This document shows positions 1-64,000 of a stretch of 64,000 nt of DNA, one piece after another (the first letter of the stretch is position 1; the number at the start of each line of letters is the position of its first letter). The DNA is taken from positions 682,001 through 746,000 of the forward strand of contig NZ_CP010868.1 of assembly GCF_000875775.1 (NCBI RefSeq). Direction: 5' to 3'. The notes below the pieces were generated by a model. The model made no database searches, was not told the origin of the DNA, and worked only from the letters and a program-made list of their open reading frames with translations. Made by a program: the position numbers and the translations under genes. Origin of the DNA: Nitrosopumilus piranensis. Its GTDB lineage: Archaea > Thermoproteota > Nitrososphaeria > Nitrososphaerales > Nitrosopumilaceae.

Positions 1-480
1 ACCTTCTAATGCAAACTTTGAACTGATATATGCCGGTGATCCTGGTAATCCCATTCTTCCAGCTACAGAACTAATGTTTACAATGATTCCTGATTTTTGA
101 TTCCTCATGATTGGCGCAACTTCTTGAATAATTCTTACAACACTAAAAAAATTAGTCTCAAACTGTTTTCTAAAATCCTCCACTGAAACATCTTCTGTGC
201 ATCCAAACTGTCCATATCCTGCGTTATTTACTAAGACATCTAGTCTTCCGGTATCCTCCATTATTTTTTTAATAGCTGCTACAATGGATTCTTCTTTGTC
301 CACATCAAGCTCTATTACATCAATTGGAAGATTTTCTTTTTTTGCAGCATTTTCTAACTCTCCTGCTTTTGACAAATTTCTTATACTGGCAAATGTGTGA
401 TATCCATCTTTTGCAAGTGCTAATGCTGATTCTAGTCCAATTCCTGAAGAGCTTCCAGTAACAAGAGCTACCTTTTCCAT
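1..480 (-). CDS. SDR-family NAD(P)-dependent oxidoreductase, 3' end cut off
   Basis: The visible 160 codons are the N-terminal two thirds of a classical short-chain dehydrogenase/reductase; the C-terminus lies beyond base 1. Seen from the ATG at 480: the cofactor motif TGSSSGIG at residues 8-15, the NNAG motif near residue 90, and the active-site pair YxxxK (YISSK) close to the window edge, after the catalytic Ser stretch NISSVAG. An acidic Asp in ELDVD fits the adenine-binding loop. The substrate cannot be read from the sequence. It lies 38 bases downstream of the helicase gene on the same strand and may be co-transcribed with it. Confidence 0.9.
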   Translation of the reverse strand, partial: MEKVALVTGSSSGIGLESALALAKDGYHTFASIRNLSKAGELENAAKKENLPIDVIELDVDKEESIVAAIKKIMEDTGRLDVLVNNAGYGQFGCTEDVSVEDFRKQFETNFFSVVRIIQEVAPIMRNQKSGIIVNISSVAGRMGLPGSPAYISSKFALEG

Positions 481-518
481 GATGGTTCTATTTTTTTGTT
501 ATATTTATCCCATTTTGA

Positions 519-3029
519 TTATACTAGAGGTCTATCTCCTTCTGTAGGATCAACTAGTTGTGTTTTTTCACCATCATTGATTCTCTCCAAAATTTCTAAT
601 GCAGAATATTTGTGCAAATACTCGTTGTTATTTCCACATCTGTATGAGAACGTACATCGTGGACATCCAGCCTCATTTTTGCATGGACACTCCTTTACGA
701 TAAACATACTCCTTTCAAGTACCTTCTCAAATCTGTCGTAGAGTGCTTTACTTGCACCACTTCCACCAATGGCTCCATCATAGATGAAAATCAAGCCTGA
801 TGTACCAAGTGATATGCCGCCCAAGTCTTGAGATACTCCTCCTGTAATCATATTGCTTCCTTCAATCACAACATGCTCTGTTGCATGATATCCACTTGCC
901 TCTATGTATTCTTCGTCTTCAGATTCTTCCATTACTTTGAGTGGTCTTGGCGCATGAAATACAATTCCCTTTGTAACAAAATCATATTCTAATGGTGTAT
1001 CAAGTAGGACTTTTTCTCCTTGTGTTACTTCTTGTCCTAGTTCAATGTTGACATACCCGTATACTTTTTTCTCAATATGTAATTTACAAAATGCAACTTC
1101 TACTCCATTTGCTTCTCTCTTCTCAAAAACTGTCTCAATTGTTGGCCATTCTTCCGTTAATGCTTTAGTATAGTATGGGTAATCCCTGGGAATCTTTTCA
1201 ATCTTTGCATAATTTTTTTCTGGATAATCAAATTCTTTTACTTTGTAGCGAATACCTGCAAGAAAATAGATTGCATCTTTGTGTAGCTCTTCAAGTGCAA
1301 TTGGTAGAATCCTGTCTCCTACTTTTTTATCATTTAAGAAAATGTCAATTGACTTTCCTATACCTCTAATGCTGTATTCGTTTAGAAGAGAATTAATTTT
1401 ATCAAAATTGGGAACTATTCTATTGTTGAACTCTTTTAGATTCTCTTTGATAATGTGGTGCTCTATTACTTCCTGATGTTCTTTGAGTTCATGTTTTGAA
1501 ATTGGTCTGTCACATGCCATTGCTAAAACTTGAAATTCTTCTACAAATGGATTCTTTGGATCTATGTATGTTTTTTCTATATCTTCAAAATAGTCATCAG
1601 GATGATTCTTGTAGTATTGTGAAATCGGATCATTTCCTAATGCTAAAAATGCATATCCCCGCTGTCCCTTTCTTGCAGCTCTGCCAATTCTCTGAATTAA
1701 TCGATTTACTGGAATGGTGGATGAAATCACACAATCAACATTCCCAACATCTATGCCTAATTCAAGCGTAGGAGTACATGAAATTGCATCAAGCATGTCT
1801 TCTTTGAACTGCTTTTCAACAGACGTTCGATAATTTACCATCAGTCCAGCTCTGTGAACTTTGATGTTGACCTTCTGCCTTTTTGCCTGCATTGCTAGTA
1901 ATTCTGAATTCAGATGTGAGTTGTTAAAGACCATGGTTTTGTGATTTTTTTGAGTAAGTTTTTTTGTTAATTCCACCATTAGTGCCCTTTGAGTTCGTAA
2001 TGATGGAAATAACATGGCAAAATCTGTCTGATCTTTTTTCCCTGAACCTTGAATTTTTTGCATCTTTTCTCCAAATAACTTCTCACAGAACTCTTTAGCG
2101 TCTTCTAGTGTAGCTGATGCTGCTACAAATTGGAGTTTGTTTGCACAAATTCTTTTGAGTCTTTTTATGATGTAATGAACATTTGAACCAAAAATTCCTG
2201 AATATACATGTGCTTCATCTGTAACGAGAATTCTTGTTGATGATAATATTGATGAAAACTTTGTTTGGTGCCACATGTGATAGTGTAAAACATCAAAGTT
2301 TGTGACAAGAATGTGTGGGGGATTATCTATGATTTCTCTTCTGTCTGCTATCTTTGTATCTCCATCAAAGACACTTACTGTTATTCCAATTTTTTCTGCA
2401 AACTTTTTGATCTTTGGGAATTGGTCTCTTGCAAGTGCTTTTGTTGGATAAACAAAAATTGCATAAACATTTCCATCTGTTGCGTCTTTTTTTATTCTTT
2501 GAATCACTGGAATCAAAAATGCTTCTGTTTTTCCTGAAGCAGTTGGCGCCTCAATGACTACATTTTCTCCATATGAAATTTCGCCAATTGCCTCTTCTTG
2601 AAATTTGTAAAATTGTTTTATTCCTAATTCTTTGAGATGGTCTGTGACTGATTCATCTAATCCCAAATCTTCAACTTTGCCGCCCATTTTAGGCTCAGGA
2701 TTGCTCAAAACTTTGTATTGTGAAATATAGTCTTTTTTTGAAAATAAAATTTCTTCAGTAATTTTGTCTGGCTTGTTTTTACCAATCATCTCTTTTATCT
2801 CACTTTCAGCACGTACTATTCCCTCATCTTTGAGGTTCTCTGATAATCCATTCTCAGTTACTTGACCCTTGTCATATCTTGATAGAAATTCTAAAAATAC
2901 CTCATCTACATTCTTTGAAAACTCTAGCAGATCTTCGATACCACAATTACTACAAGATACATGCATTTTTTTGTTGAAAGTCTTTTGAATATCTATTTTT
3001 GACTTGCATTTTGGACATGATAACTTCAA
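519..3029 (-). CDS. DEAD/DEAH-box helicase with C-terminal DUF1998 Cys cluster (MrfA/YprA/Hrq1-like)
   Basis: 836 residues. The N-terminus has a zinc ribbon (C5, C8, C26, C29). The helicase core shows Walker A APTASGKT (161-168), DEAH at 271-274 and a motif VI of type QRIGRAARKGQ near residue 465. The C-terminus carries the four-Cys cluster typical of DUF1998 (CPCKNEAGCPRC followed by YRCG). This arrangement matches the MrfA/YprA and Hrq1 superfamily 2 helicases, known as 3'-5' DNA repair helicases in bacteria and fungi; a repair role here is inferred. The extra N-terminal ribbon is uncommon in MrfA. The gene diverges from the adjacent DNA methyltransferase. Confidence 0.88.
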   Translation of the reverse strand: MKLSCPKCKSKIDIQKTFNKKMHVSCSNCGIEDLLEFSKNVDEVFLEFLSRYDKGQVTENGLSENLKDEGIVRAESEIKEMIGKNKPDKITEEILFSKKDYISQYKVLSNPEPKMGGKVEDLGLDESVTDHLKELGIKQFYKFQEEAIGEISYGENVVIEAPTASGKTEAFLIPVIQRIKKDATDGNVYAIFVYPTKALARDQFPKIKKFAEKIGITVSVFDGDTKIADRREIIDNPPHILVTNFDVLHYHMWHQTKFSSILSSTRILVTDEAHVYSGIFGSNVHYIIKRLKRICANKLQFVAASATLEDAKEFCEKLFGEKMQKIQGSGKKDQTDFAMLFPSLRTQRALMVELTKKLTQKNHKTMVFNNSHLNSELLAMQAKRQKVNIKVHRAGLMVNYRTSVEKQFKEDMLDAISCTPTLELGIDVGNVDCVISSTIPVNRLIQRIGRAARKGQRGYAFLALGNDPISQYYKNHPDDYFEDIEKTYIDPKNPFVEEFQVLAMACDRPISKHELKEHQEVIEHHIIKENLKEFNNRIVPNFDKINSLLNEYSIRGIGKSIDIFLNDKKVGDRILPIALEELHKDAIYFLAGIRYKVKEFDYPEKNYAKIEKIPRDYPYYTKALTEEWPTIETVFEKREANGVEVAFCKLHIEKKVYGYVNIELGQEVTQGEKVLLDTPLEYDFVTKGIVFHAPRPLKVMEESEDEEYIEASGYHATEHVVIEGSNMITGGVSQDLGGISLGTSGLIFIYDGAIGGSGASKALYDRFEKVLERSMFIVKECPCKNEAGCPRCTFSYRCGNNNEYLHKYSALEILERINDGEKTQLVDPTEGDRPLV

Positions 3030-3123
3030 GATCTATTTGCTAAGAAATGATTAGTGATTTATTGTTACTTCATAGTGTTTACCCATGACATTATTATGCT
3101 AGGAAATGATCTTGAACTTAAAA

Positions 3124-3900
3124 ATGAAAAAAATTGAGATCAACAAAATTTACAATCAAAACTGCATTGATGGGATGAAATCAATTCCTAAGAACAAGAT
3201 TGACTTAGTTATTACCGATCCCCCTTTTGCCATAAATTTTAAGGCAAAAAAGGCAAATTACAATAGAACATCATCTCGTGTAATTTCTGGATACAACGAA
3301 ATCAAGCCTGAGGATTACTATGATTTCACATTTGCATGGATGAGTGAAGTCTTTCGAATTCTAAAAGATTCAGGAAGCATGTATGTTTTTTCAGGGTGGA
3401 ATAACCTAAAGGATATTTTGCAAGCATTAGATGATGTTGGTTTTACTACCATTAATCATATTGTTTGGAAATACCAGTTTGGTGTGGTAACTAAAAGAAA
3501 GTTTGTTACATCACACTATCATTGTCTGTATGTTTGCAAAGATGATAAAAAACGAAAGTTCTTTCCATTTTCTAGATTTAAAAAAGAAGACAAAACGACA
3601 GAGGGGCGTAGTCTGCACTACAAAGACAAAGAAGATGTTTGGGACATCAAACGTGAATATTGGACAGGTGATGAAAAGACACCAACAAAACTTCCATCAG
3701 AATTGATACAGAAACTCTTAGAGTACTCTAGTGACAAAAAAGATATTGTTCTTGATCCTTTCCTTGGCTCAGGTCAGGTTGCTGTTGTAAGCAAATCTTT
3801 AAACAGAAGATTTCTTGGATTTGAAGTTGTTCCTGATTACTACAAGTTTGCAAAAAAACGACTTGACAAAGACCTGTATCGAATAAAAAAATTAAAATAA
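3124..3900 (+). CDS. Beta-class DNA methyltransferase (N4-cytosine or N6-adenine), solitary
   Basis: Site-specific DNA methyltransferase using S-adenosylmethionine. Catalytic motif IV, TDPPF (residues 31-35), comes before the AdoMet-binding motif I, DPFLGSGQ, near the C-terminus; that order defines the beta class. The FxGFEVVPDYY stretch after motif I is typical of the family. The start at 3124 (MKKIEIN) is preferred over an in-frame ATG at 3106 because a TATA-like TTATTATG (3091-3098) then sits about 29 bases upstream. No restriction endonuclease gene is adjacent, so it looks like an orphan methylase. It ends directly against the end of the convergent tatA gene. Confidence 0.85.
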   Translation: MKKIEINKIYNQNCIDGMKSIPKNKIDLVITDPPFAINFKAKKANYNRTSSRVISGYNEIKPEDYYDFTFAWMSEVFRILKDSGSMYVFSGWNNLKDILQALDDVGFTTINHIVWKYQFGVVTKRKFVTSHYHCLYVCKDDKKRKFFPFSRFKKEDKTTEGRSLHYKDKEDVWDIKREYWTGDEKTPTKLPSELIQKLLEYSSDKKDIVLDPFLGSGQVAVVSKSLNRRFLGFEVVPDYYKFAKKRLDKDLYRIKKLK

Positions 3901-4248
3901 CTATTTATTGTTTTCTGGTTCGTCTGTCTTCTTTTGACCAATTTTGTCTGAAATAATTTTTCGTAGGTCATCATCTGTTTTACCTTCTGCTTTAACCCCT
4001 ATTGACTTTGCAATGGTTTCTAGTTTTTGTCTTTCTGATTCTACTGGCCCTGAAATTTTTGGTGATTCATCTGTAACCTCTTTCATGCTTTCTTGGATGC
4101 CATTTTTTGCTTTGTTGTATTCGTTGACTGCTTTTCCAAGCTTCCTTGCAGCTCCTGGAAGCTTACCTGTTCCTAAAATCAAAACTAGTGCAACAAAAAT
4201 GATGATTATCCATTCGCTACCTGCTACATTTAATGAATAATCTATCAT
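3901..4248 (-). CDS. tatA: Twin-arginine translocase subunit TatA
   Basis: 115 residues. One membrane helix at about residues 12-27 is followed by the GTGKLPGAARKLGKA amphipathic helix that defines TatA/TatB/Hcf106 proteins, then a charged, disordered tail rich in Lys and Glu. TatA oligomers form the pore for folded, cofactor-bearing exported proteins, which fits a lineage rich in exported copper proteins. No TatC is visible in the window. The tail (KTDDDLRKIISDKIGQKK) is longer than in minimal TatA. TatA versus TatB cannot be told apart with certainty; archaea usually have only TatA-type subunits. Confidence 0.88.
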   Translation of the reverse strand: MIDYSLNVAGSEWIIIIFVALVLILGTGKLPGAARKLGKAVNEYNKAKNGIQESMKEVTDESPKISGPVESERQKLETIAKSIGVKAEGKTDDDLRKIISDKIGQKKTDEPENNK

Positions 4249-4377
4249 GATCTCATTTGCCTTAATTTGAAATTAAACGTAATGTTTGAAATTATGCCTA
4301 ATTGATAATTTCAGACTTGAATATCATCTCTGAGAATATACTTAATGGTTTAAAGAAATTCAATTGCAATTTGGTTT

Positions 4378-4692
4378 ATGAAGAAAATTGAAACAATAGT
4401 TCCATCTGGAAAGAAAGATGCAGTTATTGCTGCAATTAAAAAAATAGGCGTTGGTGGTGTAACTGTTCATCAAGTACAAGGACAAGGTGCACAAGATCCT
4501 CCTTTGGTTGGAGAATTCTTTAGCAGAGAAATGATCATTTGTGTGGCAGATGATCCTAAGGTGGATGAGATCATAAATGCAATTGCAAATGTGGCATGTA
4601 CTGGAACAAAGGGCGACGGTAAAGTCTTTGTTACAGAAGTAGTTGATGCACTAGATATCTGCACTAAGAAACGTGGAACAATGGATATCTAA
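4378..4692 (+). CDS. PII-family signal protein with shortened T-loop
   Basis: 104 residues aligned along the full GlnB/GlnK fold: an MKKIE start, the conserved Gln in the T-loop base (Q39) and the B-loop-like TGTKGDGKVFV at 75-85 that binds ATP/ADP. The T-loop between Q39 and the next strand is clearly shorter than in GlnB/GlnK and lacks the RGAEY segment with the uridylylated Tyr51, so classical modification is impossible. Not next to amtB or glnA, so the partner is unknown. A TTTAAAG box at about 4349-4355 lies near -26. Probably an ATP/ADP sensor of nitrogen or carbon status; target unknown. Confidence 0.85.
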   Translation: MKKIETIVPSGKKDAVIAAIKKIGVGGVTVHQVQGQGAQDPPLVGEFFSREMIICVADDPKVDEIINAIANVACTGTKGDGKVFVTEVVDALDICTKKRGTMDI

Positions 4693-5843
4693 TACAAAGT
4701 TCTTTGTGGTTCCAATTTCTTTCTATATGTAATTGCTAGTAGTGCTACTCCAATTCCTATGATACAAAATACTATGTATGGTGTATTATCTCCTAAGGAT
4801 TGTGTTAATGGTCCTCCGATAGTTGGCCCTATTGCCCAACCCATTCCAAAAACTGTTTCATATGCACCAATAATTTTTCCTGAGATGCCTTTTTTGGTCT
4901 TGCTCAAAATAATCTCTAAAGTTAGTGGGAAAAATATGCTAAATCCAAATCCCATCAATACTAGTGCTATTGCAAAAGTGGCAATAGAGTCTGCAACCAC
5001 TGATATTGCAAGCCCTGCTGATACTGCAAACACTGCAGCAATCAAAGTTTGACTTGTCTTTCTTGCAAACTTTCCTGCCAGTGCAAGTGATACCACACGT
5101 GAAATCCCAAAAACAAAAAACAGTAACAAAATATCAGTATCTGTCATCCCATTATCATTTAGAAATGCAGGATAAATTGTCAAAATTATGCCAAATGATG
5201 ATGTACAAAAAAGTAGTAAAATTATGACTTCAGGAAACCTCTTCATTTCCTTGATTGATGAAAATGAAAAATGTTCATGATGATTTCTAACACTTTTTCT
5301 TGAAACTAGTATTGAAGAAATCAGCGTAGCTGCTAGAATGAACGCTGTAATTTGAAATAGGATTCTGTATGTAATGTCTAACCCTTCTAAAAATACTGTT
5401 CCTAGTAATGGTCCGACCATGAATCCAATAACAAAAAACATTGTAAACCATGAGATGTTTTTTACTCTGTTTTTCTCAGAACTTTCATTTGATATGATCG
5501 ATTCACATGGTGGCCAAAAAAATGCATGAGCTACACCCGTCATTATTCTGAATCCCATAATTTCAGGAACTAATTGTGCAATTGATAGAAGATAAATTGA
5601 TGTAGAGTTTATTGCGGTTCCTAATGCTAAAAGATATCCATTATTGAATCTATCAAGAAGAATTCCTACAAACAATGGGATGAACATGTAAGGGATGAAA
5701 TTAGCTAATCCGATAAAACCAAGTTCAGAGTACGTTGCACCTATAACATTTTTTGCAAATACTGGAAGAATTGGACCATGCAGTCCATAAGAAATTCCAA
5801 TGATTAGACCTGTAATGTTTACTAGAATCAGAACTTTATTCAT
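4689..5843 (-). CDS. MFS transporter, 12-helix type
   Basis: 384 residues, almost entirely hydrophobic helices with short charged loops. The first loop carries the MFS motif variant GILLDRFNNGYLLALG near residues 60-75, and the second half has the matching GKFARKTSQ loop. The start overlaps the end of the upstream methyltransferase by four bases, so the two are probably translationally coupled. The substrate cannot be inferred; the neighbouring lipid- or quinone-type methyltransferase hints at a shared small hydrophobic compound, but this is weak. It converges with the PII gene, overlapping it by four bases. Confidence 0.85.
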   Translation of the reverse strand: MNKVLILVNITGLIIGISYGLHGPILPVFAKNVIGATYSELGFIGLANFIPYMFIPLFVGILLDRFNNGYLLALGTAINSTSIYLLSIAQLVPEIMGFRIMTGVAHAFFWPPCESIISNESSEKNRVKNISWFTMFFVIGFMVGPLLGTVFLEGLDITYRILFQITAFILAATLISSILVSRKSVRNHHEHFSFSSIKEMKRFPEVIILLLFCTSSFGIILTIYPAFLNDNGMTDTDILLLFFVFGISRVVSLALAGKFARKTSQTLIAAVFAVSAGLAISVVADSIATFAIALVLMGFGFSIFFPLTLEIILSKTKKGISGKIIGAYETVFGMGWAIGPTIGGPLTQSLGDNTPYIVFCIIGIGVALLAITYRKKLEPQRTLY

Positions 5844-6529
5844 TTGTATGCTGCAACCATTATTGCTCCGCCCATAAGATCTTTCTCAAATTCAACTCTA
5901 GAGAATTTTTCGAGCAACAGACTTTCGAGCTTTTTGTTTTGAGGCCATCTTTTGAAAGTTCCATAGAGTGTTCCAAACTTCAATCCTAGTCTACCTCCCG
6001 CAATAAATGCAAGAATTGGTAAAATACATCTAAGATAAAATGAAACTCCTGCTCTGATTAATGCTTCATCTGGCTTTCCCAAATCTACAATCACAAACCT
6101 TCCTTCTTTTTTTAAAACTCTGTGAATCTCACTAATTGCAATTCTTAGATTTATTGCGTCCCTTAAGGAATAACCACACAATACTGCATCAAACTCTTCA
6201 TCTCTAAATGGAATGTGTTCAAAAACACCATTTGCCATGTTAGGTGTTTTATCAAAATGAGTACCAGTATTCTTGAGCATTGGAACTAAAGGATCGTAAA
6301 GTGTAACTGTAATTTTTCCATCAGTTAACTTTAGAGCAGTCTTTGACATGTTGCCAAAACCTGAACCTGCATCAAGTATTTTGTTTCCAGGAACAACCCT
6401 CTTTGAAATACCACGATTTCGGTGCTCTACATCTTTTCCTAATGATATGATTGAATTTACTTTATCATAAACTGGAATAATTTCACGAAGCACTTCCATT
6501 ACTTCGCCCCAATAACTTCCTAAACCCAT
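5840..6529 (-). CDS. Class I SAM-dependent methyltransferase, UbiE/MenG-like
   Basis: 229 residues. AdoMet motif I is ILDAGSGFGNM near residue 48, motif II contains ITVTLYDPLVPML, and the post-motif segment EEFDAVLCGYSLRDA matches the UbiE/COQ5 group, in which the stretch around GYSLRD is close to the quinone methyltransferase signature. The following EIHRVLKKEGRFVIVDLGKP is also typical. A C-methylation step in menaquinone or a related lipid is plausible but not provable from sequence. Four-base overlap with the downstream MFS gene and a 52-base gap to psmA upstream suggest a psmA-methyltransferase-MFS transcription unit. Confidence 0.8.
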   Translation of the reverse strand: MGLGSYWGEVMEVLREIIPVYDKVNSIISLGKDVEHRNRGISKRVVPGNKILDAGSGFGNMSKTALKLTDGKITVTLYDPLVPMLKNTGTHFDKTPNMANGVFEHIPFRDEEFDAVLCGYSLRDAINLRIAISEIHRVLKKEGRFVIVDLGKPDEALIRAGVSFYLRCILPILAFIAGGRLGLKFGTLYGTFKRWPQNKKLESLLLEKFSRVEFEKDLMGGAIMVAAYK

Positions 6530-6581
6530 TATCTATCGTCTCTATACACTGAAATGAATATCTTTCAAATCTAAAATTCTA

Positions 6582-7304
6582 TTATGGAACAAACTTTGAT
6601 GCGGTTTGAGAATATTTTTGTAAATCTGCTTCAGAAACTTTCTCAAATATCTTGGATTCTGATGAAATCTTTGCCATTTTGATGTCGTTGACTCCTTCTT
6701 TTTGTTCTGCCTTTAGTTTAATTGCTGCAATTGCTAATGCTGCTGCATCCTCCAAACTCAAATCATCTTTGTAATTTTTCTCCAAAAATGCATTTACATC
6801 ATCAGAACCTGCTCCAATTGCAATTGCTGCAAATTGAACATAAGTTCCACTAGGATCTGTTACATAGATTGATTCTCCTTTTTGATCAACACCTGCAATA
6901 ATCATTGAAACTCCATTTGGACGAACTCCTCCATATTGAGTGAATTGATGTGCTTGATCTGCTAGATGTTTTGCAACTGTTGCAACTTCAACTGATTCGT
7001 CATATGTCATTCTGTTTCCTTGTGAAAAGAATCTTGCACTGTCAACTTGAACACGTGCATCAGGAATGTATCCTGCAGCTGCAACTCCTATATGATAATC
7101 TACTTGGAAAATTTTCTGTGTAACATCTGTACTTTGTAATGTACGAGGCTTTTCTTCAACTGCCATGATGACTCCTTCCTTACTAAGAACTCCAATTGCT
7201 AGAGTTCCTCTTTTTACGGTCTCAATTGCGTATTCTACTTGGTAAATTCTGCCGTCTGGAGAATACATGGTAGGGGTCATATCGTAACCACGTGATGCCA
7301 TCAT
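6582..7304 (-). CDS. psmA: Proteasome alpha subunit
   Basis: 240 residues with the proteasome alpha signature near the N-terminus (YDMTPTMYSPDGRIYQVEYA, residues 7-26) and the IGVAAAGYIPDARVQV stretch of the alpha fold. Alpha subunits form the outer rings of the 20S core and gate entry to the chamber; they are not proteolytic. The N-terminal RGYDMTPTM carries the YD gate-closing element that interacts with PAN/Cdc48-type ATPases. The gene starts either at the ATG at 7304 or the next ATG at 7301. No beta subunit is in the window. Confidence 0.96.
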   Translation of the reverse strand: MMASRGYDMTPTMYSPDGRIYQVEYAIETVKRGTLAIGVLSKEGVIMAVEEKPRTLQSTDVTQKIFQVDYHIGVAAAGYIPDARVQVDSARFFSQGNRMTYDESVEVATVAKHLADQAHQFTQYGGVRPNGVSMIIAGVDQKGESIYVTDPSGTYVQFAAIAIGAGSDDVNAFLEKNYKDDLSLEDAAALAIAAIKLKAEQKEGVNDIKMAKISSESKIFEKVSEADLQKYSQTASKFVP

Positions 7305-7414
7305 GTTATCACGAGTTCATTCTCAGTCAATTTAAGGGTAATTATCACAGTCTGAATGTGGAAAAGATCTGGAAATAGGGTTTTAAGCAAAAGTGGGCAT
7401 TATACTTTAAGGAA

Positions 7415-7798
7415 ATGGTAAACCAATTACTTGAATTCAAGAAAACCCTTAGATCCAGACAAGTCTCTGAACAAAGAAAGCCTGACAGGCAAACTAGAAA
7501 ATTATTACTTTATTTGTTTACTAGCACTAGAGGTGGGTTTACCCGATTGCGAATTATTATGAGCCTGCTTGAAAAACCATACAATACTCACCAGTTATCC
7601 CAAGAACTTGATCTTGATTACAAAGCCATACAGCATCACATGAAAGTACTTGAGAAAAACAATATGGTTTCTAAAATTGGTGAAAAATACGGTGCAATTT
7701 TTCACTTGTCAAACTTCCTTGAAATGAATATCGCTGCTTTAGATGAAGCAATTGATAAACTAGATAGAAAGTTGAATCACAAAAAAGTCTACATCTAA
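7415..7798 (+). CDS. Winged-helix (ArsR-like) transcriptional regulator
   Basis: 127 residues. The central part (about 35-105) is a winged helix-turn-helix: STRGGFTRLRIIMSLLEKPY, then QLSQELDLDYKAIQHHMKVL as recognition region and GEKYGAIFHLS as wing. The basic N-terminal extension may contact DNA and the C-terminal helix may dimerise. Ligand or target unknown; no metal-binding Cys motif is seen. A TTTTAAGC box at 7381-7388 lies about 30 bases before the ATG, consistent with a leaderless message. It diverges from psmA and precedes the glutamate dehydrogenase gene, which it might control. Confidence 0.82.
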   Translation: MVNQLLEFKKTLRSRQVSEQRKPDRQTRKLLLYLFTSTRGGFTRLRIIMSLLEKPYNTHQLSQELDLDYKAIQHHMKVLEKNNMVSKIGEKYGAIFHLSNFLEMNIAALDEAIDKLDRKLNHKKVYI

Positions 7799-7836
7799 TC
7801 ACATGTTATGAAAAGCGATCAGAGATTTTTAACCAA

Positions 7837-7848
7837 ACTTATATAATT
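7837..7848 (+). promoter_or_regulatory. TATA-like box deciding the TTG start of the Glu dehydrogenase gene
   Basis: CTTATATAATTG is centred about 29 bases before the TTG at 7872. There is no in-frame ATG near the protein N-terminus, so spacing supports a leaderless message beginning at or next to the TTG codon. Promoter activity is inferred from position. Confidence 0.6.
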
Positions 7849-7871
7849 GGAATGTTGCTAGAACGATCGTC

Positions 7872-9146
7872 TTGGTTAAGAATGATCCCTTTGCAAATGC
7901 AACCAAACAAGTTAACGATGCATGTGATGTTTTGGGAATTAAAGACAAAGGTATACGTGAATACCTTGCAATGCCCAATAGAATTCTTAGAGTAAAAATT
8001 CCTGTAACAATGGATAACGGAAAGATTAGAGTTTTCACAGGTTTTAGAAGTCAACACAATAATGATAGAGGTCCTTACAAAGGCGGTATTAGATATTTCA
8101 ATCCAGAAGGTGGTGTTGAATATATGGAACGTGAAGTTATGGCACTCTCATCTTGGATGACATGGAAATGTGCAATAGTTGATGTTCCATTAGGTGGCGG
8201 TAAAGGTGGAATCTATGTTAATCCTAAAACTGAAAAGCTTAGCGAAAACGAATTAGAAAGATTAACTCGTGGATTTGCATATAAAATTTCCGAAGTAATA
8301 GGTCCTGAAAAAGATATTCCTGCACCTGATGTTTACACAACAGGAAAAGAGATGACACAGATCATGGATACATTTAGCAAATTAAACGGTAACAAATATT
8401 CTCCAGGTGTTATCACTGGAAAACCAATTTCAATGGGAGGTTCTCTTGCAAGAAATGTTGCAACTGGTTTAGGTGCAGCATATACCGTTAGAGAAGCTGC
8501 AAAGGCAATCAAATTAAATCTCAAAGGTGCAAAAGTTGTCTTGCAAGGATTTGGTAATGCATCAACATTTGCAGGTGAATATCTTGAGAAGATGGGTGCT
8601 AAAGTAATTGCAGTTAGTGATTCTAAAGGTTCCATTTCAATTCCAAAAGGAGCAAAGGTAAGTAAAATCATAGAACACAAACAAAAGAAAGGAAGTGTTG
8701 TTGGATTTCCTGGAAGTAAAAAAATCTCAACTGAAGAATTGCTTACAACAAAATGTGATGTTTTAGTTCCAGGAGCACTTGAAAATCAAATTACAGCAAA
8801 AATTGCAAATAAACTACAATGCAAAATTATTGCAGAAGCTGCAAATGGTCCAACACTACCTGAAGCAGACCCGATTATTTACAAAAAGAAAATCCTAGTA
8901 ATTCCTGATATATTGGCCAATTCCGGCGGTGTGTGTATCTCATACCTAGAATGGGTTCAAAACAACATGGGATACTACTGGACTTTTGATGAGGTTGCAA
9001 ACAAGATGGAGAAAAATATCACTAAAGGATTCAAAGATGCATATGCATTATCTAAAAAACATAAAATCGATATGAGAAAGGCAACCATGGTTTTAGCTGT
9101 GGAGAGAGTTCTTGAGGCCTTTGACCAAAAAGGCATTTGGCCTTAG
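7872..9146 (+). CDS. gdhA: Glu/Leu/Phe/Val dehydrogenase family, probably glutamate dehydrogenase
   Basis: 424 residues, the usual length. The substrate domain includes GPYKGGIRYFNP and the catalytic-Lys segment VDVPLGGGKGGI. The NAD(P)-binding domain begins after residue 200 with VVLQGFGNASTFAGEYL (GxGxxx variant). It interconverts 2-oxoglutarate plus ammonium and glutamate, an obvious ammonium-assimilation entry point in an ammonia oxidiser. Start is TTG, supported by the TATA-like box 29 bases upstream. The 3' end overlaps the convergent Toprim gene by four bases. Cofactor preference is not decided here: the loop after the Rossmann glycines reads VSDSKG. Confidence 0.92.
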   Translation: MVKNDPFANATKQVNDACDVLGIKDKGIREYLAMPNRILRVKIPVTMDNGKIRVFTGFRSQHNNDRGPYKGGIRYFNPEGGVEYMEREVMALSSWMTWKCAIVDVPLGGGKGGIYVNPKTEKLSENELERLTRGFAYKISEVIGPEKDIPAPDVYTTGKEMTQIMDTFSKLNGNKYSPGVITGKPISMGGSLARNVATGLGAAYTVREAAKAIKLNLKGAKVVLQGFGNASTFAGEYLEKMGAKVIAVSDSKGSISIPKGAKVSKIIEHKQKKGSVVGFPGSKKISTEELLTTKCDVLVPGALENQITAKIANKLQCKIIAEAANGPTLPEADPIIYKKKILVIPDILANSGGVCISYLEWVQNNMGYYWTFDEVANKMEKNITKGFKDAYALSKKHKIDMRKATMVLAVERVLEAFDQKGIWP

Positions 9147-9520
9147 ACTAGATAAGATTCGTAACAAACCAATTGCTCGATAAACATAATTTTCCCTTTT
9201 GTAATTTGTCGTAGTTTTCTTTTGTATGAGAGATCCACCTTTGTTCTTCTCTGCAATAGATGAATTGTTTTTCCTGTAAGGTGTCTTCCTTTTTTATCTC
9301 TGTCAAAAAGAACTATAATTTTTTTATATTTTGAAACAGAATCAGTAAAATTGATCATACCCCCAAACTTGTAAAATTCTAAAATTTTTCCTTGATACCC
9401 TAACTTTCTTAGTGCATCGCAATCTCTTTTTCCTTCAACAACTACAACACCGTCAATTACAGAATTTAATTGAGAAATAAAATTTTGCAGTTCTGAAATT
9501 TCCTGTTCTGTTACAAGCAC
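9143..9520 (-). CDS. Small stand-alone Toprim-domain protein
   Basis: 125 residues, nearly all Toprim fold: the acidic strand VVVEGKRDCDAL near residue 26 (catalytic Glu) and the DxD element LFDRDKKGRHLTGK near residue 70. Toprim domains coordinate Mg2+ for phosphodiester chemistry in primases, topoisomerases, OLD nucleases and RNase M5. This resembles the small archaeal RNase M5/DnaG-like Toprim proteins; its substrate is unknown. A conserved basic tail follows the Toprim part. A longer Toprim enzyme, DnaG, is encoded 6 kb away. Convergent with gdhA, sharing four bases. Confidence 0.8.
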   Translation of the reverse strand: MLVTEQEISELQNFISQLNSVIDGVVVVEGKRDCDALRKLGYQGKILEFYKFGGMINFTDSVSKYKKIIVLFDRDKKGRHLTGKTIHLLQRRTKVDLSYKRKLRQITKGKIMFIEQLVCYESYLV

Positions 9521-9568
9521 ATTGTTTAATCCATTTCAACATATTAAGCACTTTTGTAAACACAAAAC

Positions 9569-10252
9569 ATGTCTGATGTATTACTTGTACAAAACACAAG
9601 AATTGAAGGCTCTGGTTATCTTGGAGATCTTCTAAAAACAGATGGATTTCACATTACATCAATTAATGCAAAACATGAATCAATACCTGACAAGAATTTT
9701 TCACTTGTTGTAATTTTAGGAGCCCCTGAAAGTGCGAATGATGATTTACCTTATCTTAAAGCAGAACAACAATTAATCAAAAACTCTGTTGAAAAAGACA
9801 TTCCTGTTTTAGGAATATGTTTGGGTTCTCAATTAATTGCAAAAACATTTGGAGGTAAAGTATATTCTGGCACAAAAACAGAAATTGGCTTTTACAATGA
9901 TTTGAAAATAAACAATAAATCAACACTCTTTTCAGGATTCAGTAACCCATTTACTGTATTTCATTGGCATGGAGATACGTTTGATTTGCCTGATGATGCA
10001 GTCAGATTGGCCTCATCTGAGTATTACCAAAACCAAGCGTTTCAATACAAGAGTGCTGTGGGATTGCAATTTCATATCGAAGTAAATGAAGAGATGGTAA
10101 ATCTTTGGCTTGATAACACTGAAGAAAAGATAAAACAGATTCCTGGAATTAATCCTCAAAAAATCCGTTCAGACATTAATGAAAATATTTCAATTGTAAA
10201 ATCAAATATGGAGAATTTTTACAATAATTACAAATCAGAATTTCATCTTTGA
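9569..10252 (+). CDS. Class I glutamine amidotransferase-like protein
   Basis: 227 residues with the GATase triad: nucleophile Cys in LGICLGSQLIA near residue 88, and His plus Glu in GLQFHIEVNEEM near residues 170-177. This stand-alone type resembles the GuaA-like amidotransferase domain and the YebR/GMP-synthase-related group. Which acceptor enzyme receives the ammonia, or whether it hydrolyses a gamma-glutamyl compound instead, is not shown. The FHWHGDTFDLP segment is typical of the stand-alone subgroup. It lies 40 bases before the acyl-CoA synthetase gene, which has its own TATA-like box. Confidence 0.85.
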   Translation: MSDVLLVQNTRIEGSGYLGDLLKTDGFHITSINAKHESIPDKNFSLVVILGAPESANDDLPYLKAEQQLIKNSVEKDIPVLGICLGSQLIAKTFGGKVYSGTKTEIGFYNDLKINNKSTLFSGFSNPFTVFHWHGDTFDLPDDAVRLASSEYYQNQAFQYKSAVGLQFHIEVNEEMVNLWLDNTEEKIKQIPGINPQKIRSDINENISIVKSNMENFYNNYKSEFHL

Positions 10253-12412
<2,160 letters not shown>

Positions 12413-12439
12413 ATAACATTTAAGTCTCGCATGGCTTGA

Positions 12440-13210
<771 letters not shown>

Positions 13211-13252
13211 CTATTTCCTATCTCCCTCTTATTTTATTACAAAAGTTTGATT

Positions 13253-13777
13253 CTATGATACTGTAACTAATCCTACTCTCCAAGGATGGAATGAGCAGTA
13301 GTATTTGTAAACTCCTTCATCATCAAATGTAAACTCAAATCTGTCTCCTGTATTTAGTGGGGGACTGTTAAACAACTGAATGACCTTTCCCTTTGCATCT
13401 ATACTTTGGATATTGTGAGGTACTGAATCATCATTTACCCATGTAACTGTGGTTCCTGCTGGAATCTCTAGATTCAATGGTGAGTAAAACCCTGCACCAG
13501 TTACATCAAAGTTACCATTTGGAATTATGATTTGTGAATTAACTGCTTGTGGAATTGGTTCCACAATACTATCTAACACAATCACTTTGTTTTCAATCAA
13601 AAATTTTATCATATTAAGAAATTCACCCTCAGAAACAATTCCCTCGCCATACCATAATGCTGTATTTTTTACCCATTCAGGAACAGATTCTGCATTTGCA
13701 AAATTAATAGAAAGAGAAACTATTGAAATCGAAAAGACCAAAATTAAAACAGATGCAACTTTTGGCAAACGATTCAT
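13253..13777 (-). CDS. Exported cupredoxin-domain protein with altered axial ligand
   Basis: 174 residues from the ATG at 13777. The signal peptide ends near FANA. A helical module (PEWVKNTALWYGEGIVSEGE) follows, then a plastocyanin-like domain with first His in DDSVPHNIQS and the Cys-His loop YYCSFHPWRVG. The axial Met expected in HPWM is Arg here, so a normal type 1 copper site may be absent or changed. The start at 13777 is chosen over an in-frame ATG at 13795 because CCTATAAATC (13799-13808) lies at about -27 from it and the resulting signal peptide is cleaner. Possible extracytoplasmic electron carrier. Confidence 0.85.
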   Translation of the reverse strand: MNRLPKVASVLILVFSISIVSLSINFANAESVPEWVKNTALWYGEGIVSEGEFLNMIKFLIENKVIVLDSIVEPIPQAVNSQIIIPNGNFDVTGAGFYSPLNLEIPAGTTVTWVNDDSVPHNIQSIDAKGKVIQLFNSPPLNTGDRFEFTFDDEGVYKYYCSFHPWRVGLVTVS

Positions 13778-13798
13778 ACTGCATGTAAAATTCAATGT

Positions 13799-13808
13799 GA
13801 TTTATAGG
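13799..13808 (-). promoter_or_regulatory. TATA-like box of the cupredoxin gene
   Basis: Minus-strand TCCTATAAAT ends 21 bases and is centred about 27 bases before the ATG at 13777. The ATG at 13795 would be too close, so the box decides the start. Confidence 0.55.
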
Positions 13809-13872
13809 ATTTGTGTGCAGTGTCTTGCAATGTGTACTGCTTCATTTTATCTCATTATCTCATATGATAATC

Positions 13873-14214
13873 ATGCAAGAATTAATCCAAACAAGAAAAA
13901 TAATGGACGATGAAAGAAAGCAAGTAATTTTAGAAGTCATAGCTGACAAATATTGCAAACAAATCCTCCATGATACACTAGAAAAACCAAAATCTGCAAT
14001 GGAGTTATCTAGTGATAAAAAAATCCCAATTAGTACCGTATACAGAAGATTGCAAACCCTATATGATGCAAAATTACTTGCAATCTCTGGCTCCATAAAT
14101 GAGGATGGAAAAAAATACTTCCTTTACAAGAGTAAGGTAAAATCAATCTCTCTTCAATGCAATCTGGAAGAAACCACCATTGAGATTGTTCCTAACTCGT
14201 CTAGCACGAGTTAA
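13873..14214 (+). CDS. Winged-helix regulator, ArsR/MarR-like
   Basis: About 113 residues. Helix-turn-helix region: YCKQILHDTLEKPKSAMELS then ISTVYRRLQTLYDAKLLAI, a classic recognition helix, and a beta wing with GKKYFLYKSKV. In-frame ATGs occur at 13864, 13873 and 13903. ATTTTAT at 13844-13850 lies 26 bases before 13873, so that start is favoured. The C-terminal strand carries LQCNLEETTIEIVP, perhaps a small dimer or sensor segment. It diverges from the cupredoxin gene and is a candidate regulator of it or of the following RHH gene. Confidence 0.78.
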   Translation: MQELIQTRKIMDDERKQVILEVIADKYCKQILHDTLEKPKSAMELSSDKKIPISTVYRRLQTLYDAKLLAISGSINEDGKKYFLYKSKVKSISLQCNLEETTIEIVPNSSSTS

Positions 14215-14246
14215 CTATCATTTTATAACTGAAAAACCAAAACATC

Positions 14247-14843
14247 ATGAAAGAAAAATTGGTTTCAAATAGGCAGACCCATAATCAAAAGAAAGAACCT
14301 ACTCGTAGTATTACATATAGACTACCTGAAAAATTAGTTAATGAATTAGAGACAGAAGCTACTATGAAAAGTATATCTCAAAATGTCCTTGTAAAACAAA
14401 TTCTAGAAAAGTATGTTCAATGGGACAGATTTTCAAACAAAGTAGGAATGATTCCTGTTCCAAAAGGAATCTTAGAATCTTTGGGTAGCGAACTTGATGG
14501 AAAAGATATTGATGAAATCATTACATTGATCTTTCCAATGATTAAGGACACTGTTATGTTTATCAAAGGTGGTTATGACCTTAAACGCTGTATTGAAACC
14601 TTAGAAGATTACATGAGGGCATCTGGAATGAACTCTGATCATAGAGTTGAAGGTGACAGACATATCTTTTTGATTCAGCATGAACTGGGAATGAAGTGGT
14701 CTGTTTTTACAGAACAACTCCTGACTCAAGTTTTTCGTAGTTTCCTACCTGATAAAGAATTAAAATTTCAGACAACTGATTCCACTGTAATCCTAACTAT
14801 CCGATTAGGTTCTGATTTTGATGAACATGATTATCATGATTGA
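14247..14843 (+). CDS. Ribbon-helix-helix domain protein with unknown C-terminal domain
   Basis: 198 residues. Residues 18-55 (SITYRLPEKLVNELETEATM then SISQNVLVKQILEKYV) form an Arc/MetJ-type ribbon-helix-helix DNA-binding unit. The remaining 140 residues are an alpha/beta domain (DEIITLIFPMIKDTVMFIKG; RVEGDRHIFLIQHELGMKWS) that I do not recognise by name; similar two-part proteins occur in thaumarchaea. It may be a regulator with a sensor domain. CATTTTATAA at 14219-14228 lies about 24 bases before the ATG. It starts 32 bases after the winged-helix gene, so the two may work together. Confidence 0.75.
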   Translation: MKEKLVSNRQTHNQKKEPTRSITYRLPEKLVNELETEATMKSISQNVLVKQILEKYVQWDRFSNKVGMIPVPKGILESLGSELDGKDIDEIITLIFPMIKDTVMFIKGGYDLKRCIETLEDYMRASGMNSDHRVEGDRHIFLIQHELGMKWSVFTEQLLTQVFRSFLPDKELKFQTTDSTVILTIRLGSDFDEHDYHD

Positions 14844-14887
14844 AATTCAATTAATCCTTTGAAATATCCCTTTGTATATTACTCAAC

Positions 14888-15283
14888 ATGACTTCTGATG
14901 TACTTCAGCACAAAACTCCTGTAAAAGAAATTATGAGTAATTCCGTTTTGTCTATTGATTCATCAGTTTCAGCAACTGATGCTGCAAAACTGATGGAGGA
15001 CTCTGGGGCTGGGGCAATTGTTGTTTTAGAAAATGGTTTACCTGTTGGAATTGTAACTGATAGGGATTTTGCAATAAAAATTACTGCTCACTCTTACCCT
15101 ATTGATACACCTGTTAGGCGAATAATGTCATCTCCATTGATTTCTATTGATCCTGATTCTGATCTCTGGACTGCTTCAGATTTAATGTCTACAAGAAATG
15201 TTAGAAAATTACCTGTAATTGATGATAGGGTTGTTGGTATTATTACCTCTAGTGACCTTGTCAAACATATTACTGATCACTAG
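14888..15283 (+). CDS. Two-CBS-domain protein
   Basis: 131 residues consisting of a single Bateman module: CBS1 (VKEIMSNSVLSIDSSVSATD then GLPVGIVTDRDFAIKI) and CBS2 (VRRIMSSPLISIDPDSDLWT then DRVVGIITSSDLVKHI). Such modules bind adenine nucleotides or AdoMet and signal energy state. With no catalytic domain attached it must act on a partner; none is obvious nearby. The GIVTDRDF and GIITSSDL elements after each beta strand are the usual nucleotide-contact sites. The family is strongly expanded in thaumarchaea, so the exact role cannot be guessed. Confidence 0.88.
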   Translation: MTSDVLQHKTPVKEIMSNSVLSIDSSVSATDAAKLMEDSGAGAIVVLENGLPVGIVTDRDFAIKITAHSYPIDTPVRRIMSSPLISIDPDSDLWTASDLMSTRNVRKLPVIDDRVVGIITSSDLVKHITDH

Positions 15284-15372
15284 ATTTTGGTAAAAAGTAG
15301 CAATATTCTTTTATTCCTAGTGTGTTGGGTTGGAAAAGCTTATTATATTTAAAAACTACTTTTTTGTTCATT

Positions 15373-15723
15373 ATGGCAACTGAACAAACACAAAAGATGA
15401 TCACAGTTACTGCAAAAGCAGCTGAGAAAATCAAAGAATTCATGAAAGAAGAAGCAGAATCTCCTGAATACCTTAGGGTATATGTTCAAGGTGGAGGCTG
15501 TTCTGGTTTATCTTACGGAATGGGCTTTGAAAAAGCACCAGAAGAAGATGACATAGTCATGGAAGAAAATGGTGTAAAACTTCTAGTTGACAGTTACAGC
15601 GTTGACCATCTACAAGGTGCAAACGTTGACTATATTGAAAGCCTAATGGGTTCTGGATTTAAGATTAACAATCCAAATGTTACAAAATCCTGTTCATGCG
15701 GTCATTCATTTAGTACTGAATAA
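15373..15723 (+). CDS. Iron-sulfur cluster assembly protein, IscA/HesB/ErpA family
   Basis: 116 residues from the ATG at 15373. The three conserved cysteines are present: one in VQGGGCSGLSYG and two in the C-terminal KSCSCGHSF. A-type carriers bind and hand over [4Fe-4S] or [2Fe-2S] clusters; clients here could include quinolinate synthase and the radical-SAM methylthiotransferase encoded in the same window (inference). An in-frame ATG at 15322 exists, but TTATTATATTTAAAA at 15339-15353 sits about 27 bases before 15373 and overlaps the would-be upstream coding part, which favours the shorter protein. Confidence 0.92.
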   Translation: MATEQTQKMITVTAKAAEKIKEFMKEEAESPEYLRVYVQGGGCSGLSYGMGFEKAPEEDDIVMEENGVKLLVDSYSVDHLQGANVDYIESLMGSGFKINNPNVTKSCSCGHSFSTE

Positions 15724-15876
15724 ACACACCATCATTTTTCATTTTTACATTATCTAGCGCTTGCAATGCAGGCAGATTTTTTGACTGATTTTAGTTTTTT
15801 AATGCAAAATTTTGCGATACCCTCATATATCGAATACAGAGAGTCAAAATATGATAATTAAGGAGATGAATAATTT

Positions 15877-17019
15877 ATGCCTCAATCAGGAATTGTCAAA
15901 TATCATGTTAAACTTTCCTATGAAGTTGATGGGCTCGTTGAAAGGGCAGATATAATCGGAGCCATCTTTGGCCAAACAGAAGGACTGTTAGGCCCTGAGA
16001 TGAATCTGAATGAACTGCAACGAGTTTCTAAAGTAGGTCGCATTGAAGTAAGTGCAAGAACTACTGCAAACACTACTGCTGGTGATGCATTAATTCCTAT
16101 GAGTACTGATATTGATACTTGTGCATTAATTGCAGCAGGAATTGAAAGCATTGACAAAGTAGGTCCATTTGATTGCAAATTCACACTAGAAGCAATTGAT
16201 GATGTACGTGCTGCAAAGAAAGACGATATTGTAAGACGTGCAAAAGAGATTAAGCAAAAGTGGGCAACTAAAACTGTCAGTGAAGGAGAAACTATGCTAA
16301 ATGATGTTCATCAAGGTGATTCTAAAAAATTATCTACATATGGGCCCTCTAAACTTACTTGCAGTTCTGGTCTTGCTGATTCTAATTGGGTAATTTTAGT
16401 TGAGGGACGAGCAGATGTAATCAACCTTCTCAGAGCTGGATATGATAATGCTCTTGCAATTGAAGGTGCAAAAATTGATGAATCTATCAAAGAATTATGT
16501 AACTCTAAAGATACTGTTGTAGCATTCTTAGATGGTGATAGGTCAGGTGGATTTATTCTCAAAGAACTCAAATCAGTTGTTCCAATTGACTATGAACTAA
16601 GAGCTGATAATGATGTTGAAGTTGAAGAATTAACTCCTCAAAGAATTGATGAAATTCTAAGTCCTATTGCTGAAGAAATTAAGGGTGGAAAACCAACAGC
16701 CTCGCTCAAAAGCGAAGATGATAAACCTCTTGCTGAAATGGCATCAAAAGTTTTTCCAACTCTAAATGAAACTCTTGAAGCAGTTGCACTTGATGCTGAC
16801 AATAATGAAATCTTCAAAGTTCCAATAAGTGAGGTAGTTAGTAAACTCTCAACTCAGTCTGGAATCAAATATCTCTTACTAGATGGAATCATCACTCAGA
16901 GACTTTTAGAGGGTGCCAAAAACGCAGGAATTGAATGTGTCATTGGACACCGGGTAGCTAAATTGTCAAACTCTGATGGAATGACCCTCAAAACATTCGG
17001 TGACTTGGGCGTAGCATAG
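15877..17019 (+). CDS. dnaG: Archaeal DnaG-type primase
   Basis: 380 residues. The N-terminal domain of archaeal DnaG (IVKYHVKLSYEVDGLVERAD then IFGQTEGLLGPEMNL) leads into a Toprim domain with catalytic Glu in ILVEGRADVINLL near residue 178 and the DxD pair in FLDGDRSGGFIL near residue 220. Archaeal DnaG makes RNA primers in vitro and is also a known exosome subunit, so it may serve RNA decay as well as replication. TCATATATCG at 15822-15831 is a likely TATA box, and AAGGAGATG (15860-15868) is a Shine-Dalgarno-like sequence 8 bases before the ATG, unlike many leaderless genes here. Confidence 0.93.
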   Translation: MPQSGIVKYHVKLSYEVDGLVERADIIGAIFGQTEGLLGPEMNLNELQRVSKVGRIEVSARTTANTTAGDALIPMSTDIDTCALIAAGIESIDKVGPFDCKFTLEAIDDVRAAKKDDIVRRAKEIKQKWATKTVSEGETMLNDVHQGDSKKLSTYGPSKLTCSSGLADSNWVILVEGRADVINLLRAGYDNALAIEGAKIDESIKELCNSKDTVVAFLDGDRSGGFILKELKSVVPIDYELRADNDVEVEELTPQRIDEILSPIAEEIKGGKPTASLKSEDDKPLAEMASKVFPTLNETLEAVALDADNNEIFKVPISEVVSKLSTQSGIKYLLLDGIITQRLLEGAKNAGIECVIGHRVAKLSNSDGMTLKTFGDLGVA

Positions 17020-17027
17020 GATCTTAG

Positions 17028-17711
17028 ATGCCTGAACTAAAAATTCAGCACATCCTAACACTATCTTATCTTTTATCTAAAGGTGCAAAACACAACTATG
17101 TTACAATCACAACATCGTCTCTTGGAAAAAATATTAAGAAATCCCAACAATCTGCATCAAAACATCTGCTTGAATTAGAGCAAAACCAATTCATTGACAG
17201 AATCATAAGTGGAAGAAACATCTCTGTAAAGATTACCTCAAAAGGTTTTTCTGAAATGGTAAAACTATCTGCAATTTTACAAAAAAGCTTAGACTCTTTT
17301 CCTTCTCACATTGAACTGAAAGGAACTTTAATTTCTGGAATGGGCGAAGGCGCATACTACATGGGGCTAAAAGGATACACAAAACAATTCAAATCAAAAA
17401 TTGGTTATATTCCGTTTCCGGGAACTCTTAATGTAAGGCTAGATCAAAAAATTCATCAAGAAGCAATTAAGCAGTTTGAAACTTTGGATGGGATTAAAAT
17501 TAAGAGCTTCTCAGATGAAAAGCGAACATATGGGTGGGTTAAATGCTTCCCTGCGAAATTAAACAATTCAATTAATTGTGATTTGATTTTGCTTGAACGC
17601 ACACATCACGATAATTCTGTAATTGAATTGATATCCAAATCCTGTTTGCGAAAAACTGCAAAATTAAAAGATGGCTCTAAAGTGACAATTAAGATTCCTG
17701 TTAACATATAA
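17028..17711 (+). CDS. ribK: CTP-dependent riboflavin kinase with N-terminal winged helix
   Basis: 227 residues. Residues 1-90 form a winged helix (LGKNIKKSQQSASKHLLELE as recognition region) and about 95-227 the RFK domain: GTLISGMGEGAYYMGLKGY and IGYIPFPGTLNVRL are the signature loops of the archaeal CTP-using kinase. It makes FMN from riboflavin. The fused DNA-binding domain is known in several archaeal RibK proteins and suggests flavin-responsive regulation. It follows dnaG after eight bases, probably in one transcript. FAD synthetase, the next enzyme of the pathway, is encoded convergently 0.5 kb further on. Confidence 0.92.
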   Translation: MPELKIQHILTLSYLLSKGAKHNYVTITTSSLGKNIKKSQQSASKHLLELEQNQFIDRIISGRNISVKITSKGFSEMVKLSAILQKSLDSFPSHIELKGTLISGMGEGAYYMGLKGYTKQFKSKIGYIPFPGTLNVRLDQKIHQEAIKQFETLDGIKIKSFSDEKRTYGWVKCFPAKLNNSINCDLILLERTHHDNSVIELISKSCLRKTAKLKDGSKVTIKIPVNI

Positions 17712-17750
17712 CCAAAAACTGATTAAGCCCGTCATTATAGAAAATAATGT

Positions 17751-18185
17751 TTGATTAAACAAATTACAGTTGCTATAATTACTCCAACTCATGACAAGAA
17801 ATCTTTTGAGCTTGGATTACAACTAGCAAAGAAATTAGAATGTCCTCTTTCTATAATTGAGTGCTTTTATCAAAAACCCCCAACATTTCATTTCTTTGAA
17901 ACTAAAACAGATAAGATTGCTTTACAAAAAAGAAAAGATCAAATCAAAAATGAACTTTCTAAATGGGAAAAAATTGCACAAAAAGAAAATGTTCCAATTA
18001 CAACCAAATTTGCCTTGACTGATTCTATTGCCCATTGGATTATAGATTATGTTATTGAAAATAAAGTTGGTTTACTTATTGTAGATTATCCAAAGTTGTC
18101 CATGACTGAATCCACTCTTTATGATGATATAATCAATACAATTCATCACAAAGCAAAATGCCATGTTTTAACAGCTAAGCAGTAA
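17751..18185 (+). CDS. Universal stress protein (UspA) family
   Basis: 144 residues with the USP alpha/beta fold: the first strand KQITVAIITPTHDKKSFELG, a long mid helix rich in Lys and Gln, and HWIIDYVIENKVGLLIVDYP before the last strand. The ATP-binding GxxGxxxxxxxxG(S/T) loop near the C-terminus is not evident (SMTESTLYDDIINTIHHKAK occupies it), so it is probably a non-ATP-binding USP. Start is TTG, with GATTAAG at about 17721-17727 near -27. Role unknown; nothing in the context links it to a specific stress. Confidence 0.75.
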   Translation: MIKQITVAIITPTHDKKSFELGLQLAKKLECPLSIIECFYQKPPTFHFFETKTDKIALQKRKDQIKNELSKWEKIAQKENVPITTKFALTDSIAHWIIDYVIENKVGLLIVDYPKLSMTESTLYDDIINTIHHKAKCHVLTAKQ

Positions 18186-18186
18186 C

Positions 18187-18804
18187 CTAAATTCCGTGAA
18201 TTGATTCCCCGTATTCTTTTTGAATTTTTGAACTAGAGCTTTCTGGAATTGGAGATTGCAATCTTGCAACTCTTGCATCAAGATTAATTCTTTTACAACC
18301 ATCTGTGATGAATTTCTCTTGGTGAACTTGATCATATCCTAGTGCAATTATTTCTGGTCTCACATTATTTACAGTCTTGAAAATGTCATCTTCTTGCCCA
18401 ATTAAGCAAAGGTCTACCATTGATAATGAATTCACCAATTCTTTTCTTTGTTCTTGAGAATGTAGTGGCTTTCGCTTCTTCATTTTTACTGCAGTGTTAT
18501 CTGTGGCAACTACCACTACAAGAATATCTCCTAATGCTTTTGCAGAATTGAGTGTATGGATGTGCCCTGGATGAATGATATCAAAAACTCCTCCAGCTAG
18601 GACCACTTGTAATGCATTTCTTCCTAACTCTGTGAGTGTGTTTCCGTCTTCTTCAAGAAATTGATTTTTAACCAATTCATCGATTTTGGATTTTATTTCA
18701 TCATCTGAAATAATGGTTTTTTCTTTAATTTTTTCAATTGGTTTTGTGCCTTCAATTTGACATACATACAATATAGAAAGAATTATTTTTTGATTTTGTT
18801 CCAA
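18187..18804 (-). CDS. ribL: FAD synthetase (archaeal RibL-type cytidylyltransferase fold) with HTH domain
   Basis: 205 residues. About residues 1-70 form a winged-helix-like domain; the rest is a nucleotidyltransferase with the HxGH motif in GGVFDIIHPGHIHTL and the C-terminal SSSSKI motif. Archaeal RibL adenylates FMN to FAD. The related glycerol-phosphate cytidylyltransferases share the fold, but the GYDQ segment near residue 156 and the nearby ribK support the flavin role. The order of an HTH plus an enzyme domain mirrors the neighbouring RibK. It lies 43 bases downstream of dphB on the same strand. Confidence 0.88.
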   Translation of the reverse strand: MEQNQKIILSILYVCQIEGTKPIEKIKEKTIISDDEIKSKIDELVKNQFLEEDGNTLTELGRNALQVVLAGGVFDIIHPGHIHTLNSAKALGDILVVVVATDNTAVKMKKRKPLHSQEQRKELVNSLSMVDLCLIGQEDDIFKTVNNVRPEIIALGYDQVHQEKFITDGCKRINLDARVARLQSPIPESSSSKIQKEYGESIHGI

Positions 18805-18847
18805 TATTTCTTTTAATCTTCTCCCTCTCTTTAATTCATCGCTAAAA

Positions 18848-19885
18848 TTACATCTTAGGATCTAGGCCTTTTGCCAACCTTAACGCATCCACCAATCCAT
18901 CTGCATACCCGATACTTAGAATGGCCACTTCATCTTGTCCATCTTCTAGGAATTTTTCTGCGTCTTTAACATACAATTCTGCATTCTCTAAAATTGTCTG
19001 AAATTCTTTTTGATCCTTGTAATATGGTTCAACTTCTTCTAGTGCCTCTCTTACCATTGGAACATATTTTTCCATCATCTGAACAGAAATCTTTCTTGTT
19101 TTCTCAGAATTATCAAAGGGCTCGTCATCGCATTTGCCCAAAACTTTCAATGCATCTGATTCTGTAAAGTGTAACCTACCTGGAATTATTACTGTGTGTG
19201 GAGGCTTACCAAAATCTCTCTTTTTCAGGCTCGAAATTTTACCTGAAATTATTTCCTGATCCTTGAATCCAATTCTTGATGCAACTATGGCAAAAGTTGA
19301 TGGACTGATTACTTTTCTTCGTTGTCCTTTTTCAGTTTCTAATAAACCATTTAATGCATCTTTAGGATCTAAGAAAAAATCTTTGTCTTGATTAAACTCT
19401 AAAAGAAGTACTGTATGATTCCCCTCGATCACATTTTTGTAAATTACATAGTATGGTGTTGTAAGTGATTTCATTTCACTCATTATTGTGGCGATTCTAC
19501 CAACCTTGTAAAAATGTAAACCGCATTCACCAATCATTGAAGTTAATGATGATGATGCGTGAATAGAATGTGTTTTTATTTTTTCTTTAATTGCTCTTTC
19601 TCGTAATTCAATATGTGTTGTTGCAATGTATGGATCCCCATATGATAATAGAACGACTTTCTTTTTCTTTGCACTCTCTAAAATCTCATTTCCATCTTCT
19701 ACTAACCATCTCTTTGCTGGTTTGAATTCTCCCTTTGTTACATTTTTAATTTTAATTAAATCTGATTTTCCAATAGGACTTGTAAACTGTTCAAGATATA
19801 CGATATCTGCTTTTGCTAAAACATCAATTGCTTCATTAGGAATTGATTTGAATCCTGAGATTCCTAAACCTACAAACCACAGCAT
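18848..19885 (-). CDS. dphB: Diphthine synthase fused to a C-terminal DUF357 domain
   Basis: 345 residues, about 80 more than usual DphB. Residues 1-260 are the tetrapyrrole-methylase-fold DphB: LWFVGLGISGFKSIPNEAID at the start, LSYGDPYIATTHIELRERAI, and the VIPGRLHFTESDAL end. It methylates the modified His of elongation factor 2 on the way to diphthamide. The last 75 residues (MEKYVPMVREALEEVEPYYK and AILSIGYADGLVDALRLAKG) match DUF357, a helical-hairpin domain usually encoded separately. The start shares one base with the end of lysK (TAATG arrangement). Confidence 0.88.
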   Translation of the reverse strand: MLWFVGLGISGFKSIPNEAIDVLAKADIVYLEQFTSPIGKSDLIKIKNVTKGEFKPAKRWLVEDGNEILESAKKKKVVLLSYGDPYIATTHIELRERAIKEKIKTHSIHASSSLTSMIGECGLHFYKVGRIATIMSEMKSLTTPYYVIYKNVIEGNHTVLLLEFNQDKDFFLDPKDALNGLLETEKGQRRKVISPSTFAIVASRIGFKDQEIISGKISSLKKRDFGKPPHTVIIPGRLHFTESDALKVLGKCDDEPFDNSEKTRKISVQMMEKYVPMVREALEEVEPYYKDQKEFQTILENAELYVKDAEKFLEDGQDEVAILSIGYADGLVDALRLAKGLDPKM

Positions 19886-21012
19886 TACTCTATCTTTCTA
19901 TCATGAAGTCTTTTTAAGTGCTGTAGCATTTTTTTGATAATTTCTATTCCTCTGAGATATTCTTCAATTGAGACCTTTTCATCAATTGTATGAGCTTCAT
20001 GAGGATCCCCTGGACCATATGTTACAACTGGAATATTCCATTGAGTTCCTAGTACATTCATGTCTCCAGTACCTGTTTTTCTAATTAATTTTGGTCTAGA
20101 ATGCTCTACATCCATAACTCCAAGCGTAAATGCACGTACCAAAGGAGAGTTGTGTGCTGCCTCAAATGGCTCTGTTTCATCAAGAATCGAGTAAAATGCT
20201 TCTACCTCTCTTTTTTCTGCAATTTCCTTGACTAAATTTGCAATTTTTTGTTCAATAGATTTACAGTTCATATCTACAGGTATTCTGATATCAAAAGTTG
20301 TCTCACATTCTTTTGGAGTAACGTTATGACTTGTTCCTCCTTTTACTTCTGTCATAGTTGCAGTCAACAACATTCCTTTTGTCTTGTCCTCTTGATTTGC
20401 TTCTAATTTTTCTTTTAACTCTCTTGCAAAAATCATTGATTCTAAAATTGCATTTTTTGAAAGCCATGGTGCACTTGCATGTGAGCTATCTTCTACACTT
20501 ATCTTGAGATTAATTGCCAATCTTCCTTTGTATGCAATTGTAACTTGTTTGATTCCGCTTGGTTCTCCAAAAACAGCATAATCTACTCCCATCTTCTTTT
20601 TTACTAGATTTTTAATTCCAGTGGCATTTCCTTCCTCATCAACTGCTCCCACAAAAATTATTGTTCCATTGTTGTTTTGGATTGATGCTGCAGCAAATAG
20701 CATTGCCATTAATGGTGCTTTTGCATCAGATGCACCTCTGCCGTAAAGTGAATCTCCTTCTTTTCTGACTTTGACTTTACCTGGTACCACATCCATGTGG
20801 CCACATAACATGATCGTTGGACTACCTGAACCTTTTCGAGCAATCACGTTTCCTACTTCGTCAATTTGTATATCTTCAAATCCTAAATCATCACATTTGT
20901 CTGCAAGAAATTCTGCCATTGGTTTTTCACTAAGAGATGGTGTGTAAAGTCTAAGAGCTTTCTCAAGCATCTTTGTTGCAAATCTTGGTGTAACTGTAAA
21001 ATGAGTGTCCAA
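19885..21012 (-). CDS. lysK: [LysW]-lysine/ornithine hydrolase, M20 family
   Basis: 375 residues. M20 zinc ligands are visible: His in LCGHMDVVPGK near residue 71, bridging Asp in RGASDAKAPLMAML, Glu-Glu in VDEEGNATG, and a terminal His in DPHEAHTIDE. It releases lysine (and ornithine) from the C-terminal glutamyl of the carrier LysW, the final step of the pathway. It lies directly after lysX and before dphB, sharing one base with the latter. No other deacylase of this kind is in the window, so it probably serves both lysine and arginine branches. Confidence 0.9.
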   Translation of the reverse strand: MDTHFTVTPRFATKMLEKALRLYTPSLSEKPMAEFLADKCDDLGFEDIQIDEVGNVIARKGSGSPTIMLCGHMDVVPGKVKVRKEGDSLYGRGASDAKAPLMAMLFAAASIQNNNGTIIFVGAVDEEGNATGIKNLVKKKMGVDYAVFGEPSGIKQVTIAYKGRLAINLKISVEDSSHASAPWLSKNAILESMIFARELKEKLEANQEDKTKGMLLTATMTEVKGGTSHNVTPKECETTFDIRIPVDMNCKSIEQKIANLVKEIAEKREVEAFYSILDETEPFEAAHNSPLVRAFTLGVMDVEHSRPKLIRKTGTGDMNVLGTQWNIPVVTYGPGDPHEAHTIDEKVSIEEYLRGIEIIKKMLQHLKRLHDRKIE

Positions 21013-21015
21013 TTC

Positions 21016-21858
21016 TTACTTGTCTATCTTCAGTGCATAGTCTAGCATTAGGGAAGGAATGTCAACTTCGCACACTCTTACAGTGTTCTTGTATTCCGTT
21101 GTATTGTTTACTTCATGAACAACCAATCCTTTCTCATCACTTTCCATCAAATCTACACCTACGATATCTCCTTGAACTGCTTTTTTTGCCTTAATACACA
21201 TTTCTTCCATCTCTTGTGTAACTTCGCATGGTTCTGCCACTCCTCCAAGAGCCATGTTAGTTTTCCAATGCTCAGAGTTTCTGTAAATAGCAGCAACAAT
21301 TTTGTCTCCTACCATGATGGCCCTAATATCCCTGGGTGGCCTTTTTACAAATTCTTCTAGATAATGAACTTGATAAATAGGATACATGTTTTCTCTACTT
21401 TCAATAATTCCTTCAGCAGAATCTCTGTCATTTAATTTTGAGATTAATCTACCCCAGCTTCCAACTGTTGGTTTGATTACTTTGGGGTATCCCTGTGTAT
21501 CTAGTGCTTCTAAAGCTGCATCTTTTGAAAAAGCAACTGTTGCATCTGGTGTTGGTACTCTTGCTTTCTTTAGCAGCATATGTGTAAATAATTTATTTCC
21601 TGCAAAAATTCCAGTGTTGAGACAATTGATCACTTTGACTCCCAACCCTTCTAGTGCTGCAGTCGAATGTAAATTTCTGTAATAGCTTACGCATCTTTGT
21701 ATGACAACTCCATAATCTTCAGGCTTTTTTTCTAAATCTAATGCTATCTTCTTACAATCTACCATCTGTATGTTGATGTTTTTTTTCTTACCTGCTTCTA
21801 GTAGGCCTTTTTCTTCCCAACGGATGGTATCGTAAAGAATCGTAACGTCAGGACTCAC
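21016..21858 (-). CDS. lysX: LysW-aminoadipate/glutamate ligase, LysX/ArgX family (copy 1)
   Basis: 280 residues, ATP-grasp ligase that couples alpha-aminoadipate (LysX) or glutamate (ArgX) to the C-terminus of LysW. Markers: the segment YPKVIKPTVGSWGRLISKLN, the RPPRDIRAIMVGD strand and the metal-binding VHEVNNTTEYKNT end. The GTG at 21858 is chosen: it overlaps the lysW stop codon as GTGA, the usual coupled arrangement. A TTG at 21867 gives a protein three residues longer. Which amino acid it uses is not decided, but placement next to the homocitrate-synthase-like gene argues for the lysine branch. Confidence 0.88.
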   Translation of the reverse strand: MSPDVTILYDTIRWEEKGLLEAGKKKNINIQMVDCKKIALDLEKKPEDYGVVIQRCVSYYRNLHSTAALEGLGVKVINCLNTGIFAGNKLFTHMLLKKARVPTPDATVAFSKDAALEALDTQGYPKVIKPTVGSWGRLISKLNDRDSAEGIIESRENMYPIYQVHYLEEFVKRPPRDIRAIMVGDKIVAAIYRNSEHWKTNMALGGVAEPCEVTQEMEEMCIKAKKAVQGDIVGVDLMESDEKGLVVHEVNNTTEYKNTVRVCEVDIPSLMLDYALKIDK

Positions 21859-22022
21859 TGCCCCCAATCCTCGCCAACCGTTTGGGCAGGCTTTAGATCG
21901 AAACCATCTGAACCTTTTGCTAATTCAAAACTTGCGCCACATTCCGGACATGTTACAATTTCTCCTTCAAGTGCATCACTTGGTATGGAAATATCTGCAT
22001 CACATTCTTCACATTTTGACAT
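21855..22022 (-). CDS. lysW: Amino-group carrier protein LysW (copy 1), C-terminal residue Gln
   Basis: 55 residues. A zinc ribbon is formed by C4, C7, C25 and C28, followed by an acidic body and the terminal motif EDWGQ. In characterised LysW proteins the last residue is Glu (EDWGE) and its side-chain carboxylate carries the amino acid substrate; here the codon is CAG (Gln) directly before TGA. The second copy at 27643 ends normally in Glu. The protein may be deamidated, unmodified, or altered by sequencing error. It overlaps lysX by four bases and follows the homocitrate-synthase-like gene after 21 bases. Confidence 0.9.
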   Translation of the reverse strand: MSKCEECDADISIPSDALEGEIVTCPECGASFELAKGSDGFDLKPAQTVGEDWGQ

Positions 22023-22030
22023 ATTTTCTT

Positions 22031-22042
22031 CTCCACCTCCTC
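22031..22042 (-). promoter_or_regulatory. Strong Shine-Dalgarno sequence before lysW copy 1
   Basis: GAGGAGGTGGAG, 8 bases before the ATG, is an unusually full anti-16S match for this window. It fits an internal operon gene translated from a leadered message. Confidence 0.75.
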
Positions 22043-22043
22043 T

Positions 22044-23225
22044 CTATTTATCGTTAATTATCTTTTCAAGTCTGTCTTCAAGTGGAATTTCAATCAGATC
22101 TCCCATTCTAAGACCCTTTAATCCAGCTGCTACAGCCTTTGCACTATCATCGTCTTTCTTTAATCCTAACAATGACATCAGGTAGGCAGCTCCTGTCTTT
22201 CCTGCCAATTCTCCAAAAACGATTCTCCTTCTGTTTCCAACTGCCCTAGGTGGTATGGGTTCATACGCTGCTGGATTTCTTAGAATTGCTGCAAGATGTG
22301 TTCCTGCTTTGTGTTTGTATGCTGATGATCCTACTATTGGTTTTGAGTCGTAAGGCTTGATTGTTGTATATTCTTCAATTAATCTAGACAAATCTAGTAA
22401 CATGTCTAATCTGAAATCATTTGGTGATTTGTATAGATATGTTAAAGCAACTGCAACTTCTGCAAGTGGAGGTATTCCTGTTCTTTCTCCAATACCGTCA
22501 ATGGTAGTATGAATTTGATCTACTCCTGCATCGCATGCTGAAAAGGCATTTGCTACTGCAAACCCGATATCATTGTGAACATGTGCATCTAATGGTACAT
22601 CAATTGAGTCTCTTACCTTTTTTACAAAATTATACATTCCAATAGGTCGTAATATTCCGACAGTATCTGGTAAACTAATTCTGTCAACACCTGCTTCTTC
22701 TATTGCTTTGCATATTTTGAGCAAAAACTCTGGTTCAGCTCTACTTCCATCTTCTACTGTAAATCTAATCTTTAATCCATGAGATTTTGCATACTCTACT
22801 GTCTCAACAGCTCTACTAAGAGCATCATCTCTTGAAATGCGAAGCTTGTCTTTAAGATGAATGTCTGAAATTCCTAGATATGCTGCACACCACTTTGCAT
22901 CACAATCTAATGATACATCAATGTCTTCTTTAAGAGCACGTCCATGAGAAACAATGTCTGCCTTTAGTCCTTGTTTGATAATTGTTTTAGTTGCCTCTTT
23001 ATGGTCATTTGATACAACTGGTGAAATTTCAATTTGATCTACTCCAAAATAATCTAGCATCCATGCAATTTGGATTCTTTGCTTGTTTGTAAATGAAACA
23101 CCTGGATGTTGTTCTCCCTCTCTTAGAGTGCTGTCTAGAACTCTAATCTTCTTTGGATTCTTTTCGTATGCATTGTATATGTTGGCATAGTGATTCGGAT
23201 CTTTCATTACAGAATTCGTTGACAT
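22044..23225 (-). CDS. Homocitrate synthase-like / isopropylmalate synthase family enzyme
   Basis: 393 residues, DRE-TIM acyltransferase fold: the signature LDSTLREGEQHPGVSFT near residues 30-46, catalytic HxH in DAHVHNDIGFAVANAF and the IHTTIDGIGERTG loop. The family includes homocitrate, 2-isopropylmalate and citramalate synthases. Adjacency to lysW-lysX-lysK favours homocitrate synthase (acetyl-CoA plus 2-oxoglutarate, first step of the aminoadipate route). No ACT or LeuA regulatory domain is evident. TTTATATC at about 23233-23240 is 30 bases before Met7 (23207), so the true start may be that ATG. Confidence 0.8.
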   Translation of the reverse strand: MSTNSVMKDPNHYANIYNAYEKNPKKIRVLDSTLREGEQHPGVSFTNKQRIQIAWMLDYFGVDQIEISPVVSNDHKEATKTIIKQGLKADIVSHGRALKEDIDVSLDCDAKWCAAYLGISDIHLKDKLRISRDDALSRAVETVEYAKSHGLKIRFTVEDGSRAEPEFLLKICKAIEEAGVDRISLPDTVGILRPIGMYNFVKKVRDSIDVPLDAHVHNDIGFAVANAFSACDAGVDQIHTTIDGIGERTGIPPLAEVAVALTYLYKSPNDFRLDMLLDLSRLIEEYTTIKPYDSKPIVGSSAYKHKAGTHLAAILRNPAAYEPIPPRAVGNRRRIVFGELAGKTGAAYLMSLLGLKKDDDSAKAVAAGLKGLRMGDLIEIPLEDRLEKIINDK

Positions 23226-23324
23226 AAATTGATGATATAAACATATTCGTACTAGGTTCGTTGAAAATAACTAATAATGATCCTAAACTAGTTTTGAATT
23301 AAAATTTTAAACCGAAAGTCGTTT

Positions 23325-23744
23325 TTAGATAACTTTTCTTAAAATTATCACTGTATTGGTATCCACTACCCCTGGAATTTTTCTTAGGGCATCAATACTG
23401 TTGTTAATCTCTGCAATACTTGATGCACTCATAATTGTTGTAATGTCGTATTGTCCTGTAATCTCATAAACTGTTTTTACACCATCTAGTTTTGCAAGTT
23501 TTAATGAAACTTTTGATGTATCTGTTGCAGAATCAACTGAAACTAATACAATGGCACTTGTTGCATTTTCTTCACCTAATTCTAAAGTAAATTTTTTGAT
23601 AGTACCATTTCCTATGAGGTTTTTGACACGTCTTCTTACTGCTGATTCAGACAGCTTTAATTTTTTTCCAATATCTACAAATGATTCCCTTGAATCTTCT
23701 TTTAGGTAACCAATAATTTTCTCATCTACGCTATCTTTGTACAT
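23325..23744 (-). CDS. Lrp/AsnC family regulator, LysM-like
   Basis: 139 residues: N-terminal helix-turn-helix (IGYLKEDSRESFVDIGKKLK then SESAVRRRVKNLIGNGTIKK) and a C-terminal RAM ligand-binding domain (LDGVKTVYEITGQYDITTIM). In Sulfolobus the LysM regulator of this family controls the lysine LysW operon in response to lysine. The gene overlaps the upstream lysJ by 14 bases and so is part of the operon it may regulate; ligand and target are inferred from context only. Confidence 0.87.
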   Translation of the reverse strand: MYKDSVDEKIIGYLKEDSRESFVDIGKKLKLSESAVRRRVKNLIGNGTIKKFTLELGEENATSAIVLVSVDSATDTSKVSLKLAKLDGVKTVYEITGQYDITTIMSASSIAEINNSIDALRKIPGVVDTNTVIILRKVI

Positions 23745-24918
23745 TTCGTTTTTGTTCCTCTTCTGTTAGTATTATATCTAGAGCATGTAAAACTTTTGTT
23801 ACATCATCTTCAGTTATTACTAATGGAGGTAGAATTCTCAAAATATTGCGACCTGAATATAACATCAGAACACCCTCTCTAATTAATCCCATCAAAATAT
23901 CTCTAACTTCAAATTTCATTTCTACACCTATCATGAGTCCTTTTCCACGAATTTCTCTTATCATTGTGTGATTTTCTTTTAATTTTTCTAAACCTTCTCT
24001 GAAAATTTTTCCCATTTTTTCAGAGTTTTCAATTAATCCATCTTCTGTAATGGATTTGAGGGCTGCAATACCTGCTGCACATGATATTGGATTTCCTCCA
24101 AACGTTGATGAGTGCTCACCTTTACTCATAGCCGCTAAAATGTCTGGTCTTACAAGAGTTGCGCCCATTGGAACTCCCCCTGCAATTCCTTTTGCCAAAC
24201 ATAAAATGTCTGGTGCTGTGTTCCAATGATCACACGCCCATAATCGACCTGTTCTTCCCAAACCTGCTTGTATTTCGTCAAAAATTAGCAGAATTCCTTT
24301 CTCATCACAAAGCTTTCTTACATCTTGCAAAAATCCATCTGGGGCAACGATAATCCCACTTTCTCCTTGTATTGGTTCTAAAATTACAAAGGCAGTATCA
24401 TCGTCTATGGTTTCACGAAGAGAATCGATATCGCCATAAGATGCAAATGAAACTTTTTCAACTAGTGGCGCAAATGCCTTTTTGTATTTTGGATTAAAAG
24501 TTAATGATAATGCACCAAATGATTTTCCATGGTAGGAACCTTTCATTGCAACCATTCCTTTTTTCCCAGTAAACTTTCTTGCAAATTTGATTGCAGCCTC
24601 AATTGCTTCTGCACCGCTGTTGTTGAGATGAACTTGTGTTAATCCTTTAGGAGCTAAATCAATTAGTATCTTCAAAAATTCTTCTCTTGTTTTATTGTAT
24701 AGTGAGCTATGTACAGTTATGATTTTATCAACTTGCTCTTTTATTGCATCATTGACTCTTTTATTTTGGTGTCCAACTAGTGCTACTCCATATCCGCCCA
24801 TACAGTCAATGTAATCTTTACCATCAACATCCCACACATGTGCGCCTTTTCCTTTTTCAACGGTAACTGGAAATCTCTGATAGAGATTACCCATATACTG
24901 GTCTTCACTCATGTTCAA
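23731..24918 (-). CDS. lysJ: LysW-aminoadipate semialdehyde/ornithine aminotransferase
   Basis: 395 residues, class III PLP aminotransferase of the ArgD/LysJ type. Markers: the phosphate-binding NNSGAEAIEAAIKFAR, the Asp in ILLIFDEIQAGLGRTG that contacts the pyridine nitrogen, and the PLP Lys in CLAKGIAGGVPMGATL. It transfers an amino group from glutamate to the LysW-bound semialdehyde. With only one copy visible it likely serves both lysine and arginine branches, as shown for the Sulfolobus enzyme. Its start overlaps the end of lysZ by 14 bases. Confidence 0.9.
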   Translation of the reverse strand: MNMSEDQYMGNLYQRFPVTVEKGKGAHVWDVDGKDYIDCMGGYGVALVGHQNKRVNDAIKEQVDKIITVHSSLYNKTREEFLKILIDLAPKGLTQVHLNNSGAEAIEAAIKFARKFTGKKGMVAMKGSYHGKSFGALSLTFNPKYKKAFAPLVEKVSFASYGDIDSLRETIDDDTAFVILEPIQGESGIIVAPDGFLQDVRKLCDEKGILLIFDEIQAGLGRTGRLWACDHWNTAPDILCLAKGIAGGVPMGATLVRPDILAAMSKGEHSSTFGGNPISCAAGIAALKSITEDGLIENSEKMGKIFREGLEKLKENHTMIREIRGKGLMIGVEMKFEVRDILMGLIREGVLMLYSGRNILRILPPLVITEDDVTKVLHALDIILTEEEQKRNVQR

Positions 24919-25708
24919 TCACCGTACAATTGTCATGAGCAATGGCAGATGAAATTGGGTTTTCTTTTTGACCATTTGCAATTAATGCCGTTTTAACTCC
25001 CATGTCTAATGCCTCAGTTGATGCTAAAATTTTCTTTTCCATACCTGGTCCGATTTTTGGTCTAATTTCTTTTGCTTCTGCTAATGTCAATTTTGGAACA
25101 ACCTTATCGTCCATTAAGAGACCATCTACATTTGTTATGAATAATACTTTGTCACTCCCAACTTTTCCTGCAACATATGCTGCTGCTCTATCTCCGTCAA
25201 CATTCAGAAATTCAGATTCCTCACTTATTGCTATAGGTGAAATCACAGGCGTAAGGCCTTGTTCTAGGAGTGATTTGATAAAAGCAGAATTAACTTCTCT
25301 GATTTTTCCCGTATACCCTCCATCAATTGCTTGTTTTCTACCTTTTTCATTAACGATGAGGAGTTTCTTTTTCCTGTCTGCCTTTATTACTTTGGCATCT
25401 ACACCTGATAGGCCAATTGCATTAATACCATTTTTTTGAAGCATCTGAACAATTGTTTTGTTAATTCTACCTGACATGACCATTGTAAAAATCTCTACAG
25501 TTTCTTTGTCTGTGTATCTACTTTTAATTCCGCTAGGTGATGTTACAAACTTTGGTTCTTTTCCAAGTTGCTCACAAACTTTGGTGACTTCCTTTCCTCC
25601 TCCATGGACTAAAATTACTCCTTCAGACTCTGCAACTTTTTTTATGTCTGCAATTGTGGATGGATGTAAATCATCTACTACGCTTCCACCTATTTTGATA
25701 GTGATCAT
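24905..25708 (-). CDS. lysZ: LysW-aminoadipate/glutamate kinase, amino acid kinase family
   Basis: 267 residues, related to acetylglutamate kinase (ArgB). N-terminal ITIKIGGSVVDDLHPST (phosphate-binding Lys and Gly-Gly), ILVHGGGKEVTKVCEQLG, and the nucleotide-binding IGPGMEKKILASTEA. It phosphorylates the side chain carboxylate of the LysW-linked amino acid. It starts one base after the aspartyl-like reductase gene ends and overlaps lysJ. The short length matches LysZ rather than the longer Arg-regulated ArgB. Both branches probably use it. Confidence 0.9.
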   Translation of the reverse strand: MITIKIGGSVVDDLHPSTIADIKKVAESEGVILVHGGGKEVTKVCEQLGKEPKFVTSPSGIKSRYTDKETVEIFTMVMSGRINKTIVQMLQKNGINAIGLSGVDAKVIKADRKKKLLIVNEKGRKQAIDGGYTGKIREVNSAFIKSLLEQGLTPVISPIAISEESEFLNVDGDRAAAYVAGKVGSDKVLFITNVDGLLMDDKVVPKLTLAEAKEIRPKIGPGMEKKILASTEALDMGVKTALIANGQKENPISSAIAHDNCTVIEHE

Positions 25709-25710
25709 TT

Positions 25711-26757
25711 CTAAACCGGAGTTAATGGTGTATATCTTAATCCGTTCATTTCATCAAAACCACACATTACGTTCATGTTTTGGATGGCAGAACCTGCTGC
25801 ACCTTTCATTAAGTTATCTGATGCAGATAATGCAATTAATCTATGATTGTCTTCGTCTAAATCAAATCCTATGTCACAAAAGTTTGAACCGACCAAGAAT
25901 TTTGGATCTGGGAATTTGTATAATCCTTTTTTGTCACGAATTAATCTAACAAATTTCTCTTCACCATAAGTTTGACGATATAATTTCCACAACTCTTTTT
26001 CTTCAATATCTTTTTTCATGAACGTGTGATTTGTACAAAGAATTCCACGGACAACATCTACTGCATGTGGACTCATTGAAACATTAATCTTATGTCCTGC
26101 AATTTCACTTAGTTCTTGTTCAATTTCACCAGTATGTCTGTGCTTTGCAGGTTTGTATGGTCTGATAACTCCTGCTCTCATTGCATGTGCAGTTCCTGAA
26201 CCAGAACCTGCACCTGAAGAACCAATTTTAGAATCTACTACAATATGGTCTGTATCGATAAGATCATTTCGAATTAATGGTGCAAGTGCTAGCATTGATG
26301 TAACTGCCATACATCCTGGACACGAAACAAGTTGTGCTTTTTTAATTTCTTCTCTGTGTAGTTCTGGTACACCAAAAACTGATTTACTCAAATAATCTGG
26401 ATGTGGGTGTTCCCAACCATACCATTTGTCATATGCTGCCTGATCATGTAATCTGTAATCTGCACTCAAATCGATAATTTTGATACCTCTATCGTAGAGG
26501 GCTTTGACAATCTCAGTTGCAGTACCATGTGGAACTGCTGTGAAAACTACATCACACTTGTCAGTTAATTTGTCATAATCTAATTCTGAAAAAGTAAGAT
26601 CGGTAAAACCTTTCAAACTTGGTTGAACTCTGTGTAGGTATTCTCCAACGTGTTGTCTTGATGTGACCATGCTGATCTCTACATCTGGATGATTGACCAA
26701 AAGACGTAATGTCTCTCCACCTACATAACCTGATGCTCCCACAACACCTACTTTCAT
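25711..26757 (-). CDS. lysY: LysW-aminoadipate/glutamate phosphate reductase
   Basis: 348 residues, ArgC/LysY family. N-terminal Rossmann loop KVGVVGASGYVGGETLRLL, the catalytic Cys in QLVSCPGCMAVTSML near residue 150, and the SGAGSGSGTAHAM loop. It reduces the acyl phosphate on LysW to a semialdehyde using NADPH. The ATGTCTGG-type leaderless signal seen elsewhere is not evident; it lies 28 bases after the second lysX copy, so it should be transcribed with the argG-lysW2 operon. Compared with ArgC from bacteria the length is normal. Confidence 0.92.
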   Translation of the reverse strand: MKVGVVGASGYVGGETLRLLVNHPDVEISMVTSRQHVGEYLHRVQPSLKGFTDLTFSELDYDKLTDKCDVVFTAVPHGTATEIVKALYDRGIKIIDLSADYRLHDQAAYDKWYGWEHPHPDYLSKSVFGVPELHREEIKKAQLVSCPGCMAVTSMLALAPLIRNDLIDTDHIVVDSKIGSSGAGSGSGTAHAMRAGVIRPYKPAKHRHTGEIEQELSEIAGHKINVSMSPHAVDVVRGILCTNHTFMKKDIEEKELWKLYRQTYGEEKFVRLIRDKKGLYKFPDPKFLVGSNFCDIGFDLDEDNHRLIALSASDNLMKGAAGSAIQNMNVMCGFDEMNGLRYTPLTPV

Positions 26758-26785
26758 GATAAATCTCCTCGTAATGGAGTATAAT

Positions 26786-27643
26786 TTATTTCCTAACGTA
26801 GTTTAGAGCAAATTCAACCATTTCTTTTGGTATATTTCGTTGTGCAACTCTTGACAGACCCTTGAATTCTACAGTATTGTTGACCTCGTGAACAACTAGA
26901 CCTCTCTTTTCATCTTCCATAATGTCTATTCCTAGGATCCCTCCGCCCATCGCCTTTGATGCTTTTGCGGCCATAGCTTCCATCTCTTTTGTGATCTCAC
27001 AAAGCTCTGGATCGGCACCAAGTGCAATGTTGGTCTTGAAACCTCCTGAAGATTTTCTATACATGGCTGCAACAGGCTCATCCCCTATGGTTATCACACG
27101 AATATCTCTTGGAGGTCTTTCTACTAATTCTTGCAGATAGTAAATCCTGTCATGTGGACTATCTGTAATGTCTCTAATCTCAGAAACTGCATCCATTGTA
27201 TCTCTGTCTTTGATTGGCATTACACCCCTTCCCCAACTACCAATAACTGGTTTGATTACTAATGGGTAACCTACTTTCTCTAAATTTTCAGCTGCACTAT
27301 CACTTGTAAATGAAAAATATGTTTTTGGTGTTGGAACTCCATTTTTTTTCAAAAGTAATGTCATGAACATTTTATTACCACAAATACTTGCAACATCAAA
27401 TTTGTTTAGAACAGGAATATCCATAAACTCTAGACTTGCAGTAAAATGTAATCCTCTGAAATAACTCACACATCTCTCTAGAACAACATCTCCAAAGTCA
27501 AAATCTTCTTTTTTACTATCTGTATTGACTTGAGTGATCTTTGCATCTAACATTACTGCATCATGCCCCAACTCGGATGCTTCTTTTTGAAGCATCTTTT
27601 CTTCAGCTCTTAGGCGATCAAACACAATACAGACTTTTGACAT
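26786..27643 (-). CDS. LysW-amino acid ligase, LysX/ArgX family (copy 2)
   Basis: 285 residues, paralogous to the ligase at 21016. Shared markers are YPLVIKPVIGSWGRGVMPIK, RPPRDIRVITIGDEPVAAMY and the metal site VVHEVNNTVEFKG. The glycine-rich lid here is GSWGRGV, whereas copy 1 has GSWGRLI. It lies between lysW copy 2 and lysY, downstream of argG, so it may be the glutamate-specific ArgX that feeds arginine synthesis; the sequence alone does not prove the specificity. It shares one base with the lysW2 stop (TAATG). Confidence 0.87.
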   Translation of the reverse strand: MSKVCIVFDRLRAEEKMLQKEASELGHDAVMLDAKITQVNTDSKKEDFDFGDVVLERCVSYFRGLHFTASLEFMDIPVLNKFDVASICGNKMFMTLLLKKNGVPTPKTYFSFTSDSAAENLEKVGYPLVIKPVIGSWGRGVMPIKDRDTMDAVSEIRDITDSPHDRIYYLQELVERPPRDIRVITIGDEPVAAMYRKSSGGFKTNIALGADPELCEITKEMEAMAAKASKAMGGGILGIDIMEDEKRGLVVHEVNNTVEFKGLSRVAQRNIPKEMVEFALNYVRK

Positions 27644-27810
27644 TACTCTCCCCAGTCTTCGCCTACGCTTTCTGCTTGTTTAAGCTCAACATTTGATCCG
27701 TCTTTTTTTGCGATTTCAAAGTCAGCACCACAATCAGGGCAGGAGACTATTTCTCCTACTGAGGCATCGTCTGGGATGTTTAGTGTTGCGTCACATTCTG
27801 GGCAGTTCAT
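27643..27810 (-). CDS. Amino-group carrier protein LysW (copy 2), normal EDWGE end
   Basis: 55 residues with zinc-ribbon cysteines C3, C6, C24 and C27 and the canonical C-terminal EDWGE, whose last Glu carries the substrate. It is the same length as copy 1 at 21855, about half identical, and collinear. The ATG overlaps the argG stop as ATGA, and the stop overlaps the start of the ligase by one base, so all three genes are tightly coupled. Placement with argG suggests that this copy carries glutamate-derived arginine intermediates, possibly also lysine ones. Confidence 0.93.
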   Translation of the reverse strand: MNCPECDATLNIPDDASVGEIVSCPDCGADFEIAKKDGSNVELKQAESVGEDWGE

Positions 27811-29006
27811 GTTTTTGTTGACCTTTTCTTTTGTAATTTATTAGCTTCTGTTGATTGCATTCCCCACAATTCTACAAATCCTTTGGCCAACCTTTGATCA
27901 AAAGTGGATTCTGTTCCATAAGTAGCGATTTCATGACTATAAAGAGAATTCTTGGATTTTCTTCCAACTACTCTTAGACTCCCTTTGTACATCTTTATCT
28001 TGACTGTTCCAGTAACAGGCTTTTGAGAAGCTTCTATGAATCCATCTAAATCTGATTTTAGTGGATCTTGCCACAACCCTGAGTATGTTAGGTATGCCCA
28101 CTCATCATCAATTATTGACTTGAATTTGTTTTCATGTTTGGTGTGAACCATTTTTTCTAAATCAGAATGTGCCTCAATTAAGCAAGTAGCAGCTGGTGTT
28201 TCATAGACTTCTCTGGATTTTATTCCAACAACTCTGTCTTCAATATGATCAACAATACCAACTCCGGCATCACCTGCCTTTTTGTTAATGTATTCAATTA
28301 ATTTTTGACCTTCCATAGTTTTTCCATCAACTCCTACAGGAATTCCTTTCTCAAATTTAATTTCTAGATATGTTGGTTTGTCTGGTAAATTTTTTGTTTT
28401 TACCCAAATGAATGCATCATCTGGTGGTTCGTTATATGGATCTTCTAAAACACCACCTTCAATTGCACGACCCCACAAGTTCTGATCAATACTAAATTTT
28501 TTTGCTACAGTGTCAATTTCAATCCCGTGTTTTTTTGCAAATCTTAATTCTGTTACCCTGTCTAAATTCTTATCCCGAATTGGTGCAATGATTGGAAGAT
28601 TGGAACCAGAACGTAGTGTAATATCAAAACGTACTTGGTCATTTCCTTTTCCTGAACATCCATGTGCTAATGATGTTACTTTTTCTTTTTTTGCAATCTG
28701 TAAAACTTTTTCAGCAATTAATGGTCTTGCAAGTGCTGTTGCTAAACAATATTTTTTTTGATAAAGAGCATTTGCTTTGATTGATGGAAAAATGTAATCT
28801 TTAACAAATTCTTTTCGTGCATCAATGTTGTAGTGTTTTTTTACTCCTAATTTTTTTGCCTTTGCTGCAATTTTTTTATTGTCATCACCTTGTCCAACAT
28901 CTACTGTTACTGTGATGACATCCATGTCGTGTTCGTCTTGTAAGTATTTTACAACAACTGAAGTATCTAGTCCTCCAGAAAATGCAAGAATTCCTTTTTG
29001 AGTCAT
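27807..29006 (-). CDS. argG: Argininosuccinate synthase
   Basis: 399 residues from the ATG at 29006, the standard length. The PP-loop ATP motif LAFSGGLDTSVVVKYL is right at the N-terminus, and DVGQGDDNKK and GCSGKGNDQVRFD are ArgG signatures. It joins citrulline and aspartate with ATP cleavage to AMP. The reading frame is open a further 115 codons upstream, but that part has no homology and runs into the divergent ABC transporter gene, so it is not coding. First gene of the lysW2-lysX2-lysY-lysZ-lysJ-lrp operon. Confidence 0.95.
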   Translation of the reverse strand: MTQKGILAFSGGLDTSVVVKYLQDEHDMDVITVTVDVGQGDDNKKIAAKAKKLGVKKHYNIDARKEFVKDYIFPSIKANALYQKKYCLATALARPLIAEKVLQIAKKEKVTSLAHGCSGKGNDQVRFDITLRSGSNLPIIAPIRDKNLDRVTELRFAKKHGIEIDTVAKKFSIDQNLWGRAIEGGVLEDPYNEPPDDAFIWVKTKNLPDKPTYLEIKFEKGIPVGVDGKTMEGQKLIEYINKKAGDAGVGIVDHIEDRVVGIKSREVYETPAATCLIEAHSDLEKMVHTKHENKFKSIIDDEWAYLTYSGLWQDPLKSDLDGFIEASQKPVTGTVKIKMYKGSLRVVGRKSKNSLYSHEIATYGTESTFDQRLAKGFVELWGMQSTEANKLQKKRSTKT

Positions 29007-29142
29007 AAAACATCTTTTCCGTCGTATTTTGGAATTTATCTTTTGTGATAGGCTTGTGCATGTAATTTTTTTCTTGAAAAATTTCTGGCTAGCTTGAGCT
29101 AAAATTCGATGATTATTTAACCGCCAAATATAACGCTGTTTT

Positions 29143-30168
29143 ATGAAAATCCGTTCGGCAATTGTTGGAGGAATTGTAGCAATTGTTGTACTATCTGCAC
29201 TTGGAATTGCTCTTAACTCCAGTGATACTGCACATGAAAATAAAATTCGAATCGCATACTTTCCAAACATTGGGCATGCCATTCCGATTGTAGGGATGGA
29301 AAAAGGATTTTTTGAAGAAAAAATTGGTTCTGAAACAAAAATTGAAACCAAGGTGTTTGACAGTGGACCTCAAGCAATAGAGTCCATATTTGCAAATTCA
29401 ATTGATCTTGCGTATGTTGGTCCAGGACCTGCAATTAACGGATTTTTAAATTCTGAAAATAATAATGTCAAGATTCTTACTGGTGCTGCAAGTGGTGGTG
29501 CTAGTTTTATTGTGCATCCTGATTCTGAAATAATCACTGCTTCTGATTTTGCAGGAAAAAAAATTGCTGCCCCTCAAATTGGAAACACACAAGATGTTTC
29601 ATTACGTCATTATTTGTCTGAAAATCAACTAAAACCAGCTGAGAAAGGTGGTAGCGTAATTGTTTACAACATTCCAAATCCTGACATCTATACTTTGTTT
29701 GTAAAAGGAGACATTGATGGTGCATGGGTTGCAGAGCCATGGGCTACAATTTTAGAAACTGAACTAAATGGAAAACGACTGTTCTATGAAGAAGAACTTT
29801 GGCCAAACAAGGAATTTGCATCAGTTCTCTTAATTGGAAATACTGATTATGTTAAAAAAAATAAAAATATTATTGATAAATTCCTTGGCGCTCATCATGA
29901 TACGATGATTTGGATAAATGATAATCCTAAAGAAACTAGAATTGTTTTTAACAATTTTCTTAATTCCTACTTGGGCCAATCACTTTCTGATGATGTTGTA
30001 GACATTGCTTTATCTAATATTCAAATCACTGATGATCCTAAACCTGATTCTGTTGTTTCCTTTGCAAAAAAAGCTGATACGCTAGGATACCTTGGAAGAA
30101 ATGGATATGATTTGTCTGGAATTTTTTACAGCTTTGATACAAATTCTCTAAAGGGGGACAAAACCTAA
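29143..30168 (+). CDS. ABC transporter substrate-binding protein, NMT1/nitrate-sulfonate-taurine type
   Basis: 341 residues. A single N-terminal membrane segment (AIVGGIVAIVVLSALGIAL) with no lipobox Cys suggests a membrane-anchored binding protein. The mature part begins IRIAYFPNIGHAIPIVGMEK, the opening of the SsuA/TauA/NrtA/ThiY superfamily, and has YVGPGPAINGFL and the VAEPWATILETEL region. The ligand could be a sulfonate, nitrate, thiamine precursor or similar anion; the sequence does not settle it. GATTATTTAA at 29110-29119 lies near -28. It overlaps the ATPase gene by one base. Confidence 0.85.
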   Translation: MKIRSAIVGGIVAIVVLSALGIALNSSDTAHENKIRIAYFPNIGHAIPIVGMEKGFFEEKIGSETKIETKVFDSGPQAIESIFANSIDLAYVGPGPAINGFLNSENNNVKILTGAASGGASFIVHPDSEIITASDFAGKKIAAPQIGNTQDVSLRHYLSENQLKPAEKGGSVIVYNIPNPDIYTLFVKGDIDGAWVAEPWATILETELNGKRLFYEEELWPNKEFASVLLIGNTDYVKKNKNIIDKFLGAHHDTMIWINDNPKETRIVFNNFLNSYLGQSLSDDVVDIALSNIQITDDPKPDSVVSFAKKADTLGYLGRNGYDLSGIFYSFDTNSLKGDKT

Positions 30169-30929
30169 TGCCTAAACTGGAGGCCAAAAATATTGTCAAG
30201 TACTTTAGCCATGATTCTCATAATCTCAAGGCTTTAGGTGGTATAGACCTCAAAGTTGAGTCTGGTGACTTTGTATGTTTGATAGGTCCCTCTGGATGTG
30301 GAAAATCTACATTTTTACGCATAGTTGCAGGCTTGGAGAAGCCTGATGATGGTCAGATACTCTTTGATGGTCGCCCAGTAACTGAAACAGGACCTGAAAG
30401 AATAATGGTATTCCAAGAGGGTGCATTGTTCCCATGGCTCAAAGTTCAAGACAATGTGGAGTTTGGATTAAAGATGGCAGGTATTCCACGAGAGGAGCGT
30501 GCAAAGATATCTCATAGATATCTTGACATGATGCAGTTAACAAAGTTCACTGACTCGTACACGTACCAACTTTCTACGGGAATGAAACAACGTGTAGCTA
30601 TTGCAAGAGCTCTTGTGATGGATCCTGATGTACTGCTTATGGATGAACCGTTTGCAGCACTTGATGCACAAACACGTGATTTGTTATTAGTTGAAATGCA
30701 ATTGATTTGGGAGAAAACAAAAAAGACCATCTTATTTGTTACACATAGTGTAGCTGAAGCTGCAGTTCTTGGAACAAAAGTTGCAGTTTTTAGCAATCGC
30801 CCATCTGTAATTAAAAAAGAAGTTGATAATGACTTTCCAAGACCTAGAGTTACTGAAGATGAGTCTTTGATGAAGTTTCAACAGGATCTTCTTTCTGAAC
30901 TAAGACCTGAGGTAAAGAAAAACAAGTAG
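30168..30929 (+). CDS. ABC transporter ATPase, SsuB/TauB/NrtD type
   Basis: 253 residues: Walker A IGPSGCGKSTFLRIV, Q-loop MVFQEGALFPWL, signature LSTGMKQRVAIARAL, Walker B VLLMDEPFAALD and switch His in LFVTHSVAEAAVL. The signature reads LSTGM where LSGGM is usual, a mild deviation. It powers import of the ligand bound by the preceding protein. Its ATG overlaps the substrate-protein stop (TAATG), and the permease start shares one base with its stop. The C-terminal 30 residues are a typical SsuB-type tail. Confidence 0.92.
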   Translation: MPKLEAKNIVKYFSHDSHNLKALGGIDLKVESGDFVCLIGPSGCGKSTFLRIVAGLEKPDDGQILFDGRPVTETGPERIMVFQEGALFPWLKVQDNVEFGLKMAGIPREERAKISHRYLDMMQLTKFTDSYTYQLSTGMKQRVAIARALVMDPDVLLMDEPFAALDAQTRDLLLVEMQLIWEKTKKTILFVTHSVAEAAVLGTKVAVFSNRPSVIKKEVDNDFPRPRVTEDESLMKFQQDLLSELRPEVKKNK

Positions 30930-31696
30930 TGGTTACTATGGCAAAAAACTTTACTCCTCACAGAATTACATTTTACATTGGAATTGTTGTTGTTTGGCAA
31001 ATAATTGCAATGACTGGACTTTGGCCTGATAATGTTTTTCCATCTCCATATGAGGTAGCTGAAGACTTGGGTTATGGTGCAGCTGATGGAAGTTTGTTTT
31101 ATGGTATTGCAACAAGTATGTGGAGATTGGCAGTTGGATTGGCCATTGCAATTGCAGGTGGCATAGTTTTAGGAATTTTTATGGCACGAGTCGAAGTGAT
31201 CAATCAGACTGTTGGTTCTTTGGTTTTAGGTTTGCAATCAATTCCTTCTATTGCATGGGTGCCACTTGCAATTCTGTGGTTTGGTCTTACTGATGGTGGA
31301 ATCATATTTGTTACTGCAATTGGCGCAATCTTTGCTGTAACCATTAACACCTACACCGGAGTCAAAAACATCAATCCTCATTTTATAGAGGCTGCAAGAA
31401 ATATGGGGGCAAAAGGTGGCCAGCTTATCACTGCAGTACTAATTCCTGCTGCATTTCCTTACATGATTTCGGGTTTTAAGCAGGGCTGGGCATTTGCATG
31501 GAGAGGAGTAATTGGTGCTGAAATTCTATTTTCATTCTTAGGATTGGGATTTTTGCTAAATGCTGGACGTTCTCTAACTGACGTCTCTCAGGTAATATCT
31601 ATTATGCTTGTAATAATGGGAATAGGTCTTGTAGTAGATGGAGTTGTTTTCAAAAGACTAGAAGACAAAGTAATGTCTCGTTGGGGTCTAAGATAA
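30929..31696 (+). CDS. ABC transporter permease, SsuC/TauC type
   Basis: 255 residues with about six membrane helices and the EAA loop IEAARNMGAKGGQLITAVLI (residues about 150-170), where the coupling helix docks on the ATPase. It completes the importer with the two preceding genes. GTG at 30929 overlaps the upstream stop as TAGTG; an ATG at 30938 (MAKNFTP) is nearly as good. The SSP-type stretch VFPSPYEVAEDLG near the N-terminus is common in this family. Substrate as for the binding protein, undecided. Confidence 0.92.
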   Translation: MVTMAKNFTPHRITFYIGIVVVWQIIAMTGLWPDNVFPSPYEVAEDLGYGAADGSLFYGIATSMWRLAVGLAIAIAGGIVLGIFMARVEVINQTVGSLVLGLQSIPSIAWVPLAILWFGLTDGGIIFVTAIGAIFAVTINTYTGVKNINPHFIEAARNMGAKGGQLITAVLIPAAFPYMISGFKQGWAFAWRGVIGAEILFSFLGLGFLLNAGRSLTDVSQVISIMLVIMGIGLVVDGVVFKRLEDKVMSRWGLR

Positions 31697-31798
31697 TTCA
31701 AATTTCTATGTTTTTTGTAACAACATTTTTTGACACTGAGAAATCATCAGTAACAAAGATGCGTAATCGCTTATTATATTCTGACTAGTCATACTCTA

Positions 31799-32509
31799 AT
31801 GAAAAATGCAAAACTGTTTTCAGTATTGGCAATAGTAATGGCCATCGCAATTGCCCCAATAAGTGGAGCATTTGCACAGTCAGATGTTGCTGCTGAAAAT
31901 TCTAACAAAATTGACAAAGACAGAAAGGCATTCTTTGATGCAATAAAAGATCAAAGAAATGCACTACGAGATCAAATCAGAGATTTTAACGACCAAAGAA
32001 AAGACAGACTAACAGATAGTGCACATGACAGAATTCATGTTGAACCAACTTTATCATTTGATGGAGTTACCTCTGGATGGGCTGTTGTAAATGGTATAGC
32101 ATATCCTGCAGACTTTACACTAGACGGTAAAGCAAGACAAACAGAAAAAGGCTGGCATCTAACTGGAGTGGGAACTATTCATGTTGGTGAAAGAAATATT
32201 CCATTTGATCTAAAGGGATTTGCAAAGGGTAATCATGTAAGTATGAAAGGAGTATCTCAAAATAATGACTCTATTACCATTCATCTAAGAGGAAACTTTG
32301 CACCTGTTGCTGAAAGTGAAAATTCATTTGCACTTGCATTTACTCGTGCTGCAATAACTGTAGTAGATTCTGATGTCAAAGTACCATTAGTTCTAGTTGG
32401 AGATGTGACTGTAAACCCACTAGTTTCCGATGAGGAACCAATATCTGATGAAACTGATTTTGAATCAGACACACAAGACCTAGATGAAGTATTGGAATTA
32501 TTAACATAG
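31799..32509 (+). CDS. Exported protein of unknown function
   Basis: 236 residues. A clear signal peptide (KLFSVLAIVMAIAIAPISGA, cleavage after AFA near residue 26) is followed by a charged helical stretch rich in Asp and Arg (DKDRKAFFDAIKDQRNALRD) and then a beta-rich domain from about residue 75 (VTSGWAVVNGIAYPADFTLD; HVGERNIPFDLKGFAKGNHV). It ends in an acidic tail (EEPISDETDFESDTQDLDEV). I do not recognise the family. TTATTATATT at 31771-31780 is a good TATA box about 25 bases before the ATG, suggesting strong leaderless expression. Confidence 0.7.
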   Translation: MKNAKLFSVLAIVMAIAIAPISGAFAQSDVAAENSNKIDKDRKAFFDAIKDQRNALRDQIRDFNDQRKDRLTDSAHDRIHVEPTLSFDGVTSGWAVVNGIAYPADFTLDGKARQTEKGWHLTGVGTIHVGERNIPFDLKGFAKGNHVSMKGVSQNNDSITIHLRGNFAPVAESENSFALAFTRAAITVVDSDVKVPLVLVGDVTVNPLVSDEEPISDETDFESDTQDLDEVLELLT

Positions 32510-32555
32510 TTCCATCTTTTTTTATTTTTACTGAATAGAATCTTGATCTCTTATT

Positions 32556-32573
32556 AATCATGAAATCATGATT
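32556..32573. promoter_or_regulatory. Perfect inverted repeat at the promoter of the two-repeat exported protein
   Basis: AATCATG, four bases AAAT, then CATGATT: a perfect 7-base inverted repeat. It lies just after the TATA-like CTTATTAAT (about 32549-32557) and before the ATG at 32580, an operator position that would block initiation. Confidence 0.45.
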
Positions 32574-32579
32574 GTTTTA

Positions 32580-33686
32580 ATGACAAAAACAACAGTGTTG
32601 ACAATTTTTTCAGCCCTGATTCTGTTTGCAGGAACTTCTATGGCATTTGAGTTACTTCCTCAAGCCGAAGCACTCAAAGGACAAGGAGTACCTTCAGCAA
32701 AATTTGGTATTGGTACAAAAGGAGTTGTCTGTGGAGACAAACTTTGTTCTGAAGTAGAAAAAGAACAACCAAAAAAAGTGAAAAAAGAATCAACAGAGCC
32801 TAAAAAGAAAGAAGAAGTAAAGACTGAACCTAAAAAGAAAGAAGTAAAGACAGAGACAAAACCAACAGATCCTACAAAGAAAGAATCAATCAAGACAGAG
32901 AAAAAAGATTCTGAAAAAGATAAGATTGCTCAAAAAACGGCTGCAGAAAAACAAAGATATGATGAACTTACATTGCCGCCACGAACTATTGTAACTAAAA
33001 CTATTACATCTATGCAAGACTCAGGCCTTGGACATGAAAACCACCAACTTGCAATAATATTTCCACCAAGTGATAAGGTGTATAGAGGAATGCTAACATA
33101 TGTTGCATCTGAACCTGTTCAATTAGTTGCACTTCATGGACCCCTTGCACCAGGAGAAGAACAAGGACAAGCAATTTGGAGTCCAGATGGTGAGACAAAA
33201 TTTGCCTTAACATTCATACCCAAAAATACTGCAGCAGGAACTTGGCACTTTGCAGGTAATGCAATTGCAGTGCACACCATGAATGAAGAACCATTCACAA
33301 TTTCATATACTGCAGCATATAGAGAACGTGCATTATCTAATGTAGTAAAAAGTGAAACCATTACCTCATCACAAGACCCAGGTCTTGGACATGAAAACCA
33401 CCAGATTGCAGTTTTGTTGCCACCACGAGACAGAGCATATTTTGGAACACTTGGATTTGCAGCATCTGAACCTGTTCAATTAGTTGCACTTCATGGACCA
33501 CTACAGCCCGGTCAAGAACAAGGACAAGCAATTTGGAGTCCAGATGGTGAGACAAAATTTGGTTTGACCTTTATTGACAAGGATACTTCAAGTGGAACTT
33601 GGCAGTTTGCAGGTCATGCAATTGCAGTGCATACGATGAACCAAGAACCATTCACAATAAGCTACTCAATAGCTACAGGACAGTAA
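32580..33686 (+). CDS. Exported protein with Lys-rich linker and duplicated 113-residue domain
   Basis: 368 residues from the ATG at 32580. The signal peptide (TVLTIFSALILFAGTSMAFE) is followed by a segment containing VVCGDKLCSEV (two Cys), a 60-residue Lys/Glu/Pro linker, and two near-identical domains. In each domain GLGHENHQ(L/I)A opens a beta-rich fold, with EPVQLVALHGPLAPGEEQGQ and IWSPDGETKF in the middle and AIAVHTMN(E/Q)EPFTISY at the end. The three conserved His and Glu could bind metal, but no known family is recognised. An in-frame ATG at 32568 is possible. Lys-rich linkers of this kind occur on thaumarchaeal cell-surface proteins. Confidence 0.7.
   Translation: MTKTTVLTIFSALILFAGTSMAFELLPQAEALKGQGVPSAKFGIGTKGVVCGDKLCSEVEKEQPKKVKKESTEPKKKEEVKTEPKKKEVKTETKPTDPTKKESIKTEKKDSEKDKIAQKTAAEKQRYDELTLPPRTIVTKTITSMQDSGLGHENHQLAIIFPPSDKVYRGMLTYVASEPVQLVALHGPLAPGEEQGQAIWSPDGETKFALTFIPKNTAAGTWHFAGNAIAVHTMNEEPFTISYTAAYRERALSNVVKSETITSSQDPGLGHENHQIAVLLPPRDRAYFGTLGFAASEPVQLVALHGPLQPGQEQGQAIWSPDGETKFGLTFIDKDTSSGTWQFAGHAIAVHTMNQEPFTISYSIATGQ
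32986..33324 (+). repeat. First copy of the intragenic duplication
   Basis: Codes for the first domain of the exported protein at 32580. The second copy starts 357 bases later. Several runs longer than 20 bases are identical between copies, so the duplication is recent or kept alike by recombination. Confidence 0.8.
33343..33681 (+). repeat. Second copy of the intragenic duplication
   Basis: Codes for the second domain; same reading frame, offset 357 bases from the first copy, with mostly synonymous and conservative differences (for example GEEQ against GQEQ in the middle loop). Confidence 0.8.
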
Positions 33687-33701
33687 ATATCTCCTTTTAT
33701 T

Positions 33702-34802
33702 TTATTTTTTAATTTTTAGTGATACTACAAACGCACATACAATAATTGCAATTGCAAAGTACATTACTGCAACATAGTCAAATGCAAACGCAATGCTTCC
33801 AGCTACTACGGGACCAACCACAGTTGCAATTGATAATGTTGAACTAAAAATTCCTGTAGATGTTGAACGTGGGTTGTTTTCCATTAGGTGAAAATTTCCT
33901 CCGATGAACAAAAATGCCCACGTTGCTCCCACTAGTGACATAAACGGCATTGCCATCCACCACTCAGTAACAAATGATAATCCTATAAAGACAAATGTCG
34001 TACACCCAATTCCAATTTTAAATTTTGTAACATTTGACAGATGAATTTTGCTTGCCATAACATTCATCAAAATAAATGCAGTCAGTGTGTTTGCTACATA
34101 TACAATTGATATGTGATAAAGCTCACCTCCTAGTTTTTCTACAATCATTATTGGAAGAATTGTCCATACAGCTGCTGCCCCAATATGCCTTAAGAGTAAT
34201 GATAAGAAGAGAAACTTGTTTTTTGAAATAACTTTTTTTGTAGTACCAGGTTTTACTTCCTTTTCTTGTTCTGGATTTGGAAGTTTTATTGTAAACAATA
34301 ATCCCACTACAAAAGATGCGGCACTGATCAAGAAAATTAATTGCAAGTCATTTGCAAATCCAGCTGCTGCAATTCCTGCAAGCCAACCTAGTGCATGAAA
34401 TGATATTACCGTAGCTGCTCTCTTTTTGTCAATGTTTGCCTCGTAAGTATATGCAATCATTGCAGGAATCATTATTCCACTTGCAACTCCTGCTGCAATT
34501 CTTACTAGAAAAAACATTGAAAGATCGGTTGCAAAATAATGGAGTCCAAATGCTATGGCACACCCGATAAAACCAATTCTGATGAATTTGAGTCTAGTTC
34601 CTTTCTTGTCTGAGTGCCTTCCAAAATAGATTTCAGATAAAATTTGAGCAAAACTAAACGAGGCTACCAAAAGTCCTATTTCAAATACAGACTCTGTAAC
34701 ACCTTTTGCAATAATAGGCATGAATACAAAGACAATTGAGATTCCTGCATGCTGAAAAAAGGTGGCAGTACGTACTAGATTGTTTACTTGAAGTTTTTGC
34801 AT
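33702..34802 (-). CDS. MFS transporter
   Basis: About 366 residues from the ATG at 34802, twelve membrane helices. The loop between helices 2 and 3 reads YFGRHSDKKGTRLKFIRIGF, the MFS motif. The frame is open upstream to 34898, but that part overlaps the divergent methionine synthase gene and lacks a signal; AAGTATATTG lies about 37-46 bases before the ATG at 34802. Substrate unknown; drug- or sugar-type exporters are equally possible. It converges with the repeat-domain protein gene, separated by 15 bases. Confidence 0.8.
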   Translation of the reverse strand: MQKLQVNNLVRTATFFQHAGISIVFVFMPIIAKGVTESVFEIGLLVASFSFAQILSEIYFGRHSDKKGTRLKFIRIGFIGCAIAFGLHYFATDLSMFFLVRIAAGVASGIMIPAMIAYTYEANIDKKRAATVISFHALGWLAGIAAAGFANDLQLIFLISAASFVVGLLFTIKLPNPEQEKEVKPGTTKKVISKNKFLFLSLLLRHIGAAAVWTILPIMIVEKLGGELYHISIVYVANTLTAFILMNVMASKIHLSNVTKFKIGIGCTTFVFIGLSFVTEWWMAMPFMSLVGATWAFLFIGGNFHLMENNPRSTSTGIFSSTLSIATVVGPVVAGSIAFAFDYVAVMYFAIAIIVCAFVVSLKIKK

Positions 34803-34891
34803 AAATGTACTCAAAAATTGTACTTGACCTAATTTCAATATACTTATCAATACCACTTTTGTTTGTGGGTTTTTCTGAAAAGAGTTAAACT

Positions 34892-35878
34892 GTGCCAAGC
34901 TATTTTGAAATTAAATTGACTGAGAAAGAATCGTTTTTGGATGCACTACAAAAACGAGTTTTACTTTTTGATGGTGCAATGGGAACTGAGATTCAAAAAT
35001 TTAACCCAAAACCTGAAGATTTTCCAAATAATCAAGATGGATTCAATGATGGTTTGGTACTAACACATCCTGAATGGATAAAAGAAATTCATAAAAAATA
35101 TTTAGATGCAGGAGCTGATTGCATTGAAACAAACTCTTTTGGTTCAAATAAAATTAAACTAGATGAATACGGATTTGGTGATCAAACAATTGATTTTAAC
35201 AAAAAGATTGCACAACTTGCATCTGAAGTTTGTCAAGAATATTCTGATAGGCCTCGGTATGTAATTGGTTCGATGGGACCATCAGGATTTCTTCCAAGCT
35301 CAAATGATCCTGATTTGGGACAAAAACCTCTTGATGAAATTAGAGATGCATTTGAATTACAAGCTGAAGGGTTGATTTTAGGTGGAGTAGATGCATTACT
35401 AATTGAAACAAGTCAAGATATTCTAGAAGTAAAATTAGTAATTGAGGCATGTCATAATGCAATGAAAAAAACTGGAAAGAAAATCCCAATCATTGCAAAT
35501 ACTACATTGGATCAATATGGAAAAATGCTACTTGGCACAAACATTCAAGCTGCATATACTACTGTCTCTGATATGGGCATTGACATATTTGGAATGAATT
35601 GTTCTACTGGTCCTATTGAGATGACTCCAAGTGTTAGGTGGCTCGATGAACAAAATGAGCACAACATTCTGGTAGTGCCAAATGCTGGTATGCCTGAAAA
35701 TGAAGGTGGTCAGGCAGTCTACAAGATGACTCCAGAAAAAATGGGTGATGCATTAGGTGATTTTCTTAAACAATACAAAAAAGTTCGAATAATTGGAGGC
35801 TGCTGTGGGACAAATCCTGAGCATATCAAAGTTCTAAGAAAAGTAATTGACGAAAAAGCCAACTCTGTCGAGGGTTAA
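34892..35878 (+). CDS. Homocysteine S-methyltransferase domain of a split methionine synthase (MetH N-terminal part)
   Basis: 328 residues starting GTG. The TIM barrel of the homocysteine-binding family: LLFDGAMGTEIQKF near residue 26, GADCIETNSFGSNKIKL, and zinc ligands in FGMNCSTGP and IIGGCCGTNPEHI. In E. coli MetH this is the first module of one long chain; here the cobalamin-binding modules are on the next gene (35911). The pair therefore acts as a two-polypeptide cobalamin-dependent methionine synthase. The neighbouring MetF-like gene supplies methyl-tetrahydropterin chemistry. Confidence 0.9.
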   Translation: MPSYFEIKLTEKESFLDALQKRVLLFDGAMGTEIQKFNPKPEDFPNNQDGFNDGLVLTHPEWIKEIHKKYLDAGADCIETNSFGSNKIKLDEYGFGDQTIDFNKKIAQLASEVCQEYSDRPRYVIGSMGPSGFLPSSNDPDLGQKPLDEIRDAFELQAEGLILGGVDALLIETSQDILEVKLVIEACHNAMKKTGKKIPIIANTTLDQYGKMLLGTNIQAAYTTVSDMGIDIFGMNCSTGPIEMTPSVRWLDEQNEHNILVVPNAGMPENEGGQAVYKMTPEKMGDALGDFLKQYKKVRIIGGCCGTNPEHIKVLRKVIDEKANSVEG

Positions 35879-35910
35879 GTATTTAGAAAAACTGAGATGA
35901 TTTTACAATA

Positions 35911-38409
35911 TTGACTATTCCTAGAGTAAGTTCTGCATTAAAGGCAGTTGACCTAAAGCAAATTCCTCCCCCATTAATCATTGGTGAGCGAATAAACACT
36001 CAAGGCTCTCGGAAAGCAAAACAACTTGTTCTTGCTGATGACTATGATGGACTAGTTGATTTAGGTAGAACCCAAGTTGAAGATGGTGCACATTGTCTTG
36101 ATGTGTGTGTTGCAACAACTGAGCGAGCTGATGAAAAAGAGTTCATGTTGAATCTAGTTAAACGACTGAGTTTAGAAGTAGACGCACCTCTCGTAATTGA
36201 CTCCACTGATCCTGAAGTCATTGAAGCATCTGTAAAACAAATTCCTGGAAGACCAATAATTAACTCTATTAATCTTGAAGGTGATGGGAGTCGATTTGCA
36301 AAACTTGCACCCATTATGGCAAAATATGGTCTACCTGCAATTGCTTTATGTATTGGTCCTGATGGAATGGCAAAAACATCTCAGCAAAAATTGGATACTG
36401 CTGAATTACTTTTTGAAACCGGCAAGAAATATGGATTAAAAATTGAACAATTCATTTTTGATGTTTTGACATTTACTCTTGCAACAGGAGAAGATGAATT
36501 CCTTGATGCAGGAAAAAACACTCTTGAAGGAATTCGTCTTGTAAAAGAAAAATTTCCAAATTCATTTACTACCTTGGGTCTAAGTAACATCAGTTTTGGA
36601 TTAGTACCATATGCTAGAAAAATTCTCAATTCTGTTTTCCTACATCATGCAATAAAATCTGGCCTTGATACTGCAATTGTTAATGCAAAGGAGATCATAC
36701 CATATGGTGAAATTGATGAAAAAGAAAGAAAACTTGCAGAAGATCTAATCTTTAACACTCATCCTAATGCACTATCTGAATTAATTACATACTTTGAGAA
36801 TGTAGGACCTCAAAGCAGTACTGCATCTAAAAAAGTAGATGTTGACCCATCTTGGCCTGCTGGAAAGAAAGCTAACTTTAGAATTGTCAACAGGCTTAAG
36901 GATGGAATTGAAAATGATGTTGTTTCTGCTATTGCAGATAAAGTTAAGAAAAATGACATTCTAAAAGATACTGACGGTAAATTTTCACTTGATGCCACTC
37001 CAGAAACAACACATGATGGCGCAATTAGAACCCTCAATGAAAATTTACTTCCTGCCATGAAAGAAGTGGGAGACAAGTTTGGAGCAGGCGAATTAATTCT
37101 GCCTTTTGTTTTAAAATCAGCTGAATGTATGAAAGCAGCTGTTGGTGAACTTGAAAAATATTTAGTCAAAGAAGAGGGGTCCAGTAAAGGTAAGCTTGTC
37201 TTGGGAACTGTTTATGGTGATGTTCATGACATTGGGAAAAATCTTGTAAAGACCATCTTTCAAAATAATGGTTACACTGTTTATGACCTTGGAAAGCAAG
37301 TTCCACTACAAAAATTCCTTGAAAAAATCGACGAAGTGAATCCAGATGCTGTTGGTCTTTCTGCGTTACTAGTTTCCACCTCAAAACAAATGCAGTTTTT
37401 TGTAGAGCATGCAAGAAAAAACAAGATGAACATTCCAATCCTTTGTGGGGGTGCTGCAATTAACAGCAATTACATTAATCGAATTGCAAAAGAAGATGGA
37501 ATTTATGAGCCGGGTGTTTTTTACTGCAATACTATGTTTGAAGGACTCAAAACAATGGATACTCTGATTTCAGATGAAAAACAAAATCTCTTGGCTCAAT
37601 GGAGAGAAAAATTAGAAAACTGGAAAGAAAAATCAACTGCTTCTGTTGACCCATCTACTCTTCCTAAAAGTAACATTAAACCTGTTGATGCCCCTACTCC
37701 AACAAACATCGGAGAACCAATCCGCCTTAAGTTGGATCAAATAAAGATGGATGAAGTATGGCAACTTATTGACAAAAAATCCCTTTTCAAACTATCTTGG
37801 GGTCTAAGAGGTAAAGCAGGCGCTGAATCAGAGGCAGACCATGAACAATTGCTTAGCCAATGGAAGATTAGAATAATTCGAGAAAAATTATTTGAGCCCG
37901 AAGTTGTTTATGGATACTTCAAATGTCACAACAAGGATGGAAAATTACTTGTAGAAAATCCTCGAGGTGACAATGTGGAATTTGATTTCCCACGTTCGAC
38001 CAAACCCGAACATCTTTGTTTAACTGACTATTTTGGTAATGATGATCTTGTTGCATTTCAAGCTGTTACAGTTGGAAACAAAGTTGCTGATATCATTGAA
38101 AAATGGAATCAAGAAGACAAATACACTGATGCATACTATCTTCATGGATTAGCAGTTGAAGTTGCCGAAGCTTTAGCTGAATGGATAAATCGAAAAATCA
38201 AATCTGAATTAAACTTGAATGAAGGTGGCTTGAGATATTCTTGGGGATTCCCTAGTTGTCCTGATGTACTGCAGCATCAATTGGTATGGAAACTTTTAGA
38301 GCCCGAAAAATCTGGTATGGATTTAACCGAATCAGGGCAGATAATCCCAGAGCAATCAACTGCAGCAATAGTAGTGCACCATCCTAAAGCACAATACTTT
38401 GTACTTTAG
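35911..38409 (+). CDS. metH: Cobalamin-dependent methionine synthase C-terminal modules (pterin, B12 and activation domains)
   Basis: 832 residues, TTG start. In order: pterin-binding barrel (GERINTQGSRKAKQLVLADD, about 25-290), cap and B12-binding domain with base-off DxHxxG (GTVYGDVHDIGKNLV, near residue 435) and VGLSALLVSTSKQM, then the AdoMet activation domain ending GLRYSWGFPSCPD and IPEQSTAAIVVHHPKAQYF. It carries methyl from methyl-tetrahydropterin via cob(I)alamin to homocysteine held on the partner encoded at 34892. TAAGTATTTAG at 35878-35888 is a likely promoter. The 3' end overlaps the convergent MetF-like gene by four bases. Confidence 0.93.
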   Translation: MTIPRVSSALKAVDLKQIPPPLIIGERINTQGSRKAKQLVLADDYDGLVDLGRTQVEDGAHCLDVCVATTERADEKEFMLNLVKRLSLEVDAPLVIDSTDPEVIEASVKQIPGRPIINSINLEGDGSRFAKLAPIMAKYGLPAIALCIGPDGMAKTSQQKLDTAELLFETGKKYGLKIEQFIFDVLTFTLATGEDEFLDAGKNTLEGIRLVKEKFPNSFTTLGLSNISFGLVPYARKILNSVFLHHAIKSGLDTAIVNAKEIIPYGEIDEKERKLAEDLIFNTHPNALSELITYFENVGPQSSTASKKVDVDPSWPAGKKANFRIVNRLKDGIENDVVSAIADKVKKNDILKDTDGKFSLDATPETTHDGAIRTLNENLLPAMKEVGDKFGAGELILPFVLKSAECMKAAVGELEKYLVKEEGSSKGKLVLGTVYGDVHDIGKNLVKTIFQNNGYTVYDLGKQVPLQKFLEKIDEVNPDAVGLSALLVSTSKQMQFFVEHARKNKMNIPILCGGAAINSNYINRIAKEDGIYEPGVFYCNTMFEGLKTMDTLISDEKQNLLAQWREKLENWKEKSTASVDPSTLPKSNIKPVDAPTPTNIGEPIRLKLDQIKMDEVWQLIDKKSLFKLSWGLRGKAGAESEADHEQLLSQWKIRIIREKLFEPEVVYGYFKCHNKDGKLLVENPRGDNVEFDFPRSTKPEHLCLTDYFGNDDLVAFQAVTVGNKVADIIEKWNQEDKYTDAYYLHGLAVEVAEALAEWINRKIKSELNLNEGGLRYSWGFPSCPDVLQHQLVWKLLEPEKSGMDLTESGQIIPEQSTAAIVVHHPKAQYFVL

Positions 38410-39143
38410 ATGGCAAATTCATTCAAAAATTCGTTTAATCCTGAAAAATCATTTGGAGATGTAATTAAAATATCTCCTGTAATTTCATGTGCTTTTTTTA
38501 ACAATTCTTCAAACTCTTGACTGTATGATTCCAAATCTAGATTCAAAAACGCTGCAGATTTTTCATTTTTTTGTGATGGAAATAAAATAATTGGAATAAC
38601 TGCAAATCCTTTGAGCTTGTTTGATAATTCTTGTACTTGTTGTACGTTTTGTACCACTTGAGTCATGAATCCCTTTGGTTTTGCATCAAATTTCTTTTCA
38701 AGTTTTGAAAAATTGGGTTTGTTTGGTACTGAAAGATACAAATCAATTTTTGAATCAATGTTTCTCTCTCGTAATTTTTTTACAGTCAAACTTGGTATTT
38801 GTCCAGAATCTTTTTTGCCTGTTTGAGAAGGGTCTCCCATCAAAATCAAAATTCCTGAAAAACCTATGTCGATACACTTTTCAACAAAATCTGAGATTTC
38901 CTCTTCTGTTTTGTCTCTAACTCTGAGACTTACTGTGATTGGCAAATTTGGCATTTCATTTTTTATTATTTTTCCTACATCTAATGGTGATGCTCTTTGG
39001 TATCCTAACACATTTTCTGTAAGATGAATTGCATCACATTTTTTTGAAATAATCTTTATTCTATCAACGAATTTCTTTATTGATTCATCTGTATTTACAT
39101 CAGGTAAAATTTTAGGTGGATTGGCTTCGTATCTAATTGTCAT
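38406..39143 (-). CDS. Methylenetetrahydrofolate reductase-like protein (MetF family, short)
   Basis: 245 residues, shorter than the usual 290-residue MetF, with TIM-barrel elements: AIHLTENVLGYQRASPLDVG, LILMGDPSQTGKKDS (the GGD/GDP-like substrate loop), SVPNKPNFSKLEKKFDAKPK and FMTQVVQNVQQ, which matches the FxxTQ segment of MetF. It reduces methylene-tetrahydropterin to the methyl donor for MetH, next to which it lies. The FAD-binding residues cannot be fully judged. Two base pairs of its stop region are shared with metH (four-base overlap at the 3' ends). Confidence 0.75.
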   Translation of the reverse strand: MTIRYEANPPKILPDVNTDESIKKFVDRIKIISKKCDAIHLTENVLGYQRASPLDVGKIIKNEMPNLPITVSLRVRDKTEEEISDFVEKCIDIGFSGILILMGDPSQTGKKDSGQIPSLTVKKLRERNIDSKIDLYLSVPNKPNFSKLEKKFDAKPKGFMTQVVQNVQQVQELSNKLKGFAVIPIILFPSQKNEKSAAFLNLDLESYSQEFEELLKKAHEITGDILITSPNDFSGLNEFLNEFAI

Positions 39144-39193
39144 ATTGTAATTTTTTGTACCCTTGGTTAAAACCTTTGAATACCAAAACCCAT

Positions 39194-39763
39194 ATGGAAA
39201 AGTGGGAAATAATGTTAACGTTAGAAAAAATTGAATCTATTTTCTCTACACCAATTGATCCTGTTTTAGAAAATACTGGGAAATATCGACTTGCATCAAT
39301 TCTTGTTGTGATTTATGGACAAGAACCACTAGTTGTAATGACTGAAAAACCAAAAAATATGAAATTCCATGCTGGCGAAATATCTTTTCCAGGAGGAAAA
39401 TTGGATACAAATGATTCAGATCTTCTTGATACTGCATTACGTGAAACTAGTGAAGAAATTGGCTTGACCATTACAAGAGATCAAGTTGTTGGGCAACTAG
39501 ATCCTGTTGTGACACTGAATTCTGGCTTTCTTATTTTGCCTTTTATTTCGGTTGTTAATGAAATACCAAAACTTTCTGCAAATTGTGAAGTTGAAAAAAT
39601 TTTTCATATTCCCTTGGAGCCATTTTTGAAAACTATGGCGCACGATCCTGATCCTTCACATAACATTATTCAAGAAATGTACACCTTTGAATATCAAAAC
39701 AAAATAGTTTGGGGTGCTTCTGCTAGAATCTTAAAACAAATTCAGAGAGCCTTAAAATCCTGA
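39194..39763 (+). CDS. Nudix hydrolase, CoA-pyrophosphatase-like
   Basis: About 189 residues. Nudix box: GGKLDTNDSDLLDTALRETS then EEIGL, with the REx2EE core intact, preceded by HAGEISFPGGK, the NuCoA (UPF0035) style prefix. It probably hydrolyses CoA or a related nucleotide diphosphate. The frame opens at 39137, inside the start of the divergent MetF-like gene; GGTTAAAACC (39163-39172) lies about 27 bases before the ATG at 39194, so that start is used. A start at 39212 is also possible. Confidence 0.85.
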   Translation: MEKWEIMLTLEKIESIFSTPIDPVLENTGKYRLASILVVIYGQEPLVVMTEKPKNMKFHAGEISFPGGKLDTNDSDLLDTALRETSEEIGLTITRDQVVGQLDPVVTLNSGFLILPFISVVNEIPKLSANCEVEKIFHIPLEPFLKTMAHDPDPSHNIIQEMYTFEYQNKIVWGASARILKQIQRALKS

Positions 39764-39800
39764 GATTCATTTAAAAAGAGCTCTTCGTGCCTGAAAAACT

Positions 39801-39959
39801 ATGGCTGCACGCAAGTCCTCTCCAAGGAAGATTCGTTTGTTGAAGAAAACAAGACAGGCATCACCAGTACCAGCTTGGATTATTCTCAAGACAAAGAGAA
39901 ACGTTAGAACAAATCCAAAACGTAGAGCTTGGAGATCAACTGATGTGGAGGTAGGATAG
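39801..39959 (+). CDS. rpl39e: Large-subunit ribosomal protein L39e
   Basis: 52 residues, highly basic: KIRLLKKTRQASPVPAWIIL and TNPKRRAWRSTDVEVG, the L39e pattern with the conserved Trp and Pro residues of the exit-tunnel protein. Too short for usual gene finding. TCATTTAAAAAG at 39765-39776 is a TATA-like box near -30. The stop is followed with no gap by the L31e start, the usual archaeal L39e-L31e pairing. Confidence 0.95.
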   Translation: MAARKSSPRKIRLLKKTRQASPVPAWIILKTKRNVRTNPKRRAWRSTDVEVG

Positions 39960-40634
39960 ATGTCTCAAGAGTTAGAACGTGTTTATACAATTAATCTAGG
40001 TAAAGTATTACTATCACAATCACAACACAGAGCTGTTAGAGCAATTAACATGATCAAAGAATTTGCTCGTCATCACATGAAAGTTGAAGATATTAAAATT
40101 GAAGAAGATTTAGCTCATCAAATTTGGGCAAAAGGAATCCGAAGTCCTCCAAGAAAAATCAGAGTTCGAATGAGTAAAACTGATGAGGGTTATGTTCTTG
40201 TTTCTACATATGAAGAAGATGTTGAATCTAAAGTAACTCCAGAAAAAGAAATTCCAAAAGTTGATGATAAAGTAGAAGAACCAGCTAAAGAAGCACCAAA
40301 GAAAGAAGAACCAGCTAAAGAAGCACCAAAGAAAGAAGAACCATCTAAAGAAGCACCAAAGAAAGAAGAACCAGCTAAAGAAGCACCAAAGAAAGAAGAA
40401 CCAGCTAAAGAAGCACCAAAGAAAGAAGAACCAGCTAAAGAAGCACCAAAGAAAGAAGAACCATCTAAAGAAGCACCAAAGAAAGAAGAACCAGCTAAAG
40501 AAGCACCAAAGAAAGAAGAACCAGCTAAAGAAGCACCAAAGAAAGAAGAACCATCTAAAGAAGCACCAAAGAAAGAAGAACCATCTAAAGAAGCACCAAA
40601 GAAAGAAGAACCAGCTAAAGAAAGTAAAGAATAA
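39960..40634 (+). CDS. rpl31e: Large-subunit ribosomal protein L31e with long decapeptide-repeat tail
   Basis: 224 residues. The first 85 are normal L31e (RVYTINLGKVLLSQSQHRAV; AINMIKEFARHHMK; APRKIRVRMSK-type end). A 20-residue acidic linker follows, then eleven copies of EPxKEAPKKE (x is Ala or Ser) and a twelfth partial copy. L31e of other archaea ends near residue 90, so the protein is more than doubled by a low-complexity Lys/Glu/Pro tail. It probably sits on the ribosome surface near the tunnel exit. Translation of all copies is in frame. Confidence 0.93.
   Translation: MSQELERVYTINLGKVLLSQSQHRAVRAINMIKEFARHHMKVEDIKIEEDLAHQIWAKGIRSPPRKIRVRMSKTDEGYVLVSTYEEDVESKVTPEKEIPKVDDKVEEPAKEAPKKEEPAKEAPKKEEPSKEAPKKEEPAKEAPKKEEPAKEAPKKEEPAKEAPKKEEPSKEAPKKEEPAKEAPKKEEPAKEAPKKEEPSKEAPKKEEPSKEAPKKEEPAKESKE
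40278..40607 (+). repeat. 11 x 30-base tandem repeat in the L31e gene
   Basis: Unit GAACCAGCTAAAGAAGCACC followed by AAAGAAAGAA; copies are identical except for GCT/TCT (Ala/Ser) at one codon, in order A A S A A A S A A S S. A further partial copy runs to about 40631. Such near-identity at the DNA level suggests recent expansion by slippage or unequal recombination. Confidence 0.97.
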
Positions 40635-40669
40635 TCTCTTTCAAAAAAATTTAATTTTAAAAAATTATT

Positions 40670-41620
40670 TTATTCTAATTGGTATAAATCTAGTTTGCAA
40701 TCGATACTGCAATCTGGTGTAGACCAGTCAAGAGTATCTTCTTGTGGAATCATTCCAAGAGGATCATAATTATCAAACTTTGTCATTCCTTGTATGGATG
40801 ATAACATTACTACTTTAGATTCTTCAGCAGTTGAAGTCATATCAATTTGTGAATTGCTTTCACTAAAAATTCCGCTTGTAAGATTTGTAATTGAGTTTAA
40901 GACGCCTACTGGAATGTTGCTTCCTCCTACGACATATAATATTGAACGTTTTACTGCGTTAGGTGGAGCGTTTTCGTATAACATTTTTAGTGAATCTCTA
41001 AGTGAATCCTCAATATTTTGTCCTTCTTTGCTTGTTGTAAGGATGTTTGTCTCAGAAGTCATCTCTGAGGTTCCAAGTGATTCAACTACATGCATTATTG
41101 CTGAGTTTGCAATGTCGTAGCATGCTTTAGGTGTCAAATCAGGATTGCTCTCAAGTAACGAGTCATTATCCAGTACAATTGTGCATTCAGAGTCTTCTCT
41201 AACTCTTTTTAGTGAAACGCCTGAATTGAAAATTCTGTCTTTTTCATATTTGAAAGGCATAATTGCAAATGAAATCAATCCTTTATCTGATTCCTTGCAT
41301 ATCTCAGAAACAACTGGGGCTATAGCTGAGCCTGCTTTTCCAGCCAAATTACTCATCATGACAACTGTGGAATAGCCTGAAATCTTTGATTTGATCTCCT
41401 CAGATATATTGTAGGCTGAGCCTCTGATTAATTGCATAGATGGATTCACTACTGAATCTGTAGAAACATGAACAGATGGTACTTCCTCTACAAAGTCCTT
41501 TGAATCATTACTAATCAAAAGACAATTTGAATTTAGTGAATCTTTTGCTTTAACTGCTAATTTTGAGCCTACGCCACCCAAGCCAATAACTAAAACTGGT
41601 TCTTTTACTTGAAAACTCAT
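40670..41620 (-). CDS. ftsZ: Divergent FtsZ/tubulin-family protein
   Basis: 316 residues. Matches FtsZ at the N-terminal Rossmann loop VLVIGLGGVGSKLAVKA (residues 9-25), the NTD-like ISNDSKDF (36-43), and AIMPFKYEKDRIFNSGVSLK with the following TIVLDNDSLLE, the FtsZ T5-region order. The GTP-phosphate signature GGGTGTG is replaced by SNLAGKAGS (90-98), and the T7 catalytic loop near Asp-Ala-phe-rich FtsZ positions is not obvious. Thaumarchaea divide with Cdv proteins, so this FtsZ is probably not the main division GTPase; it may be structural. No ftsA or sepF is near. Confidence 0.82.
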   Translation of the reverse strand: MSFQVKEPVLVIGLGGVGSKLAVKAKDSLNSNCLLISNDSKDFVEEVPSVHVSTDSVVNPSMQLIRGSAYNISEEIKSKISGYSTVVMMSNLAGKAGSAIAPVVSEICKESDKGLISFAIMPFKYEKDRIFNSGVSLKRVREDSECTIVLDNDSLLESNPDLTPKACYDIANSAIMHVVESLGTSEMTSETNILTTSKEGQNIEDSLRDSLKMLYENAPPNAVKRSILYVVGGSNIPVGVLNSITNLTSGIFSESNSQIDMTSTAEESKVVMLSSIQGMTKFDNYDPLGMIPQEDTLDWSTPDCSIDCKLDLYQLE

Positions 41621-41693
41621 TTCAGATCCTATTCGCTGAATTCCATAAAAAACCTTCTTACGTTTTTTTAATCAAATTTTAGATCTAAAAAAT

Positions 41694-42962
41694 TTAGCTT
41701 GCGATCTTCCCAAGAAGACTGTTTTGTGTAGAACCGACAATTTCTACAACACGTGATTGCCCAATACCCACCTGTTCTGGGACAAACACTGGCTTGTAAG
41801 CAAAATTTCTACCTTTGATACCCTCATCAGTTTTTTCATCAAAGAGAACATTTCCTTTCCAACCGATCCACTTTTTGTTGTTCTCTAATGATATATTGTT
41901 GATCTGCTCAAAAATCTTCTTACTTCTTGACTTTACTTCTGAAACATCGATTTGTACCCGCTCAGCAGCTTCAGTTCCTGGTCTTGCGCTATATTTTGAT
42001 AGATTTACTACATCTGGCCTTGTCTCATCAATCAAATCTACTGTTTTTTCAAAGTCCTCTTTTGTTTCTGATGGAAATCCAACAATAATGTCAGTTGAAA
42101 TAGTAAAGTTTGGGAATCTCTCTCTTGCCTTTTTTACTATTTCTCTAAAGGTTCCTGCAGTATGGCCTCTTTTCATGTCATGTAATACTTTGTCACTTCC
42201 ACTTTGGACTGGAATGTGTAGAAACTTGAAGACTTTGTCATTATCATAAGACTCAATTAATTTTTCTCTAATTCTTGGCATGTACATTGGATTCATCATT
42301 CCAACTCTTATCATAAAGTTCTCTGGAATTTCTGAAACTGCATTTATCAAAGAAGGTAAATCAGTTCCAATATCAAATCCATAACATCCATTATCTGTTG
42401 ATGTTAACCAAATTTCCTTACACCCTTCATTAATCTCTGTTTTTACTTGTCTTACGATATCTCCTAATCTATAACTTTGAAGATCTCCTTTGGAAATTTT
42501 AGTTTGACAAAAGGTACACTCACTCATGCAACCACTTGCAATCTCAACTATTCCTACTGCTGGATTGAGTCTAACCTTTGGAAGTCCAACTTTAGATAGA
42601 TCTGAATCTTCTAATGCAATTTTTTTTCTGCCTTTAAGTGTAGAATCAATTACTTGTAGAGTTTTACCTAGAGAATTTGGACCAAGTAGGCTAGCATTTT
42701 CAGAAAATTTTTCAACAGTTTCCTTTTCTGCCTTTGGTAGACAACCAGCTACTACAAGGGGTTTTGTCTTTAATGATTTTATTCTATGAATCATCTTGTT
42801 TGCTGTGGCATCTTTTACAGAACATGTGACAACGATATTGAGATCCGATTCTGAAGAATCTTCAACTAAAGTATGACCTCCATTTAGAACTAGTCCTGAA
42901 ATCATTTCAGAATCTGCAAAACTTGCAGAACATCCATAGGACTCTACAAAAATCTTTGCCAT
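41694..42962 (-). CDS. tRNA t6A37 methylthiotransferase (CDKAL1/e-MtaB type)
   Basis: 422 residues. N-terminal UPF0004 domain with Cys ligands (ESYGCSASFADSEMI; VTCSVKDATANKM; VAGCLPKAEKE), radical-SAM cluster CMSECTFCQTKISKG near residue 145 and a C-terminal TRAM-like domain (GRNFAYKPVFVPEQVGIGQS). It adds methylthio to t6A at position 37 of certain tRNAs with two [4Fe-4S] clusters. Archaeal members lack a bacterial extension as here. It shares a strand and a short gap with the fumarase gene upstream, forming a fumC-methylthiotransferase pair. Confidence 0.93.
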   Translation of the reverse strand: MAKIFVESYGCSASFADSEMISGLVLNGGHTLVEDSSESDLNIVVTCSVKDATANKMIHRIKSLKTKPLVVAGCLPKAEKETVEKFSENASLLGPNSLGKTLQVIDSTLKGRKKIALEDSDLSKVGLPKVRLNPAVGIVEIASGCMSECTFCQTKISKGDLQSYRLGDIVRQVKTEINEGCKEIWLTSTDNGCYGFDIGTDLPSLINAVSEIPENFMIRVGMMNPMYMPRIREKLIESYDNDKVFKFLHIPVQSGSDKVLHDMKRGHTAGTFREIVKKARERFPNFTISTDIIVGFPSETKEDFEKTVDLIDETRPDVVNLSKYSARPGTEAAERVQIDVSEVKSRSKKIFEQINNISLENNKKWIGWKGNVLFDEKTDEGIKGRNFAYKPVFVPEQVGIGQSRVVEIVGSTQNSLLGKIAS

Positions 42963-42965
42963 ACT

Positions 42966-44327
42966 TTATCCAAACAGAGAATCAATTTCCTTGTTAGTCA
43001 TTAATTTCTTTGAAACAACTAATTCTCTGATAGTCTTTCCAGTTTTTAATGATTCTTTGAATAGTTCTGCAGATTTCAGATATCCAATTTTTGGAGTTAG
43101 TAGAGTAACGATTACTGGACTATTTTCAATATCTGCACGTAACTTGACTTTGTTTGCAGTCAACCCATCAATCAAATTTACAGAAAATATTGGTAAGAAA
43201 TTCTTTAACATGTCAGTTGATTCTAACATACACTTTAGCATTCCAGGCAACATTACATTAAGCTCAAACTGGCCACTCTGTGCGGCATATGATACTGCAG
43301 TATCGTTTCCAATCACGTTAAAGCAAATCATATTCATGCATTCAGCTAATGATGGATTTACTTTTCCTGGCATAATTGATGAACCTGCGTGTACTGCAGG
43401 AATTCCAAGTTCTGCTAATCCTGCAATTGGACCTGATGCCATTAGTCTGATATCATTTGCAAGTTTTCCAATTTCTAATACCAAATTTCTCAATGCACTT
43501 GAACAATTTGCAACTGCATATTTGCTCTGTAATCCATGTTGCATGTCTTTTTCAGGTTTTAATGATAACTTTGAAACTTTTGCAAGCTCTGATATTGCAA
43601 TTTTCCTGTAACCCTTTGGTGTGTTTGCACCAGAACCAACAGCAGTTCCACCAAGTGCAACATTTTGTAATTCTTTTTGCGATGCAACAATTTCATTTCT
43701 TGCTTTAGTAATTGATGTAACGTAAGCTGCAAATTCACTACCTAGAGTAACTGGCAATGCATCCATGAGGTGTGTTCTTCCAATTTTTTTAAATGAGGAA
43801 AACTGTTTTGCTTTTTTAGATAATGACTTTATCAAAATGTCAATTGCTGGAATTGTTTCTTTGAGATTCATTAAGATGGCAACATGCATAGCAGTTGGGT
43901 ATGTATCATTACTTGATTGTGACATGTTGACGTGATCATTTGGGTGTAGGAATCCATATTGTCCTTTCTTTTTGCGTAAAATTTCTAGCGCAACATTTGC
44001 TATGACTTCATTTGAATTCATGTTAAATGCAGTTCCCGCACCAGAATTTATCATGTCTACTACAAACTGATCCACATACTTTCCAGACAAAATTTTATCA
44101 CATGCAGAAACTATTGCTTTTCCACGTTTAGTATCAATTGCTTTTGTTTTCATATTTGCTATTGCAGCAGATCTCTTAATCATGACAAATGACTTTATCA
44201 AATTCTCATGGCCTTTGTGTCCAGTTACGTGATATTGGTTGATTGCTCTTCCAGTAAATGCCCCATAATATGCGTCTGCAGGAATTTTGACTTTACCTAA
44301 AGAATCTTGATCTAAACGAAATTTCAT
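42966..44327 (-). CDS. fumC: Class II fumarate hydratase (fumarase/aspartase superfamily)
   Basis: 453 residues. The catalytic loop GSSIMPGKVNPSLAECMNM (near residues 316-334) contains the Ser-Ser pair; THLMDALPVTLGSEFAAY and SGAGTAFNMNSNEVIANVAL match the substrate and signature regions. It hydrates fumarate to malate in the oxidative or reductive citric acid cycle. The SSNDT motif is intact. The aspartase alternative cannot be excluded on residues visible by eye, but the M.PLN-type region and gene context with nirK favour fumarase as known for N. maritimus. Three bases separate it from the methylthiotransferase gene. Confidence 0.87.
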   Translation of the reverse strand: MKFRLDQDSLGKVKIPADAYYGAFTGRAINQYHVTGHKGHENLIKSFVMIKRSAAIANMKTKAIDTKRGKAIVSACDKILSGKYVDQFVVDMINSGAGTAFNMNSNEVIANVALEILRKKKGQYGFLHPNDHVNMSQSSNDTYPTAMHVAILMNLKETIPAIDILIKSLSKKAKQFSSFKKIGRTHLMDALPVTLGSEFAAYVTSITKARNEIVASQKELQNVALGGTAVGSGANTPKGYRKIAISELAKVSKLSLKPEKDMQHGLQSKYAVANCSSALRNLVLEIGKLANDIRLMASGPIAGLAELGIPAVHAGSSIMPGKVNPSLAECMNMICFNVIGNDTAVSYAAQSGQFELNVMLPGMLKCMLESTDMLKNFLPIFSVNLIDGLTANKVKLRADIENSPVIVTLLTPKIGYLKSAELFKESLKTGKTIRELVVSKKLMTNKEIDSLFG

Positions 44328-44384
44328 TCTAAAACCAATTATTTACACCCATTATTCATTCTTTTTCAGATATTTTCATATTTC

Positions 44385-44407
44385 AATAATGGGAATTATT
44401 ATATAGG
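44385..44407 (+). promoter_or_regulatory. nirK promoter: inverted repeat abutting the TATA box
   Basis: AATAAT, spacer GGGA, ATTATT (44385-44400), a perfect 6-base inverted repeat, runs straight into ATATAGG (44401-44407). The TATA-like core is about 25 bases before the ATG at 44429. A TF bound at the repeat would meet TBP/TFB; regulation is inferred. Confidence 0.55.
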
Positions 44408-44428
44408 ATTCAGAAGCCACCGCACTTA

Positions 44429-45841
44429 ATGAATAAGCGTGTTAGTATGCTCTTTACAATTGCAGCAGTAGCTGTAATGGGCGCAACCTTATTCGGAAGC
44501 ACATACACACAAACCCAAATTTCTGGTCAATCTATTGACATGACCCAAATGGATGTCGATGTCTTAGATAAAATCAGACATATGGGAGGTTTACAGCTTG
44601 TAATGCCTGAAGCATTCGCAGAAACTGATTGTGGTGTTTTGGAATCATCCGGTAGAACCGTTCATGATTTCCAATTAACTGGTGAAAGTGTTGAACTTCC
44701 AATTATGGGAGGAAAGACCTACAACGCCATGACCTTTAGTGGTACAGTCCCAGGACCAACACTAAGAGTTACTCAAGGTGATGTAGTCAAAATGACACTT
44801 ACAATTCCAGATGATGAAGTTACTGGACACGGTAACGACATGCATGCATCTCAAATCTCTGCAAGCGCTTTTGAGTCTGTCAATCCTGGCGAAACAAGTC
44901 AGTATTGTTACATCGCTGAAGCAGCTGGTATTTTCAAATACCATTGTTCTGGTGTCAAACTAATTGGTATGGACCAACACGTACTTTCCGGCATGTACGG
45001 AATTGCAATTGTTGATCCAGCTAATGGATACAAGAAACTAATGGTTGAGAAGACTAGTGGCAGCGGTGAACTTGACAGAAAGTTCTATGATGCAGATGCA
45101 TTAGAGTTCCAACTCCAATACAATCAATTGTACCTAACACCTGAAGGCAATTATGATGCCGGCGCAATGTTCAAGCATCATAACACTGCAACAGTTGTTA
45201 ACGGAATGCAATTTGGTTATGTACCAAATATGGCTCATAACTTACTCGTCAATGGTGATGTAAACAAGAACATCTTTGTTGCACAACCATGGAATGGACT
45301 TGAACACAAGCAATACCAATCACAGCTCTTATTTGTTGAAAATGATCAACACGTAAGACTCTTCATTGAAAACCAAGGTAACGAACCAGTATTCTTCCAC
45401 ATTGTTGGAGAAATATTGGATAGAGTTGTCCAAGGTAACAGAGTACAATCCGCAGCAACTGAAACATGGTTACTCGGTGGCTCACAAGGAATGATTGTTG
45501 ACTTGGTATTTGATGAACCAGGTGCATACGCAGCAGTAAACCATGACTATGCAGCAATTTACACTGGCGCAGCTACAGTCTTTGTAGCAGGTGATCCATT
45601 CGGCTTGAACCCAGTTCTAGTTGAAAAAGGAGTTATCCCAGCACCAGTGCCATCTTATGCATATGCTTTAGGCAATCCTAGTGATGCTGTCCCTCCAATG
45701 GGAATGAACAGTATTGCTCATCCTGCACTAAACATTCACGGTTTATACACTGATGAAGTAGCTTCTGAAATGCAAGCAAGTGGCGATTATGTCGCATTAT
45801 GGGAAGTAATTCCTGTAGTAGCAGAAATCCTAACTTCTTGA
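44429..45841 (+). CDS. nirK: NirK-type multicopper oxidase (copper nitrite reductase family)
   Basis: 470 residues with an N-terminal signal or anchor segment (about 7-27). Copper ligands match two-domain NirK spacing: H134 and H139 (GHGNDMHAS), H172 and C173 (YHCSGV), H184 and M189 (DQHVLSGM), then H324 (FFHIVGEIL) and H372 (VNHDYA) in the second domain. D137 fits the catalytic Asp of NirK. It reduces nitrite to NO in known homologues. In ammonia oxidisers NirK is abundant and its exact role (NO production for ammonia oxidation) is debated. Strong TATA-like box and possible operator upstream. Confidence 0.95.
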   Translation: MNKRVSMLFTIAAVAVMGATLFGSTYTQTQISGQSIDMTQMDVDVLDKIRHMGGLQLVMPEAFAETDCGVLESSGRTVHDFQLTGESVELPIMGGKTYNAMTFSGTVPGPTLRVTQGDVVKMTLTIPDDEVTGHGNDMHASQISASAFESVNPGETSQYCYIAEAAGIFKYHCSGVKLIGMDQHVLSGMYGIAIVDPANGYKKLMVEKTSGSGELDRKFYDADALEFQLQYNQLYLTPEGNYDAGAMFKHHNTATVVNGMQFGYVPNMAHNLLVNGDVNKNIFVAQPWNGLEHKQYQSQLLFVENDQHVRLFIENQGNEPVFFHIVGEILDRVVQGNRVQSAATETWLLGGSQGMIVDLVFDEPGAYAAVNHDYAAIYTGAATVFVAGDPFGLNPVLVEKGVIPAPVPSYAYALGNPSDAVPPMGMNSIAHPALNIHGLYTDEVASEMQASGDYVALWEVIPVVAEILTS

Positions 45842-45848
45842 TAATATC

Positions 45849-45869
45849 ACATCTTTTTCTTTTTATTAT
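45849..45869 (+). terminator. T-rich tract after nirK
   Basis: CATCTTTTTCTTTTTATTATT, starting seven bases after the nirK stop. Archaeal intrinsic termination uses T-runs without needing a hairpin; function is inferred. Confidence 0.5.
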
Positions 45870-45908
45870 TTTGAATGAATTATATTCTGTAGCTCCATTT
45901 GATATTCT

Positions 45909-46841
45909 ATGGGATTTGATGATTCTGTATTGATCTGTGATGAAGTGGATCCAATTTTAAATAAAATTTTAGAAGACAATGACTTGAAAATATCATATGA
46001 ACCAGAAATTACACCTGACCAAATTTTAGAAAAGATTTCTAATTACAATATTGTAATTGTTAGAAGCAGAACGACAATCACAAAAGAAATGATCGATAAA
46101 GCAGATAACTGTAAAATTATTGCCCGTGTTGGAGTTGGACTTGATAATGTTGATCAAGAAGCTGCCAAAATAAAAAACATTAGAGTAATCAATGCAGTGG
46201 AAGGGGCAATGAATGCCGTAGCTGAATTAGTTTTAGGACTAATGTTGTCCCTTGCAAGACAAACAGCAAGAGGTGATAGAGGAATTAGAAATGGACAATG
46301 GCTTAAAAAAGAATTGAAAGGAACAGAGCTTAAAGGAAAATATCTTGGAATTATTGGATTAGGAAATATTGGAAAAAGATTAGGTAGACTTGCACGTGCA
46401 CTAAACATGAACATTATTGGATATGATGTAGTTCCAATTGATGAAGAATTTTCAAAAGAAGTTGGTTTGATGAAAGCAGACTTGAATACTTTGTTACAAA
46501 GTTCTGATTACATCTCTATTCATGTTCCATTATTGGATTCAACTTATCATCTCTTAGATGCACAAAAAATGTCTACGATGAAAAAGACTGCAAAAATTAT
46601 CAATACTTCTAGGGGCGGAGTAGTTGATGAAGACGCACTTTATGATGCTCTCAAAAATGGAACTTTGGGTGGTGCAGCCCTGGATGTATTTGAAAAAGAA
46701 CCTGCTGTTGGAACAAAATTGGCAGAACTTGACAATGTAATTTTGACTCCGCATATTGGTGCCCAAACAAAAGAAGCGCAATCATTGGCTGCAAATGTTA
46801 TTGCTGAGAAGATTATCCAGATTTTAAGAGGCGTCATCTAG
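45909..46841 (+). CDS. serA: D-3-phosphoglycerate dehydrogenase (short SerA type)
   Basis: 310 residues, the catalytic and NAD domains only, with no ACT domain. Nucleotide loop LGIIGLGNIGKRLGRLARAL near residue 142, the NAD-contact RVGVGLDNVD, the substrate Arg in NTSRGGVVDEDAL, and catalytic Glu and His in FEKEPA and TPHIGAQT. It oxidises 3-phosphoglycerate to start serine synthesis. Short ACT-less SerA proteins occur widely in archaea. AATTATATTC at 45878-45887 lies about 26-30 bases before the ATG. No serC or serB neighbours. Confidence 0.9.
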   Translation: MGFDDSVLICDEVDPILNKILEDNDLKISYEPEITPDQILEKISNYNIVIVRSRTTITKEMIDKADNCKIIARVGVGLDNVDQEAAKIKNIRVINAVEGAMNAVAELVLGLMLSLARQTARGDRGIRNGQWLKKELKGTELKGKYLGIIGLGNIGKRLGRLARALNMNIIGYDVVPIDEEFSKEVGLMKADLNTLLQSSDYISIHVPLLDSTYHLLDAQKMSTMKKTAKIINTSRGGVVDEDALYDALKNGTLGGAALDVFEKEPAVGTKLAELDNVILTPHIGAQTKEAQSLAANVIAEKIIQILRGVI

Positions 46842-46945
46842 AAGCATTTCTGCCTGAACTTTAAAAATAAGCAAAAAAGTTGACTTTTACGTGATTTATT
46901 ATCGTCTCTTTGTTTTTAACCCCAATTTGGAGGAAGTCAATCGTA

Positions 46946-47974
46946 TTGAATAATCAGAGTCTAAGTCAATTCCAATCTGAAAGACTAAAACGTTTGGCTA
47001 ATGGAAATTCCCTGCTAAAAATATCTCTTGGATTGATACTCTTTACAATAATTTCTTCTGCTTTCGTATATGCTGAAACGATGTCTGTTGATGTTGAAGG
47101 AACCAGTTATGATGTAGAATACACAGTTACAGGAATGTCTGTATCTGGTATCGAAGCTGATGTGGATTTTATTTCTCTAATATTGACTGTAGATGTTACT
47201 GTGTCTCCTGGAATTTTAGAAATTACCTTTGATAGATCTTTTTATGATTCAGTTTTTGAGGGACAAGATGATGATTTTATTGTCATTGCTGATGGTGGAT
47301 TAGAGCCAAATTTTTCTGAAACTGAAACAACCTCTGAAAGTAGAACTTTGAGAATTGAATTGCCATCAGGAACTCAAGATGTTGAAATCATTGGTTCTGT
47401 ATTTGGTCAGTCTGTAGAAGAAACACCTTCTGAACCTGAAGAAACACCTTCTGAACCTGAAGAAACACCTTCTGAACCTGAAGAAACACCTTCTGAAACT
47501 CCTGAAAAACAGATCCCTGCAGCATTTGTAGACTCTTCAAAAGATCCTAGATTCTACGTTGAACGATATGTTTCTGAGCCATCTTACAAAAAATGGTTTG
47601 AAGACAATTATTCTGATTATACTTTTCATGAAGCATTAGATATTTCAAAATCTGAATTAGACAAACTCATAGCTGAGATTAAAAAAGAGCAATCTAAAGA
47701 ACCTGTTGTAGAAACTCCAAAGGAAACAACAGAGTGTGGTGAAGGAACAGTTCTCAAAGATGGAGTATGTGTTTTAGATGAAAGATGTGGTCCGGGAACT
47801 GTTCTAAAAGATGATGTATGTGTTGTTGAATCTCAAACTTCTGCACCAAAAGAGATTTCTTTCAAAGGTCTTAGTAGAGAACTAGGATATAGCTTCATTG
47901 CAGCATTTGTAATCACTGGTGCAGTGGCAATAATTTTGGCATTGATGTCAAAAGCCAGCAAAAGTAGTAACTAG
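46946..47974 (+). CDS. Membrane-anchored surface protein with PSEPEET repeats and two small Cys loops
   Basis: 342 residues from the TTG at 46946, which GGAGG (46929-46933) precedes by 12 bases; an earlier TTG at 46910 is less likely. N-terminal hydrophobic segment (LLKISLGLILFTIISSAFVY), a beta-rich extracellular domain, then (EETPSEP)3-4, an Arg/Tyr-rich part, two copies of CGxGTVLKDxVCV and a C-terminal membrane helix (FIAAFVITGAVAIILALM). I do not recognise the extracellular domain. Tail-anchored on the outside with a short basic end. The 3' end overlaps the convergent gene by four bases. Confidence 0.72.
   Translation: MNNQSLSQFQSERLKRLANGNSLLKISLGLILFTIISSAFVYAETMSVDVEGTSYDVEYTVTGMSVSGIEADVDFISLILTVDVTVSPGILEITFDRSFYDSVFEGQDDDFIVIADGGLEPNFSETETTSESRTLRIELPSGTQDVEIIGSVFGQSVEETPSEPEETPSEPEETPSEPEETPSETPEKQIPAAFVDSSKDPRFYVERYVSEPSYKKWFEDNYSDYTFHEALDISKSELDKLIAEIKKEQSKEPVVETPKETTECGEGTVLKDGVCVLDERCGPGTVLKDDVCVVESQTSAPKEISFKGLSRELGYSFIAAFVITGAVAIILALMSKASKSSN
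47417..47479 (+). repeat. 3 x 21-base tandem repeat coding EETPSEP
   Basis: Unit GAAGAAACACCTTCTGAACC plus T, three perfect copies and a partial fourth. It forms a flexible acidic stalk in the encoded surface protein. Confidence 0.9.
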
Positions 47975-48486
47975 TCACAAGTCAAATCTTCAGCATTCAT
48001 TATTTGGTCAAACTCAAATCCTGTAATTTGTGTAGTTGATGAATATGGAATGAGGTTCAAAATGGGTGTGTCTGTCTGAATTACCACAACAAATTGATTA
48101 GGGTCTAATCTGATATCCCCTGAATCAAACTCAAAATCAAAATTCATGAAAACATGTTGTGCATTAGAAATATCTTCAGAAGAAAAAACCCCTTCTTGAA
48201 CTCCAGATGCTAATGGATCAAGTGTTAATGGCTTGACTACATATGATCCTAAATATGCATCCGTGTAGAACACTGAAACTTCAAATTTTTGAAATGAGAT
48301 CCAAAATGGCAGTGTATTGCAAAATTCTGTTTCCCCATGATTCAACATTGTAAAAAATGAAAAAGTTCCAGGAGAATACCATCTGTATTCTAATTGTTGA
48401 CTACCAATAACGTTCATTGCAGAAAATAAAAACGGACTAATGATTACTATGATTGCAATTATGGTGATTACGGAATACTTGTTCAT
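47971..48486 (-). CDS. Exported or membrane protein of unknown function
   Basis: 171 residues. An N-terminal membrane segment (VITIIAIIVIISPFLFSAM) precedes a beta-rich outside part with two Cys (ETEFCNTLPFWISFQKFEVS and the C-terminal NAEDLTCD). It ends in DLTCD where other surface proteins have a membrane tail, so it may be secreted or anchored by its first helix only. I do not recognise the family. Its start overlaps the stop of the upstream gene at 48483 by four bases, so the two should be made together. Confidence 0.65.
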   Translation of the reverse strand: MNKYSVITIIAIIVIISPFLFSAMNVIGSQQLEYRWYSPGTFSFFTMLNHGETEFCNTLPFWISFQKFEVSVFYTDAYLGSYVVKPLTLDPLASGVQEGVFSSEDISNAQHVFMNFDFEFDSGDIRLDPNQFVVVIQTDTPILNLIPYSSTTQITGFEFDQIMNAEDLTCD

Positions 48487-49142
48487 ATTTCATCTTTTTT
48501 GTCCTGACTAAGTGATATTATGTTTCTCTCAATTAGATTGTTTATTGCATTTACCAACTCATCGTCGTTTATTGCTCCTTCAAGCCACCAATACCCTACA
48601 TTCTTTACCCATTCAGGAATTGTTATGTCGTAGACAGATGTCTCGTTTATGTCAAAAGGAATTTTGAAAATATTTTCTTCTTCTGTAAACTTTTGAAATG
48701 CATCAATCAAAAAACCATCTGAGATATTTCCTGAAAGCCAGTTTGCCATAATTGGTTTTACTACCTCTGGGATGCATACTTTGTCTGCGTCAATTAATGT
48801 AAACTCTGCAGTTGTTTGAGCTCCTGAATAATTAACATCAATGAAATACTTTCCTAGTGGAAAAATTTCTTTTTCAAAAGCAACGCGTGATGGTATTGGG
48901 TTTTCTAAATCTGTTATTGGAATGGGGATTGCACTGCTTCCCTTACCCGTTTCATCTCTGATGTGAATAATTGCTGGATTTCCTGTAACCTCTGAAACCT
49001 TGATTGTATAGAATAGTTTCTCACAATAGCTATAAGTTGTTTTTTCCATGATTATCTCAACTGATGGCTCTGCATATGAAAATGGGATTATGCCTAAATT
49101 GGCTACTAGTGCTGTGAATATAATTACAGTTGATATTTTCAT
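48483..49142 (-). CDS. Exported protein with two WVKN/ANW helical modules
   Basis: 219 residues. Signal peptide (VIIFTALVANLGIIPFSYAE), then a beta domain with two Cys (YSYCEKLFYTIKVSEVTGNP; ADKVCIPEV), and two copies of a W-rich helical module: VVKPIMANWLSGNISDGFLI and PEWVKNVGYWWLEGAINDDE. The second is closely like the segment in the cupredoxin at 13253. The module may bind a surface partner. It is transcribed with the following unknown exported gene (four-base overlap). Large gap and the micro-gene cluster lie upstream of it. Confidence 0.72.
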   Translation of the reverse strand: MKISTVIIFTALVANLGIIPFSYAEPSVEIIMEKTTYSYCEKLFYTIKVSEVTGNPAIIHIRDETGKGSSAIPIPITDLENPIPSRVAFEKEIFPLGKYFIDVNYSGAQTTAEFTLIDADKVCIPEVVKPIMANWLSGNISDGFLIDAFQKFTEEENIFKIPFDINETSVYDITIPEWVKNVGYWWLEGAINDDELVNAINNLIERNIISLSQDKKDEI

Positions 49143-49349
49143 CTTTTTTTGTGCACTTTTGGCTCAATAAAAATCTCATATCAATGCTCAGGAATCCTTT
49201 TTAACAACTTTGACGTAATTGAACTATCGAGTTTTCTGCGGAAGCAACTCTTAGAGTGCGTGGAATGTGATGCCCCACTCAAGAGAATTTTAATTACTTA
49301 GCAGTACTTATGTTTGTCCCATTTACAGTCCGGATTTAGAATTTTTGTC
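49143..49349. other. 207-base stretch between the exported-protein gene and the micro-gene cluster
   Basis: No start-bearing open frame of note. A plus-strand CxxC-like fragment (ECVECDAPLKRI, ending TAG at 49299-49301) has no ATG start. CTTTTTAACAA at about 49197-49207 is a weak promoter-like stretch. The minus-strand promoter of the gene at 48483 should lie here, but no clear TATA box was identified. Confidence 0.4.
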
Positions 49350-49493
49350 CTAAATACAGTGTTTGCAAGGACTAAACCCTAGGCTATTTGCAACTTCTAG
49401 TGTATCTGGTGAAAAATACTGCCTATTCTTTTTTTCAACATTGTAGATATTGCATTCTTTTTGCTTGCAAGCTAGGTGATGTACAATTTTCAA
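49350..49493 (-). CDS. 47-residue Ada-like metal-binding mini-protein
   Basis: TTG start with AGGAG eight bases upstream. Four Cys in the order C9-x4-C14-x28-C43-x2-C46 with H5-H6 before them; the C-terminal half reads YFSPDTLEVANSLGFSPCKH. The YF(S/x)P...EA..LGF.PCK.C pattern closely matches the Ada-type and nuclease-associated zinc domain, in which four Cys bind Zn2+. No other domain is attached. It might bind DNA phosphotriesters, other nucleic acid or act as a metal store. Downstream-most of the five packed micro-genes; too short for standard gene calls. Confidence 0.62.
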   Translation of the reverse strand: MKIVHHLACKQKECNIYNVEKKNRQYFSPDTLEVANSLGFSPCKHCI

Positions 49494-49521
49494 ATTCGTA
49501 TCTCCTAAATAACCTGCTATT

Positions 49522-49638
49522 TTATTCCAACTCCAAAATTTTATGGCACATCATACATTCACGCTTGTTCATTAATTCAGGCATCTTTGCTGATATTGGA
49601 TGCTGGCAAGTTTCTTGATTTAATTCCCAATATACCAA
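49522..49638 (-). CDS. 38-residue Cys/His micro-protein
   Basis: Reading starts TTG at 49638, two bases after the stop of the preceding micro-gene. Cys/His pattern: C11-x-H13, then C28-x2-C31-H32; QETCQHPISAKMPELMN and KRECMMCHK hold the candidate ligands, a plausible single zinc site. Internal ATGs would truncate the first ligands, so TTG is preferred. No homologous family recognised. Tight spacing and matching strand with the neighbours are the main evidence that it is a gene. Confidence 0.5.
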   Translation of the reverse strand: MVYWELNQETCQHPISAKMPELMNKRECMMCHKILELE

Positions 49639-49640
49639 AT

Positions 49641-49757
49641 TTATTTCTCCAAACGATTGTTAGATTTTTTGTGTTTTCTTTCATGCTGTAATATTTTAAA
49701 AAATGTATTGGGTTGCCCTTCCCAACTAAAGGAGCATTCTCTACAAGAATATTTCAT
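49641..49757 (-). CDS. 38-residue C2H2-type zinc-finger micro-protein
   Basis: ATG at 49757, one base after the stop of the previous gene. MKYSCRECSF begins the finger; C5-x2-C8-x16-H25-x3-H29 fits C2H2 spacing with a longer middle loop, and aromatic F10, W12 and F19-F20 fit a small hydrophobic core. The C-terminus is basic (RKHKKSNNRLEK), suitable for nucleic-acid contact. Single-finger proteins of this size are known in archaea, often as nucleic-acid or protein-binding adaptors, but the target is unknown here. Confidence 0.62.
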   Translation of the reverse strand: MKYSCRECSFSWEGQPNTFFKILQHERKHKKSNNRLEK

Positions 49758-49758
49758 T

Positions 49759-49929
49759 TCAGCCCTCTAAAAACGAATGGCCCTTGTTCGTTTTCATTAA
49801 TTTTTTCTTTCGCATATCTCTTTCGTGAAAAGAGGATTTTATAGAATAATCATAACTTGGAAAGAGATGCTCAAATCTCTCTTCAATAATCTCATTATCC
49901 TGTATTGTTTCTGACAATAATTTTACCAT
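49759..49929 (-). CDS. 56-residue charged micro-protein without Cys
   Basis: ATG at 49929 overlaps the end of the six-Cys gene by seven bases (ATGGTAA); a TTG at 49947 gives six extra residues. Acidic first half (ETIQDNEIIEERFEHLF) and basic second half (HERDMRKKKLMKTNKGH); no Cys, so it is unlike its neighbours. It could bridge proteins or bind nucleic acid. Family not recognised. Location inside the packed unit is the chief support. Confidence 0.5.
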   Translation of the reverse strand: MVKLLSETIQDNEIIEERFEHLFPSYDYSIKSSFHERDMRKKKLMKTNKGHSFLEG

Positions 49930-50027
49930 CCTTGTGTTGGGTGACAATCACAAACGCACCCATTAGTACAATGCATCCTGGAACAATCCTCACATCTTTT
50001 ACTTATTGTATAACTTCTTTTTTCCAT
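49923..50027 (-). CDS. 34-residue six-cysteine micro-protein
   Basis: ATG at 50027. Six Cys and two His within residues 12-29: C12-x2-C15-x3-H19-C20-x3-C24-x-C26-x-C28-H29, ending in Trp34. The density matches a metal-binding knuckle or small metallothionein-like peptide rather than chance coding. N-terminal ten residues are basic (EKRSYTISKR). A TATA-like box sits about 29 bases before the ATG, so this is the first gene of a probable five-gene unit. Family not recognised. Confidence 0.6.
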   Translation of the reverse strand: MEKRSYTISKRCEDCSRMHCTNGCVCDCHPTQGW

Positions 50028-50049
50028 CTGACTTTTTCTGTTAGGATTA

Positions 50050-50062
50050 GATAAATCATAAA
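50050..50062 (-). promoter_or_regulatory. TATA-like box of the micro-gene cluster
   Basis: Minus-strand TTTATGATTTATC, centred about 29 bases before the ATG at 50027, the spacing seen for leaderless genes elsewhere in the window. Confidence 0.45.
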
Positions 50063-50144
50063 GAAAAACAATGAGGAACTTGATTTTATCTAAAATAAAG
50101 TCAACTCATTAATGTCTTAAATAGCTAAAATTAATCGCTTTATT

Positions 50145-50228
50145 ATGAAATGTCAGTGTACCTCTAATGTGTTATGTATGTTCCATTATATTCTGGCAAA
50201 CCCTGATTCTATCAAGCCTAAAAATTGA
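50145..50228 (+). CDS. Possible 27-residue Cys-rich micro-protein, divergent
   Basis: ATG at 50145 with CTTAAATA (about 50116-50123) near -26. Codes a 27-residue peptide with C3, C5, C11 and H14 and a stop at 50226-50228. It diverges from the six-Cys gene, and no other gene explains the 120 bases between them. The short length makes chance possible; a conserved homologue would be needed to confirm it. Confidence 0.33.
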   Translation: MKCQCTSNVLCMFHYILANPDSIKPKN

Positions 50229-50370
50229 AAATGATTCATGTTAGTCCTTTTATTCACTAAATCAAATGTTTTCAATATCTTAAAAACTCTAGTATGCGGT
50301 AACTACAAGTCTATATTGTGATTAAAGACGGAAAAATGACGTTTTTACAGTTATTAAAGGGGATTTTACT

Positions 50371-50835
50371 ATGCCCGATATGCCTAGTCGTCAAGACCAA
50401 ATATGGATCAGACTTTGGAAAGAGAATGCTCCAGAACTACGTGAACGTATTGTTGGCTGGCGTAAACAAAATGCAATTACTCGTATTGACAAGCCTAGTA
50501 GATTACAGAGGGCAAGACGTTTAGGGTACAAAGCAAAACAAGGCATTGTTGTTGTTAGAATGAGAGTAGGTACTGGTGGTATGAGAAAACAAAGACCTAC
50601 TGGTGGAAGACGTCCAAAACATCTTGGTGTTACAAGAATCAAGGCAGATGACAATATGAAGACTGTTGCAGAGAGAAGAGTTTGTGAAAGATATCCAAAC
50701 TTGAAACTTTTAGGTTCATACTTTATCTACAAAGACGGAAAACATTATTGGTTTGAAGTAATCTTGGCAGACCCAGATCATCCAAGAATTGCACAAGATA
50801 AAGAATTAACTAAACGAATATCTCAAACAGCATAA
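50371..50835 (+). CDS. rpl15e: Large-subunit ribosomal protein L15e
   Basis: 154 residues, typical archaeal L15e: IDKPSRLQRARRLGYKAKQG, VVRMRVGTGGMRKQRPTGGR, and the GSYFIYKDGKHYWFEVILAD region. It binds 23S rRNA in the large subunit. AAAGGGGAT (50355-50363) is a Shine-Dalgarno-like sequence 7 bases before the ATG and a TATA-like CTATATTG lies at 50310-50317, so this gene, unlike most here, has a leader of roughly 35 bases. The following CFI-box gene starts two bases after its stop. Confidence 0.96.
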   Translation: MPDMPSRQDQIWIRLWKENAPELRERIVGWRKQNAITRIDKPSRLQRARRLGYKAKQGIVVVRMRVGTGGMRKQRPTGGRRPKHLGVTRIKADDNMKTVAERRVCERYPNLKLLGSYFIYKDGKHYWFEVILADPDHPRIAQDKELTKRISQTA

Positions 50836-50836
50836 A

Positions 50837-51676
50837 TTGAAAATAACATTATTCATTCCAATACTCTTACTTTTGATAGTATCTCCTGTGTTTGGTCAAT
50901 TATCTGATAAAACAGGATTGCTTACTAGACTTGATGTTGATGTCAGTGGTCACACTTTTGAAGTTGTCACTGTCTCAAACTTTAAGATTTTAGATCATGA
51001 ATTTGACAAAGATGAAAAACGTCTAACCATATTTGCAAACAGTGGTCTTGAAAACAATTTGGGCGAAGTAACAATTCCTAAAAATTTACTTGGTGGAAAT
51101 TTTACTTTTTATCTTAATGATGTACAAGTTACTCAAGAATCAAAATCTAATAACAGAATCTCGTTTATCACTTTGAATTTTACTGGAACCGGTGATAATA
51201 AAATCGATATTATTGGAACTAATGCCTTGATTGGTGTAAAAGAGATTGAAATTACACTAACTGATAATGAGCAAGATAATTCTGATGATAATGCTGGTGG
51301 TGGTTGCTTAATTGCAACTGCAACATTTGGATCTGAGCTTGCACCTAAAGTACAAAAATTGCGAGAATTAAGAGATAACAAACTAATGCAAACAGAATCA
51401 GGTAAAAATTTTATGAATTCATTTAACCACTTTTACTATTCATTTAGCCCACAAATAGCAGACTATCAAAGGCAAAATCCAACATTCAATGAACTAGTCA
51501 AGGTGGGAATTACTCCTATGCTCAACTCTTTGTCTCTTCTAAATTATGCTGAAACAGAATCTGAGGTTCTAACTATTGGGTTATCATTAATCATACTCAA
51601 TACTGGAGTGTATTTTGCATTACCTGCAATTGTAATTGTAGGAATCAAAAATCTATTTTTTAAACATAATCCATAA
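50837..51676 (+). CDS. Exported membrane protein with CFI-box C-terminal domain
   Basis: 279 residues, TTG start. A signal or anchor (FIPILLLLIVSPVFGQLSDK) and a beta-rich outside domain are followed by GGGCLIATATFGSELAPKVQ and FMNSFNHFYYSFSPQIADYQ, the CFI-box-CTERM domain, which in other archaea and bacteria reads CFIATAAYG and has a following membrane segment (LTIGLSLIILNTGVYFALPA here). The role of the CFI box is unknown; it may be an anchor or processing signal. It follows L15e after one base and is presumably co-transcribed with it. Confidence 0.82.
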   Translation: MKITLFIPILLLLIVSPVFGQLSDKTGLLTRLDVDVSGHTFEVVTVSNFKILDHEFDKDEKRLTIFANSGLENNLGEVTIPKNLLGGNFTFYLNDVQVTQESKSNNRISFITLNFTGTGDNKIDIIGTNALIGVKEIEITLTDNEQDNSDDNAGGGCLIATATFGSELAPKVQKLRELRDNKLMQTESGKNFMNSFNHFYYSFSPQIADYQRQNPTFNELVKVGITPMLNSLSLLNYAETESEVLTIGLSLIILNTGVYFALPAIVIVGIKNLFFKHNP

Positions 51677-51745
51677 TCTGGTTCCTACAAAAATCCCTAC
51701 TGCTAATGCAATTAACAATGGAACAATTATCTGCCCTTCTTCCAC
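51653..51745 (-). CDS. Possible 30-residue single-helix membrane micro-protein
   Basis: GTG start at 51745, coding EEGQIIVPLLIALAVGIFVG then TRLWIMFKK: an acidic outside end, one transmembrane helix and a basic inner end, the layout of archaeal small membrane subunits. TTATAAAATG-type sequence lies just upstream. It overlaps the 3' end of the CFI-box gene on the other strand by 24 bases. No family recognised. Confidence 0.38.
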   Translation of the reverse strand: MEEGQIIVPLLIALAVGIFVGTRLWIMFKK

Positions 51746-51809
51746 ATTTTATAATATTTTTGATTTGACTTAATACTTTTTACAAATCCTTAAAATTTAG
51801 ATTTCAAAA

Positions 51810-51899
51810 ATGACTTTTGTGGATAACTCAAAAATTGCAATTATTGGGGGATTCATTATAGTTGTTGTTCTTTCAATTACTGTTGTTTTATTCAGATAA
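51810..51899 (+). CDS. Possible 29-residue single-helix membrane micro-protein
   Basis: ATG at 51810 codes MTFVDNSKIAIIGGFIIVVV followed by LSITVVLFR: one transmembrane helix with a hydrophilic N-terminus. It ends one base before the convergent TlpA-like gene. A TTAATACTTTTTA stretch upstream could carry the promoter. No family recognised; similar mini membrane proteins occur often in thaumarchaea. Confidence 0.42.
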   Translation: MTFVDNSKIAIIGGFIIVVVLSITVVLFR

Positions 51900-51900
51900 T

Positions 51901-52566
51901 CTAATCTTCTCTAAGTAACTTTTGAATCATTGATTCTGTTTGCCCGACTTGTCCAAATGAAACATCTCTGAGAATTCCTTTTCTATCCACTAAAATGGTA
52001 GAAGGTGTTCCTTGTAGTGCAAATTTCTCAAAGGTCTCAGCAGAATATTCTTTTGATTTCATATAGTCTTTGACTCTTTGAATTATTTGATTTTTGTATT
52101 CTTCAGGTTGCGAATCAAACTCTGGAATCTGTGGATAAATAAACTGCATAATTTTTTCTTGACTTATTTCACCTGTTGTCTTTACCAAATTATCCATTGC
52201 TAAAGGAAATGGAATTTTGTATGGTAGCTTGTTTCCCTCTTGTAATTGACCACTCATTTGAAATGCGCTTCTAGTTTCCCCTATTATCTCTCCGGTCTCT
52301 GCAAGCATCTTCAAATTATCCAGAGTGTTTTTATCAAAATCTTCAAAGGCAGTTGCAATTCCAATCACTCTAACACCTTCGTCTTTGTACTTGTTGTAAA
52401 TCTCAATTGCTTCAGGTAGTGCATGCATAAAACATCCAGGACAATTTACTTGAAATACCTCAACTAAAACAATGTGGTCTTTTTCTTGGTCAAAATTTGT
52501 TGGTGCTCCTTGTACCCATTCTGATACTCCAAAATTTGGTGCTTTTTGACCAATTACAGCGCTCAT
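51901..52566 (-). CDS. Thioredoxin-fold redox protein, TlpA/ResA-like
   Basis: 221 residues without a signal peptide. Active-site motif FQVNCPGCFMHALPEAIEIY near residue 36-55 gives CPGC, the CxxC of thioredoxin-fold reductases, and the following VRVIGIATAFEDF matches AhpC/TlpA. A TPSTILVDRKGILRDVSFGQ stretch (cis-Pro TPST) follows near the C-terminus. The long insertion between these parts (residues about 75-165) is unusual for TlpA. It probably reduces disulfides or acts as a peroxiredoxin-like protein; partner unknown. The family is expanded in thaumarchaea. Confidence 0.85.
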   Translation of the reverse strand: MSAVIGQKAPNFGVSEWVQGAPTNFDQEKDHIVLVEVFQVNCPGCFMHALPEAIEIYNKYKDEGVRVIGIATAFEDFDKNTLDNLKMLAETGEIIGETRSAFQMSGQLQEGNKLPYKIPFPLAMDNLVKTTGEISQEKIMQFIYPQIPEFDSQPEEYKNQIIQRVKDYMKSKEYSAETFEKFALQGTPSTILVDRKGILRDVSFGQVGQTESMIQKLLRED

Positions 52567-52663
52567 GAGACGTTATCGTATTTTTTCCATTAAATACATA
52601 CCTCAAGAAATTTTGAATTTTTCCTGATTAACTAAATATAGGAGCCAGAAATCTCAAAAAACG

Positions 52664-53152
52664 TTGCAAGTAGTTACTAATGATCGATTAACACTTTTTG
52701 CTGAAATGGAAAAAAAATATGAGCAAAAAGATACTGAATATTTTGTAAGCCTTTTAGATCATCCTGATTATGTAATACGAACAAGAGCTACATGTATCTT
52801 AGTTGATTTTGGTGGAGAAGACAAGGTACCATATATTGCCAAAGTTTTGAAAAATGATGATAATGAATTGGTAAGACATGAAGCTGCCTTCTCTCTAGGA
52901 CAGATGTGTTATTCTAGTTCAGTTGCACCTCTAACTGATGCAACTCTAAATGATCCAAGTCTGTTTGTAAGACACGAGGCTGCAATAGCATTAGGTGTTG
53001 TTGGAAATAAAGATGCAAAAGATGCCCTAGAAAAGGCATTAAATGATCCAGAAAAACCAGTCGTCGAATCTGCAGTTGTAGCATTATCTAATATTGAATT
53101 TATGGAAAAGTTAAGTAAGAACGAAAAGTTTGCAAAGTTAACAGGTGGATGA
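52664..53152 (+). CDS. HEAT/PBS-lyase-type repeat protein
   Basis: 162 residues made of about four HEAT-like repeats, for example [60 protein letters not shown] and [24 protein letters not shown] in repeats 2 and 3 is the conserved helix-start. In archaea such proteins resemble deoxyhypusine hydroxylase-like or phycocyanobilin-lyase-like adaptors; here the iron-binding His-Glu pairs of deoxyhypusine hydroxylase (HE motifs) are in part present (two HE in RHEAA), so that activity is a possibility, not shown. TTG start. It is followed at once by the Kazal-cupredoxin gene. Confidence 0.75.
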
Positions 53153-53153
53153 G

Positions 53154-54185
53154 ATGAATTTTTCTTATGGAATTATAGCTGTAGTTGGGGTTCTTGTAGC
53201 AATATCTCTTGGATTTATTGCAATGTCTCCAGATCAAATTATTCAGCCAAGAATAGTCGAAGACAAACCCACTATCTGCACCATGGAATGGGCTCCTGTT
53301 TGTGGTATTGATGGTGAGACTTATGGTAACCTCTGTATGTTGAATGCAGCTGGTGTAAAATTAGTTCATAAAGGCGAATGCAGCGTTGATGATCCTATAG
53401 TCAAACCTAGAGTTGAACCTAAACCCGAACCTGTTATGGAATCTAAAACAGAGCCAAAACCTGTAACATCAGCAGTTCCCGCATCTCCTCAAACTCATAT
53501 TGTTGAAACTGCACAAGGTTCAGGAGGTCCAGGATGTGAGGAGACTAACGAATGTTATTTACCATATTCTATAGAAATTTTTGTTGGTGATACTGTCCAA
53601 TGGGATAATGTTGATACTGCAGCTCACACTGTAACAAGTGGCACTATCCAAGATGGTGCTTCTGGAATGTTTGATTCAAGTTTGTTTATGGCAGGTGGTT
53701 CTTTTGACTTTACATTTAATGAAGCAGGAGCTTTTGATTATTTCTGTATGGTTCATCCTTGGATGACAGGTCAAGTAATTGTTTATGAAGCAAAAGAAAT
53801 GGTAGTATTTGAAGAACCAACAGACGAACCAGTAATGATGGAACCAGAACCATTACCTGAACCAGAACCTCAATCTGAATCACCAATGTCCCTAACAATT
53901 TCAACTCCTGATGGAGTAGGAGTTCCTGGATGTGAAGATACTAACGAATGCTACTTGCCTTATGAGGTAACTGTAGCTGTTGGTACGACAGTTACTTGGA
54001 GTAATGATGATACTGCAGCTCATACCGTAACAAGTGGTAATGTGAATTCAGGACCAACAGGTGTATTTGATTCAGGATTGTTTATGTCTGGTGCAACTTT
54101 TGACTTTACATTTAATGAAGCAGGAGCTTTTGATTATTTCTGTATGGTTCATCCTTGGATGACTGGAATAGTTCACGTAAAGTAA
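53154..54185 (+). CDS. Membrane-anchored Kazal-like plus double cupredoxin protein
   Basis: 343 residues. N-terminal anchor ([20 protein letters not shown]), a Kazal-type segment with C42, C50, C61 and C76 ([17 protein letters not shown]), a Pro/Glu linker, and two cupredoxin domains. Each domain starts PGCE(E/D)TNECYLPY and has first His in [10 protein letters not shown] and the Cys-His-Met loop [11 protein letters not shown], so both copper sites look complete. Kazal domains inhibit serine proteases; fusion to electron carriers is unusual. ATG at 53154 is favoured over GTG at 53145. Possible pseudo-periplasmic electron carrier. Confidence 0.85.
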
Positions 54186-54199
54186 TTTCTGAAATTAAC

Positions 54200-56281
54200 T
54201 CAATTTAACAATGCCACTTTACTTCCTTCTGTAGATGATTCAAACTTGTAAATTTGTTCTACTGTAGAGTCTTCAAAAATTTCTGCGTCATGTGTAATTA
54301 TGATAAATTGCATAGGTGTCTCAGAATTTGAAATATTTGATAACTGAGATAGCACTCCTACCAAGGATTTCTTTCTTTCTGCATCTAGATGTGTTGTAGG
54401 CTCATCTAGTATCATCAAGTTGAGATTTGATGCACCAAGTAGACTCGCCATGCCCAATCTTAAGGCTAATGCCACGCTAACTTTTTCACCGCCACTTAAT
54501 GACTCTAAATCTAGTTCTTCTGTTTTTGAATTACAAATAATTGAAATGTCTCTAGCTTTTTCTGTCAATTGGATTCTCTGAATTTTTGTGTTAAGTACTG
54601 CTAGATATTCTGATGCTTTGACTGAAATTGCATTTAATGCCCATGATCTTAGGCTTGTAGCAACAGGACCGTCTCTGCTAAAAATATTATTTTGAATTTG
54701 ATCAAGATTTGTTACATATTCTTTAACAATCTTCAATTCTGTAATTGCGTTTTCAATAACTATGATCTGTTCCTTTCCTTTTGATATTTTCTCTAATATT
54801 GCCCCTATTTGTTGGTCAATACTTGATAATTCCATCTGTTTTTGATTAACTAATTTTTTCAAATCCAAAAATTCTTGCTCATCAAAACCCCTAGTCTCTG
54901 ATTCTAATTTTGAAATGTTTTCAAAAATTGTTTTTGCATGAGAATCAATTTGTGAGATTTCAACTAAATTACCGTTACTTAGTGCTGGAATTTTTTGTAT
55001 GTTTTGCTTTTTTGTTTCCATCTCTTCTTGAATTTTTTCTAATTGGTTTTTTGATGTAATGGAATGTGCTCTAAGTGTTGCCTCGGCATCTCTTGCAGCT
55101 TGTAGTTTTTCCGAAAAGTCTCTTCTTTTTTGATTATACATTTGATGTTCTTTTTCTTTTTGAATAATTTGTTCCTCTAAAGAGGATAATTCCTGTTTTA
55201 GGTGTTCTTCTTGGAATAATGGATTTAATTTTTCTACACTGGAATCACAAACTGGGCATTTGTTATTTTTTAATTGGAGTTTTGATGCAAGAAGTTGTTT
55301 TTCTTTAAGAGATGCAGTCAGGCTTTTCATCTCTTGAATTTTTTTTAATGTATCCTCAACTGCTTGCTCTATTTTTTGAATTTTAGATTCTAAATCCTCT
55401 TTTAGGCTTGCAGACTCAAAACATGCCTCACAATCTCGTATTTTACGCTCTTTTTCATTAATTTCTGACTGAATTTCATGAATTGCATTCTTTGCATATT
55501 CTACCAGTTCTTTTTTCCTTAATTCTAGTTGATTGATTTTGTCAATTTTTGGCGCTTCAATTTCAACTTTCTCTCTCAGGTTTTTAACTCCTATTTGTAA
55601 TGTCTCTTGTTTTGCTTGTAATTGGTTTTTCTGTGGTTCTGACTCTGAAATTTCTTTTTGGTATCTCTCTAAATCTCTTGATAAAATTTCAATATGTGTA
55701 TCATCATATCCAATTTTTTCCCTAATGTTTTGACGAAATTTCTTGTTTACTGCTTTCATTGACTCTGATGCAACATCAAGTTTGTCAATACCTATTATTG
55801 CGTTAAGCAACTCTTTGAATTCTTTTGGTTTTGCATTGATAATTGCATTAAGTTCACCTTGTTGAACAATTGATGCCACTTTTAATTTCTCAAAATCAAG
55901 ACCGATTGCTTTTTCAACCTCATGAGTCATTGATTCTCCAAATTGTTTTCTTTCTCCTGCTGCTATCTCTACTCTTTTATCATTAATAATCTCAGTAAAT
56001 TTTGCTGAAAGAGTACCTTTACTATCAATTTTTCTTGCAGCTTCAAAACTTCTTCCATTCACTGAAAAATTTATTTTTGCAAATCCCTGGTTTGAACCTC
56101 GTTTGATTAATCCTTTGTTTGATTTTCTTGTATGTTGACCAAACAACGCAAATGTTATTGCGTCGATGATACTTGACTTTCCTGCACCATTATGACCTAC
56201 AAAAACTGTAACTCCATTATCAAAATCTAATTTTGTTTCTGAATGAGCTAAAAATTCCCCCAATTCAATTGATGTGATCAT
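54200..56281 (-). CDS. rad50: Rad50 DNA repair ATPase (short coiled coil)
   Basis: 693 residues, shorter than the 880-residue euryarchaeal type. ABC-ATPase N half with Walker A GHNGAGKSS (29-37), coiled coils, zinc hook CPVC at 342-345, and the C half with signature LSGGEKVSVALALRLG and Walker B LNLMILDEPTTHLD. With Mre11 it holds and processes DNA ends for homologous recombination. Extra CEAC at 284-287 lies in the first coil. Its start overlaps the mre11 stop by four bases; it is the last gene of the nurA-herA-mre11-rad50 operon. Confidence 0.95.
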   Translation of the reverse strand: MITSIELGEFLAHSETKLDFDNGVTVFVGHNGAGKSSIIDAITFALFGQHTRKSNKGLIKRGSNQGFAKINFSVNGRSFEAARKIDSKGTLSAKFTEIINDKRVEIAAGERKQFGESMTHEVEKAIGLDFEKLKVASIVQQGELNAIINAKPKEFKELLNAIIGIDKLDVASESMKAVNKKFRQNIREKIGYDDTHIEILSRDLERYQKEISESEPQKNQLQAKQETLQIGVKNLREKVEIEAPKIDKINQLELRKKELVEYAKNAIHEIQSEINEKERKIRDCEACFESASLKEDLESKIQKIEQAVEDTLKKIQEMKSLTASLKEKQLLASKLQLKNNKCPVCDSSVEKLNPLFQEEHLKQELSSLEEQIIQKEKEHQMYNQKRRDFSEKLQAARDAEATLRAHSITSKNQLEKIQEEMETKKQNIQKIPALSNGNLVEISQIDSHAKTIFENISKLESETRGFDEQEFLDLKKLVNQKQMELSSIDQQIGAILEKISKGKEQIIVIENAITELKIVKEYVTNLDQIQNNIFSRDGPVATSLRSWALNAISVKASEYLAVLNTKIQRIQLTEKARDISIICNSKTEELDLESLSGGEKVSVALALRLGMASLLGASNLNLMILDEPTTHLDAERKKSLVGVLSQLSNISNSETPMQFIIITHDAEIFEDSTVEQIYKFESSTEGSKVALLN

Positions 56282-57420
56282 TGTTTTTTCTCCTTTTTGA
56301 ATTTCTCAAAATTTTCAATTATTATTTGTGATGCTTCCTGAATCTCCCCTACTGATAGTGCTGGAAGAAGCTCTTTGATTGCAAAACTAGCAGATTTCTC
56401 TGAGCCAAGAACGTCAACTGAAAGTCTGAACATCTCATCATCAATCACATTTGGTCTGTCTAGAAAAACTGAAGAATCTGAAACTTTCTTTGTACTAATT
56501 CTCCAAAAACACCTCAAAACCATGGAATTTAGCCTTGAAATTTGTGTCTGAATGTGGTCTGTCTCTACCTTTTCTCCCTGAATATTTACCTCTATGATGG
56601 GCTTTTTTCTCAAATCTGTAATTTTTTCAGAAATTTCATCTATGATTTTTGGCAATTCTTGATACTGTGCTTTAAACGAAAATTGTGGTCTTGTGTCAAG
56701 TTCTATCCAATTTGGGATTGCTTCTTTTCCTGAAATGTCTACTTCAAAAAACCCTTTCTTTGCTTCTTTGATTCCTTCACTAGTTGTTAATTCAATTGAA
56801 CCTGGATATGCAATTGGTCCATTCAGATGATTAAATTTTTTAATGTCAGTATCATGAAGATGACCCATTGCATAATATGTAAAATTTTTTGGGAGATCTG
56901 TTGATTGTAATTCTCCTGCAAATTTGTTAAACTCTGTTATTCCTTGATGTAACACCAAAATTTTATGACCTGAAAAGTTTTGTGCCCCTCTATCAACTTC
57001 GGTAAACTTTTCTTCATATTGTGGAATCTCAGTCTTTCTAATTTTGTCAAATCCTGCAAGAAGCACTCCTTTGTATTCAATAGGTTTTCCTTGGCCAATG
57101 TATTTTGAGAATTCTAAATTATGATAAACGTATGGAATTGGTGTTGTTCTAATTCTACTAATGTCATGTTCTCCTAGAATAAAAAACGAATCAATATTGT
57201 TTTGTTTTAGTCGTTTTAGTCCATTTCCCATCTGAACAATTGCTGTTCCATTTGGATTTGGTACATGAAAAATATCTCCTGCAAAAATAACAAAATCCAT
57301 ATGGTCTTTAATTGATGTGTCGATTGATTGATTAAACACATCATAAACATCTTGTGCACGTTCTTCTGAACCATATTGTACTAATCCTAAATGTGTGTCT
57401 GAAATATGAGAAAATTGCAT
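56278..57420 (-). CDS. mre11: Mre11 nuclease
   Basis: 380 residues from the ATG at 57420. Phosphoesterase motifs in order: SDTHLG (near residue 9), FAGDIFH, LGEHDISR (GNHD variant), LHQGITEF and MGHLHDTD, the residues that bind two Mn ions. It makes 3'-5' exonuclease and endonuclease cuts at DNA ends with Rad50. The frame is open upstream to 57501, but that part lies in the herA gene. The ATG shares one base with the herA stop (TAATG). In the repair operon with nurA, herA and rad50. Confidence 0.95.
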   Translation of the reverse strand: MQFSHISDTHLGLVQYGSEERAQDVYDVFNQSIDTSIKDHMDFVIFAGDIFHVPNPNGTAIVQMGNGLKRLKQNNIDSFFILGEHDISRIRTTPIPYVYHNLEFSKYIGQGKPIEYKGVLLAGFDKIRKTEIPQYEEKFTEVDRGAQNFSGHKILVLHQGITEFNKFAGELQSTDLPKNFTYYAMGHLHDTDIKKFNHLNGPIAYPGSIELTTSEGIKEAKKGFFEVDISGKEAIPNWIELDTRPQFSFKAQYQELPKIIDEISEKITDLRKKPIIEVNIQGEKVETDHIQTQISRLNSMVLRCFWRISTKKVSDSSVFLDRPNVIDDEMFRLSVDVLGSEKSASFAIKELLPALSVGEIQEASQIIIENFEKFKKEKKQ

Positions 57421-58952
57421 TAGTCTAACAACAAATCTTTTTGAACAAGTCCTTGTGTTGATTCCACTGCAACCTCTTTCATTTTTTCTGCATTGGCCCA
57501 TGCATTGACTGCACTTTGATCTGCCCCCATAATCTTCTCTTTGACTTCTTCAACATGTACAAGTGATGGCAAATTTGTCCATTGTCCGACCAGAACTGCA
57601 TCTCCAACATTAAGTGACGTTAATTGGGCAATCAATTCACGGCTCGTTGATTCTGTTGCAGAGGCTATTTGGCGTTGATCGTCTTCTTGAATTATCTTCA
57701 TTATTGCAAATGAGCCCATTTGGCTTAGAACATTAAGGTCTACGCTTCTTGGTCTCTGAGATACAACTCCTAATCCTAGTCCAAACTTTCTTCCCTCCCT
57801 GGCAATTTTTGCTGCCCAATATTTTGCACTTGTATCATGATCCTTTGGAATGAAGACATGTGCTTCTTCTATTATTACAAAAATTGGTGAATTGAATTTG
57901 TAATTTCGCTCTCTCTTACTTTTGCCGTGTCTTGCAATACTTGCATCTTTTCTGTCTTTGAGTAATTGCTGCAAGTAAAATGCTACTGCAACATTTGCTT
58001 GTTTTTCTGATAGTTCTGAAATGTTTAAGATATTTGTACGTCCTTCTTTGATAAAACTAATGGGATCTCCCATGTCTGGATCTAAAATATCTTCAAATCT
58101 CCTTTGTGCTTCTTCAATAATATCCTGAACTCTATATGCAGACGTTCTGATTTCTTTGAGCTTTTTATCTTCTGAATTTACAATAAAATCTATCTCATTT
58201 TCTAATTTGCTCCAAAACTCTTTTGATTCTTTGACATGTTTTGTGAATGCCATTCTTAAGACTCGTTGTTGTACATTTGCACCATCTCTTATTTCTAAAA
58301 CTTCTGAGAGTTGGTCTGCATCAAGTAATCTTGGATTGATCTTTGCGTCTATCACGTTGATTCTTGGAATATTCAATGTTGTGTAATCATTATGATAATC
58401 AAAAATTATTACTGTCCCCTTTAATTTTGAAATTTGTTTTGTAACTAGTGATACAAGATTACTTTTACCCATTCCAGTCATTGCTAAAATTCCTAAGTGC
58501 CTTGAAACAATTTTATCCAAATTTACTTTGGCATCAATTGTTTTATTTCTCAAAAGATTTCCAATTTTTACCCAACCATCATTTTTTGGACTGAATATTT
58601 CTTCAAGATCTTGTTTGCTTGGTTGGGTGATTTCTGTGCCTGGAATTGGTGGTATTGCAGGTATGATTGATTGACCTTTTCTTAAATTTTCCAAAAATCC
58701 TAAAATTCCAATATGTGCAGTAAATGTTTTGTCTCTTTTGTTAATCTCTGCAATTTCTGTACTTTCAGATGCCTCATCAAAATTCTTGACATCTGCAAAT
58801 GCTGCACTAGAGACTGATGATTTCTCCACTAGTCCTAAAATTTCTCCTTCATCTGTTCCAATTTTGATATATTCTCCAACTGATAACGCTCTTTGAGTGA
58901 TTGCAGTTACAAATGTTGGTTTGGATTCTCCAACAACAAAACCTAGACTCAA
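57420..58952 (-). CDS. herA: HerA bipolar DNA translocase/helicase
   Basis: 510 residues. HAS-barrel N-terminus (VGESKPTFVTAITQRALSVG), then the FtsK-like motor: Walker A AMTGMGKSNLVSLV near residue 158, Walker B IFVIIEEAHVFIPKD near residue 350, and the arginine-finger-type LGLGVVSQRPRSVDLNVLSQ. A hexameric DNA pump that works with NurA to resect breaks and supply 3' ends. It overlaps nurA by four bases and mre11 by one. Length is normal. Confidence 0.95.
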   Translation of the reverse strand: MSLGFVVGESKPTFVTAITQRALSVGEYIKIGTDEGEILGLVEKSSVSSAAFADVKNFDEASESTEIAEINKRDKTFTAHIGILGFLENLRKGQSIIPAIPPIPGTEITQPSKQDLEEIFSPKNDGWVKIGNLLRNKTIDAKVNLDKIVSRHLGILAMTGMGKSNLVSLVTKQISKLKGTVIIFDYHNDYTTLNIPRINVIDAKINPRLLDADQLSEVLEIRDGANVQQRVLRMAFTKHVKESKEFWSKLENEIDFIVNSEDKKLKEIRTSAYRVQDIIEEAQRRFEDILDPDMGDPISFIKEGRTNILNISELSEKQANVAVAFYLQQLLKDRKDASIARHGKSKRERNYKFNSPIFVIIEEAHVFIPKDHDTSAKYWAAKIAREGRKFGLGLGVVSQRPRSVDLNVLSQMGSFAIMKIIQEDDQRQIASATESTSRELIAQLTSLNVGDAVLVGQWTNLPSLVHVEEVKEKIMGADQSAVNAWANAEKMKEVAVESTQGLVQKDLLLD

Positions 58953-59785
58953 CCTAATACCTCACGTGAACCGATCTCATTACTTAGTCCTAACAAACTA
59001 ACCATCTTCCCAAGTTCTTTATCAGATATTTTACAGTTATTATGTGCAAGCTTTAGTGCGTATGGGTATCCACCAATACTTGTTTTGTATAGTTTGTTCA
59101 TGATTGATTTTATCTCAGCTTCATCATGTTGTTCTCCAAGAAATTCTAATTTAATAATTGGAGTAGAATCACTTAATCTTACAAATGTAGATGATATTAC
59201 TTTGTCAGATCCATATTTTTTTTCTACAAATAACTTACTAAAACCAGAGCCATTTGTGACATGGTTATAATAAAAAATATCTCCTGCTAGAGAACCTAAT
59301 TTTTCAAATTGTTTTTTTGTGTTTGATGTTTTTGCAATGAAAATTACATTGTTCTTTTTTCTCATAGTCCTAACCACTTGTGCATCTAACGTTGATTGTC
59401 TGGTCATAAACTGAGAATGTAGAGAACCATCCATCAATACCAAATCAACTTGATCTACCGTTTTTTCACAAGCATCAATTTCCATCTTACTTGCAATTCT
59501 GGAAAGATCCGTATCTGAGCCTAGCCCTGACTCATGTAAATCTACTAACACCTCTCCATCTGCTTTGATGGAAACTGCAGTAGTTGCCCATAACTCAATT
59601 CCTTGAAATTTTGTATTGTTAAAACTTGAATCAATTCCTGCTGTAACAACCTCTTCTTTTACAGGCGTAAATTCTACCCAATTCTCTCTTGCTTTTTGTA
59701 AAATTTGCTCAAATTTTGGACCTTTTAGAATAGACAACATCTTGTCTCTGTTAATGATGGCATCTTTGTATACTGTATTGAGCAC
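58949..59785 (-). CDS. nurA: NurA 5'-3' nuclease
   Basis: 278 residues with RNase-H-like NurA features: catalytic Asp in TAGIDSSFNNTKFQG near residue 51, VDLVLMDGSLHSQFM with the second Asp, and the C-terminal TSIGGYPYALKLAHNN with the conserved Tyr and His. It trims DNA ends in complex with the HerA pump. GTG at 59785; ATTTTATTC (59804-59812 on the minus strand) is 23 bases upstream. First gene of the four-gene repair operon. Confidence 0.92.
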   Translation of the reverse strand: MLNTVYKDAIINRDKMLSILKGPKFEQILQKARENWVEFTPVKEEVVTAGIDSSFNNTKFQGIELWATTAVSIKADGEVLVDLHESGLGSDTDLSRIASKMEIDACEKTVDQVDLVLMDGSLHSQFMTRQSTLDAQVVRTMRKKNNVIFIAKTSNTKKQFEKLGSLAGDIFYYNHVTNGSGFSKLFVEKKYGSDKVISSTFVRLSDSTPIIKLEFLGEQHDEAEIKSIMNKLYKTSIGGYPYALKLAHNNCKISDKELGKMVSLLGLSNEIGSREVLG

Positions 59786-59850
59786 AACAATAGTTCGTTG
59801 ATTTGAATAAAATCTTTAGGTTATACTGAACTTTGACAAAACTGATCCAT

Positions 59851-60798
59851 CTATCCAATCCTTCCTTTGAAAATCACTTTCTCTTCTGTTCCAGAAGGTG
59901 TACTTCTGTCAATGTATCTTATCTCATATTTGTCCCCGATGTGAATTGTTTTTCCATCTATCTCTCTTGGGATCTTTATCTTCACCTCAAATGTACTTGT
60001 GTTTGGACCCGTCTCAATTAATGAACCAGAGTTTGCATCAAATTTTGGGTTTGCAAGTGTAGTTCTAATCCCGCCATCTCCTCTATACTCAAACAAACTA
60101 AGTGGAATCTTGTCTTCATCTTTAGAATCTCTGTTTGCATCTGGTTCATAGATTCTTAATGTAAACTCATGGCCAATCCTGTGGCCCCCTCCAGATGTTT
60201 CAACTTTTGCAAATGTCTTACTTAGTGTAATTGATTTTGTTACTACTCTTTTTTCACCTGCAGCATCTGTTTCATCTAAATATCGAATTAAAATAACATC
60301 ATCTTGACTGATAGGTTGTCCATTGATTGTATTTGGTAAATCTAATTTCAAATAAAACTTACCTGTATCTGTTCCAGTTTCAATCATAGTTTTTGGTCCC
60401 TGAATTGGAATGCCGTTAATTGTGAATTCAAAAAGCCCTTCAGTACTGATTGTATCTACTCCATTATGACTAGTATTTAGATCATCATCTGTAATGTAGA
60501 AATTTACCCTAGATCCTTGTGATGCAGGTATGGTTTCAATCTCTCTTTCCGCTTTTTCAAATTTCTGAATAATTTGTTTCCATCCTCTTTCTTCTAATCT
60601 CTCAGCAGAGGTTGGTTTTAGACATGCAGGCATCCCTGATGCCCTTAACATCAAAACAAAACCCTCCTCGCAAGTTATTTTTTCAGGCGAAATTCCAAAT
60701 TTGATTTGTTTTCTAGGCGATTCTATATCTGCAAACACTGGTTGAATCAAAATTAAAAGAAAAACAATACTTGCTCCAAAAACTTGAAATAAATTCAA
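59851..60798 (-). CDS. Exported surface protein with two S-layer-type beta domains
   Basis: 315 residues, TTG start. Signal peptide (VFGASIVFLLILIQPVFADI), then a module with two Cys, ITCEEGFVLMLRASGMPACL and the following KPTSAERLEERGW, which recurs at the start of thaumarchaeal exported proteins. After a helical linker come two similar beta domains: NFYITDDDLNTSHNGVDTIS and IETGTDTGKFYLKLDLP, repeated as LRIYEPDANRDSKDEDKIPL and IETGPNTSTFEVKIKIP. The (D/P)xDLNT.. and ETGxxTxxF motifs are like those of thaumarchaeal S-layer repeats. No membrane tail; it may bind the S-layer. Confidence 0.75.
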   Translation of the reverse strand: MNLFQVFGASIVFLLILIQPVFADIESPRKQIKFGISPEKITCEEGFVLMLRASGMPACLKPTSAERLEERGWKQIIQKFEKAEREIETIPASQGSRVNFYITDDDLNTSHNGVDTISTEGLFEFTINGIPIQGPKTMIETGTDTGKFYLKLDLPNTINGQPISQDDVILIRYLDETDAAGEKRVVTKSITLSKTFAKVETSGGGHRIGHEFTLRIYEPDANRDSKDEDKIPLSLFEYRGDGGIRTTLANPKFDANSGSLIETGPNTSTFEVKIKIPREIDGKTIHIGDKYEIRYIDRSTPSGTEEKVIFKGRIG

Positions 60799-60922
60799 TG
60801 ATAATTTTTAGATTCTTTAACATAAATAATTTGATAATAAATTATCATTGTTAATATCAACTCAGAAAATCAATGACGAAAATTTAGAAATTAATTATAT
60901 TCTATGACATGTTGACTCCATT

Positions 60923-61510
60923 ATGATTAACTATTTTTTCATTCTTGGAGCAATTTTGTCTTTGTTAGTTTTGGTTCCAGTAAATGCATATGCAGAACAT
61001 GTCTTAGACATTGAGGTATTTGGGCAATATCTTGATATCTCACAATTAGAATCTGAGAAAGTTACATTTGTGTTTGATGATAAATCATATGATCTCTACT
61101 ATGGATATCATGGAAGTCTTGATGCTATTGGTTCTGAAAATACATTTCCAATTTTATCTTCAATGAATATCAATGAAGAAAACAAATCCATTGAAATTGT
61201 AATGGAAATGGTACCTGAAAAAACTGATTTTTGGGTTAGGATGCCTGATGATGTAATTTATGCTGAAAATGAAAAGTTCACTGTATTAGTTGATGGAATA
61301 GATACAAGATATGATTTGATGAAGTTTCCAAACGATCATGTGATTGGATTCTTAATTGATAAAGATACCAAAAATATTGCAATTATTGGTACTCAAGTGA
61401 TACCTGAATTTGGAGCCTACTCTGTTCTAATTTTAGTAGTTTCTATTGTTGGGCTGGTACTTTTTACTAGGAAATACTCTTTTGGAAGCAATTTACCTAG
61501 AATTAATTAA
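60923..61510 (+). CDS. Exported protein with PEFG-CTERM sorting signal
   Basis: 195 residues. N-terminal signal segment (FFILGAILSLLVLVPVNAYA), a 130-residue beta-rich outside domain (VLDIEVFGQYLDISQLESEK; DFWVRMPDDVIYAENEKFTV), then the C-terminal sorting signal IPEFGAYSVLILVVSIVGLV followed by a basic tail RKYSFG. The PEFG-CTERM tripartite signal (PEFG, membrane helix, basic end) is known in thaumarchaea and is presumed to be cut by an archaeosortase. Domain function unknown. TTAATTATATTC (60891-60902) lies near -26. Confidence 0.85.
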   Translation: MINYFFILGAILSLLVLVPVNAYAEHVLDIEVFGQYLDISQLESEKVTFVFDDKSYDLYYGYHGSLDAIGSENTFPILSSMNINEENKSIEIVMEMVPEKTDFWVRMPDDVIYAENEKFTVLVDGIDTRYDLMKFPNDHVIGFLIDKDTKNIAIIGTQVIPEFGAYSVLILVVSIVGLVLFTRKYSFGSNLPRIN

Positions 61511-61533
61511 GTCATATTTCCTAGTGATATTGT

Positions 61534-62352
61534 TTGAAACGAATAGCACTTTTGGGATGTGGTTCCATGGGAACTCAAATTGCTTTGACAATTGATTCTA
61601 ATGATTTTCCTGCAGTTCTTACTCATGTATATGATGCATCAAAAGCAGCATCTTCATCTCTTGTAGAAAAATTGAACAACAAACCTGAAATTGTTGAAAA
61701 TTCTCATCTGCTATCTTCTCAGCATATAGATATTGTTGTAGAGGCAGCATCTCAAGATGCAGTAAAAGATGTGGCGCTAAGTGTTTTACAAAACAAGAAG
61801 GATCTGATGATCATGAGTGTTGGTGCGTTACTTGATGAATCAATCTATGATATTTTATCTGATGCTTGCAAAGATTTTAAGAAAACAATCTATCTTCCTT
61901 CAGGTGCTATTGCAGGACTAGATGGAATAAAATCAGTCAAATCTGAACTAGAATCTCTTTCTATTACAACAACAAAACATCCTCGTTCTCTAAAAGGTGC
62001 AAAGTTTTTTGAAAATTCTGATATTAATTTAGATAAGATTGATTCTATCACTACTATCTTTGATGGAACTGCAAAAGAAGCTGTATCACTATTTCCTGCA
62101 AACATCAACGTTGCAGCGCTTTTATCATTAACAGGAATTGGCAGTAAACAAACTAAAGTTAGAATTCTTGCAGATCCTAATACTGACAAAAACACTCATC
62201 ATATTGAGGCCTCAGGAAAATTTGGTAAAATGACATTCACGATTGAGAATTTTCCAGATAAAAATAACCCTAAAACTAGCAGATTGGCAATTCTTTCAGC
62301 CATTGAGACATTGAAGAAATATTGCTCAGATGAAATACAAATTGGCACGTAA
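61534..62352 (+). CDS. nadX: L-aspartate dehydrogenase
   Basis: 272 residues, TTG start. Nucleotide loop IALLGCGSMGTQIALTI near the N-terminus, catalytic region YLPSGAIAGLDGIKSVKSEL (the conserved SGAxxGxD) and FPANINVAALLSLTGIG with the conserved Asn. It oxidises L-aspartate to iminoaspartate with NAD(P), the first step of de novo NAD synthesis. The product goes directly to NadA, encoded 93 bases downstream. It starts 23 bases after the PEFG-CTERM gene, though the function is unrelated. Confidence 0.9.
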   Translation: MKRIALLGCGSMGTQIALTIDSNDFPAVLTHVYDASKAASSSLVEKLNNKPEIVENSHLLSSQHIDIVVEAASQDAVKDVALSVLQNKKDLMIMSVGALLDESIYDILSDACKDFKKTIYLPSGAIAGLDGIKSVKSELESLSITTTKHPRSLKGAKFFENSDINLDKIDSITTIFDGTAKEAVSLFPANINVAALLSLTGIGSKQTKVRILADPNTDKNTHHIEASGKFGKMTFTIENFPDKNNPKTSRLAILSAIETLKKYCSDEIQIGT

Positions 62353-62355
62353 CAT

Positions 62356-62368
62356 GGCAATTATTGCC
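62356..62368. promoter_or_regulatory. 13-base perfect palindrome between nadX and nadA
   Basis: GGCAAT-T-ATTGCC, four bases after the nadX stop and 78 bases before nadA. Not followed by a T-run, so an operator is more likely than a terminator. Confidence 0.4.
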
Positions 62369-62445
62369 ACTATTGTTCACATGTATGAAAATTCTAGGCG
62401 AGATCCCATTCTTTAAATCCCCACAACTCAAATTTTCAATGGTTT

Positions 62446-63402
62446 ATGCTCGTACAACAAACCTCTAAACTAAAAGAAGAGATACTTCGACTCAAAAAGG
62501 AAAAAGATGTGGTAATCCTTGCTCATAATTATCAGGTACCTGAAGTTCAAGATGTGGCTGATTTTACAGGAGATTCGTTAGGGTTATCCCGGCAAGCTGC
62601 TAAGGTTCCACAAAAGACAATTCTTTTTTGTGGTGTAAACTTTATGGCAGAAACGGCCGCAATTATCAGTCCCCAAAAAAAAGTAATCTTACCAGATTTG
62701 GAAGCAGGATGCTCGTTATCTGATTCTATTACTGTTGATGAATTAAGAGATTGGAAGAAACAACATCCAGGTGCTATTGCAGTGGGGTATGTTAACACAA
62801 CTGCAGAAATTAAAGCAGAACTTGATTATTGCTGCACTTCATCAAATGCAGTAAATGTTGTTAAAGCAATTCCTGAAGACAACGAAATTTTATTTTTACC
62901 TGACATGTTCTTGGGTTCATATGTTGCAAAAATGACTGGAAGAAAAAATATGCACATATGGGCTGGTGAGTGCCATGTCCATGCAGGAATCACACCTGAA
63001 GATGTAACTAAAAAATTGGATTCAATGAAGGATGCAGAATTTGTAATTCATCCTGAATGTAGTTGTACCACTCCAATGATGTATGATGTTGCAGATGGAA
63101 GTTTTGATGATCAAAAAGTCTCGATTCTTTCTACAGAAGGAATGTTAAATCATGTAAAAGAATCAAAAGCTAAAAACTTTGTTGTTGCAACTGAAACAGG
63201 AATTTTGTATAGGATGAGGCAACAAAACCCTGGAAAAACATTCATTCCTGCTTCTGAAAAAGCTGAATGCCAATACATGAAAATGATTACTCTTGAAAAA
63301 GTGTATGATGCACTTGTTGATGAAAAAAATGTTGTGACTGTTCCAAAAGAGATTGCAGATAAGGCACGTTTGGCAATTAATAGAATGCTTACAATAAGCT
63401 AG
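62446..63402 (+). CDS. nadA: Quinolinate synthase A
   Basis: 318 residues. VVILAHNYQVPEVQDVADFT and GVNFMAETAAIISPQKKVIL are the first two NadA repeats; cluster Cys lie in LEAGCSLSDS, HPECSCTT and EKAECQYMKM. It condenses iminoaspartate with dihydroxyacetone phosphate on a [4Fe-4S] cluster to make quinolinate. The pathway partner nadX is directly upstream; nadC is not in the window. CTTTAAATCC (62411-62420) lies about -30 from the ATG at 62446. Length is typical of archaeal NadA. Confidence 0.95.
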   Translation: MLVQQTSKLKEEILRLKKEKDVVILAHNYQVPEVQDVADFTGDSLGLSRQAAKVPQKTILFCGVNFMAETAAIISPQKKVILPDLEAGCSLSDSITVDELRDWKKQHPGAIAVGYVNTTAEIKAELDYCCTSSNAVNVVKAIPEDNEILFLPDMFLGSYVAKMTGRKNMHIWAGECHVHAGITPEDVTKKLDSMKDAEFVIHPECSCTTPMMYDVADGSFDDQKVSILSTEGMLNHVKESKAKNFVVATETGILYRMRQQNPGKTFIPASEKAECQYMKMITLEKVYDALVDEKNVVTVPKEIADKARLAINRMLTIS

Positions 63403-63407
63403 TTTGA

Positions 63408-63821
63408 GTGATTATTTTGGTAGGGTTGTTTAGTAGGACTCCAAAGGACCCTAATCAAAAACGAAATGCTGAAAAGTTCAAAGAATTCAAAAAACTTGCA
63501 AAACAGAAAAAATATGATGAGGCCTTAAAATCAGGTACAGAATACCTTAGGATGGTCCCAAACAATCATGATGCATTGTTTACTGTTGGCGGAATTTATT
63601 ATCTGAAAAAAAAATACAAAACTGCCATTTCTTACTTTGAGAAAGCACTTGATGTTGCTGAATTTGATGTCGATGTTTTGCTCCTGAAGGCATATTCTCA
63701 TCAAAAACTAGGTGAAAACAAGCGTGCAATTCAATGCTGTGAAAAAATCAAAGAGGTTGATCCAAAAAACAAGGCTGTATCTGCATTGCTACCTGAACTA
63801 AAAATGAAAAAACAAGATTAA
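63408..63821 (+). CDS. Small tetratricopeptide-repeat protein
   Basis: 137 residues, GTG start five bases after the nadA stop. Three TPR units, such as KYDEALKSGTEYLRMVPNNH, KKYKTAISYFEKALDVAEFD and GENKRAIQCCEKIKEVDPKN, fill the protein after a basic N-terminus. TPR arrays bind other proteins; the partner is unknown. Adjacent to nadA on the same strand, so probably on the same message, with no evident functional link. Two adjacent Cys in the last repeat (QCCEK) are unremarkable. Confidence 0.8.
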   Translation: MIILVGLFSRTPKDPNQKRNAEKFKEFKKLAKQKKYDEALKSGTEYLRMVPNNHDALFTVGGIYYLKKKYKTAISYFEKALDVAEFDVDVLLLKAYSHQKLGENKRAIQCCEKIKEVDPKNKAVSALLPELKMKKQD

Positions 63822-63886
63822 TGATAATTAAAACTTGCTATTTCATAACAAGTATCTGGTAAATAGTTTAGACAATTTTTTACCAT

Positions 63887-64000
63887 ATGATGGAGCAAAA
63901 AACTACCATTTCACTATTATCTGTGTTATCTGTGGTGATTCTATTCTCAGGAAACACTGTATTTGCACAAAATGACGTATCTGAATTCGAATCTACAACT
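63887..64000 (+). CDS. Exported protein, 3' end cut off by the window
   Basis: The first 38 codons are visible: MMEQKTTISLLSVLSVVILF then SGNTVFAQNDVSEF. A signal peptide with cleavage after VFA is clear; the mature part starts with an acidic stretch. The second ATG may be the real start. Nothing more can be said without the following sequence. Confidence 0.75.
   Translation, partial: MMEQKTTISLLSVLSVVILFSGNTVFAQNDVSEFESTT

Follow-up and report, generated by a model that had tools for sequence, protein, structure and literature searches.

The locus described here appears closest in kind to two described systems, the haloarchaeal zinc finger u-proteins and the cryptic integrated elements of thaumarchaea. 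For the haloarchaeal zinc finger u-proteins, phenotypes were found in 12 of 16 deletions (2019, PMC6562870), and Brz of Halobacterium is a small regulator according to its citation in PMC7230728. The thaumarchaeal elements, as presented in the main text of their description, span 2.6–98 kb and carry an integrase (Krupovic et al. 2019, PMC6563490).

The DNA analysed here (“the window”) is a stretch of 64,000 nucleotides of Nitrosopumilus piranensis (G000:C1:682001-746000), whose genome is a single contig of 1,713,078 bases. A preliminary description had reported a packed cluster of five micro-genes in an apparently empty part of the window. The reading frames of the window confirm these five minus-strand frames (O1–O5) at their positions, and all five genes are conserved; the count of five did not stand, as the cluster also includes O6, a further Cys/His micro-gene that is read from the plus strand. 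A 1,014-bp insertion, and not an old intergenic region, accounts for the apparent emptiness of the stretch. The features of the stretch are as follows, with counts referring to 95 genomes of the genus searched by tblastn (E ≤ 0.01 for O3, O4 and O5; E ≤ 0.1 for O1 and O2):

49322-49329: left 8-bp direct repeat TTTACAGT (attL / target-site duplication), a single copy of which is present at the empty sites of relatives
49330-50343: insertion of 1,014 bp, holding the whole micro-gene cluster
49350-49520, minus strand: O5, 56 codons if started at ATA 49520, 47 if started at TTG 49493; Ada-type zinc-binding domain, H..C..CxxC; relatives in 40/95 genomes
49522-49638, minus strand: O4, 38 aa, TTG start; CxH...ECxxCHK; 17/95 genomes
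49641-49757, minus strand: O3, 38 aa, ATG start; C2H2; 50/95 genomes, up to seven copies each
49759-49929, minus strand: O2, 56 aa, ATG start; FEHLFPxYDYS..SSxHEKDxRKKKRMKT family (alignment A5); 32/95 genomes
49923-50027, minus strand: O1, 34 aa, ATG start; CxDCxRxxCxxGCxCDCH; first gene of the operon; 61/95 genomes
50078-50106: palindrome ACTTGATTTTATCTAAAATAAAGTCAACT between O6 and O1, a putative operator
50145-50228, plus strand: O6, 27 aa, MKCQCTSNVLCMFHYILANPDSIKPKN (MKCQC...CMFHY), ATG at 50145, divergent from O1
50311-50343, minus strand: right end of the insertion, an integrase attR-like arm with what may be the truncated start of an integrase (KIPFNNCK|NVIFPSLITI*)
50344-50351: right copy of TTTACAGT (attR), beginning 27 bp and ending 19 bp ahead of the start codon of the ribosomal-protein gene L15e (ATG at 50371)

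Like the haloarchaeal u-proteins and Brz, the proteins of the cluster are archaeal, consist of a single domain of less than 70 aa (27–56 aa for O1–O6) with Cys/His zinc motifs, occur in several copies per genome and are proposed regulators; conserved Cys/His ligands are present in O1, O3, O4, O5 and O6 and absent from O2. The families of the cluster (C2H2, Ada-type, CxHC, Cys-rich) differ from the u-proteins in sequence, being set apart by inspection, and their genes stand together in a divergent operon that has a common palindrome and lies on an insertion. With the cryptic integrated elements, as the main text of PMC6563490 presents them, the locus has short direct repeats (down to 8 bp), empty sites in relatives and, for some of those elements, an intergenic target in common, whereas the element in the window comprises 1.0 kb, lacks an integrase and carries micro-genes only. 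The searched main text of PMC6563490 makes no mention of a ribosomal-protein or L15 target or of an L15e hotspot, and a literature search on Nitrosopumilus zinc fingers or C2H2 proteins of ammonia-oxidising archaea found nothing on these genes. Both integrase islands and zinc micro-proteins of a single domain belong to known kinds; new is a 1-kb insertion of such genes with a recurrent putative operator.

Insertion Upstream of L15e

The ends of the insertion emerge from comparison with relatives. Locus L054 of genome G026 aligns to window positions 40766-49329 and 50344-52821, with eight bases common to both segments, and the distance from a 219-aa gene (48483-49142) to L15e, 1,228 bp here, is about 205 bp in most relatives; 23 relatives without the insertion have a short empty site. 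Compared in this way, the micro-gene cluster was inserted cleanly, with a duplication of 8 bp. The reading that the cluster is part of a conserved L15e neighbourhood was rejected because most relatives have no cluster there. The insertion site is TTTACAG(T), just upstream of L15e, with GATTTACAGTTATTAAAGG as attB. Local alignment of the two ends found none of the terminal inverted repeats that would mark a derivative of a MITE or insertion sequence.

The right end of the insertion resembles the right ends of integrase islands, e.g., AATGACGTTTTTACAG in G031, and the right-arm scores were reached by 0, 4 and 6 of 2,000 shuffles for G031, G042 and G055, respectively. The left end has in common with G010 and G049 only the core and a short arm, ATTTTTGnCC. 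At most a truncated integrase start, located at the right end, is encoded by the insertion.

Two observations concern L15e itself. Its old promoter region now lies about 1 kb off, and the gene must use either a promoter inside the right end of the element (50229-50343) or read-through. A block at 49190-49300 (ATCGAGTTTTCTGCGGAAGC...CCACTCAAGAG), which contains a hairpin and has a TATA-like CCTTTTTAACAAC before it, is found conserved upstream of L15e throughout the genus and is parted from this gene by the insertion in the window; it is a candidate small RNA or L15e leader, and an Rfam search over 48900-50900 gave no match.

The L15e Site in Related Genomes

Among 43 L15e loci (window included), 23 have a short empty site, five a slightly longer spacer and four about 0.3 kb extra; inserts of 1–20 kb with both flanks found are present in nine (window included), and foreign DNA reaches up to L15e in two more that lack the left flank. 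The site upstream of L15e is, on this comparison, an integration hotspot. Apart from the window, the inserts measure about 20 kb in G056, 10.1 kb in G010, 7.2 kb in G007, 6.6 kb in G042, 6.1 kb in G053, 5.7 kb in G055, 3.4 kb in G031 and 1.1 kb in G049. Four genomes (loci L143, L155, L158 and L165) have in common an additional 0.3-kb stretch directly upstream of L15e, which stops at one and the same point, before GTTATTA.

A tyrosine recombinase (Phage_integrase, PF00589) adjoins L15e in G010, G056, G042 and G031. These recombinases belong to a clade that is at least 50% identical and has five members, with linkage to L15e counted in four of them and G029 left out; L173:1064-2395 and L055:9824-11254 are recombinases of this clade. 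The insert in G056 carries O2, O5, O4, O6, O3, O5, O3, Alba and AsnC together with the integrase; its left junction has no copy of TTTACAGT, and the 20 kb may therefore be composite or rearranged. The cargo in G007 comprises a relative of O2 and two palindromes. At the L15e site of G049, G055, G068 and G093, degenerate integrase fragments are found, and the integrases of the window's genome that come nearest to the clade are about 33% identical to it.

In such a setting, the cluster in the window could be a relic that arose by internal deletion of a larger integrase-bearing island, of the 3–20 kb kind found in G031, G010 and G056, and that now persists as accessory cargo which is no longer mobile. 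The right end, with its truncated integrase-like start, would fit such an origin, as would the occurrence of O2, O5, O4, O6 and O3 with an integrase and Alba in the G056 insert, the integrase fragments in other genomes and the lack of a close integrase in the present genome. However, the two 8-bp copies are preserved intact, as are the six frames, there is hardly any non-coding debris, and the codons common to the integrase start are partly set by attB itself, which leaves a former larger island as a serious contender that we rate at somewhat below an even chance. Moderately probable, in our judgement, is that the six micro-genes constitute a 1-kb integrated element, inserted by site-specific recombination upstream of L15e.

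Coding Evidence and Gene Order

Each of the five minus-strand frames is kept in related genomes, in numbers from 17 to 61 of the 95. Nei-Gojobori dN/dS, which the preliminary description had proposed to be below 1, is 0.08 for O1, 0.18 for O2, 0.18 for O3, 0.19 for O4 and 0.15 for O5, i.e., substitution is strongly synonymous in all five (pairs 75–98.5% identical; pairs are not independent). Between the genes of the window and their nearest relatives, pS is 0.43–0.82 and pN 0.11–0.27. It had also been argued that random DNA would not give such packing: among 2,000 dinucleotide shuffles of the 1,014 bases 49330-50343, one contained a chain of five frames on a single strand, each at least 34 aa long and spaced by -10 to 30 bases, in agreement with this argument. 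That the frames might be chance products of non-coding DNA would be suggested by their shortness and by the TTG starts of two of them, but homologs with invariant ligands, the low dN/dS in all five and the rarity of the packing among shuffles speak against it; chance, already refuted by the substitution pattern, retains a negligible probability. By homology and substitution, O1–O5 are conserved protein-coding genes.

The spacing given in the preliminary description holds for the first four genes, with a 7-base overlap of O1 and O2 followed by gaps of one and two bases, and is doubtful at the last. Relatives of O5 begin with MAGYLGNK, nine codons upstream of TTG 49493; at 49520, a single base past the O4 stop, the window has ATA-GCA-GGT-TAT. 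Since the start of the relatives corresponds to ATA 49520, the 28-base gap between O4 and O5 is probably not real. Two relatives, L047 and L048, also have Ile at the start position, and the start codon of O5 in the window is probably non-canonical or lost. For O4, the TTG start is uncertain and is not fixed by relatives. As neither gene has an ATG start in the window, both may be decaying.

Conservation of gene order, which had been put forward as a further mark of real genes, is only partial: HMM mapping places O1-O3-O4-O5 in G026 and O3-O4-O5 in G069, G067 and G070, O3 and O5 are adjacent in Nitrosarchaeum, and O1-O4 pairs also occur. A TATA-like box, ATTTATC, lies about 23–29 bases upstream of O1, as had been described, and the proposal of an operon is supported by the gene packing and by one common palindrome/promoter region.

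At the level of the class, O3 was found in 71 of 300 sampled genomes, all 71 of which belong to the window's own family. Carriers of O3 with names are Nitrosopumilus, Nitrosarchaeum, Nitrosotenuis and other Nitrosopumilaceae, together with three MAG records labelled Nitrososphaeraceae. Within the window's genome, tblastn gives six copies of O3, three of O4 and five of O1, with E 0.095 for the weakest O1 match.

The Encoded Micro-Proteins

None of the five frames O1–O5 reaches a Pfam gathering threshold, and in NCBIfam they have no match even at E 5. Four of them had been taken as Cys/His ligand proteins, and family alignments bear this out by invariant ligand columns: C12, C15, C20, C24, C26, C28 and H29 in O1 (A4), C5, C8, H25 and H29 in 20 sequences of O3 (A2), C13, H15, C30 and C33 in O4 (A3; E29 is invariant as well), and H13, C22, C51 and C54 in O5 (A1). 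The fifth, O2, is basic, contains no Cys and has no conserved Cys/His ligand set. Loci L053, L055 and L056 retain the DNA upstream of O1, and in the O6 homologs encoded there C3, C5, C11 and H14 are invariant, with a TATA-like CTTAAATA upstream.

O3 has the CxxC-x16-HxxxH ligand arrangement and the predicted bba fold of C2H2 zinc fingers: its AF2 model (pLDDT 83) comprises strands E2-4 and E11-13 and helix H20-36. It differs from such fingers in that it consists of one finger only, carries a short basic tail and stays below the Pfam threshold. Foldseek matched C2H2 fingers weakly (E 3.5 or worse), and a PDB sequence search with O3 and O5 gave no meaningful match. From the model and ligands, we infer that O3 would be a C2H2 bba finger around one zinc ion.

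The AF2 model of O5 (pLDDT 91) has E. coli N-Ada, 1u8b, as its best Foldseek match in the PDB (probability 1.00, TM 0.74, E 0.035, rmsd 1.7 over 53 columns), and the three best PDB matches, 1u8b, 1zgw and 1wpk, are all E. coli N-Ada (TM about 0.7, E 0.035–0.2). Against Ada_Zn_binding (PF02805), O5 scores 17.4 bits, under the gathering score of 23, with its C-terminal half aligned (E 0.0045), and PF02805 matches 9 of 20 members of the O5 family at E < 0.1. The predicted fold is thus common to O5 and the N-terminal domain of E. coli Ada (PF02805, 1u8b). In contrast to Ada, O5 stands alone as a domain, lacking both the AraC-type DNA-binding part and the methyltransferase, has no conserved Cys at the methyl-acceptor side and does not show the four-Cys ligand set, the invariant H13 standing in place of the fourth Cys; its fourth ligand is probably His. 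O5 would accordingly have an N-Ada fold around one zinc ion.

Alternatively, the micro-proteins could be metallothionein-like or zinc/copper-handling peptides that buffer metals and do not act as regulators. Marine ammonia oxidisers have a high metal demand, O1 packs seven Cys/His into 18 residues, and O6 combines CxC with CxxH. Yet the predicted folds of O3 and O5 are single-site nucleic-acid-binding folds, the ligand numbers of O3, O4 and O5 fit one zinc per protein, and members of the families are repeatedly found next to TFB, TBP and Alba genes; a role in metal buffering is in our view unlikely. As judged from models and neighbourhoods, the micro-proteins are probably small transcription regulators, and the zinc, nucleic-acid or stress role that had been suggested before is a putative one.

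A viral origin was considered as well, in which C2H2 micro-proteins serve counter-defence or are other virus-related cargo carried in by integrating viruses. Eight IMG/VR contigs (L073-L080) encode O3-like C2H2 micro-proteins (MKYQCRECSFNIDGDVKIIQQVLEHEKTHPK), and portal- or terminase-like genes are present on two of the eight, L074 and L078. On the other hand, these viral proteins score below chromosomal ones against the family model, a viral scan with O1 and O4 gave no match, and the insertion in the window holds no recognisable virus gene, making such an origin quite improbable.

A Recurrent Palindrome

The palindrome is 29 bp long and near-perfect, with the consensus AGTTGAYTT-N11-AARTCAACT, and is located 39 bp from O6 and 51 bp from O1. 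In nine closed genomes, 13 of 50 palindrome sites lie within 500 bp of O genes (expected 0.22, null maximum 5), and members of the O2 family are usually about 200–350 bp from a palindrome. For 47 distinct sites in the sequences analysed, 44 of 66 downstream ATGs are found at 39–41, 51–54 or 68–69 bp (null mean 7.5, maximum 15); the peaks are sharp, and since the distance classes were read from the same data, this spacing result is descriptive. Copies at other genome sites (L186-L200) precede many further small genes, among them those of Cys-rich micro-proteins (MRCPNCGNQASWRDPDCNKCD..., MHCDYCGDMLK...), as well as roadblock-like proteins, the ...GLSWIF family and a universal-stress-like protein. 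The palindrome looks like an operator common to O1 and O6; that O6 and O1–O5 form two divergently oriented units, separated by a recurrent palindromic operator, is well supported, and the genes preceded by the palindrome possibly form a regulon.

Linkage to TFB, TBP and Alba Genes

Across ten closed genomes, the number of O clusters no more than 3 kb away from a TFB or TBP gene is nine, where 1.4 are expected; orthologous loci are not independent, and the enrichment p-values are therefore optimistic. The genome of the window taken alone shows no significant excess of O clusters near TFB/TBP. Alba genes adjoin O3 in seven loci, and in many genomes (e.g., at L033, L058, L060 and L123), O3/O5 micro-genes stand beside TFB, TBP and Alba paralogs. 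Linkage to TFB/TBP, true of the families, was rejected as an explanation of the cluster in the window, to which the nearest TFB or TBP gene is 232 kb distant.

Proposed Mechanism and Implications

The preferred reading, a 1-kb element integrated upstream of L15e, would involve the following steps. An integrase of the L15e-site clade, either acting in trans or since deleted, would place the element, which may be an integrase-less mini-island or the relic of a larger one and would carry a divergent operon that encodes single-domain zinc proteins and is under the control of an operator. Each Cys/His protein would fold around a single zinc ion, with O3 forming a C2H2 finger and O5 an N-Ada fold, and O2, basic and without Cys, might be a partner or a nucleic-acid-binding peptide. 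The micro-proteins might then bind DNA or other proteins and, as tiny regulators, tune transcription in the host, with a palindrome-binding factor setting their dose.

As a tentative and rather doubtful extension, the locus could represent a minimal integrase-mobilised regulatory cassette, i.e., 1 kb of zinc micro-regulators only, moved in trans into a ribosomal-protein promoter, and could be part of a genus-wide, one-palindrome regulon of dozens of micro-proteins linked to the expanded TFB/TBP/Alba sets.

The analysis yields six conserved micro-gene families that lie below threshold in the searched Pfam/NCBIfam libraries, a candidate shared operator whose site can be tested, and a hotspot of chromosomal integration together with its recombinase. 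Marine ammonia-oxidising archaea have many TFB and TBP copies, and single deletions are difficult in them. Genes of 27–56 codons constitute a mobile gene class within the genus, and the cluster bears on how marine ammonia-oxidising archaea regulate their genes.
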